Origin: an uncultured bacterium
GTDB taxonomy: Bacteria; Cyanobacteriota; Vampirovibrionia; Gastranaerophilales; Gastranaerophilaceae
Direction of reading: 5' to 3'
Length of the DNA stretch: 64,000 bases
Assembly (NCBI GenBank): GCA_949292175.1
Contig: CASEYJ010000017.1
Coordinates: 62,001 to 126,000, forward strand
The notes under the pieces: generated by a model
What the model was told of the DNA's origin: nothing
The model's input: the letters and a program-made list of their open reading frames with translations, nothing else
Database searches by the model: none
Program-made: the position numbers and the translations under genes
Shown: positions 1-64,000 of the stretch, piece after piece
Layout of the letters: every line of letters begins with the position of its first letter
Position numbering within the stretch: position 1 is the first letter of the stretch

Positions 1-167
1 CAAACTAATTCACCATCATCAAATATATTGTTGGAATTAAAATCTACCTGAATCAGAACAGGAGAAATAACATTGAGCACTCTTGGATTATTATTCTGAA
101 TAATTTGCCAAAATAAGACAAAAAGAAAACTTAAAATTAAAAAGAATAACGTTAACTTTTCCTTCAT
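1..167 (-). CDS. Membrane-anchored or exported protein, N-terminal part only
   Basis: The reading frame starts at 167 and runs out of the window, so only about 55 residues are seen. The N-terminus (MKEKLTLFFLILSFLFVLFW) is a hydrophobic signal or membrane anchor. Around residues 42-53 there is a D-x-N-x-N-x-I-x-D-x-x-E pattern that resembles an EF-hand or dockerin-type calcium loop. The start codon overlaps the stop of the deacetylase gene upstream by one base (TAATG), so the two are probably translationally coupled. I do not recognise the family; most of the protein lies outside the window. Confidence 0.6.
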   Translation of the reverse strand, partial: MKEKLTLFFLILSFLFVLFWQIIQNNNPRVLNVISPVLIQVDFNSNNIFDDGELV

Positions 168-1012
168 TAACAGCCTTTATGACTTAAAATTTCATATCCC
201 ATACGATAAATAGTATCTTCTAGTAATCTATCTTGGGTCAGCTTAAACTCTTTTGAATGAGAATCATTTATATTGCGAAGATAACTTGCAGGATTAATAA
301 TAGCTTCAACAACGAAATCATCTTCATCAGAAAGGGTCTTTAAACCAGCTTCTAAAGTCTTATTAGACATCATACCACCATATGTAACCCCTAATATGTA
401 ATCGTTTGTCTTTAAGCCATACTCTTTAATCAATTTACGATTTTTCATCGTAAAAATATTCAAAACAATAAGCTTAATTATATTAAAAGGATATCTTAGG
501 CTTAAATTAGATTTCAAATCTGGCACAACATAAAACTCTTCAAAATGAGTTCTCACATATGGAATATTAAACTCCTTAGCAAGTTTACAAACAATCTCAA
601 ATATAGCAGGTATAGCATGAATATTAGCCTCTGAATCAATGTGCAAAGGCTTTACAAAACCCGCAACCTTTTCAATCTGAGCTCTAAATTCTTTCTCAAT
701 TTGTGCTAAAAGTTCACGATTACTAGCTTTAAAGAGTAGATAAAGAAAATTCAGATTAAAATTTCCAACCTCATCCGTAAGCAAGTCAGCACGAGTAAGA
801 GATTTTCCAAAAGAGAGATTCAAGTGAACCCCCACACTAATCTTTTGACACTCAGGCAAAATTTCATTTACAGCAGCATCAAACGCAGCTCCGTTAGCAG
901 TCAAACTTGCACTTCTTAAAAATCCTGTATTACAACCGTTAAGAATAGCACGGTTATAATCTTGTGAAACTCCAAACTTATCTGAATTTAGTATAAACTT
1001 TTTAACACCCAT
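167..1012 (-). CDS. ChbG/YdjC (HpnK-like) carbohydrate deacetylase family protein
   Basis: The 281-residue protein has the layout of the YdjC/ChbG family, metal-dependent deacetylases acting on N-acetylated sugars: an N-terminal strand with LNSDKFGVS (residues 8-16), a GVHLNL motif with His63, and PLHIDSEANIHAIP (residues 122-135) with His124 and His132. The family signature is normally A-D-D-F-G; here the second Asp is Lys12, which could alter the metal site, while the two His positions are kept. No signal peptide is visible, so it is probably cytoplasmic. It precedes a membrane-anchored protein with a one-base overlap. Its natural sugar cannot be told from the sequence. Confidence 0.8.
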   Translation of the reverse strand: MGVKKFILNSDKFGVSQDYNRAILNGCNTGFLRSASLTANGAAFDAAVNEILPECQKISVGVHLNLSFGKSLTRADLLTDEVGNFNLNFLYLLFKASNRELLAQIEKEFRAQIEKVAGFVKPLHIDSEANIHAIPAIFEIVCKLAKEFNIPYVRTHFEEFYVVPDLKSNLSLRYPFNIIKLIVLNIFTMKNRKLIKEYGLKTNDYILGVTYGGMMSNKTLEAGLKTLSDEDDFVVEAIINPASYLRNINDSHSKEFKLTQDRLLEDTIYRMGYEILSHKGC

Positions 1013-1036
1013 AAAATTCCCTACGAATTAATAAAA

Positions 1037-1293
1037 AGCCGTGCCACTGTCTATCGAACTTATACAACAAAATATCGGGAAATAATTTCTACTCTTAAAA
1101 TTAAAACACCCGCAAAGGTTACCTTAGTGCTGCTATGTTTCCATCCTGACACGGTTCGATATTTTACGCCATCTTAACCTTAAGCATCAACAAAACTATT
1201 AACTTTTACTTTGCCGGATAACCCCTCACAACAGGCTCTGCACCCCGCATAAACTTCGGGTCAAGAGATTGCAATTCCCCGTGGAGCACGGCT
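1037..1293 (-). ncRNA. ffs: Signal recognition particle RNA, large bacterial type
   Basis: On the minus strand the segment near 1162-1117 contains the SRP core GTGTCAGGATGGAAACATAG followed by CAGCAC, the family's conserved TCAGG..GGAA..AGCAGC. The two ends, AGCCGTGC at the 5' end and GCACGGCT at the 3' end, pair to close the molecule. The length of about 257 nt fits the long SRP RNA that keeps an Alu domain, as in Bacillus and some cyanobacteria, rather than the 4.5S form. It is the RNA scaffold for Ffh in cotranslational targeting. The ends are set by the closing helix and are good to a few bases. Confidence 0.92.
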
Positions 1294-1299
1294 AATATA

Positions 1300-1328
1300 A
1301 TTCTAACCACAAAATACAAATATTTCAA
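1300..1328 (-). promoter_or_regulatory. Sigma-70 type promoter of the SRP RNA gene
   Basis: On the minus strand TTGAAA (1328-1323) is separated by 17 bp from TAGAAT (1305-1300). The predicted start falls at about 1293, exactly where the closing helix of the SRP RNA begins, so promoter and RNA end support each other. Confidence 0.75.
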
Positions 1329-1346
1329 CCCTGAAAACAGACCACA

Positions 1347-2732
1347 CTATTCTTTATAAGCGATATAAGCAAATGTAAAGCAAAGCAAGCCAAAGAATAT
1401 ACCAAAACACATTGTCACACGATATGCAGTTAAAAATGCACTTTCGTAGACTAAACCATGATTAACAAACAAAGTTCTGAAAGTTTCAAACAGCATAATT
1501 GTAACAGCAACCCCAAGAATATTACCCATATTTCTTGATAAAGCTAAAATCCCGGAAGCTATACCCAGCTCTTCTTTTTTGACACTAGTCATAATTGCGT
1601 TATTTGAAGGCGACTGAAAAAGCCCGTTACCAATCCCTAAAACACCTGACGCAAAGACAATCTGCCAAGCCGCTACATTTTTATCATATAAAGTAAACAT
1701 CAACAACGCAATGCAATAAACTAAAGGCCCAGCTAAAGTTAAATATCTGCTGCCATACTTTCCAGACAATCTTCCACTAATAGGTGCAACTACCGACAAG
1801 GTCACAGAATAAGGCAATATTAATAAACCGGTAATCAAAGGACTGTACTTTAATAGTTCTTGCAAAAAGAAAGGAAGCAAAATACTATTCGTAAACATTG
1901 CCATATAAGAAGTCATAACCGCCAAATTTCCAAACGTAAACGGCTTAATTTTAAACATTGAAAAATTTATCAAAGGATAATTAATCTTGTGATCTCTAAA
2001 GTAGAATAAAGCTCCAAAAACAAGAGTAATAAGCCCAAGAGAAATAACCCTCACAGAATTAAATCCCCAACTGTATCCTTCAGAAATTGCAAGTAACAAC
2101 GCGAATAAACTGATTGAAAAGTAAATAAAACCCCAATAGTCAAACTTGAAATTCTTCAAATCTGTCTTAACAGTTCTCGGCAAAAGTCTAAACGCAAGAT
2201 AAGCACCAATTATCCCAACAAAGCAACTTGGCAAAAATACAGATCTCCAACCAAAATAGTTTAATAAAACACCGCCTAAAGCGGGACCGCTCATTCCACC
2301 AATAGCAACAATACAACCATTTAGACCTAACGCCTTACCTCTACGTTCTTTTTTAAAAATGCTTGCAATTATAGCCTGTGCATTAGACAACATCACAGAA
2401 GCTCCAACAGCTTCCAAACTTCTAAATAATAGTAACATCTTAAAATTAGAAGAAATGACGCTTAAAAATGCACCTAAAGCAAACAAACCAAAACCGATTG
2501 TATAAAGCTTATTCTTTGGAAATATATCTCCAAGTTTACCAAAAAATGGGAGCAAAACAGTAAGAATAAGCATGTACAGTATCATTACCCACTGAATCTG
2601 GCTCATCGTAACATGCAAATCTACTGACATAGGATACAATGCCAAATTTACAGTTGAAGAATCCAACATTGCAATAAAATTACCGACAGCGGTAATTATA
2701 AACATTGTCCACTTAATCTGCTTTGTACTCAT
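1347..2732 (-). CDS. MFS transporter, DHA2 (EmrB/QacA) type drug-efflux family
   Basis: This 461-residue polytopic protein begins with the DHA2-type first helix (VGNFIAMLDSSTVNLALYPM), followed by the motif A loop GKLGDIFPKNK (about residues 64-74) and a proline/glycine-rich helix 5 (GGMSGPALGGVLLNYFGWR). The hydrophobic segments fit 13-14 transmembrane helices, and the family exports drugs or other amphiphiles by proton antiport at the inner membrane. There is no Shine-Dalgarno site; a TAAAAT box ends 6 nt before the ATG, so the mRNA may be leaderless. It shares the 1.0-1.35 kb gap with the SRP RNA gene, also on the minus strand. The substrate is unknown. Confidence 0.88.
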   Translation of the reverse strand: MSTKQIKWTMFIITAVGNFIAMLDSSTVNLALYPMSVDLHVTMSQIQWVMILYMLILTVLLPFFGKLGDIFPKNKLYTIGFGLFALGAFLSVISSNFKMLLLFRSLEAVGASVMLSNAQAIIASIFKKERRGKALGLNGCIVAIGGMSGPALGGVLLNYFGWRSVFLPSCFVGIIGAYLAFRLLPRTVKTDLKNFKFDYWGFIYFSISLFALLLAISEGYSWGFNSVRVISLGLITLVFGALFYFRDHKINYPLINFSMFKIKPFTFGNLAVMTSYMAMFTNSILLPFFLQELLKYSPLITGLLILPYSVTLSVVAPISGRLSGKYGSRYLTLAGPLVYCIALLMFTLYDKNVAAWQIVFASGVLGIGNGLFQSPSNNAIMTSVKKEELGIASGILALSRNMGNILGVAVTIMLFETFRTLFVNHGLVYESAFLTAYRVTMCFGIFFGLLCFTFAYIAYKE

Positions 2733-2738
2733 AATTTA

Positions 2739-2744
2739 ATTTTA
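2739..2744 (-). promoter_or_regulatory. -10 box placed for a leaderless MFS transporter mRNA
   Basis: TAAAAT on the minus strand is followed by six bases and then the ATG at 2732. A start seven bases after the box would be the A of the ATG. No convincing -35 is seen. Confidence 0.4.
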
Positions 2745-2852
2745 CTACCGTAAAGAAAAAAGTTTTGTTAAATTATATTACAATTAGGCAATTAATAAAC
2801 AAAAAAATATTTTATACAAATATAACACTTGGGAAATTAAGGAGAAAAAATT

Positions 2853-3114
2853 ATGGGGACAAGAGTAAACGAAACAGCTCAGGCAGGACACTACATTACA
2901 GGACCTAAAAAAAAGGATTCAAATACTGAGAAGGTTGATACAACAAGCTTAAAACAAAAACAGTATCGATAGCACAGATTTAAAAAAATTAGAAGCCATA
3001 GAACTCAAACTAGAAATGGAAAAAGCATATATAAAGGAACAACTAAGACAAAAAGAAATACAAGAGCAAATCAAAGAAGCAGAAAATATCAAAACAAAAG
3101 GCTTCATTATTTAA
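2853..3114 (+). pseudogene. Small charged protein gene interrupted by a +1 frameshift
   Basis: A strong Shine-Dalgarno site (AAGGAG, 2839-2844) precedes an ATG at 2853. That frame gives 39 residues (MGTRVNETAQAGHYITGPKK and onward) and stops at 2970-2972. Moving by one base in the A-rich stretch 2951-2962 (AAAACAAAAACA) joins it to a frame that continues to the TAA at 3112-3114. It encodes a charged amphipathic helix with LEAIELKLEMEKAYIKEQLR. Read through, the product would be about 87 residues. It could be a decayed gene, a sequencing or assembly slip in the homopolymer, or programmed frameshifting. It lies just upstream of flhB on the same strand. No known family is recognised. Confidence 0.5.
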
Positions 3115-3126
3115 CGAACTCGCAAT

Positions 3127-3154
3127 CTGACTTCTCCTTCTTTTATGTTATAAT
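3127..3154 (+). promoter_or_regulatory. Candidate promoter of the flhB-sigma operon
   Basis: CTGACT (3127-3132) and a perfect TATAAT (3149-3154) are 16 bp apart, with transcription expected near 3161. A ribosome binding site (AAAGGAAG) follows at 3164-3171 before the ATG at 3178. The boxes are of housekeeping sigma type. Confidence 0.6.
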
Positions 3155-3177
3155 ACTTACTAGAAAGGAAGAGTTAA

Positions 3178-4275
3178 ATGGGTGATGAGGACAAGCAGTT
3201 TGATGCCACCCCCAGAAAGTTGGAACAGGCCAGAAAAGAAGGGCAAGTTGTAAAATCAAAAGATTTTTCAACAGCAGTATCTTTGCTTATATTGTTCTCT
3301 GCAATTTTAGGTCTTGCACCATTTATCTGGGATCAAATTGTCCAGCTGTTCGAACTAATGTATGAGCAAATTCCGAATGCACACGTTGAAAAAATCGGGA
3401 TAGCATACATTTTCACAATCACGACTAAAGCAACAGTTTTAATCATCGGCCCGATATTATTTCTGGCATGGTTTGTTGCAATTATGGCAGACTTTATCCA
3501 AGTTGGCCCACTGGTTGCAACTGCACCCCTCATGCCAAAATTAGATAAGCTCAATCCAACCAAATATTTTAAAAACATAATGTCAATAAAGACACTTTTT
3601 GAATTATTTAAAAACATTCTTAAGGTTGTTTTACTGGGGTATATAGGCTGGGTTGTGTACACAGCGCACATTGAACATATTCTCATGCTGGCAGCAATAG
3701 ACAACAACTTTGCAGTAATGAAGGAGTTTGGCGAATTAATTATTGAATTTATATTTAAGGCATGTATTGCATTCCTTGTAATTTCAGCAGCAGACTACGG
3801 TGTTACAAAGTGGAAATTTTTAAAAGACCAAAAAATGTCTTTTAAAGAGATAAAAGATGAATATAAGAACACTGAAGGTGACCCCAACGTTAAGGCTGCA
3901 CTAAGACAGCGAAGAATGCAAATGTTACAAAGAGGCATGATGGATGCTGTTCCAGATGCCGATTTTGTCGTAACAAACCCAACACACATAGCATGCGCAC
4001 TCAAATACAAATCCGAAGAAATGGAATCCCCGATGCTTATAGCAAAAGGGACCGAATTAATCGCAAAAAAAATTATTAACATTGCAAGAGAACATGGAGT
4101 ACCGGTAATTGAAAACCCACCAGTCGCCAGAGCGCTCTTCAAAATGGTTGATTTGAACCAACAAATACCGCCTGAAATGTACAAAGCCGTCGCTGAAATT
4201 TTACTTTTTGTTTACAACTTGAAAAATAAACAAAAACAAGGTAATATTGGTAGTGGGCAAAATAGGCTCAGTTAA
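3178..4275 (+). CDS. flhB: Flagellar type III secretion switch protein FlhB
   Basis: The protein (365 aa, normal for FlhB) starts with the family N-terminus DKQFDATPRKLEQARKEGQV. Four membrane segments follow between about residues 30 and 205, then the cytoplasmic domain with the self-cleavage motif N-P-T-H at residues 267-270. FlhB sits in the flagellar export gate and its cleavage switches export from rod/hook to filament substrates. The next gene encodes a FliA-like sigma factor six bases downstream, which favours a flagellar role over an injectisome (SctU). No flhA, fliR or other export gene is adjacent, so the flagellar genes must be scattered or partly absent. Confidence 0.92.
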   Translation: MGDEDKQFDATPRKLEQARKEGQVVKSKDFSTAVSLLILFSAILGLAPFIWDQIVQLFELMYEQIPNAHVEKIGIAYIFTITTKATVLIIGPILFLAWFVAIMADFIQVGPLVATAPLMPKLDKLNPTKYFKNIMSIKTLFELFKNILKVVLLGYIGWVVYTAHIEHILMLAAIDNNFAVMKEFGELIIEFIFKACIAFLVISAADYGVTKWKFLKDQKMSFKEIKDEYKNTEGDPNVKAALRQRRMQMLQRGMMDAVPDADFVVTNPTHIACALKYKSEEMESPMLIAKGTELIAKKIINIAREHGVPVIENPPVARALFKMVDLNQQIPPEMYKAVAEILLFVYNLKNKQKQGNIGSGQNRLS

Positions 4276-4280
4276 TAACA

Positions 4281-4943
4281 ATGATGATTATGCAAGAAAA
4301 TAACAAGATACAAGAATATTTAGATATAGTCCAAAAGGTTGCGAGAGTTGAATATCACCGAATTCCTTCACACATGCTCGACTATGAAGAACTATTGTCT
4401 ATCGGTATTATTGCAATCCAAGTTTTAATCAAAAATAAAACTCCAGAGCAGCTTGAAAAGTATAATAACGCTTATGTAGCAACAGCTGTAAGATGGGCTA
4501 TAAGAAACGAGCTTCGTATAAGATACAAATGGTACTCATTAAAGCACAAACCTGAAGAAGAAGAAGGCTTTGATGAAAACGAAGATGAAGAAACAAAGAA
4601 ATCAAAAGTTCGTGAAGCTATTTACGAGACAGTCTTATCTATTGACGGGCTCGCAGATGCTGCAAGCGACAATGATTCTCCATTTGACTTTTTGAAAGAT
4701 CCGCATGCTACTCCGGATGAAAGTGCAGAAATTTCTGAACTTGCAAGAATGATAAAAGAAGCAATTTCAAAACTTCCGCCAAAAGAGAGAACTGTCGTTG
4801 AATACAGATTTTATAGAAACATGCAGGTTAAAGATATCGCAACTCAAATCGGCTTATCACCTTCGCGTGTTACCCGTATTGTTCAAGCTTCACTTGTTCA
4901 GATTAAAGAGTATCTTAATTCAAAAGAACAATTTGGCTTCTAG
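4281..4943 (+). CDS. fliA: FliA/SigF-like sigma-70 family factor (flagellar type)
   Basis: The 220-residue protein has a region 2 (DYEELLSIGIIAIQVLIKNK, then ATAVRWAIRNELR) and a region 4 at the C-terminus (KLPPKERTVVEYRFYRNMQV, then an SPSRVTRIVQ helix). An acidic linker (residues 94-110) and no region 1.1 fit group 3 sigma factors of the FliA/SigF/WhiG type. Its position right after flhB suggests control of late flagellar genes. ATG codons at 4281, 4284 and 4290 are all possible starts, none with a strong ribosome site, so translation may be coupled to flhB. The 3' end overlaps the convergent nucleotidase gene by four bases. The gene symbol is by analogy. Confidence 0.78.
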   Translation: MMIMQENNKIQEYLDIVQKVARVEYHRIPSHMLDYEELLSIGIIAIQVLIKNKTPEQLEKYNNAYVATAVRWAIRNELRIRYKWYSLKHKPEEEEGFDENEDEETKKSKVREAIYETVLSIDGLADAASDNDSPFDFLKDPHATPDESAEISELARMIKEAISKLPPKERTVVEYRFYRNMQVKDIATQIGLSPSRVTRIVQASLVQIKEYLNSKEQFGF

Positions 4944-6550
4944 TTTGAAGGAACAATTTTTACTCTTTCATCATTTGTTATGTGCATAGGTTGCGGCAAC
5001 TTCTTGATGTAGTTGCAAGTTAGCTTGTTCTTATCAAAGTCAAATTTCTTAATGATAAAATCAGGATTTTCGTTAGACGGTAGATAATTGTCGCCGCCCA
5101 TAGCGAAGAAATCATCCATTGCTGCCGTGAATTTTCTTTCCGTACTTGGGTTATTAACATCGATCTGATGTTCAACACCTGACTTATCAATAAAGGTTAA
5201 TGATTTCAATTCACCTTTGTCAGTCATTGTATATCTCATACCAGAGAAGATTAGAATACCAGGTTTGTGTCCTGAATGTAAAAATGACTTACCACCTACA
5301 TTGATTGCATCTACAATATCTTTTTCACTCAATTCACCGATTAAAATTTTATCTTCGAATGGAGTTACATCATTTACAAGTCTTGAATCAATTTTACCGA
5401 CACCAAAGTGTCCACGGATATTTCCGGCATTTAATATCGCAATATCAGTTCCTAATTCAGAACGCATAGCATCTACTACAATATCAGCATCAGGGTTGTT
5501 CTCAATAAGTCGTTCCTTAGGCGGCTCAACAGTTGAGGCAACAGTTCCGACGACTTCAGGCTTACCTATAATACTTTCGACAGCAGCCCTTGACTCTAAC
5601 GTTCTATTATAAGCTCTGGTTTTTACTAAATTATTTTGGGCTTTTGTTATAACCCCTTTTGAATCGAACTCAAGATTTAGGATACCAACATTTTCTCCAT
5701 CTTTTCCAGCCTGAGTAATAATTACAGGTTCACCGGATTTTGACATTAACAGGTTTTTATCCTTTTCGATACCTGAAATAAGATCGTGAGTGTGAGCACC
5801 TAAAATAACATCAATACCTGATGTACTTTGAGCCAAATTTTTATCATGTTTTAAACCGCTATGTGAAAGTACAACAATCTTGTTTATACCTTCACTCTGA
5901 AGTCTATTAACTTCATCCTGAACTTTTTTAACAGTAGTTTCAAAGTCATCAATTTTAATATTTTTTACAGAGTCGTTGAGCTTAACACGCTCAGCCATAT
6001 CTGAAGGAGCAACTCCAATTATACCGTATTTTTGTCCATTAATTTCTTGAACAATAGATTTTCCGATTTTACCGGCCATTGGGCTTGAAGGATCAACAGT
6101 TGCATTGATAGCTAAAAGTTTATAATTAGCTTTGTCCATTAAAACAGCAAGATTCTTCGGAACAACATCTAACTCGTGGTTTCCAAGAGCATTAGCACTG
6201 ACACCAATCCAGTTTAAGAAATTATTTGCAACCTGATTTGATATAAAATTAGCACCTAAAATTACGTCCCCGGAAGCCAATTTCATTTTATCAGTACCAG
6301 GCATATTCGCATTATCAAATTGCTTAACAACGGAGTAAATTCTTTCCATATTAGTCATTTTGCCGTGAATATCATTCATATACAAAATACTTGTTTTAAC
6401 AGGTTGAAGGTTCAAATTATCATTTGACAGCGAAGCTGGTTTTGATTGAACTTGAACTTCCTTTTGCGGAATCGGATTTTGTGTTTTTTGAACTCCGTAC
6501 CCTGCCGGGAAATAGTTGTTAACTCTATATTGGTTTACGCTGTTAATCAT
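4940..6550 (-). CDS. 5'-nucleotidase/UshA-like metallophosphoesterase
   Basis: The order of metal-binding motifs is that of UshA-type nucleotidases: LYMNDIHGK, SGDVI, ALGNHELD, LSHSGLKHD and LGAHTHD in the first 260 residues. A C-terminal 5'-nucleotidase domain follows, with NAGNIRG and FAMGGDNYLP. The family removes phosphate from nucleotides, usually in the periplasm. I chose the ATG at 6550 because AAAGGA lies nine bases before it; an in-frame ATG at 6577 would overlap the previous gene. No signal peptide precedes the catalytic domain; instead there is a polar stretch of about 45 residues, so its location is uncertain. It is cotranscribed with the papain-like protein upstream (16-bp gap). 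Confidence 0.85.
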   Translation of the reverse strand: MINSVNQYRVNNYFPAGYGVQKTQNPIPQKEVQVQSKPASLSNDNLNLQPVKTSILYMNDIHGKMTNMERIYSVVKQFDNANMPGTDKMKLASGDVILGANFISNQVANNFLNWIGVSANALGNHELDVVPKNLAVLMDKANYKLLAINATVDPSSPMAGKIGKSIVQEINGQKYGIIGVAPSDMAERVKLNDSVKNIKIDDFETTVKKVQDEVNRLQSEGINKIVVLSHSGLKHDKNLAQSTSGIDVILGAHTHDLISGIEKDKNLLMSKSGEPVIITQAGKDGENVGILNLEFDSKGVITKAQNNLVKTRAYNRTLESRAAVESIIGKPEVVGTVASTVEPPKERLIENNPDADIVVDAMRSELGTDIAILNAGNIRGHFGVGKIDSRLVNDVTPFEDKILIGELSEKDIVDAINVGGKSFLHSGHKPGILIFSGMRYTMTDKGELKSLTFIDKSGVEHQIDVNNPSTERKFTAAMDDFFAMGGDNYLPSNENPDFIIKKFDFDKNKLTCNYIKKLPQPMHITNDERVKIVPSN

Positions 6551-6566
6551 AATGTCATTTCCTTTA

Positions 6567-8024
6567 CTAAGCTGCATTCTTTATAGGACTAGTTATAAAT
6601 GGATTATTTTGAATTGATTTTTCCTTTTTCATTTCGTTATATGTCTTGAGACCTTCAACCCAGTTTTCAACCAATTTAACATCTCCTGCCACTACTGATT
6701 GAGGAAGAGCTGCGTGGTGAATCTTTGGAAGAAGATAGTCTTCACTGTATTCAACAGGCTTTGAAAGATTATCATCGGTATCATTACAAATAAATGTAAG
6801 CTTGCCGTTAGAATTTTTCTTATAACCCATAACAGTAATTTCGTGACCGTTAATGATTATATTGTTATTGTCTGTTTGAGTATATCCGAGAATTACATTT
6901 TCTCCTGCATCTAAAGCAGTTGTCAAATGACGTTTAAGAGTATTCATATCAGTTTCATAACCAACTAAACGAGCATTTTCATCAACAGTTTGATAAGTTA
7001 CTGAAATTTTATTTTTATCTTCAACAACAGACTCAGTGAAAGTTTTTTCAAATTCGATTAAGCCTTTATCATTTTGATTGAATTTTCCTGTACGTTTATC
7101 TGTTAAAGAATCATAAGATTGCTGAGACCCAACTTGCATAAATGTTGATTGCATAAGTACATCAATAGGAGAACGTTCTCCGTTATCTTTGTCTGAAGTT
7201 TGAATTTTTGCGCGAATAATTGCATTTTTATCAGGCTTAAAAGTTAATTTTGCCTTGTTGAAATCATTCATTTCATAAGGAACTTCAAACGCATTCAAAA
7301 GCCATACCGCATCAAGCGTATTATCTGCAAGTTTATTAAGATGAATTTCTTTTTCAACTTGAACATTCTTAGAAGACAAGCCTTCTGCAAATCTTGCAAA
7401 CTCAGCAGGAGCTTTTTTCGCAAGATTAAATTCAATACTAGCAGCAACACAAGTTCCGGAATGAGCTACATTAATGTCATTTTCAGCATTACGCATAGCT
7501 TTTGTATCAGACTTAGGAATATTTTTCTCTGCTACATATGTGTCTAGTACTGAATTTTTTAAATTTACAGGAATATCACCAAATTGTTGAGTTATAACAC
7601 AAGGATTTGCAAGAATTGTTACAACATCCTTAACTAAAGATTGTGCATTCAAGCCTTCAGCACGTTCAGTTGTTAAAATATTATATAAATTATCTAAAAC
7701 AGTTGAGTTATTAGTAGAATCAGCATTCAATAAAACACCATTCTTCAACAACAAATCCAAATCTTTTCTGCCATGTTTATCTAAAACTTTTTGCAAGTCA
7801 TTATACTTACTCTTTTCATCATTTGAAATTAGTCTTGTACGAAGAGCAGAAGCTGCAAAAGAAGGATTAAACGGAACAGACGTCATTTGTGGAAAAGATT
7901 TGTAAGCGGAAGTTTTTCTAACATTAACAGCTTCAACACCGGCAACATTTTTGGTCTTAGAGCTATGATTTGTACCGGTTGTGTTATAATATTTGTTGTT
8001 GAAAGAAGTACTATATGAATACAC
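6567..8024 (-). CDS. Unknown protein with a papain-like Cys-His-Asn/Asp pattern
   Basis: No family is recognised with certainty. The 485-residue protein has a polar N-terminus of about 50 residues with PFNPSFAAS and an uncharacterised helical region (60-180). A candidate cysteine-peptidase pattern follows: HSGTCVAAS with Cys192, NGHEITVMGYKK with His394, and FICNDTDDN with Asn414/Asp415. The second and third blocks resemble the His strand and Asn strand of papain-fold enzymes. The start is GTG with GGAG eight bases before it. It is followed by the nucleotidase gene, probably in one transcript. No signal peptide is seen. It could be a peptidase, an amidase or a transglutaminase-like enzyme. 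Confidence 0.6.
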   Translation of the reverse strand: MYSYSTSFNNKYYNTTGTNHSSKTKNVAGVEAVNVRKTSAYKSFPQMTSVPFNPSFAASALRTRLISNDEKSKYNDLQKVLDKHGRKDLDLLLKNGVLLNADSTNNSTVLDNLYNILTTERAEGLNAQSLVKDVVTILANPCVITQQFGDIPVNLKNSVLDTYVAEKNIPKSDTKAMRNAENDINVAHSGTCVAASIEFNLAKKAPAEFARFAEGLSSKNVQVEKEIHLNKLADNTLDAVWLLNAFEVPYEMNDFNKAKLTFKPDKNAIIRAKIQTSDKDNGERSPIDVLMQSTFMQVGSQQSYDSLTDKRTGKFNQNDKGLIEFEKTFTESVVEDKNKISVTYQTVDENARLVGYETDMNTLKRHLTTALDAGENVILGYTQTDNNNIIINGHEITVMGYKKNSNGKLTFICNDTDDNLSKPVEYSEDYLLPKIHHAALPQSVVAGDVKLVENWVEGLKTYNEMKKEKSIQNNPFITSPIKNAA

Positions 8025-8125
8025 TATTTCTACTCCACACTTTATATATATAAAAAAACAAACATTTGAAAAATTGCTAAATGTAAATTAAATTTGTAAG
8101 AAATGTTACAAAATAGAGGGAAACG

Positions 8126-9127
8126 TTGAAAGACATAAAGTTCAAGCCACTAAACAAAGAACAATTAAGAATATCTGCTGACAGGTTGACCCGCTTTAAG
8201 GAACCTGAAACAAAGTATCTAAGAGTTTACAAAGACATAATAACCGGAAATCTTATTAACCCGTCTTTCAAAAAGAGTGATTTGGACAAAATGAGTTATG
8301 AAACACTAACTTATTTAGCAGAGTACATTATCAACAATTCATTGCTAAAGTTAGGAATAGATAGTGAAAACAACTTGCTGGCAAATCAACGTCTAATAGA
8401 CTATGAGAATAACCTTTTTACTATTGATTCTGAAACTCAAAAACTTATTAAAAATAAGATTAACTACAACGGAATCATAGAACTTCTTGAAGATGAAATT
8501 CCACAAAACTTAAAATGGCTGGAACTGCTAACCTCATCAACTAACCCAAACCAAGAGAGCTGGGACAGAGGGTTCCGCTTCCCGATAGACAAGGTCATAA
8601 TATGTGAAGGAATTACAGAAGAAACACTTCTTCCTGAATTTGCAAAACTACTAAACTACGACTTCGATAAAAATGGAATACACATAATCTCGGCCGGTGG
8701 GAAAAATCAGGTTGTAAAAACTTTCTATAAATATTCGCAAACTCTAAAAATCCCAATATTTGTTCTATTAGATAGCGACGCAAAAGAGAATTACAATGAA
8801 ATATTACCTAGATTAAGAAATTTTGATAAAATACACATTCTTGATAAGGGCGAATTTGAAGATATTCTGCCATTATGTCTGGTTGAAAAAACGTTAAAGT
8901 ACGCTATTGAAAACATTTCACTCACTGATAATGAAAAAATTGATAACTCAAACGGAATGGTACATTATCTTGAAGATTTCTTCAAAAACAGAGGAACACA
9001 CGAATTTAAAAAATCAGAATTTGCTAATCTTGTAAAAATAAACATCTCAGGGCAAGAAGATATTTCTGATGAATTCCGCCAAATCATCGAGGAGCTGAAA
9101 AACCTTCCTAAAATTGACATGCACTAA
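8126..9127 (+). CDS. Solo TOPRIM-domain protein (OLD-nuclease type TOPRIM)
   Basis: Residues 155-250 form a TOPRIM fold of the OLD-nuclease type: KVIICEGITEETLLPEF with Glu161, then IISAGGK, then IPIFVLLDSDA with Asp216 and Asp218, and an acidic KGEFEDILP at 241-249. OLD proteins normally carry an N-terminal ABC ATPase; here the first 150 residues have no Walker A motif and look helical. It may nick or cleave nucleic acid alone, or partner a separate ATPase as in Gabija- or PARIS-like defence. No such partner lies next to it. The start is TTG, with GAGGG five bases before it. It is divergent from the papain-like gene. Confidence 0.65.
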   Translation: MKDIKFKPLNKEQLRISADRLTRFKEPETKYLRVYKDIITGNLINPSFKKSDLDKMSYETLTYLAEYIINNSLLKLGIDSENNLLANQRLIDYENNLFTIDSETQKLIKNKINYNGIIELLEDEIPQNLKWLELLTSSTNPNQESWDRGFRFPIDKVIICEGITEETLLPEFAKLLNYDFDKNGIHIISAGGKNQVVKTFYKYSQTLKIPIFVLLDSDAKENYNEILPRLRNFDKIHILDKGEFEDILPLCLVEKTLKYAIENISLTDNEKIDNSNGMVHYLEDFFKNRGTHEFKKSEFANLVKINISGQEDISDEFRQIIEELKNLPKIDMH

Positions 9128-9206
9128 AAAATCATTAATTTATATGATAACAAGGGTGTTAGTTTAGGTCTATAATATCAGTACCAAGATAAGGGTGGGA
9201 TATATT

Positions 9207-9956
9207 ATGTTTTCAGAAATGATACAAAATTTATTAAATTCCGGAGGAAAAACGGCCGCAATGCAGCGTTATGCAGCATTAACAGCTCAAGTAAATAACC
9301 TTAGGAACAAATTGGAAGGACCTGTTCAACAAGTCAACCAAAATCCTATTGATACAATTTATCCGGCAGACAGAAAAATCAGTTCATTTGAGAGTATACT
9401 TCAAAATTCAAACCAAGCTAACTTTGGAAACTTGCTGCTAAACCCTCAAACAATGAGCGTAAACGCAAATATTATCAAAAATAGCGGAACTCAATCCATT
9501 CAAAATGCAATTAGAGATTTGAGCAGCATAGACCAAACTACCCAAGCGGCAGCAATATCACAGTCAGCACCAACAGCATCCCGAACCCAAATCTTAACAA
9601 TGATTGAAAATATTGCAAATAAACATGGCGTAGATGATAAGCTTGTAAAAGCCTTAATAAGACAAGAATCAGGGTTTAATCCTAAGGCAAAATCAAAAGC
9701 CGGAGCTATGGGGCTAATGCAGTTAATGCCTCAAACGGCAAAACATCTGGGGGTAAGTGACCCATATAATCCTGTACAAAATGTAGAAGGCGGAGTAAAA
9801 TACCTTAAGTCAATGCTTGACAAGTACCACGGCAACATTATCCTTGCATTAGCCGCATACAATGCTGGTCCTGGAGCCGTTGACAAATATTCAGGCGTTC
9901 CTCCGTACGAAGAAACCCAAAACTATGTTAAGAATATTTTAGCAAATTACCTGTAA
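9207..9956 (+). CDS. Lytic transglycosylase with SLT domain
   Basis: The C-terminal 115 residues are a clear SLT lysozyme-like domain: KALIRQESGFNPKAKSKAGA with the catalytic Glu, GLMQLMPQTAKHLGV, and LALAAYNAGPGAV with the family's AYNAG. These enzymes cleave the peptidoglycan glycan strand to form 1,6-anhydromuramic ends. The N-terminal 125 residues are low-complexity and lack a typical signal peptide; ANFGNLLLN at about 72-80 carries the Phe-Gly motif seen in other proteins here. I start at the ATG at 9207, which has AAGGGTGGG seven bases before it; a GTG at 9195 is in frame. Absence of a signal peptide raises the question of export by the flagellar apparatus, as for FlgJ-like enzymes. Confidence 0.85.
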   Translation: MFSEMIQNLLNSGGKTAAMQRYAALTAQVNNLRNKLEGPVQQVNQNPIDTIYPADRKISSFESILQNSNQANFGNLLLNPQTMSVNANIIKNSGTQSIQNAIRDLSSIDQTTQAAAISQSAPTASRTQILTMIENIANKHGVDDKLVKALIRQESGFNPKAKSKAGAMGLMQLMPQTAKHLGVSDPYNPVQNVEGGVKYLKSMLDKYHGNIILALAAYNAGPGAVDKYSGVPPYEETQNYVKNILANYL

Positions 9957-10010
9957 ATAGCAAAAACTTTTTTTTACGGCTTTTAAACAAGTAAAGCAAA
10001 GGAGAAAATT

Positions 10011-10328
10011 ATGAAAATTCAGGCAGTAATGAACAGGTATAATCATAACTTATTAACTCCAACAAAAGGAAATATGTCAAAACCTCATTTTGGAAACGAA
10101 TACTGCGACAATAACTACTCAGATAGTTTTTATGTTTACGAACCAAATGAACCTTTCTCTCCTCAAAGACAGGCTATTGAAAACAGATATGGAAGAAAAA
10201 TGGCCGAACTTGCAGATTTAGTAGAAACTGTTGGTTTAAGTCCTATGGAATACGAAGTTAGACTTAAACAAATTGAAAAAGAAAGAAAACTTGCCCTAAA
10301 ATTACTCAAAGATGAGTATTCACTGTAA
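10011..10328 (+). CDS. Small lineage-type protein with FG motif, unknown function
   Basis: A strong ribosome site (AAAGGAG) precedes the ATG. The 105-residue protein has a polar N-terminal half with KPHFGNEY (Phe27-Gly28) and a Tyr/Asn-rich stretch. The C-terminal half is a charged amphipathic helix (RYGRKMAELADLVETVGLSP and onward) that probably forms a coiled coil. There is no signal peptide or membrane segment. It follows the transglycosylase in the same direction and has its own spacing of 54 bp. I do not recognise the family. Confidence 0.6.
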   Translation: MKIQAVMNRYNHNLLTPTKGNMSKPHFGNEYCDNNYSDSFYVYEPNEPFSPQRQAIENRYGRKMAELADLVETVGLSPMEYEVRLKQIEKERKLALKLLKDEYSL

Positions 10329-10342
10329 TAATTGTGAATATT

Positions 10343-10371
10343 TTGCAATCTCTCGGTGTTTTTGTTACAAT
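10343..10371 (+). promoter_or_regulatory. Promoter of the MCE-lpxK operon
   Basis: TTGCAA (10343-10348) and TACAAT (10366-10371) are separated by 17 bp. Transcription is expected near 10378, after the first in-frame ATG (10356) of the MCE gene, which supports the later start at 10404. Confidence 0.7.
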
Positions 10372-10403
10372 ATTCTTGTGAATTATTAAGAGGAATGTTT
10401 GTA

Positions 10404-11768
10404 ATGAAATTGTCATCATCATTTAAGGTTGGACTTTTAACACTATTGTCACTAGTACTTCTCATAGGTGTTGTATTAAAAGTTAAAGGTCGAGCATTCT
10501 CATCTGCCCCGCGTGTTGAAATTCAATTCAAGGATGTCAACGGCATGCGTCCTGGTGCAGGTGTTCAAATGATGGGACTTAAAGTAGGACAAGTTGAAGA
10601 AATTACCCCGAAAATAGTTGGAAATGACAGCTATGTTAACGTAAAATTTGTTATTACAGACCCAAATGTTTCAATTCCAAAAGCTTCAGCGTTTTCAATT
10701 CAACAATCAGGTTTAATCGGTGAATTATTCCTCGAAATAACTCCGCCAAAAACAAGAACTATTTACATTCCAATGGTATCAAAGGACGTTCTGTACAAAG
10801 ATGATCCGGTTGAAATGAAATTAAGCGACCAATATTATGACGTTGGTATTATAAAAGATATTCAAGTAATATCTCGTGACGCATTGCCTTACTCATTTAA
10901 GGATAAAATCAAAACAAAATATGCTTACAAAATTGACTATATAATTAATTTGCCAGGTTTAATTATGCCTGAATTCTTAAAAGGTGAAGCTGTAAGCTTC
11001 AAGAATGGGAACAAAAAACTAAGAATAGCATCTATTGATAATATTATTCTCCCATACCCGAAACAAACTTCACCATACACAATTATTGAACCTATGAGAA
11101 TTGCAGACTTCTTAGATTGGCAGTATAAAGCTGCAGAAAGTTTAACAGAAACAAATATGAAAATTAACACATTGCTTTCTGATAAAACAATTTCTGAATT
11201 GCAAGCAACGGTTAATAATATAGATGAAATGACTAAAAAAGCTTCTGTAACAGTGGATAAAGTAAATCAACTTATAGATGACTCAAGAGATGACATAAAA
11301 GAATTAATCACTCTTGCAAACCATGCAGCAGCTGACTTTAATGCATTATCAGGAAATCTTAATAACATCATCGGAGATCCGATGTTTAAGAAGAATATTA
11401 TGTCTGCAACAATGTCAGTTGATCAGATGGCACACAACTTGAATAAAATAATGGGCAATGATGAAGAAGCTCAAAAATTGGCAGAAGACATAAGAACAAT
11501 TACAAGCAACTTGTCAGAAATATCAACATCTGTTAATAAAATGACTAAAGATGAACAACTTAAGAAAGATTTGACATATACAATAGCAAGTACAAACAAA
11601 GCTCTTGACAATGTCAACACAACCTTAGCGTCTATTAACAGAATGACACCTGAAAATAAAACTGAGCTTGATACAATATTAGAAGATACAAAAGTTACAA
11701 CATCTAACTTGAGAAAATTCTCTGAGAAGTTAAACAAACGCTTCTTGATATTTAGATTACTGTTCTAA
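10404..11768 (+). CDS. MCE/MlaD family lipid-transport substrate-binding protein
   Basis: From the ATG at 10404 (AGAGGAA nine bases before it) the protein has one N-terminal membrane anchor (residues 5-25) and then a MCE domain: VEIQFKDVNGMRPGAGVQMM, then GLKVGQVEEI. MCE/MlaD proteins form hexameric rings that carry phospholipids between inner and outer membranes together with an MlaE permease and MlaF ATPase, neither of which is adjacent. The C-terminal 200 residues are long helices rich in Asn, Thr and Lys, typical of the coiled tube in cyanobacterial and plastid (TGD2-like) homologues. lpxK follows after 14 bases, so both outer-membrane genes share a transcript. Confidence 0.85.
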   Translation: MKLSSSFKVGLLTLLSLVLLIGVVLKVKGRAFSSAPRVEIQFKDVNGMRPGAGVQMMGLKVGQVEEITPKIVGNDSYVNVKFVITDPNVSIPKASAFSIQQSGLIGELFLEITPPKTRTIYIPMVSKDVLYKDDPVEMKLSDQYYDVGIIKDIQVISRDALPYSFKDKIKTKYAYKIDYIINLPGLIMPEFLKGEAVSFKNGNKKLRIASIDNIILPYPKQTSPYTIIEPMRIADFLDWQYKAAESLTETNMKINTLLSDKTISELQATVNNIDEMTKKASVTVDKVNQLIDDSRDDIKELITLANHAAADFNALSGNLNNIIGDPMFKKNIMSATMSVDQMAHNLNKIMGNDEEAQKLAEDIRTITSNLSEISTSVNKMTKDEQLKKDLTYTIASTNKALDNVNTTLASINRMTPENKTELDTILEDTKVTTSNLRKFSEKLNKRFLIFRLLF

Positions 11769-11782
11769 GTGGAGCAAATAGA

Positions 11783-12796
11783 TTGAATATAAAGACAAAA
11801 ATTACAAAATTGCACTATGATAAAAATGCTCACGGATTTTGGTTTTGTGCACTTAAATTTGCTTCAATATTTTATGGAATAGGTAGTGGACTAAAAAATA
11901 TGCTTTATGATAAAGGTTTCCTTAAAGCATACAAAGTTGATGCTAACGTAATATCAGTCGGGAATATTACAACAGGTGGAGTTGGGAAAACGCCAGTTGT
12001 TGCAGAGTTGGCAAAATATTTTACAAACAAGGGAATAAAAACTGCAATAATCTCAAGAGGTTACGGCGGGAAATTATCTAACAAAAATATTAACTTAATT
12101 TCAGACGGAGAAAAAATATACTATAACGCTCAACTTGCAGGAGATGAACCGTACTGGCTTGCAGAAAATACAAAAGCAATAGTTGTAACGTCTAAAAACA
12201 GGGTAAAAGCAGCTGAATACGCTATTAAAGAATTTGGAGTAACACAAATAATTCTTGATGATGGTTTTCAACATAGAAAATTACACCGAGATTTAGACAT
12301 TATATTAAGCGACAGCGAAAAAGGTTTTGGCAATGAACAATTGCTACCGGCAGGACCTTTAAGAGAAGGGTTAGAAGCTTTTAAACGAATGGATAGATTG
12401 GTTATTGTAAGTAAAAATTCTGAACATACACGTGCGGAAAAACTTGCAAAAATCTACCAGAAAAAATTAAACAAAAAAACGTTAGTATGCAAAACAGAAC
12501 CTGATTATATATATAACATCAAAACTGGAGAAATTTTACCAGATGATGCAAAATTCACAGCTTTATCGGGAATCGGACAACCTGAACAATTTTATAAATT
12601 TCTAAATCAAAATAATATTGTCAACATAAAAACTTTTGATGACCATCACAAATATACAAAAGATGACATTGCAAATATTTCAGGTTATTGTGTTACAACA
12701 GAAAAAGATGCAGTCAAATTAAAGCAGTTCGATTTTAATAATATATATGCGTTAAAACTTAAAACAAACATTAACATAGAAGAACTTATAAGCTAA
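11783..12796 (+). CDS. lpxK: Tetraacyldisaccharide 4'-kinase LpxK
   Basis: LpxK phosphorylates the 4' position of the lipid A precursor at the cytoplasmic face of the inner membrane. The 337-residue sequence shows the membrane-proximal helix, the P-loop VGNITTGGVGKTP (residues 59-71), ISRGYGGK and DDGFQHRKLHRDLDI, all diagnostic. The start is TTG at 11783 with GGAGC upstream. It is paired with an MCE-protein gene, so a lipid A-type outer membrane is expected. It converges with the acyltransferase gene with only six bases between, and no terminator is seen. Confidence 0.93.
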   Translation: MNIKTKITKLHYDKNAHGFWFCALKFASIFYGIGSGLKNMLYDKGFLKAYKVDANVISVGNITTGGVGKTPVVAELAKYFTNKGIKTAIISRGYGGKLSNKNINLISDGEKIYYNAQLAGDEPYWLAENTKAIVVTSKNRVKAAEYAIKEFGVTQIILDDGFQHRKLHRDLDIILSDSEKGFGNEQLLPAGPLREGLEAFKRMDRLVIVSKNSEHTRAEKLAKIYQKKLNKKTLVCKTEPDYIYNIKTGEILPDDAKFTALSGIGQPEQFYKFLNQNNIVNIKTFDDHHKYTKDDIANISGYCVTTEKDAVKLKQFDFNNIYALKLKTNINIEELIS

Positions 12797-12802
12797 ACGG
12801 TA

Positions 12803-13927
12803 TCAATTTTCCAACTTACTCAAATTAACACTATCTCTCAAATTCTCACACATAATCTGCATAATATTGTTAACTGTTTTCTTCGAACCAATTTTTCCAA
12901 GATTAGTAGCTTCAGCTTGCTCTGGCTTGTAAAAAATATTATTATCAATATTGGTAAAGATAATTGAATCGCCTATATGCACTGAGCCCATACTATTTTT
13001 CGAAGAACCATACGATACACCCAATGGGACAACCCTAACAGAGCTCTTATTATCTAAAATTTTATTAATAATCTTTGCAATACCAGGCTGAAACTTTTCT
13101 TCGAGAGTTTTATCCTTGTAAACAGAATTATTCCCTTCTGGAAAAATAAATAAATTACACTTATTTTGAGCAAAACGAGATACCAATTGTTTAATCGGCA
13201 CAACATTTGTATCAACTTTACGTTCAGTCATTGATGCATCTATCGGAATAAGCCCCATCTTTTTGTAGACACTTCTCAACTTTGCCCCCGCAAATTTAAA
13301 GATATTTTCGCTAACTAAAATATTTGGACGGGGACAATCATTTTGCTTTCCAAACGCAGTATAAGCATAATTTAAAAAAGAGTTAAATATGGGATAGATA
13401 AACTTATCACGCTCAGGATTATCGTGATTTAAAATAAAAATAACACCTTCATTTAATGATGCAAGTTTTTCTATCCGACCGTCTTCGATATTCATGTTAA
13501 CAAATTTATTATTAATTGAATTACCGATCTTTGCCCACTCTTCAATGTAACGAGGAGATGATGGATTAAGTTTTCTAATTAACCTAAAAGTTCCACATAC
13601 GCCCTTTAAATGTTCAAGAACCAAAAGCTTAGAAGCAACGGCTCTTAATTTATTAGCGACACGAAAACTTTTACGCAAAAATAAGCGCTTAAATTTAGAA
13701 TTATCAGGCTTAGACTGCTCTTCTCTTATTCTATCCTTAACTTTTATTGATAAAGCATCGAGATGTTTTTTAGCCTTAGACTCCCTGTAAAAAAAATCCA
13801 TTGGACTTGAAGAATAGAGAATATCTGTTTTTTGAGGCAAATTCAGAAGTCCTTTATCAGACAATCTCACTCTTGCACGAAAAGAGACCAGATTATTATA
13901 TTTTTCAATTCTAGAATTCATATCCAT
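12803..13927 (-). CDS. PlsC-like glycerolipid acyltransferase family protein
   Basis: The second half carries the acyltransferase blocks: ILNHDNPERDKF with His168 and Asp174, MGLIPIDAS, and LFIFPEGNNS (FPEG at 262-265) followed by FQPGIAKI. This family transfers acyl chains to lysophospholipids or lipid A-like acceptors. The catalytic spacing is odd: family members have H-x4-D, while here five residues separate His168 from Asp174. The N-terminal 100 residues are basic and include LVSFRARVRL, a relative of the Phe-x-Gly motif found in other lineage proteins here. No Shine-Dalgarno site is seen; TATAGT ends seven bases before the ATG. The acceptor is unknown. Confidence 0.75.
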   Translation of the reverse strand: MDMNSRIEKYNNLVSFRARVRLSDKGLLNLPQKTDILYSSSPMDFFYRESKAKKHLDALSIKVKDRIREEQSKPDNSKFKRLFLRKSFRVANKLRAVASKLLVLEHLKGVCGTFRLIRKLNPSSPRYIEEWAKIGNSINNKFVNMNIEDGRIEKLASLNEGVIFILNHDNPERDKFIYPIFNSFLNYAYTAFGKQNDCPRPNILVSENIFKFAGAKLRSVYKKMGLIPIDASMTERKVDTNVVPIKQLVSRFAQNKCNLFIFPEGNNSVYKDKTLEEKFQPGIAKIINKILDNKSSVRVVPLGVSYGSSKNSMGSVHIGDSIIFTNIDNNIFYKPEQAEATNLGKIGSKKTVNNIMQIMCENLRDSVNLSKLEN

Positions 13928-13934
13928 AGTAAAA

Positions 13935-13940
13935 ACTATA
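13935..13940 (-). promoter_or_regulatory. -10 box placed for a leaderless acyltransferase mRNA
   Basis: TATAGT on the minus strand is followed by seven bases and the ATG at 13927. No ribosome site lies between, so the transcript may begin at or near the start codon. Confidence 0.4.
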
Positions 13941-14040
13941 AACTAATTTTTTGCTAAAGTGTTAAAGAATATTAAAGTCTACATTTAAAAATTTGAAATA
14001 AACATTAAACTTTACTAGCAAAAATAAATATCACGTGTTT

Positions 14041-14046
14041 TAATAT
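14041..14046 (+). promoter_or_regulatory. -10 box placed for a leaderless mRNA of the 791-aa gene
   Basis: TAATAT is followed by six bases and the ATG at 14053. No ribosome site is present. No good -35 is visible. Confidence 0.35.
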
Positions 14047-14052
14047 AAGCAA

Positions 14053-16428
14053 ATGATTATAACAAATTACCCCAATATATCAATCAATAAAAGACAAAAG
14101 CAAATATCCCCAAGTTTTCGAGGGATGAACATGTATAGGTTTGAAGAGCCACTTGATGAATTTATTGGAGGCTTCAAAATTAGTGATAGAGAGTTAGCCC
14201 AACAATTTCAAGGAAAAGTCAAAATTATAAGAGACTTTCTTTCTCTTGAAAACTATGATTTGGATATTATTCAGATATTGAAAGATAAGAAAAAAGCAGA
14301 AGCTGCATACCTATATGAACTTGCATCGAAAAAAGATATTTCAGATGAAATTAGAATTCCTGCAAAACATTTCCAAATATACGCAAACATGCCAAATGAA
14401 AGGTTAAGAGAGTTTGAACCAATTCTGATGTCCAAAAGAGATATTGGTCTTTGGAGCTACTCATCAGACTACATACTTAGCCTAAGAAACCTTGATACCG
14501 AAAAATTAAAGCTATTTACGGAACTTACGAAATGTAATGTAACCCCATTTAGCACAAATGCTGTAATTACACACCCTGATCTAAATTGGGAAAATATACT
14601 GGAAAAAGCTCAAGCTCTTAAAAACTATTACGGTAAAACCCTTCGTGAAGTAGAATTTTACAGCAATAGAAAAGGAGAGAATTTCTTTCTTGCGGATATT
14701 CAGTTACCGCACAGCGAAAACAAACCAGATTGGCTAAACTTCAAAAGAATAACCGTAAAATTGGACGATGATGCAAACCCTGTATCAAGAAATAAAACTA
14801 AGACAAAAATCAATAAATACGTAGATAACATATACCAAAAGGCAATCAATAAGTTAGAAATCTTTGAAGAAAAGGACTTAGAGAAAGCAATAACTGAAGT
14901 TAAGCAAACGCTTCCGGACGCAACAGAACAAGAAATCATCGAGGTAATGCAAAAATTAACTCAGTTTTCGAGTTACAAATCAATTAAAAAAATCGGAGAA
15001 GAACTAAACAAAGCCAAATTCACAGAACTTGCCAAAGTTGGAGAACTTTACCCATATTTTAATTATTTCCAAAACTCAAAAAAATTATTTTCACTAAATC
15101 CGGAAATAGATAAAAAAATTGGGATTTTATTTTCAAAAAATGACCTAGAAAACACTGAACTTATGACTACCTTAAAGAAGGGGAAAAATCACCCGATATT
15201 TGAGAATGTAGAATTTATAAATTTGGAAGGCTTTTCTGATGGAATAAACTTATTCAACGACAATCAAAAGCTTGCAGAAAAAACCACAAAGGTACTTGCA
15301 GAAGCAAAAGCAATACAAATGACAAATCCAAACCTAACTTTCAAAGAATGCGTTGAAAATGCTCTAAACAATAAACTTGAAACACAATTAAAGAGATATG
15401 GATTTAAAGTCTTCACAATAAGAGAAAATAACCCGCCGACAAAAGATGTAATTCTAAACCAAATGCAGCCTATTAAGCCAACAAAAAGTCAAATCAGCGC
15501 TTCAATAGAAACGATTGCAGATTACTACACAATGGAAAGATTCGGATACAGAAGACTCAGCAAATCAATAGCGAGCTATTATGATAACAACGTAAATATA
15601 TATTCTAAGCAAAGTATGATTGAAGATTTAAAAAGATTAAATCAAAAAATTGATACCTACTTAAAAGAAAATAATCTTCCGAAAGAAAACTTATACCTAA
15701 TAACAGGTGAAACGGATGACCCAAAAAGTTTCGATATTGTGAATAAAATGTACAAAGACTTATTCAATATTGACGAAAACAAAATCATCAAAGTTTCGAA
15801 CATATTAAGCTTAAACCTCTGCCCGCCGGATTCCACTTTTTTAATTCTAGATGATATTGCAGGCACTGGAACATCAATGGTAGAAATTGGCAATTACTAT
15901 AGAAATGCAAAATCACTACTACCGAACAAACATATAATATTCGCCCCAATTTCTGCGACAAAAGAAGGCATCTCAAATATTAACAACAACATTGCGTTAT
16001 CGAGAAGAAAGAATGCAGATACAGTAATTTATCTTGACAAAAATATTACTTCAAACGAATACAGTAAAAATATCCTTAATAACACACTAATAAAACTAAA
16101 ATTAAAGCTATTCAAATCAACAGAAATTTTAAGCAAAGGTTATGAAGATCAAGGATTATGCACAGCATTCCCATATATGTCACCTGACAATAACTCAGCA
16201 ATATCATCGAATTTTGTTAACCTGTTTTTACCAAATTCAGAATGTATAAAAACAAAGCCAAAAGAATTTGGTATGTTGGCAGAAAATACTGTTTATTACA
16301 ACCTGTTTGGACAACCAAAATCAAACTTAAAAGCTAACTCAACAAATGAAAATCCTCAAAGCTTCATAAGAAAAATAATAAACTTCTTCTCAGAAAAAGG
16401 AAATAACACCCCTAAAACCCAGCTATAA
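14053..16428 (+). CDS. Large unknown protein with C-terminal phosphoribosyltransferase-like domain
   Basis: The 791-residue protein is not recognised as a whole. An N-terminal SPSFRGMN (Phe22-Arg-Gly24) matches the motif seen in other lineage proteins here. A long charged helical region follows. From about residue 500 the sequence looks like a type I phosphoribosyltransferase fold: ENLYLITGETDDPKSFDIV and then the PRPP-loop signature FLILDDIAGTGTSM (residues 596-609, Asp600 and Asp601). Compared with Hpt and Apt in this window the loop has the same spacing (DD-x-x-x-TG-x-T style). There is no signal peptide. The C-terminus is basic and low-complexity. Whether it makes nucleotides, binds PRPP as a signal, or is an effector is unknown. 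Confidence 0.6.
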   Translation: MIITNYPNISINKRQKQISPSFRGMNMYRFEEPLDEFIGGFKISDRELAQQFQGKVKIIRDFLSLENYDLDIIQILKDKKKAEAAYLYELASKKDISDEIRIPAKHFQIYANMPNERLREFEPILMSKRDIGLWSYSSDYILSLRNLDTEKLKLFTELTKCNVTPFSTNAVITHPDLNWENILEKAQALKNYYGKTLREVEFYSNRKGENFFLADIQLPHSENKPDWLNFKRITVKLDDDANPVSRNKTKTKINKYVDNIYQKAINKLEIFEEKDLEKAITEVKQTLPDATEQEIIEVMQKLTQFSSYKSIKKIGEELNKAKFTELAKVGELYPYFNYFQNSKKLFSLNPEIDKKIGILFSKNDLENTELMTTLKKGKNHPIFENVEFINLEGFSDGINLFNDNQKLAEKTTKVLAEAKAIQMTNPNLTFKECVENALNNKLETQLKRYGFKVFTIRENNPPTKDVILNQMQPIKPTKSQISASIETIADYYTMERFGYRRLSKSIASYYDNNVNIYSKQSMIEDLKRLNQKIDTYLKENNLPKENLYLITGETDDPKSFDIVNKMYKDLFNIDENKIIKVSNILSLNLCPPDSTFLILDDIAGTGTSMVEIGNYYRNAKSLLPNKHIIFAPISATKEGISNINNNIALSRRKNADTVIYLDKNITSNEYSKNILNNTLIKLKLKLFKSTEILSKGYEDQGLCTAFPYMSPDNNSAISSNFVNLFLPNSECIKTKPKEFGMLAENTVYYNLFGQPKSNLKANSTNENPQSFIRKIINFFSEKGNNTPKTQL

Positions 16429-16469
16429 AAATAGCAAAATATTTATTTAGAAGTTTTATAGTAACTGAT

Positions 16470-17084
16470 ATGCATATTAATGAACGCTCTCTAGGATTAA
16501 GATACGCACCACAACTTGCACGACAAAAGAATTTTGCCGTCAAACAGAACTACTCTCCCCTAACCTTGTATAATTTCTTCAGATTATATTCAAACACAAG
16601 GCACGAAAGATGGCGTCTAATCAACCCATTGAGCTACATGATAGACTGCATATCGAGGTTTTGTAAATTAAGAGTAGTAAAAGACGAAAACGGGAAAATT
16701 CTGGCCGGTTACACATATAAATTTAGAAAAAACAGACTTGACGAAAAATCAATGTTCATAGACGCTTTGGCTAGAAATAAATCACAAAAAAACAATTCAA
16801 AAACAAAAAATCTGATGCCACAAATATATGACGACATAAAAAAGATGGCATTAAAATATAAAGCGGAAGAAATTACTCTTTTTGTTAAAGCAAATGACAG
16901 AAAAGTAAGAAAAAACTATGAAAAGCTTGGCTTTAAAATTGATGAAACATGCGATATAGAAAGAGCTTATGTGATGCGAACAAGAGTCAAAAACTTTTTA
17001 GAAACAGCATACTTTAAAGCAAGAAAACTCAAAAGCTCACTTGGAATAGACCATTTAATAACATTAGGGCATATTAAGAATTAG
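16470..17084 (+). CDS. GNAT-like N-acetyltransferase family protein
   Basis: The 204-residue protein has a basic N-terminal 60 residues and a GNAT-like core: KLRVVKDENGKILAGYTYKF is the typical strand pair, and ITLFVKANDRKVRKNYEKLG is the strand-5/helix with the N-x-K-A-x-x-x-Y-E-K-x-G-F pattern common at the acetyl-CoA C-terminal end. The canonical Q/R-x-x-G-x-G/A loop is not clear, so activity is uncertain. TATAGT ends seven bases before the ATG with no ribosome site. It overlaps the end of the convergent nuclease-like gene by four bases. Confidence 0.6.
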   Translation: MHINERSLGLRYAPQLARQKNFAVKQNYSPLTLYNFFRLYSNTRHERWRLINPLSYMIDCISRFCKLRVVKDENGKILAGYTYKFRKNRLDEKSMFIDALARNKSQKNNSKTKNLMPQIYDDIKKMALKYKAEEITLFVKANDRKVRKNYEKLGFKIDETCDIERAYVMRTRVKNFLETAYFKARKLKSSLGIDHLITLGHIKN

Positions 17085-17755
17085 TTTGAGCATTTTCTTA
17101 TTTCCGTAACTAAACACTTAAACAATCCATTACGGTTATCAAAGTTAGAGTATTCATGCCATTTAAGGAAATAATCACTTTTTATAGTAATTGCAGGATA
17201 CTTATTTTTAAAATTTTCACAAGTTTTATCAGTCCAGTTTTTTACACCTCCAGCAACAAAGGATTCATCGGCCAACGCAAATTCATAATCATTTTTCTCA
17301 GGGTTTGAAATATTTTGCCAAGTACAATGCTGATTCGTAAGAGTTATTACATAGCCAACTAAAAACTTATCTCCTACATCTCTAAAATATTCAATTCTTG
17401 ATATATCTTTCCAATGGCCATATTTTGTTAAATTGTTTGCACTTTGATCTTTTAGGTCATATGTAACACCATCATAAAGTTGCTTAATTTTACTTGTTTT
17501 ATACTTTAATTCAATAGGGATTAAAAATCCTAAACTATCAACCAGAACTAAATCAATATTTCTATTTTTCCCGTCATAGTTCTTTAAAGGATATTCGATA
17601 CAAATTTTATATTCATCTCCGTACAACTCCTTAATAGCCCAAGCTAAATAAAACTGAAATTCCAACTCACTACAAAAAAGCGGTTTGGTTTTAGCAAGTT
17701 CTTTTAAAACTTTATAAATATCAAATTTTAATCTTAGTGCATTATCTACAAGCAT
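17081..17755 (-). CDS. PD-(D/E)XK-like nuclease-fold protein
   Basis: The 224-residue protein has an acidic helix (CSELEFQFYLAWAIKELYG, Glu30 to Glu43), then NRNIDLVLVDSLG with Asp68 and LIPIELKYK with Glu82 and Lys84. This E...D...E-x-K pattern is the core of PD-(D/E)XK nucleases, as found in restriction enzymes and in the DUF4143/NERD-type families. The C-terminal half contains several Trp and Tyr residues. It stands alone, between two GNAT genes, without a methylase or ATPase next to it. I infer a nuclease fold; the target and any defence role are not shown. Confidence 0.55.
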   Translation of the reverse strand: MLVDNALRLKFDIYKVLKELAKTKPLFCSELEFQFYLAWAIKELYGDEYKICIEYPLKNYDGKNRNIDLVLVDSLGFLIPIELKYKTSKIKQLYDGVTYDLKDQSANNLTKYGHWKDISRIEYFRDVGDKFLVGYVITLTNQHCTWQNISNPEKNDYEFALADESFVAGGVKNWTDKTCENFKNKYPAITIKSDYFLKWHEYSNFDNRNGLFKCLVTEIRKCSN

Positions 17756-17936
17756 TTTTAATTTACTTACAAATAAAATATTTTCTAAATTTACCTACCC
17801 AGCTACAAATTCTACCAAATGTTCAAATTTCAGTCAATTATTTGCTAGATATTACATTCTGAGTAATCCGTAATCTTAATGGAGTAAAACAAATTAAATA
17901 ACAAAAATTTTTTTCACAAGTTTTGTTATTAATACG

Positions 17937-18497
17937 ATGAATAATTCAATAAGTTTTGGTGCAAAATTTATAAACACTGCACAAATTAAGAAGCTAAACC
18001 CGCAAACAAAATCATACACCCCTCAAGATGTTTCAGTAATAGAAATAGATCCTGATAACATCCAAGACATTTTTGCGTTGTCTGACGCCGCAAGAAACTG
18101 GATTTATGAAAAATATGCGTCAAACATATCCTACACCGCCAATTGCCTTTTTCAAAATATAATGGACAGAAGAAGCAATAAAGTTTTTGCAATAACTGAA
18201 CAACTAAATAATTTAGACAACCTAAATGATGAAAAGCTTCTTGGAATGGCAAATATAAAAAAAACAGGCGAAAAATCAATAGAACTTCATTATATTCAGG
18301 TCAAACCGGATTATCCGCTTATGCTTGGCACCCCTCAAACTAAGGGAGTTGGTACAAGAATACTCGACAGCCTGAAATTACTATACGACAAAATTGAACT
18401 AACGGCAGCCAAAGGAAGTGTAAAAGATTTTTATAAAAAAAACGGCTTCAAAATAAGCGACGAAACCCAAAACACCTATATTTGGGAAAAGCAATAA
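17937..18497 (+). CDS. GNAT acetyltransferase with N-terminal FGA motif
   Basis: The 186-residue protein begins MNNSISFGAKF; the SFGA (residues 6-9) is the motif recurring in this window. The rest is a GNAT fold: MANIKKTGEKSIELHYIQVK forms the central strands, GTPQTKGVGTRILDSLKLLY is the acetyl-CoA loop (K-G-V-G-T), and VKDFYKKNGFKI is the C-terminal helix and strand. Substrate is unknown. Domains of this kind acetylate small molecules or protein N-termini and lysines. There is no clear ribosome site; TATTAA ends four bases before the ATG. Confidence 0.7.
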   Translation: MNNSISFGAKFINTAQIKKLNPQTKSYTPQDVSVIEIDPDNIQDIFALSDAARNWIYEKYASNISYTANCLFQNIMDRRSNKVFAITEQLNNLDNLNDEKLLGMANIKKTGEKSIELHYIQVKPDYPLMLGTPQTKGVGTRILDSLKLLYDKIELTAAKGSVKDFYKKNGFKISDETQNTYIWEKQ

Positions 18498-18501
18498 AAA
18501 A

Positions 18502-18589
18502 CAGAGAGGATGGGATTCGAACCCACGGTGGGAAATAACCCCACACAACCTTTCCAAGATTGCACCTTAAACCGCTCGGACACCTCTCT
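18502..18589 (-). tRNA. tRNA-Ser (anticodon GGA)
   Basis: On the minus strand the acceptor AGAGAGG pairs with CCTCTCT; the D arm has TCCGAGCGG. The anticodon stem CAATC/GGTTG closes the loop TTGGAAA with anticodon GGA. A long variable arm (GTGTGGGG...CCCAC) marks a class II tRNA, and the T arm GGGTTCGAATCCC is intact. The discriminator is G and CCA is not encoded. It reads UCC and UCU codons. Confidence 0.95.
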
Positions 18590-18631
18590 ATTTAACTTTC
18601 AGTTCTTAAAATAACATAAAAAACTTTCATT

Positions 18632-18666
18632 GTAAATAAAGAATCCTCTGATATTAAATCAGAGGA
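18632..18666 (-). terminator. Rho-independent terminator of the cupin gene
   Basis: A perfect 9-bp stem (ATCAGAGGA/TCCTCTGAT, 18644-18666, loop of five) lies six bases after the cupin stop codon. It is followed on the minus strand by TTCTTTATTT. Confidence 0.7.
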
Positions 18667-18672
18667 CACTTT

Positions 18673-18978
18673 TTATATCTTAATTATAAAAAATTTACTG
18701 TCTTTTAAAGCCAACACCTTATGTTCCGTATCCTTTTTGAACATAATTATCTCGCCTTTGTCCAACCTAAATTTTTCAGCATCAAAATGAATTTCGATTT
18801 CACCATCTAACACAAAAACCGCAGCATCTGCTACTGAGGTATGCGTATCAATTATCTCATCCTTTTTAATAGCAATAATGCTGAAAGACTTATCAGCGTC
18901 TTCAAGCAAAGCTTTTCTCTCGAATTTTGAACCATCTAAATTAATAAGCTCCTTAGCTTTTAATACATTATAAAACAT
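18673..18978 (-). CDS. Small single-domain cupin protein
   Basis: The 101-residue protein is one beta-barrel of the cupin superfamily: IIDTHTSVADAAVFVLDGEI is the first motif (with His in THTS), and LDKGEIIMFKKDTEHKVLAL the second, ending in the conserved Glu-His. Stand-alone cupins of this size bind a metal or small ligand and often act as sensors or isomerases. A good ribosome site (AAGGAG) precedes the ATG. It is a single gene with its own terminator, divergent from aroA. No specific substrate can be read from the sequence. Confidence 0.75.
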   Translation of the reverse strand: MFYNVLKAKELINLDGSKFERKALLEDADKSFSIIAIKKDEIIDTHTSVADAAVFVLDGEIEIHFDAEKFRLDKGEIIMFKKDTEHKVLALKDSKFFIIKI

Positions 18979-19057
18979 AATTACTCCTTTCTACTGCTAA
19001 AGTTAATCAAAAATATTTACTATGCACATCCGCCAACTAAATACTTGAGAGTGTTTA

Positions 19058-19066
19058 TGCTAAAAT
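19058..19066 (+). promoter_or_regulatory. Extended -10 promoter for leaderless aroA
   Basis: TGC followed by TAAAAT (19061-19066) is an extended -10 element. Six bases separate it from the ATG at 19073, so transcription should start at the A of the start codon. No ribosome site precedes the gene. Confidence 0.5.
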
Positions 19067-19072
19067 CTTTAT

Positions 19073-20347
19073 ATGATAAAGAAAATTTCAAAACACACAA
19101 CAGGACTAAAAGGCAACATAAAAATTCCGGCAGATAAGTCAATTTCACACAGATCTGTCATGTTTACCTCTCTTGCTAAAGGCAAGTCATTAATTAAAAA
19201 TTTTTCTAAAGGTGAAGACCCGCATTCAACCCTCAGAATATTTAAACAACTGGGCGTTGAAGCTGAATTTTTGGACGAGAAAACACTCACAATAAATTCA
19301 AAAGGCACTCTTCATAAGCCTCAAGACAACTTGGATTGCGGAAACTCCGGCACAACAATGAGACTAATGAGCGGAATTTTAGCAACCCAAAACTTTACCT
19401 CAACTATGATTGGAGATGAAAGTCTTTCCAAAAGACCAATGAGAAGAGTAATCGAACCCCTCTCTCTGATGGGGGCAAACATCCAATCCACTGACGGTCA
19501 TGCTCCACTTATAATAACCGGCAGCAACTTACAACCAATCAACTACACTTCAAAGCTTGCATCTGCACAGGTAAAGTCCTGCATTTTACTTGCCGGTCTA
19601 AATACTGAAGGGCTAACAAGTGTAACAGAACCTTATATTTCAAGAAACCATACAGAACTTATGCTTAAATACATGGGTGCAAATATAAGTGTTGAAGGAA
19701 ATACAGTAAGTATAGAAAAATCAGAACTGGAACCTCGAACAATCGAGATTTGCGGGGATATTTCATCCGCAGCCTACTTTATCGTAGCAGGCCTGATAGT
19801 TCCAAATTCTGACATTATATTAAAAAATATCGGGCTAAATGAAACAAGAACCGGAATTCTAGATGTAGTAAAAATGATGGGAGCAAATATAGAAATCCTT
19901 GATAAACAAACGATTTCCGGAGAAGAAACAGGCGACATAAGAATTAAGACATCAGAACTGAAAGGTTGCAAAATCTCAGGAGACATTATTCCTCGCCTAA
20001 TAGATGAACTACCTGTGATAGCAGTTCTTGCAACACAAGCAGACGGTGAAACAATTGTAAAAGACGCCGGAGACTTAAGGAATAAAGAATCAGACAGAAT
20101 TACCGCAACTGTTACTGAATTGAAAAAATTAGGTGCAGATATAGAAGAATTAGAAGACGGTTTCGTCATCCACGGGAAATCAATATTAAAAGGTGGATGT
20201 GAAGTTAACACTTACCACGATCACAGACTTGCAATGAGTCTTTATGTCGCAGGTCTAATCGCACAAAAAGAAATCGCCATAAATGATTTTGAATGGGCGT
20301 CTATATCATTTCCAGAATTTGAAACACTATTTAATAGCCTAATGTAA
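19073..20347 (+). CDS. aroA: 3-phosphoshikimate 1-carboxyvinyltransferase (EPSP synthase)
   Basis: AroA joins shikimate 3-phosphate and PEP in the sixth step of chorismate synthesis. The 424-residue sequence has the hallmark blocks: IKIPADKSISHRSVMFTSLA at the N-terminus, LDCGNSGTTMRLMSG (residues 87-101), SLSKRPMRRVIEPL, and the C-terminal DHRLAMS. The two-domain inside-out alpha/beta fold is complete and the length is usual. The Gly in the GNSGTT loop is as in sensitive enzymes. No other aro gene is adjacent. Translation probably starts on a leaderless mRNA. Confidence 0.96.
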   Translation: MIKKISKHTTGLKGNIKIPADKSISHRSVMFTSLAKGKSLIKNFSKGEDPHSTLRIFKQLGVEAEFLDEKTLTINSKGTLHKPQDNLDCGNSGTTMRLMSGILATQNFTSTMIGDESLSKRPMRRVIEPLSLMGANIQSTDGHAPLIITGSNLQPINYTSKLASAQVKSCILLAGLNTEGLTSVTEPYISRNHTELMLKYMGANISVEGNTVSIEKSELEPRTIEICGDISSAAYFIVAGLIVPNSDIILKNIGLNETRTGILDVVKMMGANIEILDKQTISGEETGDIRIKTSELKGCKISGDIIPRLIDELPVIAVLATQADGETIVKDAGDLRNKESDRITATVTELKKLGADIEELEDGFVIHGKSILKGGCEVNTYHDHRLAMSLYVAGLIAQKEIAINDFEWASISFPEFETLFNSLM

Positions 20348-20442
20348 CAAAAACTTTACATTTTGTATTTTAAAAGCAATCTTCCTTCAAAAAAATACTT
20401 TATTAAAGCATAAGGTTAGGTAAAAGTAGGAAAGGTTAAATT

Positions 20443-21471
20443 ATGGCTGGAGATACAGTAGGTTTTGGCAATTACAATCCATATTTAATGCAACAATATG
20501 GTGGCGCAAATGATGATTTCATGGCAAATTTACATTTTAAGGCAATCGAAGAAAGCGGAAAAATTCCAGGATTAACAGAAACCGCGGGTTCTCCTGCCTT
20601 CAGAGGAGCGCCTGAGACTGATACTTTTGAAAGAACAGGCGGTGGTCCTGGTTTACTAGGAACAGCAGCAATCGCAGCTACAGGCGCCGCAGCTGGTGGT
20701 GCGAGCGGATACTATTTCTTAAGTAATCCGGTAAAAGACATGGCAAACAAAACCTTGAACAGCGATTTTTATAAAACTATAGATAGATATGACTTGGCAA
20801 AAAAGGTAGAAGAATCAGTAAAACAACTAAAAAACAGTAAAGGCTACAACTTAGCACAACTGGCAAAAGTTGAAAGTTTTGACGCTTTACCAGATGAAGT
20901 AAAGACTTTCTTAAAAAACAATAATTTAGATGGCATAACTCCTGCAAAAGCAAAAGAAATTATTGAACAAACAGGCGCAAAACTTAGCGATTTTGAATTA
21001 GAGACAGTTGTTAAAAATGTCAGCGAAAAGTTTAAAGGCACAGAATATTACAACAGAATCATCAAAGCAAGTACAGATGACCAAATCTTATCATCAATCA
21101 ATAAAACAGCCAATGCTGATGAACTAAAAGCTTTGATAACAAAACACAAAGACTTTTTCGGAATAAAAGGAACCGAAGCCGAAGTTGCACAAAAAATAGA
21201 AGCTCTTGCAGCAAAAGGTAAAACACAAGTTGCAGATGACGCAGGACAAATCATACGAAAAGCTGAAGATTTTGTACTAAAAAGACGAGACGAAATTTTC
21301 GACAACTTAAGCAAAGAAGGCAAATTACTGGACAAAGCTGATGACGCAACAAAAGCCCTCTTTAAAAACTTCAAATGGCAACAAGCTAAAAAATATGGCA
21401 AATGGGGAGCCATAATTGCAGGCGGCGCTGCACTACTGTATGGCTTGTTCGGCGGAAATAAAAAAGCTTAA
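20443..21471 (+). CDS. Unknown protein with two Gly/Ala-rich membrane segments and an FRG motif
   Basis: No family is recognised. The 342-residue protein starts with an Asn/Tyr-rich segment, then SPAFRGAPE (Phe53-Arg-Gly55, the motif shared with other proteins here), then a Gly/Ala-rich hydrophobic stretch (about 69-93, GLLGTAAIAATGAAAGGASG). About 220 residues of charged helix follow, and a second hydrophobic segment near the C-terminus (WGAIIAGGAALLYGLFGG). The GxxxG-rich segments suggest a helical hairpin that inserts in a membrane or oligomerises. It has a good ribosome site (AGGAAAGG) and its own terminator. It may be a structural or surface protein; nothing else can be said. Confidence 0.6.
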   Translation: MAGDTVGFGNYNPYLMQQYGGANDDFMANLHFKAIEESGKIPGLTETAGSPAFRGAPETDTFERTGGGPGLLGTAAIAATGAAAGGASGYYFLSNPVKDMANKTLNSDFYKTIDRYDLAKKVEESVKQLKNSKGYNLAQLAKVESFDALPDEVKTFLKNNNLDGITPAKAKEIIEQTGAKLSDFELETVVKNVSEKFKGTEYYNRIIKASTDDQILSSINKTANADELKALITKHKDFFGIKGTEAEVAQKIEALAAKGKTQVADDAGQIIRKAEDFVLKRRDEIFDNLSKEGKLLDKADDATKALFKNFKWQQAKKYGKWGAIIAGGAALLYGLFGGNKKA

Positions 21472-21505
21472 TCATATACTTATTACCCCAAAACCTTTCT
21501 TAAAA

Positions 21506-21540
21506 AACAGCCTTCAAAACTGAAGGCTGTTTTACTATTA
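21506..21540. terminator. Bidirectional terminator between two convergent genes
   Basis: An 11-bp perfect stem (AACAGCCTTCA/TGAAGGCTGTT, 21506-21531) with a 4-nt loop is flanked by A-rich and T-rich tracts on both sides. It serves the 20443 gene on the plus strand and the LCP gene on the minus strand. Confidence 0.85.
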
Positions 21541-21548
21541 TATAGAAT

Positions 21549-22910
21549 TTATTTTCCCGCAACAACAACCGTAAAATCTGTGCTTCCACACATATATACA
21601 TTTGGTTCATAAACAAATTGATAACCAGCAATTGAAGGCGATTGTTTTTTCAAATGATTGAAATACTCGTTGGTAACTTTAGCAGAATGAGCAACAAACT
21701 GTGAGTGAGTCTTTGAAATATGTGACTTACAAGAAACTTTTATACCTGCGGTATTTAACTCATCAATAATAGTTTGAGCATCAGCAGCCTTTGATTCAGC
21801 ATAAACAACAGAAGCTGTAAACTGAACTCCTTCCTCAGGCTGAACTTTTTCTCTGTAAATCAATCTATCAACAACTTCCTGAGTTTTTTCAGGGTCTAAA
21901 ATCCAATAACTGATATGACCTTTTTTGTTAGGAGCACCAGGCAAAGTCGCAATCTCAACCTTATCCATATCAAGATGCTTTGTCATCATTGCAAACTGAG
22001 TTAATTCATAGAAAGACATATTAGTTTTTACATATTGTCTTGCAACACTGACAATATCAGGGATTTTAGTAACAGTTTCAGGTTTTTTAATCTCGTTTAG
22101 AACACCACGCAAGAACCACTGTTGTCTATGAGTTCTACCAATATCACCCATCGGATCATGTCTGAATCTTAAATACCCCACAGCTTCAGATGGTGACAAG
22201 TGGTGAGTACCTTTTGTTAAGTGGATATGAAGTTTACCTGAATAATCATCATAGTTCATATTTTTTTCAACGAAAACATCTACACCACCCAACGCTTCAA
22301 CAATACTTTTAACAGCATTATCGTGAACCATTATATAGCGATCAATTTTTACCCCAAGGGTATTTTCAATCGTTTTAATAGTCATACCAACACCGCCAAT
22401 TGCGTGCGCAGCATTAATTTTCTGAATACCATGATTTCCTGGTAAATAAACTTTACTATCACGAGGAATAGAAATAGCATTAACAGATTTTGATCTAGGA
22501 TCAATATTTACAAGAATAATAGTATCGGTTCTAGTTCCTGACCACAAATCATTAGGGTTTTCACTGGCATCAACACCAAGCAGCAAGACATTTTGACGTT
22601 TTGGACCAAATGGAAGACTAAATTCTGCATTAGCCTTGTTCGCATTATCGTTAGCCATTTTATCAAAGAACTTCGTTATAGCAGCATCTTCCCCGAAAGT
22701 TTCCTTACAAAAATCAGTATTAACACCGACATAGAATAATCCTATTACAATAGCAATTAAGAATAGAGCCACAGTAATAAACATTCTTATAATAACAGCC
22801 TGTCTTTGCTGTTGTCTTTTAATTTCATTCAAATATGCCTTATTTTTGTCCTTTTTTGGGGTAACCCTTCTATTATTTTGATTCCCGTTAATTTGCTTGT
22901 AAATTGCCAT
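21549..22910 (-). CDS. LytR-CpsA-Psr (LCP) family cell-wall polymer transferase
   Basis: A cytoplasmic basic N-terminus (1-39), one membrane helix (40-62) and an extracytoplasmic LCP domain are visible: VLLLGVDASE, TRTDTIILVNIDP with the catalytic-type Arg-Thr-Asp, ISIPRDSKV, INAAHAIGG and YLRFRHDPMGDIGRTHRQQW. A C-terminal LytR_C domain (TASVVYAESKAADAQTIIDE onward) follows. LCP enzymes move undecaprenyl-linked glycopolymers onto peptidoglycan or, in cyanobacteria and other diderms, act in envelope glycan attachment. It is the first gene after mgtE in the same direction, separated by 98 bp. Length 453 is usual. Confidence 0.92.
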   Translation of the reverse strand: MAIYKQINGNQNNRRVTPKKDKNKAYLNEIKRQQQRQAVIIRMFITVALFLIAIVIGLFYVGVNTDFCKETFGEDAAITKFFDKMANDNANKANAEFSLPFGPKRQNVLLLGVDASENPNDLWSGTRTDTIILVNIDPRSKSVNAISIPRDSKVYLPGNHGIQKINAAHAIGGVGMTIKTIENTLGVKIDRYIMVHDNAVKSIVEALGGVDVFVEKNMNYDDYSGKLHIHLTKGTHHLSPSEAVGYLRFRHDPMGDIGRTHRQQWFLRGVLNEIKKPETVTKIPDIVSVARQYVKTNMSFYELTQFAMMTKHLDMDKVEIATLPGAPNKKGHISYWILDPEKTQEVVDRLIYREKVQPEEGVQFTASVVYAESKAADAQTIIDELNTAGIKVSCKSHISKTHSQFVAHSAKVTNEYFNHLKKQSPSIAGYQFVYEPNVYMCGSTDFTVVVAGK

Positions 22911-23008
22911 TTCCCTCTTACCTATTTGTTATTAATCAGCTATAACATTCTAACCTAAAAATTCAATTTAATAAAATCAAAACTCAAAAATACATTAAAT
23001 TATTGATT

Positions 23009-24376
23009 TTAAGAAAATACACGAGCTAAATATACAGTTACAAGAGTAAAGTATACAGCAAGTCCAACGACATCAATTGTAGTCGCAATAACCGGTCCTG
23101 ATGCAACAGCAGGATCCACCTTAATCGCTTTCAGCGCAAACGGAGTAAAAGTTCCGATTGCAGTAGCCATAGTCATATTTATGGCCATAGCTAAACCTAC
23201 TACGCAACCTAACCCGACATTGTGCTGCCATCCCCAAGTAACAAGCATTACAAGGAAACCGAATAATAAACCGATAGAAGCACCAATGCAAGATTCACGC
23301 AATATATAATGAAGCGCAGAGCTTAAAGTTACCTGTCCGGTTGAAAGCCCTCTTACCATAAGAGTTATACTTTGTGTTCCGATATTACCGCCCAAACCTG
23401 CCAACAAAGGCATAAACGTAGCGACAACCGGCAACAAAGAAAACGTATGATCAAAATGATGAGCAACATTAACTGCAATAAACTCACCTAACAAAGTAAT
23501 AAACAACCACGGAGTTCTTGCACGTATTGCGTTAATAATATTACCAGAGAGGATTTCATCCTCATCAACGACCTCAGTCGAAATACCTGAAGATTGGTAA
23601 ATTTCTTCAGTAGTTTCTTCTTCAAACAAATCATGAACGTCATCCCAAGTAATCATACCCTTAAGCCTGTTGTATAAATCAACAACCGGCAAAGCATTAT
23701 ATTGGTACTTCATGAACTCATCTGTAATAAAATCACTATAATCATCAACGTGAAGTTTTACGATATCAGAAATCATGATATCTTCAACTTTTTGTGTAAT
23801 TGGAGATGTCAAAAGTTTTCTTAAAGATACAACGCCCAAAAGGTGGTTCTGTTTATCAACAACATAAACATAATAAAGTTCCATATTGTCTTCTTCAGCT
23901 TTAATTCTTATATGATTCAAAACATCCTGAACACTCATATCAGAATTAACAGTCAAAACAACCGGATTCATAATACCGCCGGCAGTATCTTCATTATAAG
24001 TAAGAAGTTCTCTAACCTCTTCTGAAAATTTATGCGGAAGCTTATCAAGATAAGTTTCACTCTCATCCTCTTCCATATCACCCAAAACGTCAGCCGCAGC
24101 ATCGTGAGGAAGTTTTGTAAGGATTTTAGAAGCCATCTCTTCATCAATATCGCCAAGCAACTCAACCTGAATTTGTGGGGTCAAATACTCCATCAAATCC
24201 GCAGCTTTTTCTAAATCAAGCAATTTAAAACACTGCAAACGTTCTTCAGGCTTAAGCTCTTGAAAAATATCAGCCAAATCCGCTTCGTGATAACTGTTCA
24301 ACTCTTCTTTAAGCTGAACAAGCGTTTCATCATCTATTATTTCTCTGATTCTTTCTACAATGCTCTGGGTATTCAT
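23009..24376 (-). CDS. mgtE: Magnesium transporter MgtE
   Basis: The 455-residue protein has the three MgtE parts: an acidic helical N-domain (residues 1-125, KLPHDAAADVLGDMEEDE), a CBS pair (130-255) and a C-terminal membrane region (about 300-455) with five helices, including the pore motif FMPLLAGLGGNIGTQS. The cytosolic domains sense magnesium and gate the channel. No Shine-Dalgarno site precedes the ATG; TATAAT ends nine bases upstream on this strand. It is divergent from argS. Nothing in the sequence departs from the family. Confidence 0.95.
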   Translation of the reverse strand: MNTQSIVERIREIIDDETLVQLKEELNSYHEADLADIFQELKPEERLQCFKLLDLEKAADLMEYLTPQIQVELLGDIDEEMASKILTKLPHDAAADVLGDMEEDESETYLDKLPHKFSEEVRELLTYNEDTAGGIMNPVVLTVNSDMSVQDVLNHIRIKAEEDNMELYYVYVVDKQNHLLGVVSLRKLLTSPITQKVEDIMISDIVKLHVDDYSDFITDEFMKYQYNALPVVDLYNRLKGMITWDDVHDLFEEETTEEIYQSSGISTEVVDEDEILSGNIINAIRARTPWLFITLLGEFIAVNVAHHFDHTFSLLPVVATFMPLLAGLGGNIGTQSITLMVRGLSTGQVTLSSALHYILRESCIGASIGLLFGFLVMLVTWGWQHNVGLGCVVGLAMAINMTMATAIGTFTPFALKAIKVDPAVASGPVIATTIDVVGLAVYFTLVTVYLARVFS

Positions 24377-24385
24377 AACAACAAT

Positions 24386-24422
24386 ATTATATTACAAACA
24401 TGAGTTTTGTTTATAGTATAAT
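24386..24422. promoter_or_regulatory. Divergent -10 boxes for mgtE and argS
   Basis: TATAAT on the minus strand (24391-24386) lies nine bases before the mgtE ATG, giving a 5' leader of only a few bases. TATAAT on the plus strand (24417-24422) serves argS, which has an ordinary leader with AGGAGAG. The -35 regions are weak. Confidence 0.45.
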
Positions 24423-24451
24423 AATTTTATATTAACAGGAGAGACAAAGAT

Positions 24452-26164
24452 ATGATAAAAGATTACTTTTTAAATAAAATTGAAAACGCAATTAAAGACG
24501 CAATTGCCGCTGGCAAACTAGGCGAAATGAAAGAGTACAAAGCAGGTACTCTAAACACTGAACGACCAAAAAATAGCGACTTTGGAGATTTTGCAATCAA
24601 TGTCTCTTCGCTTGCACGTTTTGCACGTATGGCTCCACCTCAAATTGCAAATGCAATCATTGAATTTGTTGATAAAGAGGACAATGAGTACAACGTAATT
24701 GGAGGATTCATCAACTTTAAAACCGGTGAAAAACTTCTAAAAGAAACTGTACAAGAAATTTTCCAAAAAGATAAAAATTTCGGGAAACCTGAAAATGTAA
24801 AAACAGAAAAAATCATACTTGAATATGTATCAGCAAACCCGACAGGGCCATTCCACATTGGTCATGGAAGATGGGCTGCGATGGGTTCTGTTCTTGCAAA
24901 TTTACTAAAATTCTACGGACACGATGTGTATCAAGAATTTTACATTAACGATGCAGGTTCTCAGATTCAAAAACTTGGAAACTCATTAAAAATAAGAATT
25001 CAACAAGAACTTGGTGAAGATGTAGACTTCCCGACAGATGAAGTTGAAAGAAAAAATTATTATCCGGGCGATTATCTTATACCGGTTGCAAAAAAATACT
25101 TGGAAACACATAAAGGTTTACCGGATGATATTCAAGAACTTTGTGATTTTGCAAAAGAATACGAAGAAAAAGTTCAAAGAGATTTGCTTGAAAAATTCAG
25201 AGTTCACTTCGACAATTTTTATTCAGAGTTAACTCTGCACAAATCAGGCAAGGTTGATGAGTGCGTACAAAAACTCAAAAACAGTGGTAAAATTTACCAA
25301 AAAGATGGTGCCGACTGGTTTAAATCATCAGACTTCGGAGATGATCAAGATAGAGTAATAAAAAAAGCTGACGGCTCAAATACATATCTTACTGCAGATA
25401 TTGCATACCACATTGACAAGCTCGAAAGAGGCTTTGACAGAATGATAAACATTTGGGGTGCAGATCACCATGGATATGTTGCCAGAGTTAAAGCTTCAAT
25501 TGAAGCCCTAGGTGATAACCCTGATAAATTGGAAATTCTCCTCGGTCAACTCGTTAACCTTGTCGTAAACGGAAATGAAGTGAGAATGGGTAAACGTAAA
25601 AACATGGTTACTCTTGAAGACTTGATTGATGAAGTTGGAGTTGATGCAACAAGATTCTGGATGAGCATGAGAAATATTGATACAACTCTTGATTTTGATA
25701 TTGAACTTGCAAAAACAAACAGCGATGAAAACCCTGTATTCTACGTACAATATGCACACGCAAGAGCTTGCTCTATATTAAGAAATGCAGTGGAAGAAAA
25801 ATTAGATACAGAAACAGGAGCTAAGATACCAGCACCAATTACAAAAGACGAATTGGATGAACTAATTAACTCATATAAACCTGAAACAATTGTTCCAACA
25901 ATTGATACGGCTAAAAAGTTAATTCTCAAACTGGAAGAATATAAATCAATGATTAAAAATTCTGCGGAAACAAGACAAGTCTACACAATTTGCAGATATG
26001 TACAAGAACTTGCCGGAGAATTCCACTCATTCTACAACGCAAACAGAGTAATTTCTGAAGATAAAGATTTAATGAAATCTCGTCTTGCACTTGTAATTGC
26101 AGTTAAGAAAGTACTTAACAACGCACTTGACCTTCTTGCTGTTACGGCTCCGGAAAGAATGTAG
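24452..26164 (+). CDS. argS: Arginyl-tRNA synthetase
   Basis: ArgS charges tRNA-Arg. The N-terminal Arg-tRNA synthetase domain (1-85) includes GDFAINVSSLAR; the class I core has SANPTGPFHIGHG with H135-I-G-H138, then GADHHGYVARVKA and RMGKRKNM (residues 378-385) in place of KMSKR. The helical anticodon-binding domain ends in VTAPERM, typical of ArgS. Length 570 is normal. The ribosome site AGGAGAG is ten bases before the ATG. It converges on a small unknown gene seven bases away. Confidence 0.96.
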   Translation: MIKDYFLNKIENAIKDAIAAGKLGEMKEYKAGTLNTERPKNSDFGDFAINVSSLARFARMAPPQIANAIIEFVDKEDNEYNVIGGFINFKTGEKLLKETVQEIFQKDKNFGKPENVKTEKIILEYVSANPTGPFHIGHGRWAAMGSVLANLLKFYGHDVYQEFYINDAGSQIQKLGNSLKIRIQQELGEDVDFPTDEVERKNYYPGDYLIPVAKKYLETHKGLPDDIQELCDFAKEYEEKVQRDLLEKFRVHFDNFYSELTLHKSGKVDECVQKLKNSGKIYQKDGADWFKSSDFGDDQDRVIKKADGSNTYLTADIAYHIDKLERGFDRMINIWGADHHGYVARVKASIEALGDNPDKLEILLGQLVNLVVNGNEVRMGKRKNMVTLEDLIDEVGVDATRFWMSMRNIDTTLDFDIELAKTNSDENPVFYVQYAHARACSILRNAVEEKLDTETGAKIPAPITKDELDELINSYKPETIVPTIDTAKKLILKLEEYKSMIKNSAETRQVYTICRYVQELAGEFHSFYNANRVISEDKDLMKSRLALVIAVKKVLNNALDLLAVTAPERM

Positions 26165-26170
26165 AATGAA

Positions 26171-26512
26171 TTAACTCAAATTAGCTAAAGTACTGAGGAA
26201 AAACGCTTTAATAGCATCTCCTCGGCTAACTTCTTTGTGACGTATTTTCTCATAAAGAGTGTAGTATGAATAAAAAGGAATATTCGAGTAAGCGTAAGAT
26301 TTTACTGCACTCTTTGCAGAGATATCTCCTCTTATATAACTGTCAGCATAATAATAAGGAGAAGTTCTCGAATTTGCACTCAAAATCATCTCCTGCATTG
26401 GAGCTTGCTTACGTTTTTTCTTTGGTAACGTGTTCTTTTGGTCATCATTGTCCGCAAAAGTAAGTTCTCTTGCGATGTAAGACTTAAAAGAACGGGGCGA
26501 AAAGTTTATCAT
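26171..26512 (-). CDS. Small basic protein, unknown function
   Basis: The 113-residue protein is rich in Lys, Ser and Tyr. Its N-terminus INFSPRSFKSY has a loose resemblance to the Phe-x-Gly motif, followed by a KKKRK patch at residues 31-35 and a Tyr-rich centre. I do not recognise it. It lies between argS and the attenuated locus and is transcribed leftward from a TATAAT box (26527-26522) nine bases before the ATG. There is no ribosome site. The coding call rests on length, tight fit to argS and composition, so it is less certain than its neighbours. Confidence 0.45.
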   Translation of the reverse strand: MINFSPRSFKSYIARELTFADNDDQKNTLPKKKRKQAPMQEMILSANSRTSPYYYADSYIRGDISAKSAVKSYAYSNIPFYSYYTLYEKIRHKEVSRGDAIKAFFLSTLANLS

Positions 26513-26587
26513 AACTAGTATATTATAAACATTGCATGAGAAATTTTGTCATTATGTAAATCAAATTTTACAAAATTAAAAGCCCAC

Positions 26588-26616
26588 TTGCAAAAATTCT
26601 TTTTTATTGTTATATT
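26588..26616 (+). promoter_or_regulatory. Promoter of the histidine-attenuator leader
   Basis: TTGCAA (26588-26593) and TATATT (26611-26616) are 17 bp apart. The predicted start near 26623 is three bases before the leader-peptide ATG. A second candidate, TTGTCA (26546-26551) with TACAAA (26569-26574), also spaced by 17 bp, would give a start near 26581. Confidence 0.65.
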
Positions 26617-26625
26617 GACACTACA

Positions 26626-26691
26626 ATGATTAAGTACATAGCAAATAAACAGTTTCATCATCATCACCATAGCAACCTGAAAAGGCTGTAG
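26626..26691 (+). CDS. Histidine-rich leader peptide (HHHHH) of a transcription attenuator
   Basis: A 21-codon ORF reads MIKYIANKQF, then five consecutive His codons (CAT CAT CAT CAC CAT, 26656-26670), then SNLKRL and TAG (26689-26691). Its layout matches his-operon leader peptides such as that of Escherichia coli, which has seven His in a row. The last codons and the stop overlap the 5' arm of the antiterminator helix (26676-26687), so ribosome position on the peptide decides which helix forms. There is no Shine-Dalgarno site, and the ATG lies very near the predicted 5' end. It is too short for an ordinary gene caller. Confidence 0.85.
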   Translation: MIKYIANKQFHHHHHSNLKRL

Positions 26692-26746
26692 AGTTGATGA
26701 TGCACTGTTAAAAATAGATTCAATTCAAAAAAGTAGCCTTTTCAGG
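26676..26746 (+). promoter_or_regulatory. Antiterminator helix of the histidine attenuator
   Basis: CCTGAAAAGGCT (26676-26687) is perfectly complementary to AGCCTTTTCAGG (26735-26746), 12 bp plus two G-U pairs. The 3' arm shares bases 26735-26739 with the terminator stem, so the two cannot coexist. A ribosome halted early in the His run leaves the 5' arm free and favours this helix; a ribosome at the TAG covers it. CATCATCA (26656-26663) can also pair with TGATGATG (26695-26702) and TGCACT (26701-26706) with AGTGCA (26751-26756). Confidence 0.75.
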
Positions 26747-26773
26747 ATTTAGTGCAGAGAGGTTACTTTTTTT
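26727..26773 (+). terminator. Attenuator terminator before the histidine-free membrane protein gene
   Basis: AGTAGCCT (26732-26739) pairs with AGGTTACT (26760-26767) with one G-U pair, extended by the flanking A6 and T7 tracts; the loop is 20 nt. The T tract (26767-26773) ends 24 bases before the ATG at 26798. It is the intrinsic terminator that competes with the upstream helix. Confidence 0.7.
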
Positions 26774-26797
26774 AATGGATTGGAGATTAATAGAACA

Positions 26798-28150
26798 ATG
26801 GCAATTATAACAAACATAATTTCAGCAATTGGAAATAACAATAGCATATACCCCCTTTTGGTAAGAGACTGCGGAATAGAAGTTCCGACAAAAGTTTATA
26901 AAACATACAACCAAAACAAACAAGATAAAGAAATCGCTTACCTTGCAACAAGAGAAAGAATTATCGATGAATATTCAACTTCTGCAGTTTGGCTTGGCGG
27001 CATTCCTCTGATTGATAAGATTTCAAACTACTTTATCAAAAAGAGAGGTTTTAACCCTGATGTAAATATAAAATTGTATAATGAAGAAAATGGAGTTCAG
27101 GGGTTAAAATACAATATTGAAAAATTCCGCAACATAAAAGGTGCAGAAGAAGCTGTAAAAGATTTAGAATATGTACTTGAAAATCAAGCAAAATACAAAA
27201 AGCTTCAAGGAAATAAGTTTATAGCAGCAATGGCAGTTCCAATTGCTCTAATGGGATTTGTTATTCCAAAAGCAGTTTTTGCAATGACAGCAAAAACCAG
27301 AGCTAAAAAAGAAGCTCTTCAAAAACAACAAAATATTCAACAAAACTTGTCAGAAAAAAATGTATCATTCTCAGGAAATAACATTTTTGACAAATTCAGT
27401 TTAAAAAATCCTCAAAAAATAACCTTTAAAGGCAGCTTTGCCGGAGCTGTATGCAACCTCAGAACAGTTGACAAAATGGCAATCACTGACGGTGGATACG
27501 CTGTTGGACGTGTTATTACCGCTAGAAAGAAAAACGAACGCATTGACTTAGGATTTAAAATGCTTGGAATGATGTATCTAAACTTCGTTGCACCAAAACA
27601 ACTTGAAAAACTCCTAAACAAAATTTCAAAATCTGTATTTAAACTTGATGTAAATTTAGACCCGCAAATACTTGCAGATAACAGATTAAAAGCACAGGTT
27701 CTCAACGGAACATTTAAGATTCCTGCAACAAACTCTGCCAAAGACTTGTTAGAATTTGTAGATAATGCAGAAAACAGTTCAAGCTTGTTTGTAGAATATG
27801 CAAAAAAATTCAGAAAATTAAGCTTTATTAATGATAATATAAGAGATCCAAGAGCCTACGTAGATGTTGAAGATTTAGGGAAATTCAGAGATAACCTTGC
27901 AAAATTTGCAGAAACAATTAAAGACCTAAGCAAAAAAACAATTGATCCTGCAAAGGAAAACTCAGCAGAAAAACTTGTCACAAAATATATTTCAAAAGCA
28001 AAAGCTGCAAAGACTTTTAACATCTTAGCAAATGTTGCAATAAGCAGTTACCTGCTTGCATGTGTTCTACCGGATGCTCAATTTGCATTCAGAAAGCTTG
28101 TCACAGGCTCAAAACTGGAACCAGGACTAATTCAAGACGATAAAAAGTAA
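26798..28150 (+). CDS. Histidine-free membrane-associated protein under a his-type attenuator
   Basis: I do not recognise the family. From the ATG at 26798 (GGAG 12 bases before it; a TTG at 26780 is in frame) the 450-residue protein contains no histidine. Hydrophobic segments lie at about 140-163 (FIAAMAVPIALMGFVIPKAV), 240-256 and 415-440 (ILANVAISSYLLACVLP). Two copies of the Phe-x-Gly motif occur, VSFSGNN (Phe191) and ITFKGSF (Phe210). The gene is alone behind the attenuator; the next gene is convergent. The C-terminal segment resembles those of the two membrane proteins at 56.3-57.6 kb. It may serve in histidine uptake or starvation survival, but that is only inferred from its control. 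Confidence 0.65.
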   Translation: MAIITNIISAIGNNNSIYPLLVRDCGIEVPTKVYKTYNQNKQDKEIAYLATRERIIDEYSTSAVWLGGIPLIDKISNYFIKKRGFNPDVNIKLYNEENGVQGLKYNIEKFRNIKGAEEAVKDLEYVLENQAKYKKLQGNKFIAAMAVPIALMGFVIPKAVFAMTAKTRAKKEALQKQQNIQQNLSEKNVSFSGNNIFDKFSLKNPQKITFKGSFAGAVCNLRTVDKMAITDGGYAVGRVITARKKNERIDLGFKMLGMMYLNFVAPKQLEKLLNKISKSVFKLDVNLDPQILADNRLKAQVLNGTFKIPATNSAKDLLEFVDNAENSSSLFVEYAKKFRKLSFINDNIRDPRAYVDVEDLGKFRDNLAKFAETIKDLSKKTIDPAKENSAEKLVTKYISKAKAAKTFNILANVAISSYLLACVLPDAQFAFRKLVTGSKLEPGLIQDDKK

Positions 28151-28158
28151 ATTACTAA

Positions 28159-29157
28159 TTATACAACGCCACTGTTAAGGCAGTCGTGAATGTGAATTAC
28201 ACCAATAGGTTTGCCATTCTCAACAGCAAACAAATTAGTAATTTTCTTATCATGCATTAATTTAACAGCCTCACTTGCCATTGCAGAAGGTGAGATAACT
28301 TTAGGATTTTTAGTCATAACGTCAATACCTTTCTTATTTAAGATATCGTTAGACAAACATCTTCTCAAATCACCATCTGTCAGCATACCAACCAATGAGC
28401 CTGATGCATCAACAAAACCTACACAACCAAGACGTTTTGAAGTCATTTCAAGAAGGACATCCTGCATATTTGAATCTTGGCTTAACAAAGGCATCTCATC
28501 ACCTTTGTGCATCAAATCAGAAACCTTCTGCAACACAGAACCCAACTTGCCGCCAGGATGACGTTGATTGAATTGAGATTTTGTAAAACCGTTTCTTTCA
28601 ATCATAGCAACGGTTAACACATCACCAAGAACAAGAGTTGCGGTTGTAGAGGAAGTTGGCGCTAATCCAAGAGGACAAGCTTCCCCGTTATTAGGAAGCT
28701 TAAGAACAACATCTCCGGCTTTTCCTAAAGAACTTTCAGGATTTTTGGTGATAGCAATAAGCGGAATACCAAAACGTTTTGAATAATTCAAAATATCAAC
28801 AAGCTCTTTTGACTCTCCACTGTTAGAAATTGCGATAACAACATCCTCGTTTGTTATCATACCCAAATCACCATGACTAGCCTCAGCTGGATGAACAAAA
28901 AATGACGGAGTACCTGTAGATGCAAGAGAAGCAGCAATTTTTTTAGCAATATGACCTGATTTTCCCATACCAGTCAATATAACTCTGCCTTTTGCATTTT
29001 GCATCATATCTAACGCCACTGTTAAAGAACTATTTAATTCATTTTCCATAACTTTCAAAGTTTCAATTTCTTTCTCAATTGTATTTTTTGCAGAAATCAA
29101 ATCTCTATTTGAAAGTTTATCGATATCGTTAGCGATAGAATTAGTTGTCGTCATCAT
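28159..29157 (-). CDS. kdsD: D-arabinose-5-phosphate isomerase (KdsD/KpsF)
   Basis: The enzyme converts ribulose 5-phosphate to arabinose 5-phosphate, the first step to Kdo of lipopolysaccharide. The SIS domain (about 30-170) has LTGMGKSGHIAKKIAASLAS, HPAEASHGDLG and ISNSGES; the CBS pair (205-332) has LTDGDLRR. The HPGGKLG segment between the domains is typical for KdsD. A strong ribosome site (GGAGG) precedes the ATG. Together with lpxK it argues for a Kdo-lipid A outer membrane. Length 332 is normal. Confidence 0.93.
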   Translation of the reverse strand: MMTTTNSIANDIDKLSNRDLISAKNTIEKEIETLKVMENELNSSLTVALDMMQNAKGRVILTGMGKSGHIAKKIAASLASTGTPSFFVHPAEASHGDLGMITNEDVVIAISNSGESKELVDILNYSKRFGIPLIAITKNPESSLGKAGDVVLKLPNNGEACPLGLAPTSSTTATLVLGDVLTVAMIERNGFTKSQFNQRHPGGKLGSVLQKVSDLMHKGDEMPLLSQDSNMQDVLLEMTSKRLGCVGFVDASGSLVGMLTDGDLRRCLSNDILNKKGIDVMTKNPKVISPSAMASEAVKLMHDKKITNLFAVENGKPIGVIHIHDCLNSGVV

Positions 29158-29233
29158 TTTATTTCCTCCGAGTCTTTCTCTTTAATTTAGCATAAAAACA
29201 GGCTCAAAACCCATTTATTAAGTAAAATTAAGC

Positions 29234-30358
29234 CTATTTCAACTTGTAAAAGTACTTATACCCTTCAATGTATCCATCTGTAATCATTTTAGAAAACTTT
29301 TTAGGGTGTTTCCAATAAGAAAGGTGAGCACCTATAAATGTAGCCGAACTTTTAACATCAGATTTTGAATAAAAGAACCCATGTCCAACATCTGAAATAC
29401 TCCAATTTGAATGCTTATGTAAATCATCAATTGTCATATTATTAGCAATCGGAAATCCCATTGGATCGTCAGCAAAATTTACAGTTAGCATAAATATATC
29501 ATTTCTTTTCAAATACTCAAATAAGTACGAATTATAATTATTAATTTCGAGCGAATGATTATATCTATCAGAATAAAACAGAGCAAGAGGACTTGCATAA
29601 TTCACAACACCGATTAAAGTATCGTCAGGTGCACAATATAAATCCGTATAATTATCTAAATTATTGAATAAACCTTTAACTTGCTCCTTATCAGGATTTT
29701 TAAGAAACTCACCGCTAGCACTGTAAATAGCAATTCGTGAAGCTAAAACCGCATCCAAGCAAGTTGGCTTAACTGCCGATTTACTATCGGTCGCCAAAAT
29801 TTTATTCAAATCGATAGCAGGCATCTTATGTATCAAATATTCGTAGGTTATAAAACTTCCGGCACTATATCCAAGAAGAACGACTTTTTCATTGTTCTTT
29901 GAAGCCTCCAAAACTCTAACATGAAGATCATTTATAACTTTTTGCATGTTATAGCTTTTTTGAACCCAGATAGCATCATGCGTACAATGAGAAATAAAAC
30001 TTCTCACCCTCTGAGCAATTCTTGGACTAAATACAGAAGTCCAATTCAAACTTTCATCAACAGTACTCAAGTCCTTAGAAGATTCAAACCCCCAGAAAAA
30101 AGTTTCAGGCTTTGAATCAATACACAAATTTCCGCTATGTAACATATTCTTTGACACAAAGTCAGAAGATTCCAAAGATTTTTTTATATATGGATGCACT
30201 TTAGCAATGCCATTAATAAAATCATTTTCACTTTCTTCGGTATTCGTATTAGAACCATTCAAATAAATAAACTTCACCGGAGTCTTGTTCTCATCGGCAT
30301 AAACCGGTTTCAAGAAACAAGCAAATAACATCAACACACATAACAAAATCTTTTTCAT
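29234..30358 (-). CDS. Exported alpha/beta-hydrolase-like protein
   Basis: The start at 30358 has AGGAGGG four bases upstream and gives a clean signal peptide (MKKILLCVLMLFACFLKPVY, cleaved near ADE). The mature part has an early strand with FIYLNGSNTNTEESEND and the nucleophile elbow VVLLGYSAGSFITYEYLIHK (G-x-S-x-G), as in lipases and esterases. A plausible acid/His end is ISDVGHGFFYSK. It is probably periplasmic or outer-membrane facing. Substrate is unknown. It is transcribed with no close partner; a PMT-like glycosyltransferase gene lies upstream in the same direction. Confidence 0.7.
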   Translation of the reverse strand: MKKILLCVLMLFACFLKPVYADENKTPVKFIYLNGSNTNTEESENDFINGIAKVHPYIKKSLESSDFVSKNMLHSGNLCIDSKPETFFWGFESSKDLSTVDESLNWTSVFSPRIAQRVRSFISHCTHDAIWVQKSYNMQKVINDLHVRVLEASKNNEKVVLLGYSAGSFITYEYLIHKMPAIDLNKILATDSKSAVKPTCLDAVLASRIAIYSASGEFLKNPDKEQVKGLFNNLDNYTDLYCAPDDTLIGVVNYASPLALFYSDRYNHSLEINNYNSYLFEYLKRNDIFMLTVNFADDPMGFPIANNMTIDDLHKHSNWSISDVGHGFFYSKSDVKSSATFIGAHLSYWKHPKKFSKMITDGYIEGYKYFYKLK

Positions 30359-30413
30359 TATACCCTCCTGCCACATATAGAATAGCATGGACGTAACATC
30401 TTAACAACCAGAA

Positions 30414-32039
30414 CTACTTAGATAATAAAGAATACTTAAATCCGGTTTGTAAAGTATTAAATGTCAAAGATTGTTTAATCGTGTCAAGATCCTTATTTCT
30501 AACAACAAGAATATAACCCTCATTCATCAAAGGTTCAACAACAACAGGATTAGTACCATCAAATATTTTGACATTTGAATCAGAATAATAATTCAAACTG
30601 TATTTAATACCAACATTTAAAGACGCAAGCGATTTATTGTTTTCTTTAGCATACAAAGCAAAGCTCTTCAAATCATTCTGTCCAAATTTGTAATCAATAT
30701 TAAACAAATGGTAAGCTCCAAATGCTGAAAATAAAACCATAAATATCACATATGAAAAGAACAATTTAGCCTTTTCTTGTTTATGAATAAAGTAAAATGT
30801 CAAAACACCCGTAATTGTGAATAACACACAAGTAAGAAGTTGAACTTCTTTGACAATATCATACAAAAATGCAGGAAGATAAAACTTTATAAAGCATCCA
30901 CCAACTCCAACAAATAATATTATCGAGCTCAATATTATTGAAGAAACTTTCAAACCTTTAGTAAACTTATCTCCACACCAATAATCCGCAAGCAATACCG
31001 CCATAAACGGATAAACAGGAAGAATATAAGTTACAAGCTTTGAAGAAGAAGCTGTAAAAAATGCAAATGTAAATAAAAATCCAATTACATTGAATGCGAC
31101 AAATTTTTCTCTATTTGAAGTAAGTTTATCAAACCCAACAAACTCAAACTCTTTGAATTTTTTAACAATCATTGGCACAAAGGAGAATATCCAAGGGAAG
31201 AATCCCCACATAACTACTAGGAAGTAGTAATAAACCGGTCTATTCTTCTTAAGAACATTTGAACCGATAAACCTTGCTAAGTGGTGAAGCATAATATATT
31301 CATCAAAGAAAGCATGTTTGTACTTCAAAAGCATAATAACATGCCAAGGTAAAACAATACCCAAGAATAATAAAGACCCGACTACGAAATACATCGGTTT
31401 AAAATATTCTTTTAAAGATTTTGTGTAAATTCCGACAAAGAACATAACACCAAAAGGCACAACAAAAGCCGGAATACCTTTAGCTAAAACACCTAATGCT
31501 GAAAATATATAAAAACTCCACCAGAAATATTTCTTATTTTCTTCTTTAACAAAATAAGTCATAAAGCCTGAAAATACAGAAATAGTAATACATGAAGTTA
31601 ATAACGTATCTAAAATAGCAACTTTTGCAAGAATTAGAAATTCAAGAACAGTCGCAGCAATACATGCCGTAACAAATCCAAACTTCTTTGACACAGCCTT
31701 GGCAGAAACAAAATAAACGGCAAGACAACCAAACAAAGCCTGCAACGCAATTGGAATTCTTGCAATACCTTCGCTAACTCTGCCAAAAATAAAGAACACA
31801 AGACTTTCAAACCAAAAATATAATGGCGGCTTTTCAAAGAAATAGTTACCATTCAAATGTAAGGTTAAGAAATCTTTTGTACGAAGCATGTAACGAGACA
31901 TGTCAACATAACGAGTCTCATCTACATCCATAAGATCATATGCCCACATATTGTGGAAAAATAACAAATATAAGCCTACAAATAAGCCTACACTAAATAA
32001 AAAACGTTTGTCCCTAATAAATAATAATAAATTCTTCAT
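30414..32039 (-). CDS. ArnT/PMT-family membrane glycosyltransferase
   Basis: The 541-residue protein has 11-13 predicted membrane helices. Its first periplasmic loop carries the family motif: MDVDETRYVDMSRYML with the catalytic-type Asp-Glu, then LNGNYFFEKPPLYFW. This matches GT83 (ArnT) enzymes, which use polyprenyl-phosphate sugars to modify lipid A or other acceptors at the periplasmic face. A C-terminal soluble part of about 90 residues follows. Its neighbours (kdsD and lpxK elsewhere in the window) make lipid A a possible acceptor, but proteins or glycans are alternatives. Confidence 0.85.
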   Translation of the reverse strand: MKNLLLFIRDKRFLFSVGLFVGLYLLFFHNMWAYDLMDVDETRYVDMSRYMLRTKDFLTLHLNGNYFFEKPPLYFWFESLVFFIFGRVSEGIARIPIALQALFGCLAVYFVSAKAVSKKFGFVTACIAATVLEFLILAKVAILDTLLTSCITISVFSGFMTYFVKEENKKYFWWSFYIFSALGVLAKGIPAFVVPFGVMFFVGIYTKSLKEYFKPMYFVVGSLLFLGIVLPWHVIMLLKYKHAFFDEYIMLHHLARFIGSNVLKKNRPVYYYFLVVMWGFFPWIFSFVPMIVKKFKEFEFVGFDKLTSNREKFVAFNVIGFLFTFAFFTASSSKLVTYILPVYPFMAVLLADYWCGDKFTKGLKVSSIILSSIILFVGVGGCFIKFYLPAFLYDIVKEVQLLTCVLFTITGVLTFYFIHKQEKAKLFFSYVIFMVLFSAFGAYHLFNIDYKFGQNDLKSFALYAKENNKSLASLNVGIKYSLNYYSDSNVKIFDGTNPVVVEPLMNEGYILVVRNKDLDTIKQSLTFNTLQTGFKYSLLSK

Positions 32040-32095
32040 ACTTCTATTATCTAAAAGTAATGTTAATTTAATATTAATAAAACGTTTAATTAAAA

Positions 32096-33487
32096 TTAAT
32101 CAACAGCCGTCGGTAGTGTAATACAAAAAGCACAACCTTTTCCCGGAGCGCTATCTAATCGGATAGTACCACTATGCAGAATAACAATATTCTTAACAAT
32201 TGCTAAACCAAGCCCGGTACCACCTAATTCACGGCTTCTGGCTTTATCAGCACGATAAAATCTTTCAAATATATGTTCAGAATGGGTCTTATCAAGCCCG
32301 ACACCATAATCCTTAATGCTTATTATGGCCTCACCTTTTTTTACTTCAAGAGTAATATCTAACACCGGACTTTTACTATATTTTACTGCATTGACTATCA
32401 GGTTGGATATCGCCTGCTCAATCAAAAAAATCTCTCCGTAAATATAAACTGAATCAGAAAGATTTAAATTAAGCTTCATACCTGATTCTGAAAGCATATT
32501 TTTACAGGAGATAATTGCATTTTCAATACCAACCTTTAAATCAAATTTGATAAAGTTTTTATTTTTTAATAGACTCAAGTCTTCAATATTTGCAAGACTC
32601 AAAATCTGCTTAATCAAATTATCAAGCCTATTTGCATTATTATCTAAAATTCCAAAACATTTTTTCACCTGAGGCGGATAATCATCCTTAAACTCACGCA
32701 ACAAACCAATAGAAGACAAAATACCTGTTAACGGTGTCTTTACCTCATGCGAAATATCTTCGATAAAGCTCTTTCGAAACTCTTCATTTTTCTTTAATCT
32801 TTCAATTTGAGACTTCAACTTTTCTGCCATCTTGTAAATAGCTAAAGACAACTGTACCAACGGACCGTCAGAAGGTACAAAAATCTCATTGGAGAAATCA
32901 CCATTAGAAATCTTAACAGCACTCTCTTGAAGTTTCATAAACGGATTTCTAACTTTGAAAAACATATACAACGAAAGGTATATTACAATTACAGAACCAG
33001 TCAAAAAGGTAATCAAAATATTCCTTTCCGTTCTATTCAACAAATTTGCCATTTCTTCAATCGGCATGTAAGTTTTTAAATAGTACTGCTTTCCGTTTAT
33101 ATCAACTAAATTTGACTCCTTAACCTGCTTGGAATTAACAACATTTATGTGATAAATAAGACTGTTTTCAAAAGGGATTTCTTCTTCGTAAACATCCTCA
33201 GGACTAATATTTGAAGCCAAAAGCTTTTTATTCTCATCAAAAAGTGATATTCCGACAGTAGCCTTAGCTAACATCTTATTAACTTTATCATACTGCTTGT
33301 GCTCTATCAATGGAGACGCAATTTTTACAAAATCATCCACTTTTTCTCTCAATTCATATTGTTCCTCAGACAAATAAGAATGAGTAAAAGCAAACATCTG
33401 ATGCATCAGTAAGAATACACATATAACAACAGTCAAACCAATCAAAGACGGAACAACATACATAAACCTAACATCAGGACGTTTCAT
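32096..33487 (-). CDS. Membrane sensor histidine kinase with HAMP domain
   Basis: Domains in order: membrane helix 1 (10-33), an extracytoplasmic sensor region (34-156), helix 2 (157-178), HAMP (179-232), then HisKA with FIEDISHEVKTPLTG (phosphoacceptor His247), and HATPase_c with NLIVNAVKYS, DYGVGLD and GGTGLGLAIV. It phosphorylates the OmpR-type regulator encoded three bases upstream, with which it forms a two-gene operon. The signal is unknown; the sensor region resembles a small PAS-like or dCache-like fold. It is on the same transcript orientation as the glycosyltransferase behind it. Confidence 0.92.
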   Translation of the reverse strand: MKRPDVRFMYVVPSLIGLTVVICVFLLMHQMFAFTHSYLSEEQYELREKVDDFVKIASPLIEHKQYDKVNKMLAKATVGISLFDENKKLLASNISPEDVYEEEIPFENSLIYHINVVNSKQVKESNLVDINGKQYYLKTYMPIEEMANLLNRTERNILITFLTGSVIVIYLSLYMFFKVRNPFMKLQESAVKISNGDFSNEIFVPSDGPLVQLSLAIYKMAEKLKSQIERLKKNEEFRKSFIEDISHEVKTPLTGILSSIGLLREFKDDYPPQVKKCFGILDNNANRLDNLIKQILSLANIEDLSLLKNKNFIKFDLKVGIENAIISCKNMLSESGMKLNLNLSDSVYIYGEIFLIEQAISNLIVNAVKYSKSPVLDITLEVKKGEAIISIKDYGVGLDKTHSEHIFERFYRADKARSRELGGTGLGLAIVKNIVILHSGTIRLDSAPGKGCAFCITLPTAVD

Positions 33488-33490
33488 ATA

Positions 33491-34201
33491 CTAACCTCTC
33501 TCTCCTGAAGTTAACTGCTGCATTCTATAACCTACACCTCTTATAGTTTCAATGTTAGCAGCAAAATCACCCAATTTTCGTCGAAGATTTAAGATTTGAA
33601 CATCAATTGACCTATCTGCTATATCTGCATACTCACCATTTTTTAAACTGCTTATAATCTGAGCTCTTGTATATACTCGTCCAGGCGATTTAACCAACAA
33701 CAAAAGGATGTCAAACTCTGTTTTTGTCAAATCCAAATGCACACCATCTAATTCTGCTCTAAATTCTTCCTCATTAATTAAAAGAGATTTATAACGAATA
33801 TTTTTGGTAGAAGCTTGTTCTGAAGCAAACTGTCTTAATTGAGTACGAATTCTAGCTACAAGAACCTGATTGTTAAAAGGTTTTGTAATATAATCACTTG
33901 CACCTAACTCCAACCCAACAACAATATCTGTCGGAGTATCCTTTGCCGTAAGCATGATTATCGGGATATCCGCAGTTTCTGGATTGTTTTTTAATATTTT
34001 GCAAACTTTCAAACCATCAAGCTCAGGTAACATCAGATCTAACAAAATAACATCCGGCAACCAAAATTTTGCAGCATTAATACCGCTTTTACCATCTTTA
34101 ACAATTCTAATTTGTGAAAAGCCATTCATTTCAAGAGTCATCTGGATTAGCTCACAAATTTCTGTTTCATCATCAATAATCAATATCTTTTTAGAATTCA
34201 T
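33491..34201 (-). CDS. OmpR/PhoB-type response regulator
   Basis: The 236-residue protein has a receiver domain (IDDETEICELI, phosphoacceptor in DVILLDLMLP, Asp55, and a K in TAKDTP-type loop at about 109) and a winged-helix DNA-binding domain (LTKTEFDILLLLVKSPGRVY, then RSIDVQILNLRRKLG, and IRGVGYRM). It is the partner of the histidine kinase downstream. Its own promoter is visible. Targets cannot be inferred from the window. Confidence 0.94.
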   Translation of the reverse strand: MNSKKILIIDDETEICELIQMTLEMNGFSQIRIVKDGKSGINAAKFWLPDVILLDLMLPELDGLKVCKILKNNPETADIPIIMLTAKDTPTDIVVGLELGASDYITKPFNNQVLVARIRTQLRQFASEQASTKNIRYKSLLINEEEFRAELDGVHLDLTKTEFDILLLLVKSPGRVYTRAQIISSLKNGEYADIADRSIDVQILNLRRKLGDFAANIETIRGVGYRMQQLTSGERG

Positions 34202-34222
34202 ACACTATTCCTTTTCGCTCTT

Positions 34223-34252
34223 ATTATACTAGAACTAATAAAAAATTTTCAA
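34223..34252 (-). promoter_or_regulatory. Promoter of the two-component operon
   Basis: TTGAAA (34252-34247) and TATAAT (34228-34223) on the minus strand are 18 bp apart. Transcription is expected near 34216, with AAAGGAA before the ATG at 34201. Confidence 0.6.
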
Positions 34253-34278
34253 CAAATAATAATAAGAGAAATTATTAC

Positions 34279-34307
34279 TTGAAAATATATATTAAGCGTG
34301 CTAAAAT
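34279..34307 (+). promoter_or_regulatory. Promoter of tRNA-Glu
   Basis: TTGAAA (34279-34284) and TAAAAT (34302-34307), 17 bp apart, with TGC before the -10. The start would lie about seven bases before the tRNA 5' end. Confidence 0.7.
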
Positions 34308-34320
34308 TATCGAGTCACAA

Positions 34321-34395
34321 AGCGGTATCGTCTAGTGGTTAGGACGGGAGATTCTCATTCTCCAGACAGGGGTTCAATTCCCCTTACCGCCGCCA
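34321..34395 (+). tRNA. tRNA-Glu (anticodon CTC)
   Basis: The anticodon stem GGAGA/TCTCC closes TTCTCAT, anticodon CTC. The D arm TCTAGTGGTTAGGAC and T arm GGGGTTCAATTCCCC are standard for tRNA-Glu and CCA is encoded. The acceptor 5' strand is AGCGGTA and the 3' strand TACCGCC, so pair 1-72 is A-C, unusual for this tRNA. The call of identity is firm; the mismatch could be real or an error. Confidence 0.9.
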
Positions 34396-34560
34396 TTTAC
34401 TTTCTGCATTTTATTTTTTGGGTTAGCTTTAAGGCGGATTAGGAATTGAACAATAAAATTTTCCCTGAAAATTTTATTGGGTTAGCTCTGCATACTGATA
34501 TGATCGGCTTGCATTTCACATGCGCGCCGTCATCTCAACTTTTACATAGTTAGAATTCAA
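34396..34560. other. 165-bp non-coding stretch with palindrome and short direct repeat
   Basis: No ORF is supported. TTGGGTTAGCT occurs twice (about 34418-34428 and 34477-34487) around a near-perfect palindrome. The remaining right part (34488-34550) is less AT-rich than its surroundings and contains CGGCTTGCATTTCACATGCG. It follows the tRNA-Glu gene, a usual place for integration scars, but no integrase or tRNA 3' duplicate is seen. Confidence 0.4.
34451..34479. repeat. 13-bp palindromic hairpin with 3-nt loop
   Basis: CAATAAAATTTTC (34451-34463) and GAAAATTTTATTG (34467-34479) are perfect complements with CCT between. There is no T tract on either side, so it is not an ordinary terminator. 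Confidence 0.7.
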
Positions 34561-34593
34561 AAAAAACGACGGAACTTTCGTCCGCCGTTTTTT
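34561..34593. terminator. Bidirectional terminator after the membrane-protein gene
   Basis: AAAAAACGACGGA (34561-34573) pairs with TCCGCCGTTTTTT (34581-34593) with one A-C mismatch and a 7-nt loop. It serves the minus-strand gene ending at 34630 and any plus-strand transcript from tRNA-Glu. Confidence 0.8.
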
Positions 34594-34629
34594 GAAATTT
34601 TAGTTCCGATATAATTGCAAAACCTGGAA

Positions 34630-35364
34630 CTATTCTCCCAATTTTGCAATAGCTTCTTTTTCTCTTTTTTCTTCTTCTGCCTTTTCAATAAAGGTAAATA
34701 GTTCTTCACTGACTTGAGCCATATAATTTGCTGCAATAAAAGAATAAAACACAAAAAATGCAGCAAGAACGTATATCCAAATTACGTTCTCAAAGCCCAA
34801 GAACATTGAAAACAAATACATAAAGAATCCGATCAATACAACAGAGCATACAGCTAACTTTATAACAAGATATGAAAAAGATAAGAACACTTCACCAAAT
34901 CCGATAAAATACTTCTTTAAGTTAAAAGCTTCAATAGGATTCAACCTTCTAACGTAAACTACATATGAAGCCAAAACGCAAGATGCAGCCAATAACAAGC
35001 TCAGAACCTGAATTGTCAAACTCCAAACAGGAGATGGTACTTTAACCAAGCTTGTAATTAACATATTTACACCGGCACCCAATAACACAAAAGGTAGCAT
35101 AACAGCAATTGTAATAACACCTGTCAAGCCATATTGAAGAACATTTATACCGGGAATAAGTTTACCCTCTTTTTTGATAATATTATGACTTATCGTGGTA
35201 ACACAACCAACCAATAAAATTGCAGTAACTAAAGCAAGCAAATTTCCCATAAAGGTTTTCTGCATAGAAACACAGGCCGTCACAGGTAATGCCCAAAGAA
35301 AAATTTTTATCACGGCCAAATTTTCTTTTATAGTACTATCAAATGCCTCGATAATTGATGCCAT
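34630..35364 (-). CDS. Polytopic membrane protein, unknown function
   Basis: From the ATG at 35364 (GGAGG five bases before it) the protein has 244 residues with six or so membrane helices: around 22-38, 40-60, 80-105, 115-140, 165-195 and 200-225. A helix-loop near the middle (VRRLNPIEAFNLKKYFIGFG) looks like a cytosolic amphipathic loop. The C-terminus is charged (EKAEEEKREKEAIAKL). No transporter motif is recognised. It is the last gene leftward after the tilS-hpt-kinase operon, 57 bp behind, and has a clear terminator. Confidence 0.65.
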   Translation of the reverse strand: MASIIEAFDSTIKENLAVIKIFLWALPVTACVSMQKTFMGNLLALVTAILLVGCVTTISHNIIKKEGKLIPGINVLQYGLTGVITIAVMLPFVLLGAGVNMLITSLVKVPSPVWSLTIQVLSLLLAASCVLASYVVYVRRLNPIEAFNLKKYFIGFGEVFLSFSYLVIKLAVCSVVLIGFFMYLFSMFLGFENVIWIYVLAAFFVFYSFIAANYMAQVSEELFTFIEKAEEEKREKEAIAKLGE

Positions 35365-35420
35365 TCCAACCTCCAATATATATTACAACATTACAATAAT
35401 AACATATTGCGGGGAAAAAA

Positions 35421-36575
35421 TCAACTTAAACAAAGTGATACGATAAATTCGGCCCCTTTTCCAAGCTCACTGTTAACAGATATTTTTCCACCATGAAGTT
35501 TTACAATTTCTTTTACAACAGTCAAACCCAATCCTGTGGAAGGAGAAGATGATGTCGAAAACTGTTCGAATTTATTAAAAATCTTTTTGTGATTTTCTTT
35601 TGCAATTCCAATCCCATTATCTTTTACAGATATATTTACAATTTTTTTATCTACACGAGCGCTTAAAACAATTCTTCCATCAACCTGAGTAAATTTTATT
35701 GCATTCGCTATAAGGTTAAAAAAGACTTGCTGTATTTTAGAATAATCAGCAAAAACGCAAATCTCATCAGGGATATCTAAATCAACCTTAATATTTTTCT
35801 CCATATATAAGGGCTTTAAAATATTTAAAACTTCACAAATATTCTGCCTGATATTTATATCCGATAGAAAAAGTTTCATTGCTTTAGCTTCAATCTTTGA
35901 AAGATCAAGAATTTCATTAATCATCTCAAGAAGCTTTATACCCGCAATCTTAATATCATTAATATAACCTTTCTGCATTTCATTCAATGTTCCAGCAACA
36001 CCCTCAGACAGCATATCAGAAAACCCGATTATTGAATTCAATGGAGAACGTAACTGATGGGACACACTAGCTAAAAATTCATTTTTAATCTTATCTGACT
36101 TAACTATTTTTTTATTCTGAGCTCTCACGGTATCGTACAACTCATTAACCTCATCAATTCCCTCTTGCAAAGCCTGCACCTGCATCTTCAAAATAGAAGT
36201 CAGCTCCATATCTTTTATAAGATTACCGATAATAGAAGCCACTGATGTAAAAACTTCCTCTTCTTCTTTTGAAAAACGATCAGAAACAATAACAAACTTA
36301 GCAAAAGAAAAATTTTCTAATCGTAAATCAGCAATATAAGCCCCGTGCTCAAAACTCTTTTCAAAATCCTCAAAAGAAATTTTCTTACTCTTCATTTTGG
36401 AAGCATAAGCATATTTTAACGTGTATGAATCAGAATTAATAAAGAAAATGTAAGCCGAATCAAATGAAAACAATTTTCTTAAAATTTTAAAAATTACGCT
36501 TTCAAAATTTTCTTCATTCAATCGTTTTTCATAAAACTCAGGTATTAAACTTACAAATACATCCTTACAACTCAA
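35421..36575 (-). CDS. Soluble GAF-like sensor histidine kinase
   Basis: The 384-residue protein has no membrane segment. Residues 1-120 look like a GAF domain, 125-160 a coiled coil, then HisKA with FLASVSHQLRSPLNSIIGFS (phosphoacceptor His173) and HATPase_c with NLIANAIKFT, DNGIGIA and STGLGLTVV. It therefore senses a cytoplasmic signal. No response regulator is adjacent, so it is an orphan kinase. It is the last gene of a leftward operon after hpt, with a 3-bp gap. Confidence 0.9.
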   Translation of the reverse strand: MSCKDVFVSLIPEFYEKRLNEENFESVIFKILRKLFSFDSAYIFFINSDSYTLKYAYASKMKSKKISFEDFEKSFEHGAYIADLRLENFSFAKFVIVSDRFSKEEEEVFTSVASIIGNLIKDMELTSILKMQVQALQEGIDEVNELYDTVRAQNKKIVKSDKIKNEFLASVSHQLRSPLNSIIGFSDMLSEGVAGTLNEMQKGYINDIKIAGIKLLEMINEILDLSKIEAKAMKLFLSDINIRQNICEVLNILKPLYMEKNIKVDLDIPDEICVFADYSKIQQVFFNLIANAIKFTQVDGRIVLSARVDKKIVNISVKDNGIGIAKENHKKIFNKFEQFSTSSSPSTGLGLTVVKEIVKLHGGKISVNSELGKGAEFIVSLCLS

Positions 36576-36578
36576 AAC

Positions 36579-37124
36579 CTACTCCAACAAAGACTTATCT
36601 GCATACCCAATGAACTTTAAATTTCTGTAATATCCGTCATAATCCAAACCATAACCAATCAAAAACTTATCATCAACATGAAAACCCATAAAATCCGGTT
36701 CGATATCTGTTTGACGGAAAATTTTCTTATCAAGCAAAGATGCAAACTTTGTAGATTTAGTCTTAAAATTACAACCAATAAAATCTAACAAAAATTTCGC
36801 AGTCAATCCGGTATCAACAATATCCTCAATAATAAGAACATTTTTTCCATTCAAATCCGGCAATTTTATATCGACGGCATTCACCTTACCACTGGTCGTT
36901 GTGGATGAACCATAACTTGATAGTCTTATAAATTCCATCTGCAAAGGCATATCCAATTCTTTAACTAAATCAACCGCAAACATCACAGCACCCTTTAAAA
37001 CACAAATTGCACAAACCTCTTCTCCTGTATAAAACTCATTCATTTCGTGAGCAATCTCTTTGATTCGGTTTTGAATTTGCTCTTCAGTAAATAAAACTTT
37101 AATATCAGACAATTTTACATCCAT
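36579..37124 (-). CDS. hpt: Hypoxanthine(-guanine) phosphoribosyltransferase
   Basis: The enzyme salvages hypoxanthine and guanine to IMP and GMP with PRPP. The sequence shows IRLSSYGSSTTTSGKV, the PRPP loop NVLIIEDIVDTGLTAKFLLD and the C-terminal PDFMGFHVDDKFLIGYGLDY. Length 181 is typical. It follows tilS with two bases between, the same tilS-hpt order as in Bacillus, where it precedes ftsH. Ribosome site AAGGTGG is present. Confidence 0.95.
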   Translation of the reverse strand: MDVKLSDIKVLFTEEQIQNRIKEIAHEMNEFYTGEEVCAICVLKGAVMFAVDLVKELDMPLQMEFIRLSSYGSSTTTSGKVNAVDIKLPDLNGKNVLIIEDIVDTGLTAKFLLDFIGCNFKTKSTKFASLLDKKIFRQTDIEPDFMGFHVDDKFLIGYGLDYDGYYRNLKFIGYADKSLLE

Positions 37125-37126
37125 AA

Positions 37127-38416
37127 TTAACCACCTTTTTTTATCAATTTAAATCTGTGAGTAACAGTATCCGTAACTTTAATTTTATCACTAATTCCTA
37201 ATCCCGCAGCCCAAAGAATTTCTTTTCCGCTGCATAACAAAACAATAGAATCCTTCTCATAAAACGGAACTTTTTTACCATTCAAATATTTTTTAAACTT
37301 TTGTTTACCAATTCCACCAAGCGGATAAAGATAATCCCCATCACGACGGGTTCTTAACGTAAAATCAATCGTACTAATATTGGCATATGCAACGAAATCA
37401 CTATCAGAAGGAAATTTTTCCGGAATTTCAGAACAAGGTTCAATTATAAAATTATAATTCCCGAATTCAAAACACCCCTCAGAGTCAATCTTAATCTCAT
37501 TACAAGATTTTAATGGTTTATCAACAATTTTAAATTCTTTATTATTAACAAAGAACATAAACTTATCACTTACAGAGCACTTGTTCCCTGAACGTGAATC
37601 CTTATTATTTTGAAGAAAATTAATTAAATATTCGATACGCTCTTTGTCATAATCTATATTTTTTTCAACTAGCATTGCCTTAATAACTCGACCTTGAATA
37701 GAAAATGGTAAAGCAAGAAATTTTTCAGTGGTAATATTTTTTTCCAATTCAAAAATTTTAGCATCTTCTCTAGCAAGTGACGACAAGGAATTTATCGCAA
37801 CAATAGCATCAGGATTAATCTTTTCCAACAATGGCATAATTTCATGGCGAATTAAATTCCGCATATACTTTGTATCAGAATTTGAACTGTCTACATTGGG
37901 ACTTAAATCATTATCCGCACAATATTTTTCTATATCATTTCGTTTCACACTGATTAACGGACGATAAAAGTAATCTCTTTTTGGAGAGATTGCAGCTAAA
38001 CCATCAACACCAGTTCCCCTTGCAAGCCTATAAATTACAGTTTCAGCATTATCATTCGCATTGTGAGCAGTAATAAAAGCACTTGCATCAAATTTTTGCA
38101 TAGCACGCTTAAAGAATTTATACCGTTCTTCTCGAGCCGCAGTTTCAGTATGAGGGACATCAGCACTTAAGGTTTCAGAATAAAACTTAACCCCAAGGTT
38201 CTCACAAAAATTTCTACACCTAAACTCCTCATTTCGACTTTCCTCACCCCTCCAGTTATGGTTTAAGTGAACAGCCACTACATTACATCCAAGCCTATGC
38301 AAAACATGAAGCAAGCACATCGAATCATAACCGCCTGAAAAACCCAAACATAAAACTTGATTTTTCAGATTATATTTATCAAGAAAAGAACTAACTGACT
38401 CAATAACATTAGTCAT
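37127..38416 (-). CDS. tilS: tRNA(Ile)-lysidine synthase
   Basis: TilS modifies C34 of tRNA-Ile(CAU) to lysidine so that it reads AUA. The PP-loop LGFSGGYDSMCLLH (residues 24-37, SGGYDS) and the AAREERYKFF and TAHNANDNAET blocks are diagnostic; a C-terminal TilS_C domain ends the protein (RRDGDYLYPLGGIGKQKFKK onward). Length 429 is normal. The gene overlaps the Clp-N gene by eight bases and precedes hpt, so it belongs to the leftward operon. Confidence 0.94.
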   Translation of the reverse strand: MTNVIESVSSFLDKYNLKNQVLCLGFSGGYDSMCLLHVLHRLGCNVVAVHLNHNWRGEESRNEEFRCRNFCENLGVKFYSETLSADVPHTETAAREERYKFFKRAMQKFDASAFITAHNANDNAETVIYRLARGTGVDGLAAISPKRDYFYRPLISVKRNDIEKYCADNDLSPNVDSSNSDTKYMRNLIRHEIMPLLEKINPDAIVAINSLSSLAREDAKIFELEKNITTEKFLALPFSIQGRVIKAMLVEKNIDYDKERIEYLINFLQNNKDSRSGNKCSVSDKFMFFVNNKEFKIVDKPLKSCNEIKIDSEGCFEFGNYNFIIEPCSEIPEKFPSDSDFVAYANISTIDFTLRTRRDGDYLYPLGGIGKQKFKKYLNGKKVPFYEKDSIVLLCSGKEILWAAGLGISDKIKVTDTVTHRFKLIKKGG

Positions 38417-39773
38417 TTGAAAACTTCTTTATACCTTCTTTAATTTCGACAGCATCTACGCCCAATTGTTCCAATGCACACATAGCAAGAGAAGTAGGTT
38501 CAGTCATAATTGCCAAAAGCATATGAGCAGATTCGATACGAACTTTCTTTTCTTTTTTCGCAAGCTCCCAAGCCTTTTCTAAGACTCTTTTGGCTCTTGT
38601 CGTAAATACAACTTCTTTATCGTAATATTCATTCCCAAAACCAATCAAGGCTTCAACTACTTTTCTTGCATCGCGAATTGTAATTCCCAATTCAGCAAGC
38701 ACCTGTCCGCCGACACCGGTACCTTCTCCGATTATACCAAGCAAAAACATCTCTGTTCCGACAACATTACGCCCTAATCTTCTGGCTTCTTCCTTTGCCA
38801 ACCTTAGTATAGTAAGAGTCTCCGGCATCTGTTTTTCAATAGGCTTTATTATACTGTGGGCTAGCTCATTATCATCAATGCGATATTCCTTCAGGATATC
38901 ATAAGCAAGCCCCTTCTTAGCTTTTAAAATACCTAAAATAATATGCTCAGGCAAAACAACAGATGAACCAAGTTCTTTTGCTGTCTGTAATGCCAAGTTC
39001 ATCATCAAAAATGCGTTCGGGGTAAATATTATTTGACGACCCTCATACTCAGATTTTCTTGACTGAATATTTGCAAGTTTGTCTTCGAAATTATCGGCTG
39101 TAATACCATACTGAGAAAGAATTTTTGTAACAGCAAACTTATCATTTTCAAGAATAGAAGAAAAGATTTGTTCTGTTCCTAAAATCTCATAATTCGAAGC
39201 AGAAAGTTTTGCAACCGCACGCTCAAAAACACTTCTAGATTCATCATTATCATATAATAACGAATCAGTTTCTTCACTCTTATTGATATTATAAGAATTA
39301 CTTTCATCAAACTCAGGATGGTATTGCTTTTTCGTTTTCTTTTGAACAAGTTTTTCCAGAAGAGAACGAGCCATCTCGATATTAAACCCTAATTTTTCAA
39401 GGGTCATAACGTTGTTTGAATTTTTATCATTAATTACGGACAAAAACAGATGCTCGTACAATATTGTCGGATTTCCTGACTTTACAGCCAAATCCAAAGT
39501 ATCCTTCAACAATATTTTTACGTGGTGACTAAAACTCGGCACATCATCTTCAGATTGAGCAGGCTTAATCTCAATCACCTTCATAATTTCATCATAAAGC
39601 TTTTCGTATGTAATACCATACATTTTGAAAATCTTTAATGAAACACCTTTAGCTTCAGCCAACAAAGCTAAAAGAAGATGCTCCGATAATACGTTTTTTG
39701 AATGCATTTCTTGTGCAATTTCTTGAGCTTTGCTAACAGCATTTACTGCCTTTTCCGTAAAACGTTCAAACAA
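38409..39773 (-). CDS. Six-fold Clp-N repeat protein lacking a AAA+ ATPase
   Basis: The protein starts like ClpC (MFERFTEKAVNAVSKAQEIA) but ends after 454 residues with no Walker motif. I count six Clp-N modules in three double units: about 1-72, 80-148, 183-238, 245-310, 322-385 and 390-450. The fifth reads LRLAKEEARRLGRNVVGTEM, LLGIIGEGTGVGGQVLAELG, very close to cyanobacterial ClpC. Clp-N domains bind substrates and adaptors or phospho-arginine. It could be an adaptor, a decoy or a tethering scaffold for the separate ClpC. The start is TTG with GAGGAA six bases before it. It sits in an operon with a detached ClpX zinc finger. Confidence 0.85.
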   Translation of the reverse strand: MFERFTEKAVNAVSKAQEIAQEMHSKNVLSEHLLLALLAEAKGVSLKIFKMYGITYEKLYDEIMKVIEIKPAQSEDDVPSFSHHVKILLKDTLDLAVKSGNPTILYEHLFLSVINDKNSNNVMTLEKLGFNIEMARSLLEKLVQKKTKKQYHPEFDESNSYNINKSEETDSLLYDNDESRSVFERAVAKLSASNYEILGTEQIFSSILENDKFAVTKILSQYGITADNFEDKLANIQSRKSEYEGRQIIFTPNAFLMMNLALQTAKELGSSVVLPEHIILGILKAKKGLAYDILKEYRIDDNELAHSIIKPIEKQMPETLTILRLAKEEARRLGRNVVGTEMFLLGIIGEGTGVGGQVLAELGITIRDARKVVEALIGFGNEYYDKEVVFTTRAKRVLEKAWELAKKEKKVRIESAHMLLAIMTEPTSLAMCALEQLGVDAVEIKEGIKKFSND

Positions 39774-39776
39774 TTA

Positions 39777-40052
39777 TTATTCCTCGATTTCTTCGTCTTC
39801 CAAACTTTCTACATAAGCTGCAACTTTTTCAAATTCAGCTTCGTCATCGATAGTTTCAAAGATATAATCTTCACCATCTTTTGAAAGCTTCATTATAACC
39901 AATTCAGCTTCTTCACTTTCATCTTCAGCTTCTGCCGGTAAAAGTAATGCATATTCTTGTTCATCAACTTCAACGATATCGTAAAGTTCAAAAGTAATAA
40001 CATTACCTTCTTCATCAACAGTTTCAATTAATTGATTTTCTTCGTTTTCCAT
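39777..40052 (-). CDS. DUF1292 family small acidic protein
   Basis: The 91-residue acidic protein matches DUF1292 (Bacillus YrzB-like): ENQLIETVDEEGNVITFELY, then EQEYALLLPAE and the C-terminal YIFETIDDEAEFEKV. In Firmicutes this gene sits directly after ruvX, as here (27-bp gap), a conserved neighbourhood of unknown meaning. Function is unknown. A strong ribosome site (GAGGAAAAA) precedes the ATG. Confidence 0.85.
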   Translation of the reverse strand: MENEENQLIETVDEEGNVITFELYDIVEVDEQEYALLLPAEAEDESEEAELVIMKLSKDGEDYIFETIDDEAEFEKVAAYVESLEDEEIEE

Positions 40053-40079
40053 TTTTTCCTCATTTCTTTTATATATTAA

Positions 40080-40487
40080 TTACTTAGTCACTTTTGCCAA
40101 ATACTGTTCAAGAATAACGCGAGCGCTCTCAACATCGACAAGACCCTTATCTTTTCTAAAGTTCACTCCGCGCTCTTTTAAGTTTTCTTCCGCAGTATCA
40201 GAAGTAAGTCTTTCATCCTCATAAATAACCTCAAAACCTTCAAGCTTCTTAGAAAATTCAATACAATCATCTGCCTGAAACCCTCTTGTATTATCCATAT
40301 TAAGAGGAACTCCGACAACTATTTTTTGCACATTATTTTCCTTAGCGATTTTTAGGATAGACTTAACAGCCACATCTTCAGGCTGCCTTGGGATATAAGA
40401 ATGTCCGTTTGCAAGCACCAAAAGATAATCGCTTAACGCAATTCCTATACGCTTTGTACCAATATCGAGTGCCATAATCTTATACAT
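40080..40487 (-). CDS. ruvX: YqgF/RuvX-type putative Holliday junction resolvase
   Basis: The 135-residue RNase H-fold protein has MALDIGTKRIGIALSDYL, VVGVPLNMDNTRG and a C-terminal DERLTSDTAEENL, ending with VDVESARVILEQYL. The acidic residues of the family (Asp in DIGTKRIG, Glu/Asp in EDERLTS, Asp in VDVESA) are present. The family acts in 16S rRNA 5' end processing and may resolve junctions. It overlaps the upstream gene by eight bases. Confidence 0.92.
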   Translation of the reverse strand: MYKIMALDIGTKRIGIALSDYLLVLANGHSYIPRQPEDVAVKSILKIAKENNVQKIVVGVPLNMDNTRGFQADDCIEFSKKLEGFEVIYEDERLTSDTAEENLKERGVNFRKDKGLVDVESARVILEQYLAKVTK

Positions 40488-42075
40488 TCTTCACCCACTT
40501 ATCTTCTATGGATGAAATAATAACATCAAGTTGCTCTAAAGTAAATTTATTTTGGTTTTCTTCCGTATTAAATTTTAACGAAAAGTAATATTCATAAATA
40601 CTCTTTCTAACGATATGGCGCAAAAATTCGAGATAAAGCACTTTATCGTAATATAAACTTAACAGTCGAGCTGCCACATCTTTCTTATTATCACAGTATT
40701 TTATGTACGCACAATTTAAAATACGATTTTTCCAAATAAGATATTCGTGCTCATAGAAAATTTTATTTAGATTTTCATCAACAGCAGCGTCTAGATTAAA
40801 TTTTTCATCTAAGATATTACTGTTTAGGTACTCAACAAACTCTTCGAATTCAGAACTGTATTTTGAATCCAAAAACCAATGTTTAAAGCATTCATCCCCG
40901 ACAAGCTCCTCAAAATCAGATTGAGAAACAGCAACACGTGGAAGATTTTGAGCAAGAATTTCTTCAAAACTGCCAGCTTCGATAGAAATATCTGAAAGCA
41001 AAGATTTCCAACAAACATATTCATATGGAAGAAGCCAACCGGATGTTGAAGTTTGAGAAATTTTTTCACCATACTCTAAAAGCTTTTTCAAGACAGAAGG
41101 AGCAACAGGAACGTGCATTTCATCCTTATAAAATCGTTCAATAATCTTATCGCATTCGAATTCAGAAATCTCATTGAACCCAAAACAATCACGAATACCG
41201 GTATAATCATTTATAACGACAGCAACAAACTGAACTTTCTTATCTTTGTTTGTTCGAGAAAAAATTAAAGCCTGATTTCCGTGTCCATCTGGATAAGTCG
41301 CACAGCAACGATACGGTCTTGAATTTGCGAGTAAACTCTTATAAAAAGCCTCAGAATTATCTTCTCTAATACCTGCCAATTTTAACAAATTCAGATTTTT
41401 CTTAACAAGGGGTTTTAACTTATCGCTTAAATATTCATATGAAGTATTTAATGCGTGATAAGCCAATTGAGATCGTGAATTACCGAGCAGTTCTAAAGCT
41501 TCTTTTCCAACCTCCGAATCAGGTTGAGAAAGGAATACCGGAATAAGAATATTTGCAAGCGCATCTTCCGTATAATCTTCCCCTAAAGACTTAATCAACA
41601 GAATCTTATCTTTCTGCTCAACGGAATTTAGGAAATCCAAAAAGTCAATCTGAACTTCAGGATTTACAATTGCAGTATCCAGAAGCTTACGAGTATCATT
41701 ATCAAGAATATCAACATCTTCACCAAGTGCAGATTCATAATCCTCGTATTTCCAATCCGTTTCTAGCTCTCTTAGATAACTTAAAACAATAATCTTGACC
41801 TCACTTGAAGTCATATTATTTTTTAACACAGACCATAGCTGTTCAATCAAACGATCCTTCGGAACATATCGTCTTAACAGAAACCTGATTATATTTTCCT
41901 TTGAAGCCTTAGCATTCAAAAGTTCTTTAAACAATATTTTTTCAATAGGAAGAACATCCTCCTGTGCATCCAAAACTTTCACTCTTTCATTCAGCACAAG
42001 CGGATCAGCGACATCGGCACAGTCAGAAATAATAGAAAGGATCTCAGCCTTAATTTCAAAAGGATTCAACTGCAT
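40480..42075 (-). CDS. HEAT-repeat-like protein, unknown function
   Basis: The 531-residue protein is acidic and helical. The N-terminal half has paired helices reminiscent of HEAT or ARM repeats (for example DALANILIPVFLSQPDSEVG followed by KEALELLGN). A middle domain (about 265-320) has beta character, with PYRCCATYPDGHGNQALIFS and VQFVAVVINDYTGIRDCFGF. The C-terminal part is helical with several Trp. No family is recognised, and no catalytic motif stands out. Being translated between the ClpX-type zinc finger gene (3-bp gap) and ruvX (8-bp overlap), it is tightly tied to this operon. Confidence 0.65.
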   Translation of the reverse strand: MQLNPFEIKAEILSIISDCADVADPLVLNERVKVLDAQEDVLPIEKILFKELLNAKASKENIIRFLLRRYVPKDRLIEQLWSVLKNNMTSSEVKIIVLSYLRELETDWKYEDYESALGEDVDILDNDTRKLLDTAIVNPEVQIDFLDFLNSVEQKDKILLIKSLGEDYTEDALANILIPVFLSQPDSEVGKEALELLGNSRSQLAYHALNTSYEYLSDKLKPLVKKNLNLLKLAGIREDNSEAFYKSLLANSRPYRCCATYPDGHGNQALIFSRTNKDKKVQFVAVVINDYTGIRDCFGFNEISEFECDKIIERFYKDEMHVPVAPSVLKKLLEYGEKISQTSTSGWLLPYEYVCWKSLLSDISIEAGSFEEILAQNLPRVAVSQSDFEELVGDECFKHWFLDSKYSSEFEEFVEYLNSNILDEKFNLDAAVDENLNKIFYEHEYLIWKNRILNCAYIKYCDNKKDVAARLLSLYYDKVLYLEFLRHIVRKSIYEYYFSLKFNTEENQNKFTLEQLDVIISSIEDKWVKNV

Positions 42076-42078
42076 AAA

Positions 42079-42345
42079 CTACTTTCTTGCCTTTCCCCAA
42101 AAAGCATCCAATATCTGTTGCGCTTCAGCCGAAGGCATTCTATCATTCAATATCAGATACTGAACAGCAATCATAGCACATTCTGAACAAATATTTACGC
42201 CAGGCCCTTTAACCATTTTTAAGACTTGCGTATTTGGACGTTTACAAAAACTGCAATAGACAAGATCATCATTAGTATTATCGGCTTCTTCTTTATGGTG
42301 ATTGTCTCTCTTTGCCCCTAGTTTTACTACCTTATCATCTGACAT
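42079..42345 (-). CDS. Stand-alone ClpX-type C4 zinc-finger protein
   Basis: The 88-residue protein has Cys31-x2-Cys34 and Cys53-x2-Cys56 in YCSFCKRPNTQVLKMVKGPG and NICSECAMIAVQYL, which matches the ClpX N-terminal zinc-binding domain (C-S-F-C-x-K ... I-C-x-E-C). The AAA+ ATPase of ClpX is absent. In ClpX this domain dimerises and binds adaptors such as SspB and substrates, so the free domain could act as an adaptor-binding module. It is the first gene of the leftward operon and has AAGGAG before its ATG. Confidence 0.8.
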   Translation of the reverse strand: MSDDKVVKLGAKRDNHHKEEADNTNDDLVYCSFCKRPNTQVLKMVKGPGVNICSECAMIAVQYLILNDRMPSAEAQQILDAFWGKARK

Positions 42346-42457
42346 AAATATCTCCTTTTAAACGGCACTAAACTCAGTCCATTATTTTTACACAAAAAGT
42401 ATAGCACAAAATTCTCATATTTAAAAGCATAACAATTTGGGTTAGTATGTTAAGCAA

Positions 42458-42486
42458 TTGACGAAAGTATCTGGTTGTAGTACAAT
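42458..42486 (+). promoter_or_regulatory. Promoter of the TPR protein-lgt operon
   Basis: TTGACG (42458-42463) and TACAAT (42481-42486) are 17 bp apart, giving a start near 42493 and a ribosome site AGAGGG before the ATG at 42522. Confidence 0.75.
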
Positions 42487-42521
42487 CGCATTAATCTTGT
42501 ATTTGAAGAGAGGGATGATTA

Positions 42522-43094
42522 ATGAAGAAAGCCTTATTATTGGTATGCATTTTAGCTATTTCTGTAATTACCACAGCTTGCATTAACAGCTTTGCAGTGC
42601 AGGAACTCAACAGTAAAGCTATGACTTTTATGGAACAGGGAAATTATTCTGAAGCCATTGAAAGACTTAAATCAAGTATTGATTTAGACGACTCCATTTT
42701 TGAATCACACTACAACTTGGCAGTTGCGTACACAAAATCAGAAGATTACGTAAACGCACTCAATTCATACAAAAAAGCTATCAGCTTAAAACCTGATTTT
42801 GCGGACTCATATTATTCACTTGCCGTTGCGGAAGAAAACATTGCAGCAGATTTGACTGCAGGAATCCTTACAATTGACGACAACGGAAACCTACAAAAAA
42901 CAAACGAAGAAGTAAGTGAAAAACAAGAGAAATTGCCGGAAAATGTTTCTGCATACGTAGATGAATTAATCGCAGATTCTATTAAAAATTATAATGAATA
43001 TCTAGCAAAAGCTGAAAACGCAACCGACGCAGATGATGTGCAAAACCATATAAAAGACTTGGAACTAAAGCTTAACGCTCCGGTGAAAGAGTAA
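42522..43094 (+). CDS. Exported TPR protein, possible lipoprotein
   Basis: The N-terminus MKKALLLVCILAISVITTAC is a signal sequence with Cys20 at the end; the lipobox (T-T-A-C) is weak, so it may be a lipoprotein or a soluble periplasmic protein. Two TPR units follow (about 33-100: AMTFMEQGNYSEAIERLKSS and LAVAYTKSEDYVNALNSYKK). The C-terminal 85 residues are acidic. The gene is followed three bases later by lgt, which lipidates prolipoproteins, so coupled expression is fitting. TPRs mediate protein contacts; a partner is not known. Confidence 0.8.
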   Translation: MKKALLLVCILAISVITTACINSFAVQELNSKAMTFMEQGNYSEAIERLKSSIDLDDSIFESHYNLAVAYTKSEDYVNALNSYKKAISLKPDFADSYYSLAVAEENIAADLTAGILTIDDNGNLQKTNEEVSEKQEKLPENVSAYVDELIADSIKNYNEYLAKAENATDADDVQNHIKDLELKLNAPVKE

Positions 43095-43097
43095 TCT

Positions 43098-43895
43098 ATG
43101 ATATTTCAATCACCTGGAGATATACTTTTAACAGTCTGTGGTTTTAAGATATATTACTACGGGATAATAATGGCATCAGCCTGCCTTATTGGAGTAATTG
43201 TTGCTTACTTTATTTTTAAACAATACAATTCCGAAAGCGACAGTGAAAAAATTTGGGATTTTGCAGCTTATTTTTTAATCGCGGGATTTTTGGGAGCACG
43301 CCTTTATTATTGTGCTCTTAACCCGATTTATTACTTCAACAATCCTCTTGAAATTTTGGATTTCAGAGAAGGTGGCTTATCAATCCACGGCGGAATTGTC
43401 GCAGGAATTACAGCAATAATTATTCTTGCAAAAACCTACAAACTTCCCGTGCTTAACACTCTTGACTCGTTCATTTGCGGAACTGCACTTGCTCAAAGTA
43501 TAGGCAGATGGGGAAACTTTTTTAACTCGGAAGCTTTTGGCTCTCCGACAAATTTACCTTGGAAATTATATATTCCACTAAGCCAAAGACCTGAACAGTT
43601 TGTAGATTATGAATATTTTCACCCTACATTTTTATACGAAAGCATACTGGACCTTTGTATATTTTTTATACTTTTAACCTTAATAAAAAAGTTTGGCACA
43701 AAATTTCCCGGGCTAACAACCTGCTCATACCTGATACTCTATTCTTGCGTAAGAATTTTTGTTGAAAGCATTCGAGTAGATAGCGCACTAAACATTCACG
43801 GAATACAAATAGCAAAGATAATTTCAGTCTTGTTAATAATTCTTGGAGCAATAGGGTTACTAACTATTATTAAGAAAAATTTCAAACAAATTTGA
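43098..43895 (+). CDS. lgt: Prolipoprotein diacylglyceryl transferase
   Basis: Lgt attaches diacylglycerol from phosphatidylglycerol to the lipobox Cys of prolipoproteins. The 265-residue, seven-helix protein has the signature GRWGNFFNSEAFG (conserved Arg and Asn), an HGGIVAGI segment and a PTFLYESILDL segment with the conserved Tyr-Glu. It is cotranscribed with a candidate lipoprotein gene. Length is normal. Confidence 0.95.
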   Translation: MIFQSPGDILLTVCGFKIYYYGIIMASACLIGVIVAYFIFKQYNSESDSEKIWDFAAYFLIAGFLGARLYYCALNPIYYFNNPLEILDFREGGLSIHGGIVAGITAIIILAKTYKLPVLNTLDSFICGTALAQSIGRWGNFFNSEAFGSPTNLPWKLYIPLSQRPEQFVDYEYFHPTFLYESILDLCIFFILLTLIKKFGTKFPGLTTCSYLILYSCVRIFVESIRVDSALNIHGIQIAKIISVLLIILGAIGLLTIIKKNFKQI

Positions 43896-43936
43896 TTTTG
43901 AAAACTTTCTGATGTACACTTTCACTTAATGATGTG

Positions 43937-43965
43937 GCCGGGTTGGAATTAAAAAACTTACCGGC
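43937..43965 (+). promoter_or_regulatory. Short inverted repeat in the metK leader
   Basis: GCCGG (43937-43941) and CCGGC (43961-43965) with a 19-nt A/T-rich loop lie upstream of the metK ribosome site (AAGGAG, 43982-43987). It does not match a SAM riboswitch class that I can recall, and could be incidental. Confidence 0.25.
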
Positions 43966-43996
43966 AAGTAGAAAATTAAATTAAGGAGAAACTGGA

Positions 43997-45274
43997 ATGA
44001 CACCAAGAAACTTTTTATTTACCTCCGAATCAGTAACGGAAGGTCACCCAGACAAAGTATGCGATCAGATTTCTGATGCTATTTTGGATGAGTTTTTGAC
44101 GAAATACCCTCAATCAAGAGTTGCCGCAGAAACAACCGTAACAACAGGTATGGCTTTAGTTTGCGGAGAAATCACTTCTGATTGTTATGTTGATATCCCG
44201 TCAGTAGTTAGAAATACAATTAAAAATATCGGATACACCGGTTCTCACGGTGGCGGATTTGACGCTGATACTTGTGCAGTATTAACAAGTATTGACGAAC
44301 AATCTTGCGACATTGCAGGCGGTGTTAACAAAGCGTTCGAATCAAGAAGCGACAATGCTGACACCTCAGTTTCAGAAACCGAAAATATCGGTGCCGGCGA
44401 CCAAGGTATTATGTTCGGATATGCTTGTAACGAAACACCTGAGTTAATGCCACTACCAATCAGCTTGGCTCACAAGTTATCATTCAGACTTGCTCAAGTA
44501 AGAAAGAATGGTACATTACCTTACTTAAGACCGGATGGTAAATCTCAGGTTACTGTTGAATATGTTGATGGAAAACCTTCTAAAATCAATACTGTATTGA
44601 TTTCAACTCAACACGACCCTGAAATTAATGGAATTAGCGATAATTCAAAAGTTCAAGCAAGAATTAAAGAAGATATCAAAAAACACGTAATTGACTACGT
44701 ATTTGAAAATGAATCTCCAATTGGTCTTGATTCAGATACAAAAATTCTTGTTAACCCATCAGGAAGATTTGTTGTAGGTGGTCCTCAAGGTGACGCAGGT
44801 TTAACAGGTCGTAAGATTATCGTTGACACATACGGCGGTTACTCTCGTCACGGCGGCGGAGCTTTCTCAGGAAAAGATCCTACAAAAGTTGACCGTTCAG
44901 CAGCTTACGCATCAAGATATGTTGCAAAGAACATCGTAGCAGCAGGGTTAGCTGACAAGTGCGAAATCGAACTTGCATACGCTATCGGTGTTGCAGAACC
45001 TGTATCAATTATGGTTGATACTTTCGGAACAGGTAAAATTTCTGATGATGAAATTTCAGAATTAGTTTCTAAAAACTTTGACCTTAGACCGGCAGCTATT
45101 ATCAGCCAATTTGACTTAAGAGGATTGCCTGCTAAGAATGGCGGAAAATTCTATCAAAAACTTGCAGCATACGGTCATATGGGAAGAACAGATATCGTTG
45201 TTCCTTGGGAACAAACAGACAAAGCTGACAGCCTAAAATCACAAGCTTGCAGCTGCTGCTCTTGCTCAAAATAA
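43997..45274 (+). CDS. metK: S-adenosylmethionine synthetase
   Basis: MetK makes SAM from methionine and ATP. The sequence has [20 protein letters not shown] at the N-terminus, the [15 protein letters not shown] loop and [20 protein letters not shown]. All are standard. The C-terminus is unusual: after [13 protein letters not shown] comes a Cys-rich tail, ACSCCSCSK, with four Cys in the last seven residues. This could bind a metal or be redox sensitive. A strong ribosome site precedes the ATG and a terminator follows. Confidence 0.96.
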
Positions 45275-45305
45275 TTATGCTGAATAAAATGAACAGCTAG
45301 AAAAT

Positions 45306-45337
45306 AAAAGAGGAAGTTTTGATTAACTTCCTCTTTT
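45306..45337 (+). terminator. Rho-independent terminator of metK
   Basis: AAAAGAGGAAGTT (45306-45318) pairs with AACTTCCTCTTTT (45325-45337) around a 6-nt loop, 13 bp in all, and ends in a T tract. It may also serve the convergent yibE/F gene. Confidence 0.9.
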
Positions 45338-45357
45338 TAATTGTATAAATTTCAGCA

Positions 45358-46506
45358 CTATAATTCAGGAGTATCAAACTTAAATTCAACTTTTTCTTTT
45401 TGGTGCTTAATTAAATAAGCTGCGATTATTGCCGTAATTGGTACGCAAGCTAAAATCGCAATACTACCGATAAGTGCAGACAAAACTTCAGTTGCAACTT
45501 GATTCAAGTTAAAAAACTTTTGAATATCGATATTGCTTGACAACAAAACCAGAGGCAGCGAACTTCCTAAATACACAAGAATAAGTGTATTAGACATTGT
45601 TCCAATAATATCACGCCCAACATTCATCCCTGAGATAAAAAGTTTTTTCACAGAAAGACTCTTATCAGTTTCATATATCTCGTTAATAGTACTCGCAATA
45701 GAAACAGACGTATCCATCAATGCTCCAAGAGCGGCAATTATCATTGAAGCAGAAAGAATCCCCTTAAAATTCAAATCAGGATGAGCTGAATAAAGAAACA
45801 TAGTTTCCTCACCAGCAAATCCGGTAAGTCTAGCCCCCCAGATAACCCCCATAGACAAAGCAGCAGCAATAAAAAGACTAAATACAGTACCCCAAAGCGC
45901 AGAAGTACTTTTAGCATTAAATCCGCCAACCAAATAAATTGTAATTGCGCTGGAAATTATCGAAATTAAAACTGCAGAGGCAATAGGACAAAACCCGTGC
46001 AAAACTAGTGGTACAAGTACAAAAAACACCAATCCTACAAAAGCAATAATCGAAATAAGGCTTGCAACCCCCTTTTTCTTACCAACCAGCACGAGCAACA
46101 AGAAAAAAGCAGCAGCAACATATACAAGCATATTATCACGCTTCAAATCCGCAATATAAAATTTCACATCATCGACAGAAGAAATTTCACCACCGGCAGA
46201 CTCAACATGTAAAACAACCCTATCACCTTTTTTCAATGGTATATCATAAGCAGGATTTCCTGTAAGCATATTATCTAAAACTTGTTCCGCACCTTTAAAT
46301 TGTCCGGATAAAACCTTAACTTTAACAACCTGTTTTAGATTATTATCGCCCTGTTGAAAACTTGGAGCATCAACATACTGAACACTCTCAACGACACCAG
46401 TCTCAGAAGGCAACTCAAAATCACCCATCTGGTCTGCATTCAACTCAGCAAACGAAGGAGAACACAAACCTAACAATAATAACAAAAAAATTATTACACG
46501 TTTCAT
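45358..46506 (-). CDS. YibE/F family membrane protein
   Basis: From the ATG at 46506 (GGAGC five bases upstream) there is a signal-like helix (MKRVIIFLLLLLGLCSPSFA), an extracytoplasmic beta domain (about 20-130) and seven to eight membrane helices. The membrane part carries the YibE/F features: ALGALMDTSVSIASTINEIY and MNVGRDIIGTMSNTLILVYL. The family is widespread in Firmicutes and cyanobacteria; its transport function is not settled. It is transcribed leftward after yjbQ, whose end it overlaps only if the longer start is used. Confidence 0.85.
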   Translation of the reverse strand: MKRVIIFLLLLLGLCSPSFAELNADQMGDFELPSETGVVESVQYVDAPSFQQGDNNLKQVVKVKVLSGQFKGAEQVLDNMLTGNPAYDIPLKKGDRVVLHVESAGGEISSVDDVKFYIADLKRDNMLVYVAAAFFLLLVLVGKKKGVASLISIIAFVGLVFFVLVPLVLHGFCPIASAVLISIISSAITIYLVGGFNAKSTSALWGTVFSLFIAAALSMGVIWGARLTGFAGEETMFLYSAHPDLNFKGILSASMIIAALGALMDTSVSIASTINEIYETDKSLSVKKLFISGMNVGRDIIGTMSNTLILVYLGSSLPLVLLSSNIDIQKFFNLNQVATEVLSALIGSIAILACVPITAIIAAYLIKHQKEKVEFKFDTPEL

Positions 46507-46517
46507 AAAAAGCTCCA

Positions 46518-46934
46518 CTAATAAATAATCTGAACCCAAACATTTCTTGTTCGAGCCTTATTGTCAAAATCTATAAGCACAATTTGCTGCCACTGCCCAA
46601 GCTGCAAAGCCCCGTCAACCAAAGGCACCATAGTATGATTTCCAACTATTGAAGCCCTAACATGAGCATACCCATTACCATCGTGCCAAGTTTCATCGTG
46701 ATGATATTCTGCATTTACAGGGGCAATCTTGTCTAAAGCTTCCGGTAAATCGACAAGAAGACCAGACTCGAATTCGATATTAGTGATAGAAACTGTACTT
46801 CCTGCGGCATAAACATACACAACAGCACTTTCAAGATTATGTTTATAAACTGCATTCTGAACCTGACGAGTAATATCAATAATATCAGTATTACCCTTCG
46901 TATGAACCGTAAATTTTTCATTTATTATTGTCAT
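46518..46934 (-). CDS. YjbQ/UPF0047 family protein (thiamine phosphate synthase-like)
   Basis: The small beta protein has the UPF0047 blocks: a middle AAGSTVSITNIEFESGLLVD, then YHHDETWHDGNGYAHVRASI and VGNHTMVPLVDGALQLGQWQ and IVLIDFDNKARTR. The His and Glu residues of this region form the putative active site. E. coli YjbQ has weak thiamine phosphate synthase activity; true function is unresolved. I start at the second ATG (46934), eight bases after GGGGG; an ATG at 46940 is also possible. Confidence 0.88.
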   Translation of the reverse strand: MTIINEKFTVHTKGNTDIIDITRQVQNAVYKHNLESAVVYVYAAGSTVSITNIEFESGLLVDLPEALDKIAPVNAEYHHDETWHDGNGYAHVRASIVGNHTMVPLVDGALQLGQWQQIVLIDFDNKARTRNVWVQIIY

Positions 46935-46958
46935 ACACATAACCCCCGTTATAAGAAA

Positions 46959-48242
46959 TTAACCGAAAAATTCATCAGCATAATATGCAAACTCGAGATG
47001 ACCGACAATTATAGTGTCACCATCCTTTACGCCCATGGCTTTAAGTTTGTCAAACACACCCATACCTGTTAAGATATTCTGGAATCTGATAACTTGTTCA
47101 GGATTTCGTTCATCAGTCACTTGTGCTAAACGTCCAATCTTACCTCCAACAATAATGTAGGTATCTTTAGAAACCTTAGAAATTTCATATGCACTATCAT
47201 CATTATCAGAAGCGCCCGGATCGTCTTCCACAACAACATCAGAAACCGGTTTTTCAATCTCATCAACCTTTTGACCCATAAAGTATTTTATAGAATCAAT
47301 ATTTTCACCACTTACAGCTGAAATCAAAAATACATCGTCAGCCCTCTTTTTAAATTCTTCATACAATCTCTGCTTTGCTTCATCATCAATAGCATCGATT
47401 TTATTTAGAGCTACAATTTGATACAAGTTAGCTAATTTTTCAGAATGCTTCTTTAATTCAGCATTAATCTTCTCGTAATTATCAACAGGATCGTCAGCAG
47501 TAATATCAACAACGTGAACAAGAAATCTACATCTTTCAACGTGTCTTAGAAAATCATGACCAAGACCGACACCTTCACTTGCACCTTCAATTAACCCTGG
47601 AATATCCGCAACAACAAATCCATCACCTGAAGGTTTGTGAACAACTCCCAAATTTGGAACTAACGTTGTAAACGGATAATCTGCAATTTTAGGTTTAGCT
47701 GAACTAATTCTACTTATAAAAGTTGATTTTCCTGCATTTGGCATACCTAACAATCCAACATCAGCAATCAACTTCAACTCAAGAATAAGTTCTCTCTCGA
47801 TAGGAGGTTCACCAGGCTCACAAAATTGAGGAGCACGTTTTTGAGCAGTCGCAAATCGAGCATTTCCACGACCGCCTCTTCCTCCTTTTGCAACTAGAAC
47901 TTTTTGCTCATGTTCAACCAAGTCTGCAATAATATTACCTGTTTTTACATCTCTAACAACTGTACCAACAGGAACCTTTATATACAAATCCTTAGCCCAT
48001 TTACCGTGACAGTTTTTAATTCCGCCATTCTCACCACTTTCAGCTTTGAAAACAGATTTATACTTAAAGTCCATTAAGGTCGACATATTTTCATCGGCAA
48101 CCAAAAATACGTCTCCGCCTTTTCCGCCATCACCGCCTGCAGGGCCACCCTTATCAACATATTTTTCACGGCGCCAAGCCACCATACCGTTACCACCACG
48201 ACCTGAAACTATTCTTATTTTTGTTTTATCTATAAATTGCAT
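46959..48242 (-). CDS. obg: GTPase Obg/CgtA
   Basis: Obg is a 50S ribosome assembly GTPase linked to stringent response. All three domains are visible: the Gly-rich Obg fold (1-158, with GGPAGGDGGKGGDVFLVADE), the G domain (GMPNAGKSTFISR, DIPGLIEGASEGVGLGHDFL, NKID) and a C-terminal OCT domain (about 340-427). Length 427 is typical for forms with an OCT domain. It is divergent from tsaD over a 38-bp gap. Confidence 0.96.
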   Translation of the reverse strand: MQFIDKTKIRIVSGRGGNGMVAWRREKYVDKGGPAGGDGGKGGDVFLVADENMSTLMDFKYKSVFKAESGENGGIKNCHGKWAKDLYIKVPVGTVVRDVKTGNIIADLVEHEQKVLVAKGGRGGRGNARFATAQKRAPQFCEPGEPPIERELILELKLIADVGLLGMPNAGKSTFISRISSAKPKIADYPFTTLVPNLGVVHKPSGDGFVVADIPGLIEGASEGVGLGHDFLRHVERCRFLVHVVDITADDPVDNYEKINAELKKHSEKLANLYQIVALNKIDAIDDEAKQRLYEEFKKRADDVFLISAVSGENIDSIKYFMGQKVDEIEKPVSDVVVEDDPGASDNDDSAYEISKVSKDTYIIVGGKIGRLAQVTDERNPEQVIRFQNILTGMGVFDKLKAMGVKDGDTIIVGHLEFAYYADEFFG

Positions 48243-48265
48243 CGCATATCCCTTTTTAATATTTA

Positions 48266-48274
48266 TGTTATAAT
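48266..48274 (+). promoter_or_regulatory. Extended -10 promoter for leaderless tsaD
   Basis: TGT followed by a perfect TATAAT (48269-48274) is six bases before the ATG at 48281. No ribosome site lies in the gap. The expected start is the A of the ATG. Confidence 0.55.
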
Positions 48275-48280
48275 TTTACT

Positions 48281-49336
48281 ATGAAAATGATAAAAAAGAA
48301 ATTATTTTCGGAAGCACCTATCGAAATAGGACCCGAAAGCGGATATGATAATTACATAATGGCAATAGAATCAAGCTGCGATGAGACGGCTTGTGCAATA
48401 GTGAAAAATGGTAGAGAAGTTATTGCAAATGTTGTGGCATCTCAAATTAAAACTCATGCCCAATTTGGTGGTGTAATTCCTGAAATTGCAGCAAGAGAAC
48501 ATATGGATTCCATTAACATTGTTGTTGAAGAAGCTTTTCGACAAGCAAAAGAGAATGCAGGAATCAATCCTGAAGATATCACAGCCTTTGCTGGAACCGT
48601 AGGACCAGGGCTTGTTGGCTGTCTTCTTGTCGGCTTAAACGCAGCAAAGACACTTGCCCTTGTGTATGATAAACCGTTTATTGGAGTAAACCATTTAAAT
48701 GCACACCTTTGCGGAAATTACCTTGATACGGATTTAAAACCGCCATTTATGGCACTTCTTGTAAGTGGTGGTCACACTCAAATTATTGATGTAAAATCAT
48801 ACTCCGAACAGCACATTATCGGAGAGACAATAGATGACGCGGTAGGCGAAGCTTATGACAAAGTAGCAAGACTTATCGGACTGCCTTACCCGGGAGGCCC
48901 TAAACTTGATAAGATGGCACAAGAAGGAAACCCTCACGCATTTAAACTACCTGAAGCAAAAGTTGGAGAATTCGATTTCAGTTTCAGCGGATTAAAGACT
49001 GCGGTACTTAGATTGGTAAAATCTTTTGACGGTCAAGAACTTCCTGTAAAAGATATCTGTGCAAGTTTTCAAGAATGCGTATCTTCAACTTTAGTTAAGA
49101 AAGTGAAGAAAGCTCTTGAACAAAGCGGATATGACCAAGTCGTAATAGCAGGTGGTGTTGCCGCAAACTCTGAAATCAGAAAAAAAATATTTGATTTATC
49201 TGAAGAAGGATATAAAGTTTTTGCTCCTCCAATGAAGTATTGTACGGACAATGCTGCTATGGTAGCGTCTTGTGCATATTTTAATACTAATACATTTGAT
49301 GATATTAATGTTGAAGTATTTTCTAGAGTAAAATAA
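48281..49336 (+). CDS. tsaD: tRNA threonylcarbamoyladenosine transferase TsaD
   Basis: TsaD transfers threonylcarbamoyl to A37 of ANN-reading tRNAs. The ASKHA fold shows IMAIESSCDETACAIVKNGR, GVIPEIAAREH, metal-binding NHLNAHL with His138 and His142, LVSGGHTQI and VAGGVAANSEIR. The N-terminus has about 25 residues before the usual start; a downstream ATG at 48359 would give the classical form but has no ribosome site, while the ATG at 48281 is placed exactly for a leaderless mRNA. Length 351. Confidence 0.95.
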   Translation: MKMIKKKLFSEAPIEIGPESGYDNYIMAIESSCDETACAIVKNGREVIANVVASQIKTHAQFGGVIPEIAAREHMDSINIVVEEAFRQAKENAGINPEDITAFAGTVGPGLVGCLLVGLNAAKTLALVYDKPFIGVNHLNAHLCGNYLDTDLKPPFMALLVSGGHTQIIDVKSYSEQHIIGETIDDAVGEAYDKVARLIGLPYPGGPKLDKMAQEGNPHAFKLPEAKVGEFDFSFSGLKTAVLRLVKSFDGQELPVKDICASFQECVSSTLVKKVKKALEQSGYDQVVIAGGVAANSEIRKKIFDLSEEGYKVFAPPMKYCTDNAAMVASCAYFNTNTFDDINVEVFSRVK

Positions 49337-49430
49337 TTTAATATTCTTAAAAAAACACAGAATATAATAGCAAAAATATTATTGTTCAGATTTACTAATA
49401 ATATGCAGTATAAATATAGGAATATGTAGT

Positions 49431-52283
49431 ATGAAAATTTACCCTGTTGCAGCTTTTTCTATAAAGAAAAGTCGTCTAGAACCTTCTACGGGTCAAACAA
49501 CACAAGAAAATAAGATTAATAACAAAAACAACGTAGAACAACACTATTTTAATGATCAGCTAATCATGTTTGGTGCAAGAGTAGATAAAGGGTTAGAAAG
49601 ATTCTACGAAACAAACAGGGATAAAATGCCTGATACCGTTCGCAACTACATAGAGAGCCTTAATAACAAATCAGCTGTAACACCTATGGAAGCACAGAAA
49701 AACGCATACGAATTGCTCGATATAGCTCAGACCCCTGACGACATCAAAAGTGCTTACCCTGAAGAAAAACTTTTCCAAGATTTAATTAATCCTCTTGAAT
49801 CAAGGGCAACTCGAGGAATATTAAATTCTGTAAGAGAAAATGATGAACTTCTTAAATTAAGCGGACAAGACGTATTAAAGGACAAAGAAAATTTAACGGT
49901 ATATTTAGTAAAAAAAATATTCCTAGAAAATAAAACTATTGAAGAAATCAATCAAGATTTAGATAAAGATCTGGATGAAGACTTTAAAGCTGACTTTAAA
50001 TTTAAAAACCCTAAAGCTCAGTACGTATACACATCTACACTTGCGTCTCTTGGAATTAAAGCCCCGCAATTTGAATACAGACAATCACTAAGATATACTC
50101 AAGAAGGCTACTCAGATATGATTGGGGATAAGATTTCTGAAGGGCAACGAGCATTTTGGGACTCTTTATCAACTGAAGAGAGAACGGGCAGAGCAAAAAA
50201 ATCCGCAGAAAAATTCGAAAACTGGTGGAACTCGCTTACAAGAAATCAAATTCTTGATATGATAGCAGATCAAAAAAATGAATTAGATTTACTTAAAGAA
50301 TTTAAAAAAGCTCAAAGACAAGAAGAAAAAGCAAATAAAGTTACTAATAACGAACCTGAAGAAACTCCAAGAACTACACGTAAACACACAAGAGTTGGCT
50401 CAAACAAACTTAGTCAAGATGAATTGTTTGTTATCTGGGCAAGTAATCAATTAAAAATATGGCAAGCCAACCTTACAGAAGCTGAAAAAGACACTTTACA
50501 CATAAAAAGAATGCAACATCTTACAGCTCGCTGGAAGGAAATGACTCCGGCAGAAAAGAGTGATTACATTTCAAAAATGAAGGCTGGAGCAGAACCGCTT
50601 CGTTACACAATGATTGATGCGTGGAACCACAGCACAAATCTTATACAAGATTTGTCTGCCCACCTAAAAGCTAACCAAATATACAAACCTGCAGAAGTAT
50701 TATACTCAAGCCAGGAGTTCAGCGAATTTCAATCTCGAGTTATGACAGAATTCTGGGAAAATCATCCTGAATATTCAAAAGAACTTGGCGAAAACATTCA
50801 ACGCTCACAAGAAAAAATTCAAGATGCAATTTCAAGAGGGACATTTGAAGAACTAAAAAAACAAATTATGCGTGATAAAACCAGACGTATAAAAGAGATG
50901 GAAAGCTTTAAACAAAAAATTTCAACTTCTCAAGCTAATAACACACAAGAACCTGAATATATAAGCGAGTTTAAGGCTGCATACAATAAAGTTCAAGGCG
51001 CAACATTAAAGAACTTACCTCAGGAATACGTTGCAGATTATTTCAAAGTCATAACAGAAGGTTTCTCACAAGAACAGATTGAAGCTTGGACAAGAAATCT
51101 AAAAGGAGAAAATCCTAAAATTGGGGATAACGAATTATTAACCCAAATTAGCCAAACAGAACCTGAAGGAAGTCAAATAATAAATCGTGCCATTGAAGGG
51201 GCATTAGCTGATACATTATACGAATGTACAAGAGATCCAAATGTATATATTCTGTCACACTCTGATATGAAAGTAGCCCTTGCTCAAATTGATAGAGGAG
51301 AAAGAGTCATAAAAATAGGTTCTCACAAGCTTCACCAGATGTTTGAATTCGACATTGTAAAAAAGAAAATAGACAAAAATAGGATTAACTATTTATACAA
51401 TCAATACAAACAAGCATTAAGTCAAGATGAAATTGAAGCAATAGCTTTAGAATATTTTTCTGCGCATAACGGAGATTACACTCCATTGGTTGACTATATG
51501 AAAACGTATGGAAAATCTCTAAACATCATCTTCTCTGACAAAAGCACATACTCAAATCTGGTAAAAGCTGCAATGTTTACAAGATTTGCACTAAACATGC
51601 CGACTAAAGTTTCTAAAAGTTACACTTGCTTACTCATGACAAACAAAGAAGAACCTTTGAAGGGCGAAGAAGATATTAGAAGCATGAAATATTTGCTATC
51701 TAAGAGATTTGATTTTGTACCTAAACAATTCATGAACCATTATTTATCCGAATTTGGAGCATCAATAAGACGCTCAAGTGAAATTGAATTGGCAGAAATA
51801 AAAAAAGGATGCTACAAGAGAACCGATACAAAAGGTACGGCAAGACTAACGATAACTCCGAAATTCGGCTACCGTACAATCAATTCTATAAGAGCTCTTG
51901 CAATGGAACAAGCTCTCGCAGACGCTTTATATGAAGCAACTGACTGTCAAGATGTCTACAAACTCCAATTTGAAGAATTGTGTGACAACATCGAATTATT
52001 CAGAATGATTAGGAAATTTCCAACAGAAACAAGAACATTCAGATGCTCCGCAACAGGAGAAAGAATTGAAATAACAGCCCAAAGACCAATAAACATCAGT
52101 TCACTTCAAAGAGATTACATTGACTACCTAAACCAAATTATAGACTGGGTTAACACTGATGTTAAAGACGGCAAAGGAACATTAGAAGACCTCGTGTGCA
52201 TCCTAAACCCGAATGAAAATGCACCGGAAATTGATAAAAATGTCGAACAAAGGATTAAAGTATATAATTTAAACCTTAAATAG
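49431..52283 (+). CDS. 950-aa modular protein with FGA motif and internal repeats, unknown
   Basis: No family is recognised. The N-terminal LIMFGARVDKGLERFYE (Phe47-Gly-Ala49) contains the recurrent motif. Two similar modules are visible: RAIEGALADTLYECTRDPNV (residues 586-605) and AMEQALADALYEATDCQDVY (824-843), each followed by a helix and strand segment. Two HMG-box-like helical segments also repeat: RAFWDSLSTEERTGRAKKSA (about 239-258) and TARWKEMTPAEKSDYISKMK (about 364-383). Charged linkers join them. No signal peptide or membrane segment. AGGAAT lies upstream of the ATG. It is one of several large lineage proteins in the window; a structural or DNA/RNA-associated role is only a guess. 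Confidence 0.6.
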   Translation: MKIYPVAAFSIKKSRLEPSTGQTTQENKINNKNNVEQHYFNDQLIMFGARVDKGLERFYETNRDKMPDTVRNYIESLNNKSAVTPMEAQKNAYELLDIAQTPDDIKSAYPEEKLFQDLINPLESRATRGILNSVRENDELLKLSGQDVLKDKENLTVYLVKKIFLENKTIEEINQDLDKDLDEDFKADFKFKNPKAQYVYTSTLASLGIKAPQFEYRQSLRYTQEGYSDMIGDKISEGQRAFWDSLSTEERTGRAKKSAEKFENWWNSLTRNQILDMIADQKNELDLLKEFKKAQRQEEKANKVTNNEPEETPRTTRKHTRVGSNKLSQDELFVIWASNQLKIWQANLTEAEKDTLHIKRMQHLTARWKEMTPAEKSDYISKMKAGAEPLRYTMIDAWNHSTNLIQDLSAHLKANQIYKPAEVLYSSQEFSEFQSRVMTEFWENHPEYSKELGENIQRSQEKIQDAISRGTFEELKKQIMRDKTRRIKEMESFKQKISTSQANNTQEPEYISEFKAAYNKVQGATLKNLPQEYVADYFKVITEGFSQEQIEAWTRNLKGENPKIGDNELLTQISQTEPEGSQIINRAIEGALADTLYECTRDPNVYILSHSDMKVALAQIDRGERVIKIGSHKLHQMFEFDIVKKKIDKNRINYLYNQYKQALSQDEIEAIALEYFSAHNGDYTPLVDYMKTYGKSLNIIFSDKSTYSNLVKAAMFTRFALNMPTKVSKSYTCLLMTNKEEPLKGEEDIRSMKYLLSKRFDFVPKQFMNHYLSEFGASIRRSSEIELAEIKKGCYKRTDTKGTARLTITPKFGYRTINSIRALAMEQALADALYEATDCQDVYKLQFEELCDNIELFRMIRKFPTETRTFRCSATGERIEITAQRPINISSLQRDYIDYLNQIIDWVNTDVKDGKGTLEDLVCILNPNENAPEIDKNVEQRIKVYNLNLK

Positions 52284-53247
52284 CGGAAGCAAATTGCCTA
52301 CTTTCAACTCTGGAAAGAATATACTGAGTAATCTCTTTCTCTAACTGGCAACCAAAGTGATTATTAATCTCCTTGATAAAATAACAAGGACTTGTCACGT
52401 TAACTTCGATAATTTTTTCATCTATTACGTCCAAACCAACCATTGGGATACCAATTGAATTAAGCTTTTTAGCTACCGGTGCAAACTTATCCATTTCACG
52501 TTCGGAAAGTTCTGCTTTGATAATATTTGCATCGCAGTGTTCATTGAACTTAAAATCATCATTACTTGGAAGTTTTTGTACGCAATAAGGTAAAACCTTA
52601 TCTCCAAGGAACAACACACGTTTATCACCACAAATGGCCTTTGGAATATACTTTTGTACCATGCATAAAGTTGAACCATTATTAGTCATTGAGTTAATAA
52701 TTACGGCAGTATTCTTATCACCTTTTTTAAGAGTCATAACACCTGCACCAAAACATCTGTTCAATGGTTTTAAAACAATTTCATTATGCTCATTTAAAAA
52801 TTTCATAATATCAACTTTTGAAGATGAAACAATGTTTTCCGGCATCAAATCAATAAAGTTTAGAGCGTGTAATTTTTCATTAAAATCACGAATTGCGGAT
52901 GGTTTATTCATCACTAGAGTTTTATCTTCATCCACAAAATCAAATATATAAGTAGAATTAATATAATCCATATCAACAGGTGGATCTTGTCTAAACATTA
53001 CAAGCTGAAAATCTTCTATTTTTCTATGGATATCCAATTTATCGTAAAAAATATTACCATTTTTTTCAAAAACCTGATAACAATGAGTATAGGCTTTACC
53101 AGAAATGAGACTCAATCCATCAATTGTAGTAATATAAACATTTCTATGTTCATCAAGTAATTCTCTAATTAACCAAAAGTTTGTTACCAGATTATTAAAT
53201 TCAAAATATTTCAACTCGATTCTATCAATAATAAATAAAATATCCAT
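52276..53247 (-). CDS. gshB: Glutathione synthetase (GshB type), ATP-grasp
   Basis: From the ATG at 53247 (GGGG seven bases before it) the 323-residue protein matches GshB: DILFIIDRIELKYFEFNN at the N-terminus, FQLVMFRQDPPVDMDYIN, VLKPLNRCFGAGVMTLKKGD (ATP-grasp lid), and GIPMVGLDVIDEKIIEVNVT with the metal Glu/Asn. GshB joins gamma-glutamylcysteine and glycine. No gshA is adjacent. The 3' end overlaps the convergent 950-aa gene by eight bases. The 5' end faces the hairpin-array element. Confidence 0.88.
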   Translation of the reverse strand: MDILFIIDRIELKYFEFNNLVTNFWLIRELLDEHRNVYITTIDGLSLISGKAYTHCYQVFEKNGNIFYDKLDIHRKIEDFQLVMFRQDPPVDMDYINSTYIFDFVDEDKTLVMNKPSAIRDFNEKLHALNFIDLMPENIVSSSKVDIMKFLNEHNEIVLKPLNRCFGAGVMTLKKGDKNTAVIINSMTNNGSTLCMVQKYIPKAICGDKRVLFLGDKVLPYCVQKLPSNDDFKFNEHCDANIIKAELSEREMDKFAPVAKKLNSIGIPMVGLDVIDEKIIEVNVTSPCYFIKEINNHFGCQLEKEITQYILSRVESRQFASAI

Positions 53248-53312
53248 ATATATCCCCTTTGTTTTCAAAGAAATAATAACACCAATAATAATTATAAACA
53301 ATCTCTACATGG

Positions 53313-53332
53313 CATAAAACATGTTATGGGTA
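53313..53332 (+). repeat. Left terminal inverted repeat, 20 bp
   Basis: CATAAAACATGTTATGGGTA, exactly complementary to the right repeat. Confidence 0.95.
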
Positions 53333-53757
53333 TAAAAATAATAGCGCTGCGTTGTCCTTAGCAGCGCTTGAACGATTTCGTTTGCTTTTAAGCAAACGAA
53401 ACGAACATCCATTCGGTCAAATCGGCGCCGTAGGCGACGAAGTCTAATTAGCGTGTTTTTCTCTTTTGAGGTACTTTTCTCTTTTTTCCTCGCAACAAAA
53501 AAGAGAAAAGTAGCAAAAGAAATAACTTTCAAAATTCAAATAAATAACTTATGTTCATTTCTTTCTCTTTATTTGCGAAGCAAAGAGAAAGAAACGAACC
53601 AAAGAAAGAGAAAACACGCAAACGTTCCCTGCACTTGAACTATTGTTCAAGTGCTTAAATAATAATTTGAGCAGTAGCTCAAATTCCTTTCAAAGCCTTG
53701 CTATCGTGCTAGCGCACACGCAAGGCAAACTTTTAAAATTATAAATATTCATAACCC

Positions 53758-53777
53758 TACCCATAACATGTTTTATG
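53758..53777 (-). repeat. Right terminal inverted repeat, 20 bp
   Basis: On the minus strand it reads the same 20 bases as the left repeat. The complementarity stops at both outer edges, which defines the boundary of the element. Confidence 0.95.
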
Positions 53778-53785
53778 AATTTTCG

Positions 53786-53794
53786 TGCTACAAT
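53786..53794 (+). promoter_or_regulatory. Extended -10 promoter of leuC next to the right TIR
   Basis: TGC plus TACAAT (53789-53794) lies nine bases after the right TIR. The -35 position would fall inside the TIR, and no good -35 is seen there, so the element's end may shape leuC expression. A ribosome site AAAGGAG precedes the ATG at 53817. Confidence 0.5.
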
Positions 53795-53816
53795 TATAAA
53801 AAAAAGGAGTTGAGCT

Positions 53817-55058
53817 ATGGGACAAACTTTAGTTGAAAAAATAATTTCAGAACACGCAGGACACACTGTTAAAGCTGGCGAATTGGTTATAGCAAATGTG
53901 GACGTTACAGCAGTTCAAGACGGAACAGGACCGCTTACTGTCCAAGAGTTTAAAAAACTTGGAATTCCAAAACTCAAAAATCCTGAACGAAGCATTCTAT
54001 TCATAGACCACGCTTCACCAAGCCCAAGAAAAGAGCTTTCTAACACTCATACCGTCCTTAGAGAATTTTCAAAAGAATACGGAGCAGTGTTATCTGATGT
54101 TGGAGCTGGAGTTTGCCACCAAAGACTTGTAGAAACATTTGTAAACCCGGGCGAAATCTTAGTCGGAGCCGACTCTCACACTTGTACTTCAGGAGCTCTT
54201 GGAGCATTCGCAACAGGTATGGGCTCAACTGATATTGCTGTTGCAATGGCTCTTGGCAAAACTTGGCTAAAAGTTCCGGCTACATTCAAAATTGAAGTTA
54301 ATGGAAAATTTAAAGACGGAATTTGCTCAAAAGATTTGATGTTACATCTAATTGGTATGATTGGTGCCGACGGCGCAACTTATAAAGCGCTTGAATTCTG
54401 TGGTGACACAATCGATAATATGATAATGTCTGAAAGATTTACTCTTGCTAATATGGCAGTCGAAGCTGGCGCAAAATGTGGACTTTTTGTTGCTGATGAA
54501 AAGACTAGAGAATTCTTAAAATCTCGAGGCAGAGAAGACAAATTCAGAACAATCAAGCCGGACGAAGATGCTGTTTATGAAAGAGTAATCAAAATTAACG
54601 CAGAAGATGTTCCACACACGGTATCTTGTCCGCACACAGTAGATAACACAAAAACAGTAGAAGAACTCAAAGACGTTAAAGTTGATCAAGTATTTGTTGG
54701 CACATGCACAAATGGCAGAATTGAAGACTTACGTACGGTTGCAAAAATTCTCAAGGGAAAAACCATAAATCCAAATGTAAGAATGTTAATCTGTCCGGCT
54801 TCAAAAGATGTCTATATACAAGCACTTAATGAAGGATTAATTACAACTTTTGTAGAAGCAAACGCAACAATACTTCCGCCAGGATGTGGCCCTTGTGTTG
54901 GAGTTCACGCAGGAACTCTCGCTGATGGGGAAGTTTGTCTTGCTACACAAAACAGAAATTTCCAAGGCAGAATGGGTAATACAAATGGATTTATCTATCT
55001 TGCATCGCCGTATGTTGCGGCATATACAGCATTACGCGGATATATATGCGCAGAATAA
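53817..55058 (+). CDS. leuC: 3-isopropylmalate dehydratase large subunit (LeuC/HacA family)
   Basis: LeuC with LeuD isomerises 2- and 3-isopropylmalate in leucine synthesis and carries a 4Fe-4S cluster. The 413 residues match the short LeuC type. Fe-S Cys are in GTCTNGR and PPGCGPCVG; other blocks are GADSHTCTSGALGAFATGMG and MGSTDIAVAM. The small subunit gene leuD is not adjacent and the next gene is an ECF sigma factor. The homologous homoaconitase type is an alternative; the family is firm, the substrate less so. Confidence 0.88.
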   Translation: MGQTLVEKIISEHAGHTVKAGELVIANVDVTAVQDGTGPLTVQEFKKLGIPKLKNPERSILFIDHASPSPRKELSNTHTVLREFSKEYGAVLSDVGAGVCHQRLVETFVNPGEILVGADSHTCTSGALGAFATGMGSTDIAVAMALGKTWLKVPATFKIEVNGKFKDGICSKDLMLHLIGMIGADGATYKALEFCGDTIDNMIMSERFTLANMAVEAGAKCGLFVADEKTREFLKSRGREDKFRTIKPDEDAVYERVIKINAEDVPHTVSCPHTVDNTKTVEELKDVKVDQVFVGTCTNGRIEDLRTVAKILKGKTINPNVRMLICPASKDVYIQALNEGLITTFVEANATILPPGCGPCVGVHAGTLADGEVCLATQNRNFQGRMGNTNGFIYLASPYVAAYTALRGYICAE

Positions 55059-55126
55059 CAAATTCTAATTCTGGGCAATAAAAAATAACCCGCCTATTAT
55101 GCTTGTTAGAATAAACAATTCTTATT

Positions 55127-55159
55127 AAATCTCCTTATTATGTTAATAAGGAGATTTTT
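55127..55159 (+). terminator. Terminator-like hairpin that contains the next gene's ribosome site
   Basis: AATCTCCTTATTA (55128-55140) pairs with TAATAAGGAGATT (55144-55156) with a 3-nt loop and T5 after it. The 3' arm contains AAGGAG (55148-55153), the ribosome site of the ECF sigma gene whose ATG is nine bases later. It would end leuC transcripts and also hide the sigma factor's ribosome site in read-through RNA. Confidence 0.7.
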
Positions 55160-55162
55160 GTT

Positions 55163-55762
55163 ATGACATCTTCTAAACTACAATACAAAAAAATGACAAT
55201 AGAAGAACTCGTTGTTCTTGCACAACAAGATGATTTTAGGGCTCTTGAAGAATTAATCAAAAACGAACAAAAAAATATTTTTGCGACATTTTCGTATCTG
55301 ACACAAAAAAGAGAAAATGTAGCAGACTTAACACAAGAAGCACTTTTAAGAGTTGCCAAGAATATAAAAAGCCTAAAAAACCCAAAAAATTTTAGGAGCT
55401 GGCTTAACCAAATTGTAACAAATCTATTCTACGACGAGCTACGTAAAGCTTCAAGGAAACCTGATATAGTATCGATGGATGACGAGATGGATGACGAAAC
55501 ACAGTTCACAATAAAATCTATTTTAGCAGATAAAAAATGTAAGCCGCCTGAAAAATGCATATCTTCTGAACTTGAAGAAATTATAAAAAAGCAAATTCGA
55601 AGTCTTCCTGATCAATTCAGAATTGCAATTGTACTAAGAGAGCTTCAAGGGCTTTCCTATGAAGAAATCGCAATGGCTACAAACTCAAATGTAGGGACTG
55701 TAAAATCAAGAATTTCACGTGCAAGATTAAGGCTTCAAGACAGTCTAAAAGCTTACATCTAA
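55163..55762 (+). CDS. ECF sigma factor (group 4)
   Basis: The 199-residue protein has region 2 (ADLTQEALLRVAKNIKSLKN then FRSWLNQIVTNLFYDELRK) and region 4 (SLPDQFRIAIVLRELQGLSY, EEIAMATNSNVGTVKSRISR), with no regions 1 or 3, as in ECF sigma factors. A short acidic linker lies between. Its anti-sigma factor follows 16 bp downstream. The ribosome site is folded into a hairpin, so translation may be controlled. The signal it responds to is unknown. Confidence 0.93.
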   Translation: MTSSKLQYKKMTIEELVVLAQQDDFRALEELIKNEQKNIFATFSYLTQKRENVADLTQEALLRVAKNIKSLKNPKNFRSWLNQIVTNLFYDELRKASRKPDIVSMDDEMDDETQFTIKSILADKKCKPPEKCISSELEEIIKKQIRSLPDQFRIAIVLRELQGLSYEEIAMATNSNVGTVKSRISRARLRLQDSLKAYI

Positions 55763-55778
55763 TAAAGAAAGGATATTT

Positions 55779-56330
55779 ATGCAGGAGCTAAATTGCAACC
55801 AAGTTATTACTCTTTTAACATTTTATATAGAAGGTAAATTAAGTAAAAAATTATCAATGAACGTTGAATATCACCTCAACACATGCAAAAGTTGTCGTGA
55901 AAAATACACGAAATTAAGAAAAATCCTTCAAAACTTCCAAGAAATAAAAGAAAAAGTAACCTCAGACGAACCAAGCTGGCTAGAGGAAGATTATAACACA
56001 CCTCAGTACAAGAGATTCAAAGAAAATCTCTCTGCATACGTAGATAATGAACTTAGCAATGACGACAATATAAAAATAAAAAAAATTGCAATAGCCAATC
56101 CTCTTGCAAGGCGAGATTTGGAAAACATCTACTCTTTCAAACAACTGCTTCAATCATCCTTCAATAAAACAAAAAACAACATGAAATATGATTACACAAA
56201 GAAAACCCTAAACAAACTTTCAATAAAAAATGAAGAAACTGAAGATGAATCACTGACAAAAATCATAACAGTGTTTACAGGAATAATGATATTTGTACTA
56301 ATTGGTATAATCCAACTTCTCAATTATTAA
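55779..56330 (+). CDS. Anti-sigma factor with ZAS-type zinc site and C-terminal membrane anchor
   Basis: The first 60 residues match the zinc anti-sigma domain: Cys6, His32, Cys36 and Cys39 in YHLNTCKSCREKY give H-x3-C-x2-C. A second, Cys-free copy of the helical fold appears at about 85-130 (FKENLSAYVDNELSNDDNIK). One membrane helix lies at the C-terminus (IITVFTGIMIFVLIGIIQLL). It should hold the ECF sigma factor encoded just before it. The extracytoplasmic part is almost nil (2-3 residues), so sensing would be in the cytoplasm or membrane. Confidence 0.85.
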   Translation: MQELNCNQVITLLTFYIEGKLSKKLSMNVEYHLNTCKSCREKYTKLRKILQNFQEIKEKVTSDEPSWLEEDYNTPQYKRFKENLSAYVDNELSNDDNIKIKKIAIANPLARRDLENIYSFKQLLQSSFNKTKNNMKYDYTKKTLNKLSIKNEETEDESLTKIITVFTGIMIFVLIGIIQLLNY

Positions 56331-57014
56331 CTAAATCTTCATATCACCTGAAGGGAAAACCCTTGAAGAAACAATCTTTTGATAGTTTGCAAAAGATGTT
56401 TTCTGAGGTGTAAAAGCTGTTGGAGCTTTAACTTCACCAGCAAGCTTAGTGCCGCCAGACTGTTTCAAAAGCTCTTTTTGCTTATAAGCTGCATAATGGT
56501 TTCTAAAAACCGGTGTAATTAAGTTAGAAGATAAAATAGAACCTACAAGCCCTGTAATAACTTCAACACCATTGTTAAACGGTTTATAAGCTTCTTCAAT
56601 ATGTGTCTTATAATCAGCTAACTTAGTGATATTAAAATTCCAATCACCAGCATAAACTTTACCCTTGACTCGCTCTGCACCTTTTTCAAGAATCAAACCT
56701 CTATCTTTCAAAAGTTTGGTAACTTCAGTAGTTCTTAACTTACCGGTCTGAGTAAGCTTTTTCCCAAAAAACTTGATACCATTTGTAAAAGTATAAAAAG
56801 ACAAACAGTTAACAACCGCATCTGCAATTTCTTGTGGAATAAGAAACATCTTTTCTTTAGGTGAAATTTTATCATTAATTGCGATTGCAAAAATTTGAGC
56901 AGCTGAAGAAAGCGCCCAACCGATAACACCTGTATGCACAAGCATATTACCCGGATCTTTACTGTATTTTGCATATATAGCGGAAGGTGACATCCATCTA
57001 AAAGGAGATTTCAT
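56331..57014 (-). CDS. Membrane protein of lineage-type family, unknown function
   Basis: The 227-residue protein has hydrophobic segments at about 25-45, 62-80 and 153-170 and a basic C-terminus. The segment GLVGSILSSNLITPVFRNHY with AAYKQKELL resembles the end of the gene upstream (FTNFLIDAPLTKFLTNKFIA, YQQKHE), so the two are probably paralogous or partners. It starts at the stop of that gene (TAATG overlap), so the pair is coupled. No function is recognised. Confidence 0.6.
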   Translation of the reverse strand: MKSPFRWMSPSAIYAKYSKDPGNMLVHTGVIGWALSSAAQIFAIAINDKISPKEKMFLIPQEIADAVVNCLSFYTFTNGIKFFGKKLTQTGKLRTTEVTKLLKDRGLILEKGAERVKGKVYAGDWNFNITKLADYKTHIEEAYKPFNNGVEVITGLVGSILSSNLITPVFRNHYAAYKQKELLKQSGGTKLAGEVKAPTAFTPQKTSFANYQKIVSSRVFPSGDMKI

Positions 57015-57583
57015 TATTTAACATCTCCTTTCTCATGTTTTTGCTGGTATGCAATAAATTTATTGGTCAAAAATTTTGTAAGCGGAGCATCAATTAAGAA
57101 GTTTGTAAACACCATAGCCACCAAAGACCATATTGTCCCCATAGCATTTCTATATTGCTGCAATGCATCCAAATCTTTCTCATCAAGATTCTTAGGGGTT
57201 AACAAAGTCATCATTTTCTTAGCTAAAGGTTTAGCATCCTTAGGCACCTCACTTAACGGTCTCGATAATGCTTTGATACCCTTGATGAAAGCATACCTCA
57301 AAGCAAAACCGGTCGCCGTACCGGCAATAACCTTTGCACAGGTTCTGGCAACTGAAACTTTTCTAGTTTTCTCATCAACTTTTTTATTCTTCCAATCGAT
57401 ATAAGGCTGCATAAATATCGCAGTAGCACCCATAATCAAACGCTGTTGAGGAGAAGTCCATTTTCTGCCAATATAGGCAACTTTATTTAAGACTTTATCC
57501 TTTTGCACAACAACGGATGGCATCCTGTCATACGCGCGCCTGCAAGAATTAAATATTGGAGATAAAAAGTTTACAGATACCAT
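57014..57583 (-). CDS. Membrane protein of lineage-type family, partner of the next gene
   Basis: The protein (about 189 residues from the ATG at 57583; a GTG at 57595 is in frame) has hydrophobic segments at about 52-67, 80-102 and 150-172, with a basic loop (DWKNKKVDEKTRKVSVAR) between. It ends with the NFLIDAPLTKFL motif shared with the gene behind it, and more loosely with the histidine-free protein at 26.8 kb. GGTAGGA before the ATG is a plausible ribosome site. Function is unknown. Confidence 0.55.
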   Translation of the reverse strand: MVSVNFLSPIFNSCRRAYDRMPSVVVQKDKVLNKVAYIGRKWTSPQQRLIMGATAIFMQPYIDWKNKKVDEKTRKVSVARTCAKVIAGTATGFALRYAFIKGIKALSRPLSEVPKDAKPLAKKMMTLLTPKNLDEKDLDALQQYRNAMGTIWSLVAMVFTNFLIDAPLTKFLTNKFIAYQQKHEKGDVK

Positions 57584-57724
57584 ATTCCTACCCACTGCAA
57601 TAAAGACTATAAAGACTGAAAATTGCCCAAAAATCGGGATAAATTAACAAATATTTACATAATCCTTAATGAGGTACCTGCAAGTATACATCATATCAAT
57701 AATTTTGTAAAGCTATTTACAAAA

Positions 57725-58960
57725 TTATAAGATTGCACCCTTTGGAACAACGGTTACACCGTTTGGTGAAACGTGGAAACCTCTTTTTATATCCGCTTCT
57801 CTATCGTAACCGATTCTTGTATTTGGCGGAATTACAACATTCTTATCAATAATCGCACGTTTAATTCTTGAATATCTGCCAACGGTAACGTTTTCCATCA
57901 AAATGCTCTCATACACTTGAGAATAACTGTTAATTCTGACTTTTGGCGACAATACACATTTAGAAATACTACCGCCTGAAACGATACAACCTTCAGATAC
58001 CATAGAATTAGTAGCCATACCAACTCTATCACCCTCCTGCCAAATAAACTTAGCCGGCGGATAATTGTAATTAAATGTTCTCAAAGGCCAATCCTTAGAA
58101 TATAAGTTTAATTCAGGATTAGCAGACAACAAATCCATATTTGCCTGCCAATAAGCATCAATACTTCCTACATCTCGCCAGTAACCACGTTCGGCATCTG
58201 TAATTCCAGGAAATTCATTTGACGCAAAATTATATATATAGATATTTTTCCCTTCATTCAAAAGCATTGGAATAACATTTTTTCCAAAATCATGACTTGA
58301 CTGCTCTAAAGAAACATCTTCTTCTAAAGCTCTTAATAATATATCTTTATTGAAAATATAATTTCCCATAGAAGCAAGGCACATATTTTCATTCCCTGGA
58401 ATAGACTTCGGTCTGGTTTGAGGTTTTTCGACGAAGTTTATAAGCTTCCAATTCTCATCAACTTCAATAATTCCAAATTCAGAAGCCTCTTCAATCGGGA
58501 TTGGAATTGCTGAAATAGTCAAATCAGAATTTTTATCCTTATGGAAATCCAACATCTGAGAAACATCCATCTTATAAACGTGATCCCCACCGAATATACA
58601 AACATAATCAGGATCCTCATCTTGAATATGGAAAACGTTTTGATAAATAGCATCAGCAGTTCCCTTATACCAATCTTGCCCCGTACGCATTTGAGCAGGT
58701 GCCAAATCTACATACTGATTTAAGAATGGCGATAAAGCCCAACCCCTAGTAATATGCTTATTCAGAGAATCAGATTTATACTGTGTTAAAACTTTTATTT
58801 TATAAAAACCTGAATTTATAAAGTTATTCAAAACAAAGTCAATAATTCTGTATCTGCCGCCGAAAGGAACAGCAGGCTTTGCTCTATCCTTAGTCAACGG
58901 AAGAAGTCTTTTCCCTTCTCCACCTGCAAGTATCATAACCAAAGCATCATCAACAGACAT
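57725..58960 (-). CDS. glgC: Glucose-1-phosphate adenylyltransferase
   Basis: GlgC makes ADP-glucose for glycogen. The sequence has [34 protein letters not shown], the [10 protein letters not shown] motif, [10 protein letters not shown] and the left-handed beta-helix C-terminus. The Arg- and Lys-rich N-terminal loop for allosteric effectors is kept ([14 protein letters not shown]). Length 411 is normal. No glgA or glgB is adjacent. The expected product is storage glycogen, reported in related organisms. Confidence 0.95.
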
Positions 58961-59126
58961 AACTATCCCCTCTCTATATCTAATTTATATGACAATTATA
59001 CAACAAATCACAAGTTTTAAAAAGTTGTAAATTATTGTTAAAAATCGAAAAATAAAATCAAATTTAAGGACTAAAAATACTTTATATATGAGTAGTGTTA
59101 GTGTAAAAATTTTAGTGTGAAAAATA

Positions 59127-59921
59127 GTGGGAATTAATTTTATTCGCCTGCCATTTTTTGGCAACGTAAATCAAAATACTCCAATTAGCCATCGGTCATC
59201 GCAACAAAACCCGATGATTAATACACTGCAAAATGACAGGTTCGAAAGCTCTTCCCCTCTAAGGTACACATCTGAATTTAGCATAAGAAAACTTACACAA
59301 GCGAACCCAAATATTGAAAAGATACTAGCTAGTGTAAACACCCCGTTAACACTCAACATTAACGGAACAAATGACTTTATACAAAAACACGGCAATGACA
59401 CAAAAGAAATTGCTGAAGGAATTGTTGAAAACTTGCCATTTAGTTTAAAACAAAAAGCAAATCTTAAAGCTATCCAAGATGCAGCATACCTACATGATAT
59501 CGGGAAAGTCTTTATACCAAATGAGATTTTAAACAAAGCAGGGAAACTGACACCACAGGAAACAGAAATAATGCATACTCACTCAGAACTTGGGTACGAG
59601 CTACTAAAAAACACAGATATAAATCCTCGAGTACTTCATCTAATAAAAAACCATCACCAAAACGCTCAAAAAAGCGGATACCCTAAAGTTGATAACAAAT
59701 TTATTGCAGACTTAGATCTCCAAATAGTGTCAATTGCTGACAAATATTCAGCCTTGACAGAAAAAAGGTCGTACAAACCTGCTATGTCCAGAGAAAAAGC
59801 ACTTACAATTATAAGAAATGATGTACGTGAAGGAAAGCTGAATCCTTTGGTATTCAATGCTCTTGTTAACTATACCGACAACAAAATTCTAGATAGAAAA
59901 GTTGCCAACAGTTTTTCTTAA
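59127..59921 (+). CDS. HD-GYP domain phosphohydrolase-like protein
   Basis: After a polar N-terminus (residues 1-50, with LPFFGNVNQ, the motif at Phe11-Gly12) comes an HD-GYP domain: His88, YLHDIGK (His123-Asp124), THSELGYELL, NHHQNAQKSGYP (His176-His177, GYP at 184-186) and SIADKYSALTEKRSYK. These domains degrade cyclic di-GMP or related molecules and contact GGDEF proteins. The start is GTG at 59127 with no ribosome site; it could be leaderless. No receiver domain is present, so the input signal would come via the N-terminal part. Confidence 0.85.
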   Translation: MGINFIRLPFFGNVNQNTPISHRSSQQNPMINTLQNDRFESSSPLRYTSEFSIRKLTQANPNIEKILASVNTPLTLNINGTNDFIQKHGNDTKEIAEGIVENLPFSLKQKANLKAIQDAAYLHDIGKVFIPNEILNKAGKLTPQETEIMHTHSELGYELLKNTDINPRVLHLIKNHHQNAQKSGYPKVDNKFIADLDLQIVSIADKYSALTEKRSYKPAMSREKALTIIRNDVREGKLNPLVFNALVNYTDNKILDRKVANSFS

Positions 59922-60004
59922 TTTTTGTTAAAAATTTGCCATATTTACATGACAAATGATAATGCTTGACATATCATTGAGAAAAAATAGCAGGAGGAAG
60001 TTAC

Positions 60005-60484
60005 GTGATAGAAGAACTTATAGAAAAGAAATCTGGTTTTGATTTAACCTCAAAAAGTGCGCTATCTAATCAAGAAGATCCATTCACTTCTCGTTCTCAT
60101 GCTGCACTTCTTGCAAAAAACATCATACCTTATTCTCACAAAAGAGTTGCTGACAACTATATTGTTATCAAACGTATTTATAAGTTCCAAGTCGTACAAA
60201 GCCGTATTACACAATCTGAAAAAGAATTGCTGCTAAAATATGATTTCAATACACTAGAATTTACAACTGCAAAACAAATGTATGAAGAGCTTGCTCTACT
60301 TCAAAAATGGGCTTCCTCAAACGATATGCAATTAAAAGCAGATGCAGATAAAATTCTTGAAATCAGAGCAAAAGAATTGAAATTTATAGATGCTAATTGC
60401 TATGCAACCATATCGAACGAAATTTATAAAGGATACGTTGCACTTTCACATTATTTTGAAGAAATTAGCAAATTCAAAGGATAA
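60005..60484 (+). CDS. Small helical protein, unknown function
   Basis: The 159-residue protein begins with GTG at 60005, with AGGAGG five to ten bases upstream. A short acidic N-terminus is followed by helices with IPYSHKRVADNYIVIKRIYK and SEKELLLKYDFNTLEF. No membrane segment or known motif is seen. It is monocistronic with a strong terminator, so it is expressed on its own. I do not recognise the family. Confidence 0.6.
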   Translation: MIEELIEKKSGFDLTSKSALSNQEDPFTSRSHAALLAKNIIPYSHKRVADNYIVIKRIYKFQVVQSRITQSEKELLLKYDFNTLEFTTAKQMYEELALLQKWASSNDMQLKADADKILEIRAKELKFIDANCYATISNEIYKGYVALSHYFEEISKFKG

Positions 60485-60514
60485 AAAAACGGGACTTCGG
60501 TCCCGTTTTTTTTT
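60483..60514 (+). terminator. Strong Rho-independent terminator
   Basis: AAAAAAACGGGAC and GTCCCGTTTTTTTTT around a TTCG tetraloop, right after the stop codon at 60482-60484. Confidence 0.95.
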
Positions 60515-60538
60515 GCATATGTTTATCAATCTGCTTAA

Positions 60539-61069
60539 TTAGTATTTCAACATTGAAACAACTTTTCCGCAATCTTTAAGTTTTTCTCTACCTTTAAGAG
60601 CTTCAAGTTCAATTAAAAATCCAACACCTACAAGGTTAGCTCCGGACTTTTTGACAAGCTTGCAAGCCGCTTCCGCAGTACCGCCTGTCGCCAAAAGATC
60701 ATCAATGATTAGAACATTATCGCCTTCACCAAATGCGTCCTTATGGATTTCAATCTTGTCAGTTCCATACTCAAGCTCATACTCTTGAGAAATAGTTTCT
60801 GCAGGAAGTTTGTTAGGTTTTCTTACCGGAACAAAACCTGCATCCATTTTATAAGCCATTGGCATACCAAAGATAAAACCACGACTTTCAATTCCGGCAA
60901 TATAATCAACTTTAACATCCTTAAATTGATCACACAAATAATCAATAATTACCTTTAAAGTTTCAGGCTCTTTTATAGCTGTGGTAATATCTCTAAATAA
61001 GATTCCTTCCTTAGGAAAATCTTGAATTTCCCTAATCTTATTTTTCACATCATCAATTGTCATCATCAT
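60539..61069 (-). CDS. apt: Adenine phosphoribosyltransferase
   Basis: Apt salvages adenine to AMP. The sequence has IREIQDFPKEGILFRDITT, VDYIAGIESRGFIFGMPMAY, VPVRKPNKLPAETI and the PRPP loop VLIIDDLLATGGTAEAACKL. Length 176 is typical. The start is the ATG at 61069 with GGAG seven bases upstream; ATGs at 61066 and 61063 follow. It is leftward from the glycosyltransferase gene. Confidence 0.96.
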   Translation of the reverse strand: MMMTIDDVKNKIREIQDFPKEGILFRDITTAIKEPETLKVIIDYLCDQFKDVKVDYIAGIESRGFIFGMPMAYKMDAGFVPVRKPNKLPAETISQEYELEYGTDKIEIHKDAFGEGDNVLIIDDLLATGGTAEAACKLVKKSGANLVGVGFLIELEALKGREKLKDCGKVVSMLKY

Positions 61070-61095
61070 TATATTTCTCCAATCTATTTTACTAT

Positions 61096-62433
61096 TTACT
61101 TACATTTAGATTCTTCACTATGGATAAGATTTACTTCATCCTGAATAAGCCCGTGGGCTGTTTTTCCCCATTTCATATCCTTTTTACAGAACAAAATCTT
61201 GAAACAGATAAATAATTCCAACGGGAACCACAAAAATAAAAGATAAATACTAGTAACAAAAGCATCCTTTATAGCATCCATACGAGAAAAATTATCATAA
61301 CGTCTTAATGCGTATCTCAGCCCCATAAAAAAGCCCATACCAATAACACAGCTTATTATGATTGATGAATAAAGCATGTGTGGAGGAGCATCCTTAGCCA
61401 AAACCTTAAACAATCGAATTAAGATTTCCATAACGCACCACAAAGGCATAATACACTCAGAAATATATGCAAACATGTCAACTCTGGCTAACATGGAAAT
61501 ATCTTTTGATCTAAAAGCCTCACCCGAATATTCCAAATATCTTCTAAGCGTTCCTTCAAGCCATCTTCTACGCTGTCTAAAAAGAGGTCTTAAATAAGCA
61601 ATTCCCTCTTCATAAACAATAGCATCAGGACAGAAACGAACGTCCCACCCTTTAATATGAAGTCTTGTAGACATGTCCAAATCATCGGTAATAGTATAAT
61701 TATTCCAACCGCCAATATCATCTATGGCACTGCGTTTAATCAACTCACCGTTTCCGCGAAGTTCAACAGCTCCCTTAACAGAGTCCCTGCCAGCTTGAAG
61801 ATATGTATCAATAGTATATTCATTATTCTGGCAACGAGTAAGGAAATTATAATCTTTGTTTCTTATAACTTTTCTTGCTTGAACAGCACCAACATCTTTA
61901 GGCTCAAGCTTAGGAACAAGTCTATTCAAGAAATCAGGATCAACAGTGGCATCTGCATCAAACACAAGAATAGCTTCGCCGTTTGCAAATTCTAAAGCAT
62001 CATTTAAAACAGCAGATTTACCAGGAAAAGCATCTGGCTTTCTAATCAATGCCTTAACTTTTGGATACTTATTCTCAAGTTCTTTAACAACGTTAGGCGT
62101 ATTATCAGAACTTCTGTCATCAATTACAATGACTTCAAAATTTTCATAATCCATGTTTAAAACATTTAAAACAGTATTTTCAATAACTGTTTCTTCGTTA
62201 TGACAAGGAATCATAACTGTTACGAACGGTTTATAATCATGATTTACAACTTCCGGATACTTCTTCAACTTACGTTTTCTATAGTTGTAAGCCAACGTGG
62301 AGAAGACCGCATAAATAGTCATAAGAGTGCATAAAAATGCAAGTCCCCACACGGTATTAAAGTAATTCTGGAAAATGTATAGAAAAATTCCCAGCCCAAA
62401 AACTATTGTAAATAGTATAATTCTTTCTTTCAT
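61096..62433 (-). CDS. Membrane family 2 glycosyltransferase (BcsA/PgaC type, processive)
   Basis: Two N-terminal helices (5-22, 25-46), a GT-A domain with TVMIPCHNEE, VIDDRSSDN, VFDADATVDPDFL, the acceptor site TITDDLDMS and the product motif QRRRW, then three to four C-terminal membrane helices. This D, DxD, TDD, QxxRW set marks processive beta-glycan synthases, such as poly-N-acetylglucosamine, cellulose or hyaluronan synthases. The sugar cannot be told. It probably builds an extracellular polysaccharide and is followed by apt. Confidence 0.9.
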   Translation of the reverse strand: MKERIILFTIVFGLGIFLYIFQNYFNTVWGLAFLCTLMTIYAVFSTLAYNYRKRKLKKYPEVVNHDYKPFVTVMIPCHNEETVIENTVLNVLNMDYENFEVIVIDDRSSDNTPNVVKELENKYPKVKALIRKPDAFPGKSAVLNDALEFANGEAILVFDADATVDPDFLNRLVPKLEPKDVGAVQARKVIRNKDYNFLTRCQNNEYTIDTYLQAGRDSVKGAVELRGNGELIKRSAIDDIGGWNNYTITDDLDMSTRLHIKGWDVRFCPDAIVYEEGIAYLRPLFRQRRRWLEGTLRRYLEYSGEAFRSKDISMLARVDMFAYISECIMPLWCVMEILIRLFKVLAKDAPPHMLYSSIIISCVIGMGFFMGLRYALRRYDNFSRMDAIKDAFVTSIYLLFLWFPLELFICFKILFCKKDMKWGKTAHGLIQDEVNLIHSEESKCK

Positions 62434-62582
62434 ATCCCTATATGCCTATCTATTCCCTTAATATTGTACCAGAAAACAAAAAAAAATGCAGACATTTTAA
62501 CGATTTGTATCATTTAACAGGTCAAATCTACAACAAACAGAGGTTTTTTGGGGGAATTAATGTTAAAATTTTTTAATGATAC

Positions 62583-62610
62583 TTGCGCAAATAAAAATAT
62601 TAGCTATAAT
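62583..62610 (+). promoter_or_regulatory. Promoter of hup
   Basis: TTGCGC (62583-62588) and TATAAT (62605-62610) are 16 bp apart. The leader ends with AAAGGAG before the ATG at 62643. Confidence 0.7.
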
Positions 62611-62642
62611 AAGGGAGTACAAATAAGAAAAGGAGTTTTACA

Positions 62643-62921
62643 ATGAACAAAGAAGAATTAGTACAAGAAGTTGCAAAAAAAGCTAACGTATCTCAAAAAG
62701 AAGCTGCTGAAGTTATCAATGCTTGGGTTGAAACTGTACAAAAAACAGTAGCTAAAGGAAAGAAAGTTACTTTGGTAGGCTTTGGTACTTTTGAAGCTAG
62801 AAAAAGAGCTGCTAGAACTGGTAGAAACCCTCAAACTGGTAAGGAAATCAAAATCCCTGCTAAAACAGTTCCTGCATTTTCAGCTGGTAAAAAATTCAAA
62901 ACTGTTGTTAACGGTAAATAG
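62643..62921 (+). CDS. hup: HU family DNA-binding protein
   Basis: HU is a dimeric nucleoid protein that bends DNA. The 92 residues show MNKEELVQEVAKKANVSQKE, GFGTFEARKRAARTGRNPQT (the arm) and IPAKTVPAFSAGKKFK at the end, all typical. Single-gene operon with good promoter and terminator, presumably highly expressed. Confidence 0.97.
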   Translation: MNKEELVQEVAKKANVSQKEAAEVINAWVETVQKTVAKGKKVTLVGFGTFEARKRAARTGRNPQTGKEIKIPAKTVPAFSAGKKFKTVVNGK

Positions 62922-62943
62922 TTTTGAGTTTTGTATAAACTTT

Positions 62944-62976
62944 AAAAGGCAGTTATTTTATTATAACTGCCTTTTT
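62944..62976. terminator. Bidirectional terminator between hup and the GT92 gene
   Basis: AAAAGGCAGTTAT (62944-62956) pairs with ATAACTGCCTTTT (62963-62975), 13 bp, loop 6, with A and T tracts for both directions. Confidence 0.9.
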
Positions 62977-63838
62977 ATTTGCCCAAAATTTCTTTTAATT
63001 TATCTGCGTAATAGAGAATACATTTATCCTCAACATCATTTTTATCAGTATTAGAAAAAGCACTTATATCATAAATCCCCTCTGAAGTTGCCCTTCCACG
63101 ATTGCGTTTAGCAATGAACTCCTCATAAGATTTAGTAAAATAATGATTTACTCTAATCAATTCATAACATCGGCTTTCGCCTGTTACAGAACCTTTAACG
63201 ACATTTCCATCAGAAGTAATATTACAAAAACTCCTATAAAAACAAGGTGCATGAGGATCTACAAAACAACTTATTCTACGCGGATTAGCAATAGTTTTAA
63301 CATACATATTCTCATGAAATGATTGCTCCGCACACTTAGTATAATTTTCAATAACCAAGCCTTCAGGTTTACGTTTATGACCGGAAGATCCAAACATTAA
63401 CCATTGAACCGCTAAACCGGCAGCTTTCGGATACAAAGTCAGAACCTCATCTACTATACTCGGAACTTTCTTGTCAGCATCAATTGGCAAAATAAATTCA
63501 TCAATGTCAATATATGCTACATACTTACAATTGAACTTCACTCTTTTTGTAGCGAAATTATAAACTTCACATTGAACCCTATGACCAGGGTAATACATAT
63601 ATTCAACTTCGCCATTTAAAATGTATGCAGAAAGGACTTCTTTAAGATTATCTGAACTCTCGTTATCATATATATAAAACTTATCAACCCCGACAAGCTT
63701 ATGGTATTCAATCCACTCTCTAATATAAGGAGCTTCATCTTTAACAATAGCTACAACTGCCAGATTGTAATCATAATTCTTTTTTAACTTATCAACAATT
63801 AAATTTATACGTTTTACAAAAAATGTTTTAATATTCAT
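62975..63838 (-). CDS. GT92-like glycosyltransferase
   Basis: The 287-residue protein has NLAVVAIVKDEAPYIREWIE, YHKLVGVDKFYIYDNESSDN and YVAYIDIDEFILPI with the metal D-x-D, as in family GT92/DUF616 type enzymes. HYFTKSYEEFIAKRNRGRA is the conserved C-terminal block. These transferases act on cell-surface glycans. There is no membrane segment; it is probably a cytoplasmic enzyme. It lies directly behind a terminator that follows lysS, so it is separately expressed or read through. Confidence 0.85.
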   Translation of the reverse strand: MNIKTFFVKRINLIVDKLKKNYDYNLAVVAIVKDEAPYIREWIEYHKLVGVDKFYIYDNESSDNLKEVLSAYILNGEVEYMYYPGHRVQCEVYNFATKRVKFNCKYVAYIDIDEFILPIDADKKVPSIVDEVLTLYPKAAGLAVQWLMFGSSGHKRKPEGLVIENYTKCAEQSFHENMYVKTIANPRRISCFVDPHAPCFYRSFCNITSDGNVVKGSVTGESRCYELIRVNHYFTKSYEEFIAKRNRGRATSEGIYDISAFSNTDKNDVEDKCILYYADKLKEILGK

Positions 63839-63846
63839 ACTCTTCT

Positions 63847-63883
63847 AAAAAAATTGACCGAAAGAAACATCTCTCGGCCAATT
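63847..63883 (-). terminator. Rho-independent terminator of lysS, abutting the GT92 gene
   Basis: On the minus strand AATTGGCCGA pairs with TCGGTCAATT (one G-U) and is followed by seven T. The T tract ends nine bases before the GT92 start codon. Confidence 0.75.
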
Positions 63884-63898
63884 CGATTTATAACTTAA

Positions 63899-64000
<102 letters not shown>

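Follow-up and report, generated by a model that had tools for sequence, protein, structure and literature searches.

What does a leader peptide with a run of histidine codons regulate if the gene behind it belongs to no known family? This question is raised by a locus of an uncultured gut bacterium (Gastranaerophilales, Gastranaerophilaceae), which we analysed within a 64,000-nt stretch of DNA, here called the window. The original prediction comprised a leader ORF of 21 codons, five of them for His, together with a 12-bp helix and an overlapping terminator stem followed by T7. These elements were held to control, by the logic of his-operon attenuators, the transcription of an unrecognised 450-aa membrane-associated protein. 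We located the leader ORF, the 12-bp complement, the terminator-like stem and the 450-aa gene at the coordinates given in Table 1, and this part of the prediction held throughout. Segments P and Q are perfectly complementary. The terminator stem is formed by GTAGCCT (26733-26739) and AGGTTAC (26760-26766), followed by T7 (26767-26773), and its 5' arm has bases in common with the 3' arm of the antiterminator. Only weak evidence comes from promoter-like sites, as three were found and 2.4 are expected in shuffles. Our analysis makes it very likely that the locus is a ribosome-mediated histidine attenuator, acting partly on transcription and partly on translation, and that it controls a starvation effector in histidine auxotrophs. 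This reading is well supported by comparison, while the response to histidine is untested.

Table 1. Features of the attenuator locus and of the leader of an effector paralog. Positions refer to the window unless another contig is named.
Feature	Position	Strand	Remarks
Promoter-like site TTGCAA-17-TATATT	26588..26616	+	Consensus match only; RNA start would lie 2-4 bases 5' of the leader ATG
Leader ORF, 21 codons, MIKYIANKQFHHHHHSNLKRL and stop	26626..26691	+	From sequence; leader also His-rich in the other 80 orthologs
Five His codons CAT CAT CAT CAC CAT	26656..26670	+	Bases 1-8 of the run form strand 1 of helix 1:3
Segment P CCTGAAAAGGCT, antiterminator 5' arm, within leader ORF end	26676..26687	+	Covariation with 26735-26746
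GAGTTG element (GAATTG in most relatives)	26691..26696	+	ON-fold partner of CAATTC
Strand 3 TGATGATG, just 3' of leader stop	26695..26709	+	Partner: His codons and preceding bases, 26648-26663
CAATTC element	26721..26726	+	Partner 26691-26696 (ON) or Shine-Dalgarno region 26777-26782 (OFF)
Segment Q AGCCTTTTCAGG	26735..26746	+	Partner P (ON), or R via 26733-26739 (OFF)
AGTGCA, loop of OFF hairpin	26751..26756	+	Complementary to TGCACT 26701-26706; possible pseudoknot
Segment R, terminator stem 3' arm and T7	26760..26773	+	T run of at least five between Q and Shine-Dalgarno site in 52/81 orthologs
GGATTGGAG, Shine-Dalgarno region of effector gene	26777..26785	+	Paired in OFF fold; duplex with CAATTC of at least 6 kcal/mol in 73/81 orthologs
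Effector gene	26798..28150	+	450 aa without histidine; all-helical; membrane association probable; not assignable to a known family
Paralog leader, own genome (L139)	G000:C3, leader end 194537-194560	-	Further: L018-L030, L142-L157, L218-L241

Searching GTDB genomes for the gene yielded 80 further orthologs (n=81 with the window). Most of the records are titled Candidatus Gastranaerophilales or Melainabacteria, and a few carry the names Fusobacterium sp. or Brachyspira sp., probably mislabelled bins. In all 81 cases, a short ATG-initiated ORF with 3-7 His per 10 codons was found upstream of the gene, examples from relatives being MENQILKLHHHHHHSDLRRAVNW, MFTPSVKRHHHNHHHCH and MKNEFTLNLHLHHHINLKRL. 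At least three His in 10 codons occurred in 2.3% of dinucleotide shuffles and never on the opposite strand. Over the 81 orthologs the leader His codons are nearly all CAT (343 CAT, 23 CAC), although genome codon usage was not compared. The number and spacing of the histidines differ among leaders, and KLHH-like positions ahead of the His run recur in many of them. Past the His run the leader peptide is variable, yet the RNA pairing there is retained. Comparison shows the leader to be conserved; its translation is inferred.

A ribosome-mediated attenuator calls for mutually exclusive helices, one of which overlaps the end of the leader ORF, and the locus satisfies this criterion. The window RNA folds with a z-score of -3.4, and only 1 of 200 shuffles was as stable. 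In this fold, helix 1:3 (His codons with TGATGATG) and the terminator are both formed; judged from sequence alone, this would be the OFF state expected for an untranslated leader. We then compared segments across leaders, with Q extending from CAATTC to AGCCTTTTCAGG. Q has two alternative partners, namely P (here the leader ORF end plus GAGTTG/GAATTG past the stop) and R (here AGGTTA...GAATTGGAG, including the Shine-Dalgarno sequence). P:Q pairing, compared over 44 diverse leaders, was stronger between own than between swapped partners (-27.7 versus -20.0 kcal/mol, p=4e-9), and the same was true of Q:R (-13.0 versus -8.8 kcal/mol, p=3e-7). The segment borders in the Q:R swap test are rough, and pair counts on a 42-sequence alignment are the better evidence. 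In this alignment the ON fold had 92.5% of its cells paired and the OFF fold 93.3%; double changes were seen in 82 cells for ON, against 29 in shuffles, and in 46 cells for OFF, against 14. When the partner was slid by one column as a control, pairing fell to 52-59% in both folds. Helix 1:3 was likewise supported by own versus swapped partners (p=6e-8). For GAGTTG/GAATTG with CAATTC, 94.6% of the cells were paired with zero double changes, which is conservation and not covariation. Where relatives have CGATTC instead (L079, L092), their Shine-Dalgarno site reads GAATCGG, and the change is thus compensated. Even leaders of wholly different sequence retain the identical three-part logic. Comparison shows the alternative helices themselves.

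TGCACT and AGTGCA (26701-26706 with 26751-26756) received moderate support in the comparison of own with swapped partners (p=1.4e-5). They suggest a possible conserved pseudoknot between the strand 3 side and the OFF-hairpin loop; we could assign it neither to the ON nor to the OFF state. Variants of this pair are TGCTCA/TGAGCA in L031 and TTTCGC/GCGAAA in L060.

As its output, an attenuator should possess an intrinsic terminator or a hairpin sequestering the ribosome-binding site, and the stem with T7 in the window meets this criterion. A simple consensus terminator scan did not list the window terminator because of its 20-nt loop. About a third of the orthologs lack the T run, and the pairing of CAATTC with the Shine-Dalgarno site is found in more of them than the T run is (Table 1). 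We infer that Shine-Dalgarno sequestration is the more widely retained output and that termination was added in many orthologs, the window included; orthologs without a U-tract would then be under translational control. As the Shine-Dalgarno region is paired in the OFF fold, translation is probably controlled as well as transcription. Attenuators that sequester the ribosome-binding site have been described before (PMC9413887).

In the mechanism we propose, the ribosome on the leader would proceed to the stop codon as long as His-tRNA is charged and would thereby cover segment P. With P covered, Q would pair with R, the terminator would form, the Shine-Dalgarno region would be hidden and the gene would be off. 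If charged His-tRNA became scarce, the ribosome would stall at the His codons, breaking helix 1:3 and leaving P free. Free P would pair with Q, and transcription and translation of the gene would go ahead. In an untranslated leader, helix 1:3 would enclose P, Q:R would form and the gene would again be off. The product would be a membrane-associated protein nearly without histidines of its own, which could be made in the very shortage that induces its synthesis. Its likely role would be relief or survival of histidine starvation in cells unable to make histidine. Ribosome stalling, the direction of control and the role of the effector are all inferred.

The window protein has zero histidine in 450 residues, and the 81 orthologs together contain 26 in 35,629 residues (0.07%), compared to 1.75% in neighbouring ORFs as background and 0.98% in paralogs. 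Among the 81 orthologs, 63 lack histidine altogether, whereas each of the 109 background ORFs in the range of 350-600 aa contains some. The depletion is thus shown by comparison. Since histidine is nearly absent, the effector could still be made during shortage. We take the depletion as independent evidence that it is produced under histidine shortage, an inference from composition, as expression is untested.

Proteins behind the His leader form a single clade (support 100/99), separate from the paralogs with another leader. The AlphaFold2 model of the effector is all-helical (pLDDT 83.5, pTM 0.78). Hydropathy analysis gave few clear hydrophobic segments, located near residues 142-160 and 406-424. 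Nothing above noise was found for the effector in Pfam, NCBIfam, PDB sequences or by Foldseek against PDB and BFVD. That it serves histidine metabolism or transport may be suspected from the association with hisG loss, which is indirect evidence. Gene order around the effector gene is variable among relatives. A recurrent neighbour, seen in 47 of 80 relatives, is a RelA/SpoT gene for a (p)ppGpp synthetase-hydrolase, which is located upstream in the opposite orientation (for example L038:561-2774, minus strand); a DUF167 gene often separates it from the effector gene. In the window, argS takes the place of the RelA/SpoT gene. No conserved transporter partner gene was found near the effector gene. 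FxG-type motifs (PAFRG, VSFSG, ITFKG) are shared by the effector and the product of window positions 20443-21471, otherwise unrelated proteins of the lineage.

Is the leader dedicated to this one gene? A covariance model of the leader was searched over 60 genomes of the family, 30 of which contain the ortholog. All 26 strong matches lay directly upstream of an ortholog, and the remaining matches were weak (E 0.03-0.04). One weak match was the leader of G020, which reads MFTPSVKRHHHNHHHCH (L005). For G063, G080 and G089 no match was listed, yet direct reading revealed His-rich leaders. We also inspected eight hisG loci, all from other families in this order, and found no His-rich leader upstream of hisG. 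A pattern search of the own genome for other His-codon runs showed that the other runs of four His codons we checked lie within or opposite long open frames. Rfam His_leader did not reach the gathering score in the window or in five relatives, the best sub-threshold Rfam match being Thr_leader (25.7 of 55 bits). No T-box covariance match was found in the window, and none up to E 10 at 26500-26900.

We then looked at histidine synthesis. Neither hisG nor hisD was found in the own genome. This genome is 90% complete, so the absence rests also on the near-complete relatives G006 and G011. Among the 60 family genomes, HisG and HisD are present in 18 and both missing from the other 42, the own genome included. 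The ortholog occurs in 28 of the 42 hisG-minus but only 2 of the 18 hisG-plus genomes (p=1.4e-4; p=0.008 with one genome per genus). These p-values are uncorrected for relatedness and hence optimistic. Exceptions are 14 hisG-minus genomes without the gene and the two hisG-plus genomes with it. A contrast within genus g21 points in the same direction: G032 has the his genes and lacks the effector gene, whereas G090 lacks the his genes and has the effector gene. The association with auxotrophy is shown by comparison; that the host, a gut bacterium, is a histidine auxotroph is predicted from gene absence. As a separate observation, trpA was not found in the own genus (G000-G011) and argG gave no match over the cut-off. 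Bacteria of this genus may need several external amino acids and not histidine alone.

How did the original prediction fare? Relatives that keep the gene but lack the His run or the helices would have refuted it, and none were found, the leader being His-rich in 81/81 and both folds compensated. The suggested check for the same leader upstream of his genes gave nothing at the eight hisG loci, and strong matches were confined to orthologs. His-operon attenuator logic is supported by comparison, with the response to histidine unmeasured. That the target is an unrecognised 450-aa membrane-associated protein held as to the lack of a family, membrane association being probable. Transcriptional control had to be amended to probably transcriptional plus translational control, and the host is now a predicted histidine auxotroph. 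Helix 1:3, the GAGTTG/GAATTG:CAATTC pairing and the CAATTC:Shine-Dalgarno pairing are additions to the earlier description. A histidine-starvation response with an undescribed effector is supported more strongly than first stated, although the biochemical function of the effector is unknown.

A different leader ORF, likewise conserved, immediately precedes paralogs of the effector; it usually contains RR and closes with (L)MNLxWGL before the stop. Like the effector, these paralogs belong to the same protein family, appear monocistronic and have a short conserved leader ORF directly upstream; they differ in leader peptide and RNA and in their histidine content, which is in the normal range (0.98%). 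The pattern MNLxWGL-stop occurs at most once per genome, in 24 of 38 genomes and without control hits, and its residues are preserved through synonymous changes. In 23 of the 24 genomes it lies ahead of an effector paralog, and in G048 (L241) ahead of another protein with FxG motifs. Arginine or tryptophan might be what this leader senses, as the own genus lacks trpA and also a full-length argG, but G044 and G048, both carrying the leader, possess argG. No clear depletion of Arg or Trp was detected in the paralogs.

Several other explanations have to be considered. The one that survives best accepts the same attenuator and takes the effector as a permease or scavenging machine of a novel type, or a part of one, for histidine or His-containing peptides. 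It is supported by the association of the gene with loss of histidine synthesis. Furthermore, known His regulation in auxotrophs targets transporters, for example in auxotrophic Actinobacteria, where HisR controls nothing but hisXYZ and its own gene hisR (PMC9413887), and a His-free composition would suit a protein that restores supply, by the cognate bias argument (PMC4209129). However, the effector matches no transporter family or fold, has few clear hydrophobic segments and no conserved transporter partner gene nearby, and its paralogs bear another leader. We consider this reading a serious contender that falls a little short of probable.

Alternatively, behind the same attenuator, the effector may possibly be a membrane protein for survival or growth arrest under histidine starvation, and not a transporter. 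The absence of a transporter signature, the upstream RelA/SpoT gene on the other strand in 47/80 relatives and the existence of lineage-specific paralogs with leaders of more than one type would fit. However, the RelA/SpoT neighbour is missing in the window and may reflect mere inherited gene order, and supply explains the link of the gene to hisG loss more simply.

It is very unlikely that the His-rich leader peptide is a metal-ion sensor or a sequence-intrinsic ribosome staller instead of a reporter of His-tRNA charging. His runs do bind metals, and the KLHH-like positions before the run recur in many leaders. However, the peptide past the His run varies while RNA pairing persists, His count and spacing vary, and metals explain neither why the effector has lost almost all its His nor why the gene is linked to the absence of hisG. 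A chance His run beside an ordinary terminator, for which nothing speaks beyond what one sequence alone would permit, is all but excluded by the 81/81 conservation and the compensatory changes in both folds.

Our preferred reading remains the histidine attenuator of a starvation effector. A bolder version would be a lineage-specific Gastranaerophilales membrane-protein family in which every branch has a leader peptide of its own that ties it to a different translational signal. In its histidine branch, an almost histidine-free effector would let auxotrophs cope in a way unlike known transporters or biosynthesis. We regard this as tentative, with the balance slightly against it.

If our reading is right, an uncultured gut-bacterial order dedicates a conserved attenuator to a single orphan protein, mostly in members without histidine synthesis. 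The near absence of histidine then assigns to an otherwise anonymous protein a physiological role that is concrete and open to testing. Testing composition in this way may also be of general use, since one could search for starvation effectors among proteins that have been depleted of a given amino acid and whose leader is rich in it. In the limited open-access literature searched, we found no description of the effector as a target, of its near lack of histidine or of the link to auxotrophy.

Amino-acid attenuators are textbook regulators. To our knowledge, the histidine attenuators described so far all serve recognised biosynthesis or uptake genes. The comparison supports well that the mechanism described here belongs to known ribosome-mediated attenuation. 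With the gamma-proteobacterial his operon attenuators (Rfam His_leader) the locus shares a tandem-His leader ORF and competing antiterminator and terminator helices. In contrast to these, it has no match to the Rfam model, resides in a different phylum and in a genome that lacks hisG and hisD, targets an orphan membrane protein, and additionally pairs the Shine-Dalgarno region in its OFF fold. Attenuators predicted in Firmicutes for his operons and hisXYZ-type transporters (PMC9413887) likewise have 3-5 consecutive His codons and alternative hairpins; their targets are recognised histidine genes, whereas the target in the window belongs to no known family. Finally, the cognate bias of amino acid biosynthetic enzymes (PMC4209129) offers a parallel, in that a protein needed in shortage is expected to be poor in the amino acid concerned. 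The final enzymes of the histidine pathway have a median bias of +2.1 residues, which is not low (PMC4209129). The effector, in contrast, is not a his enzyme, and its depletion is near total.
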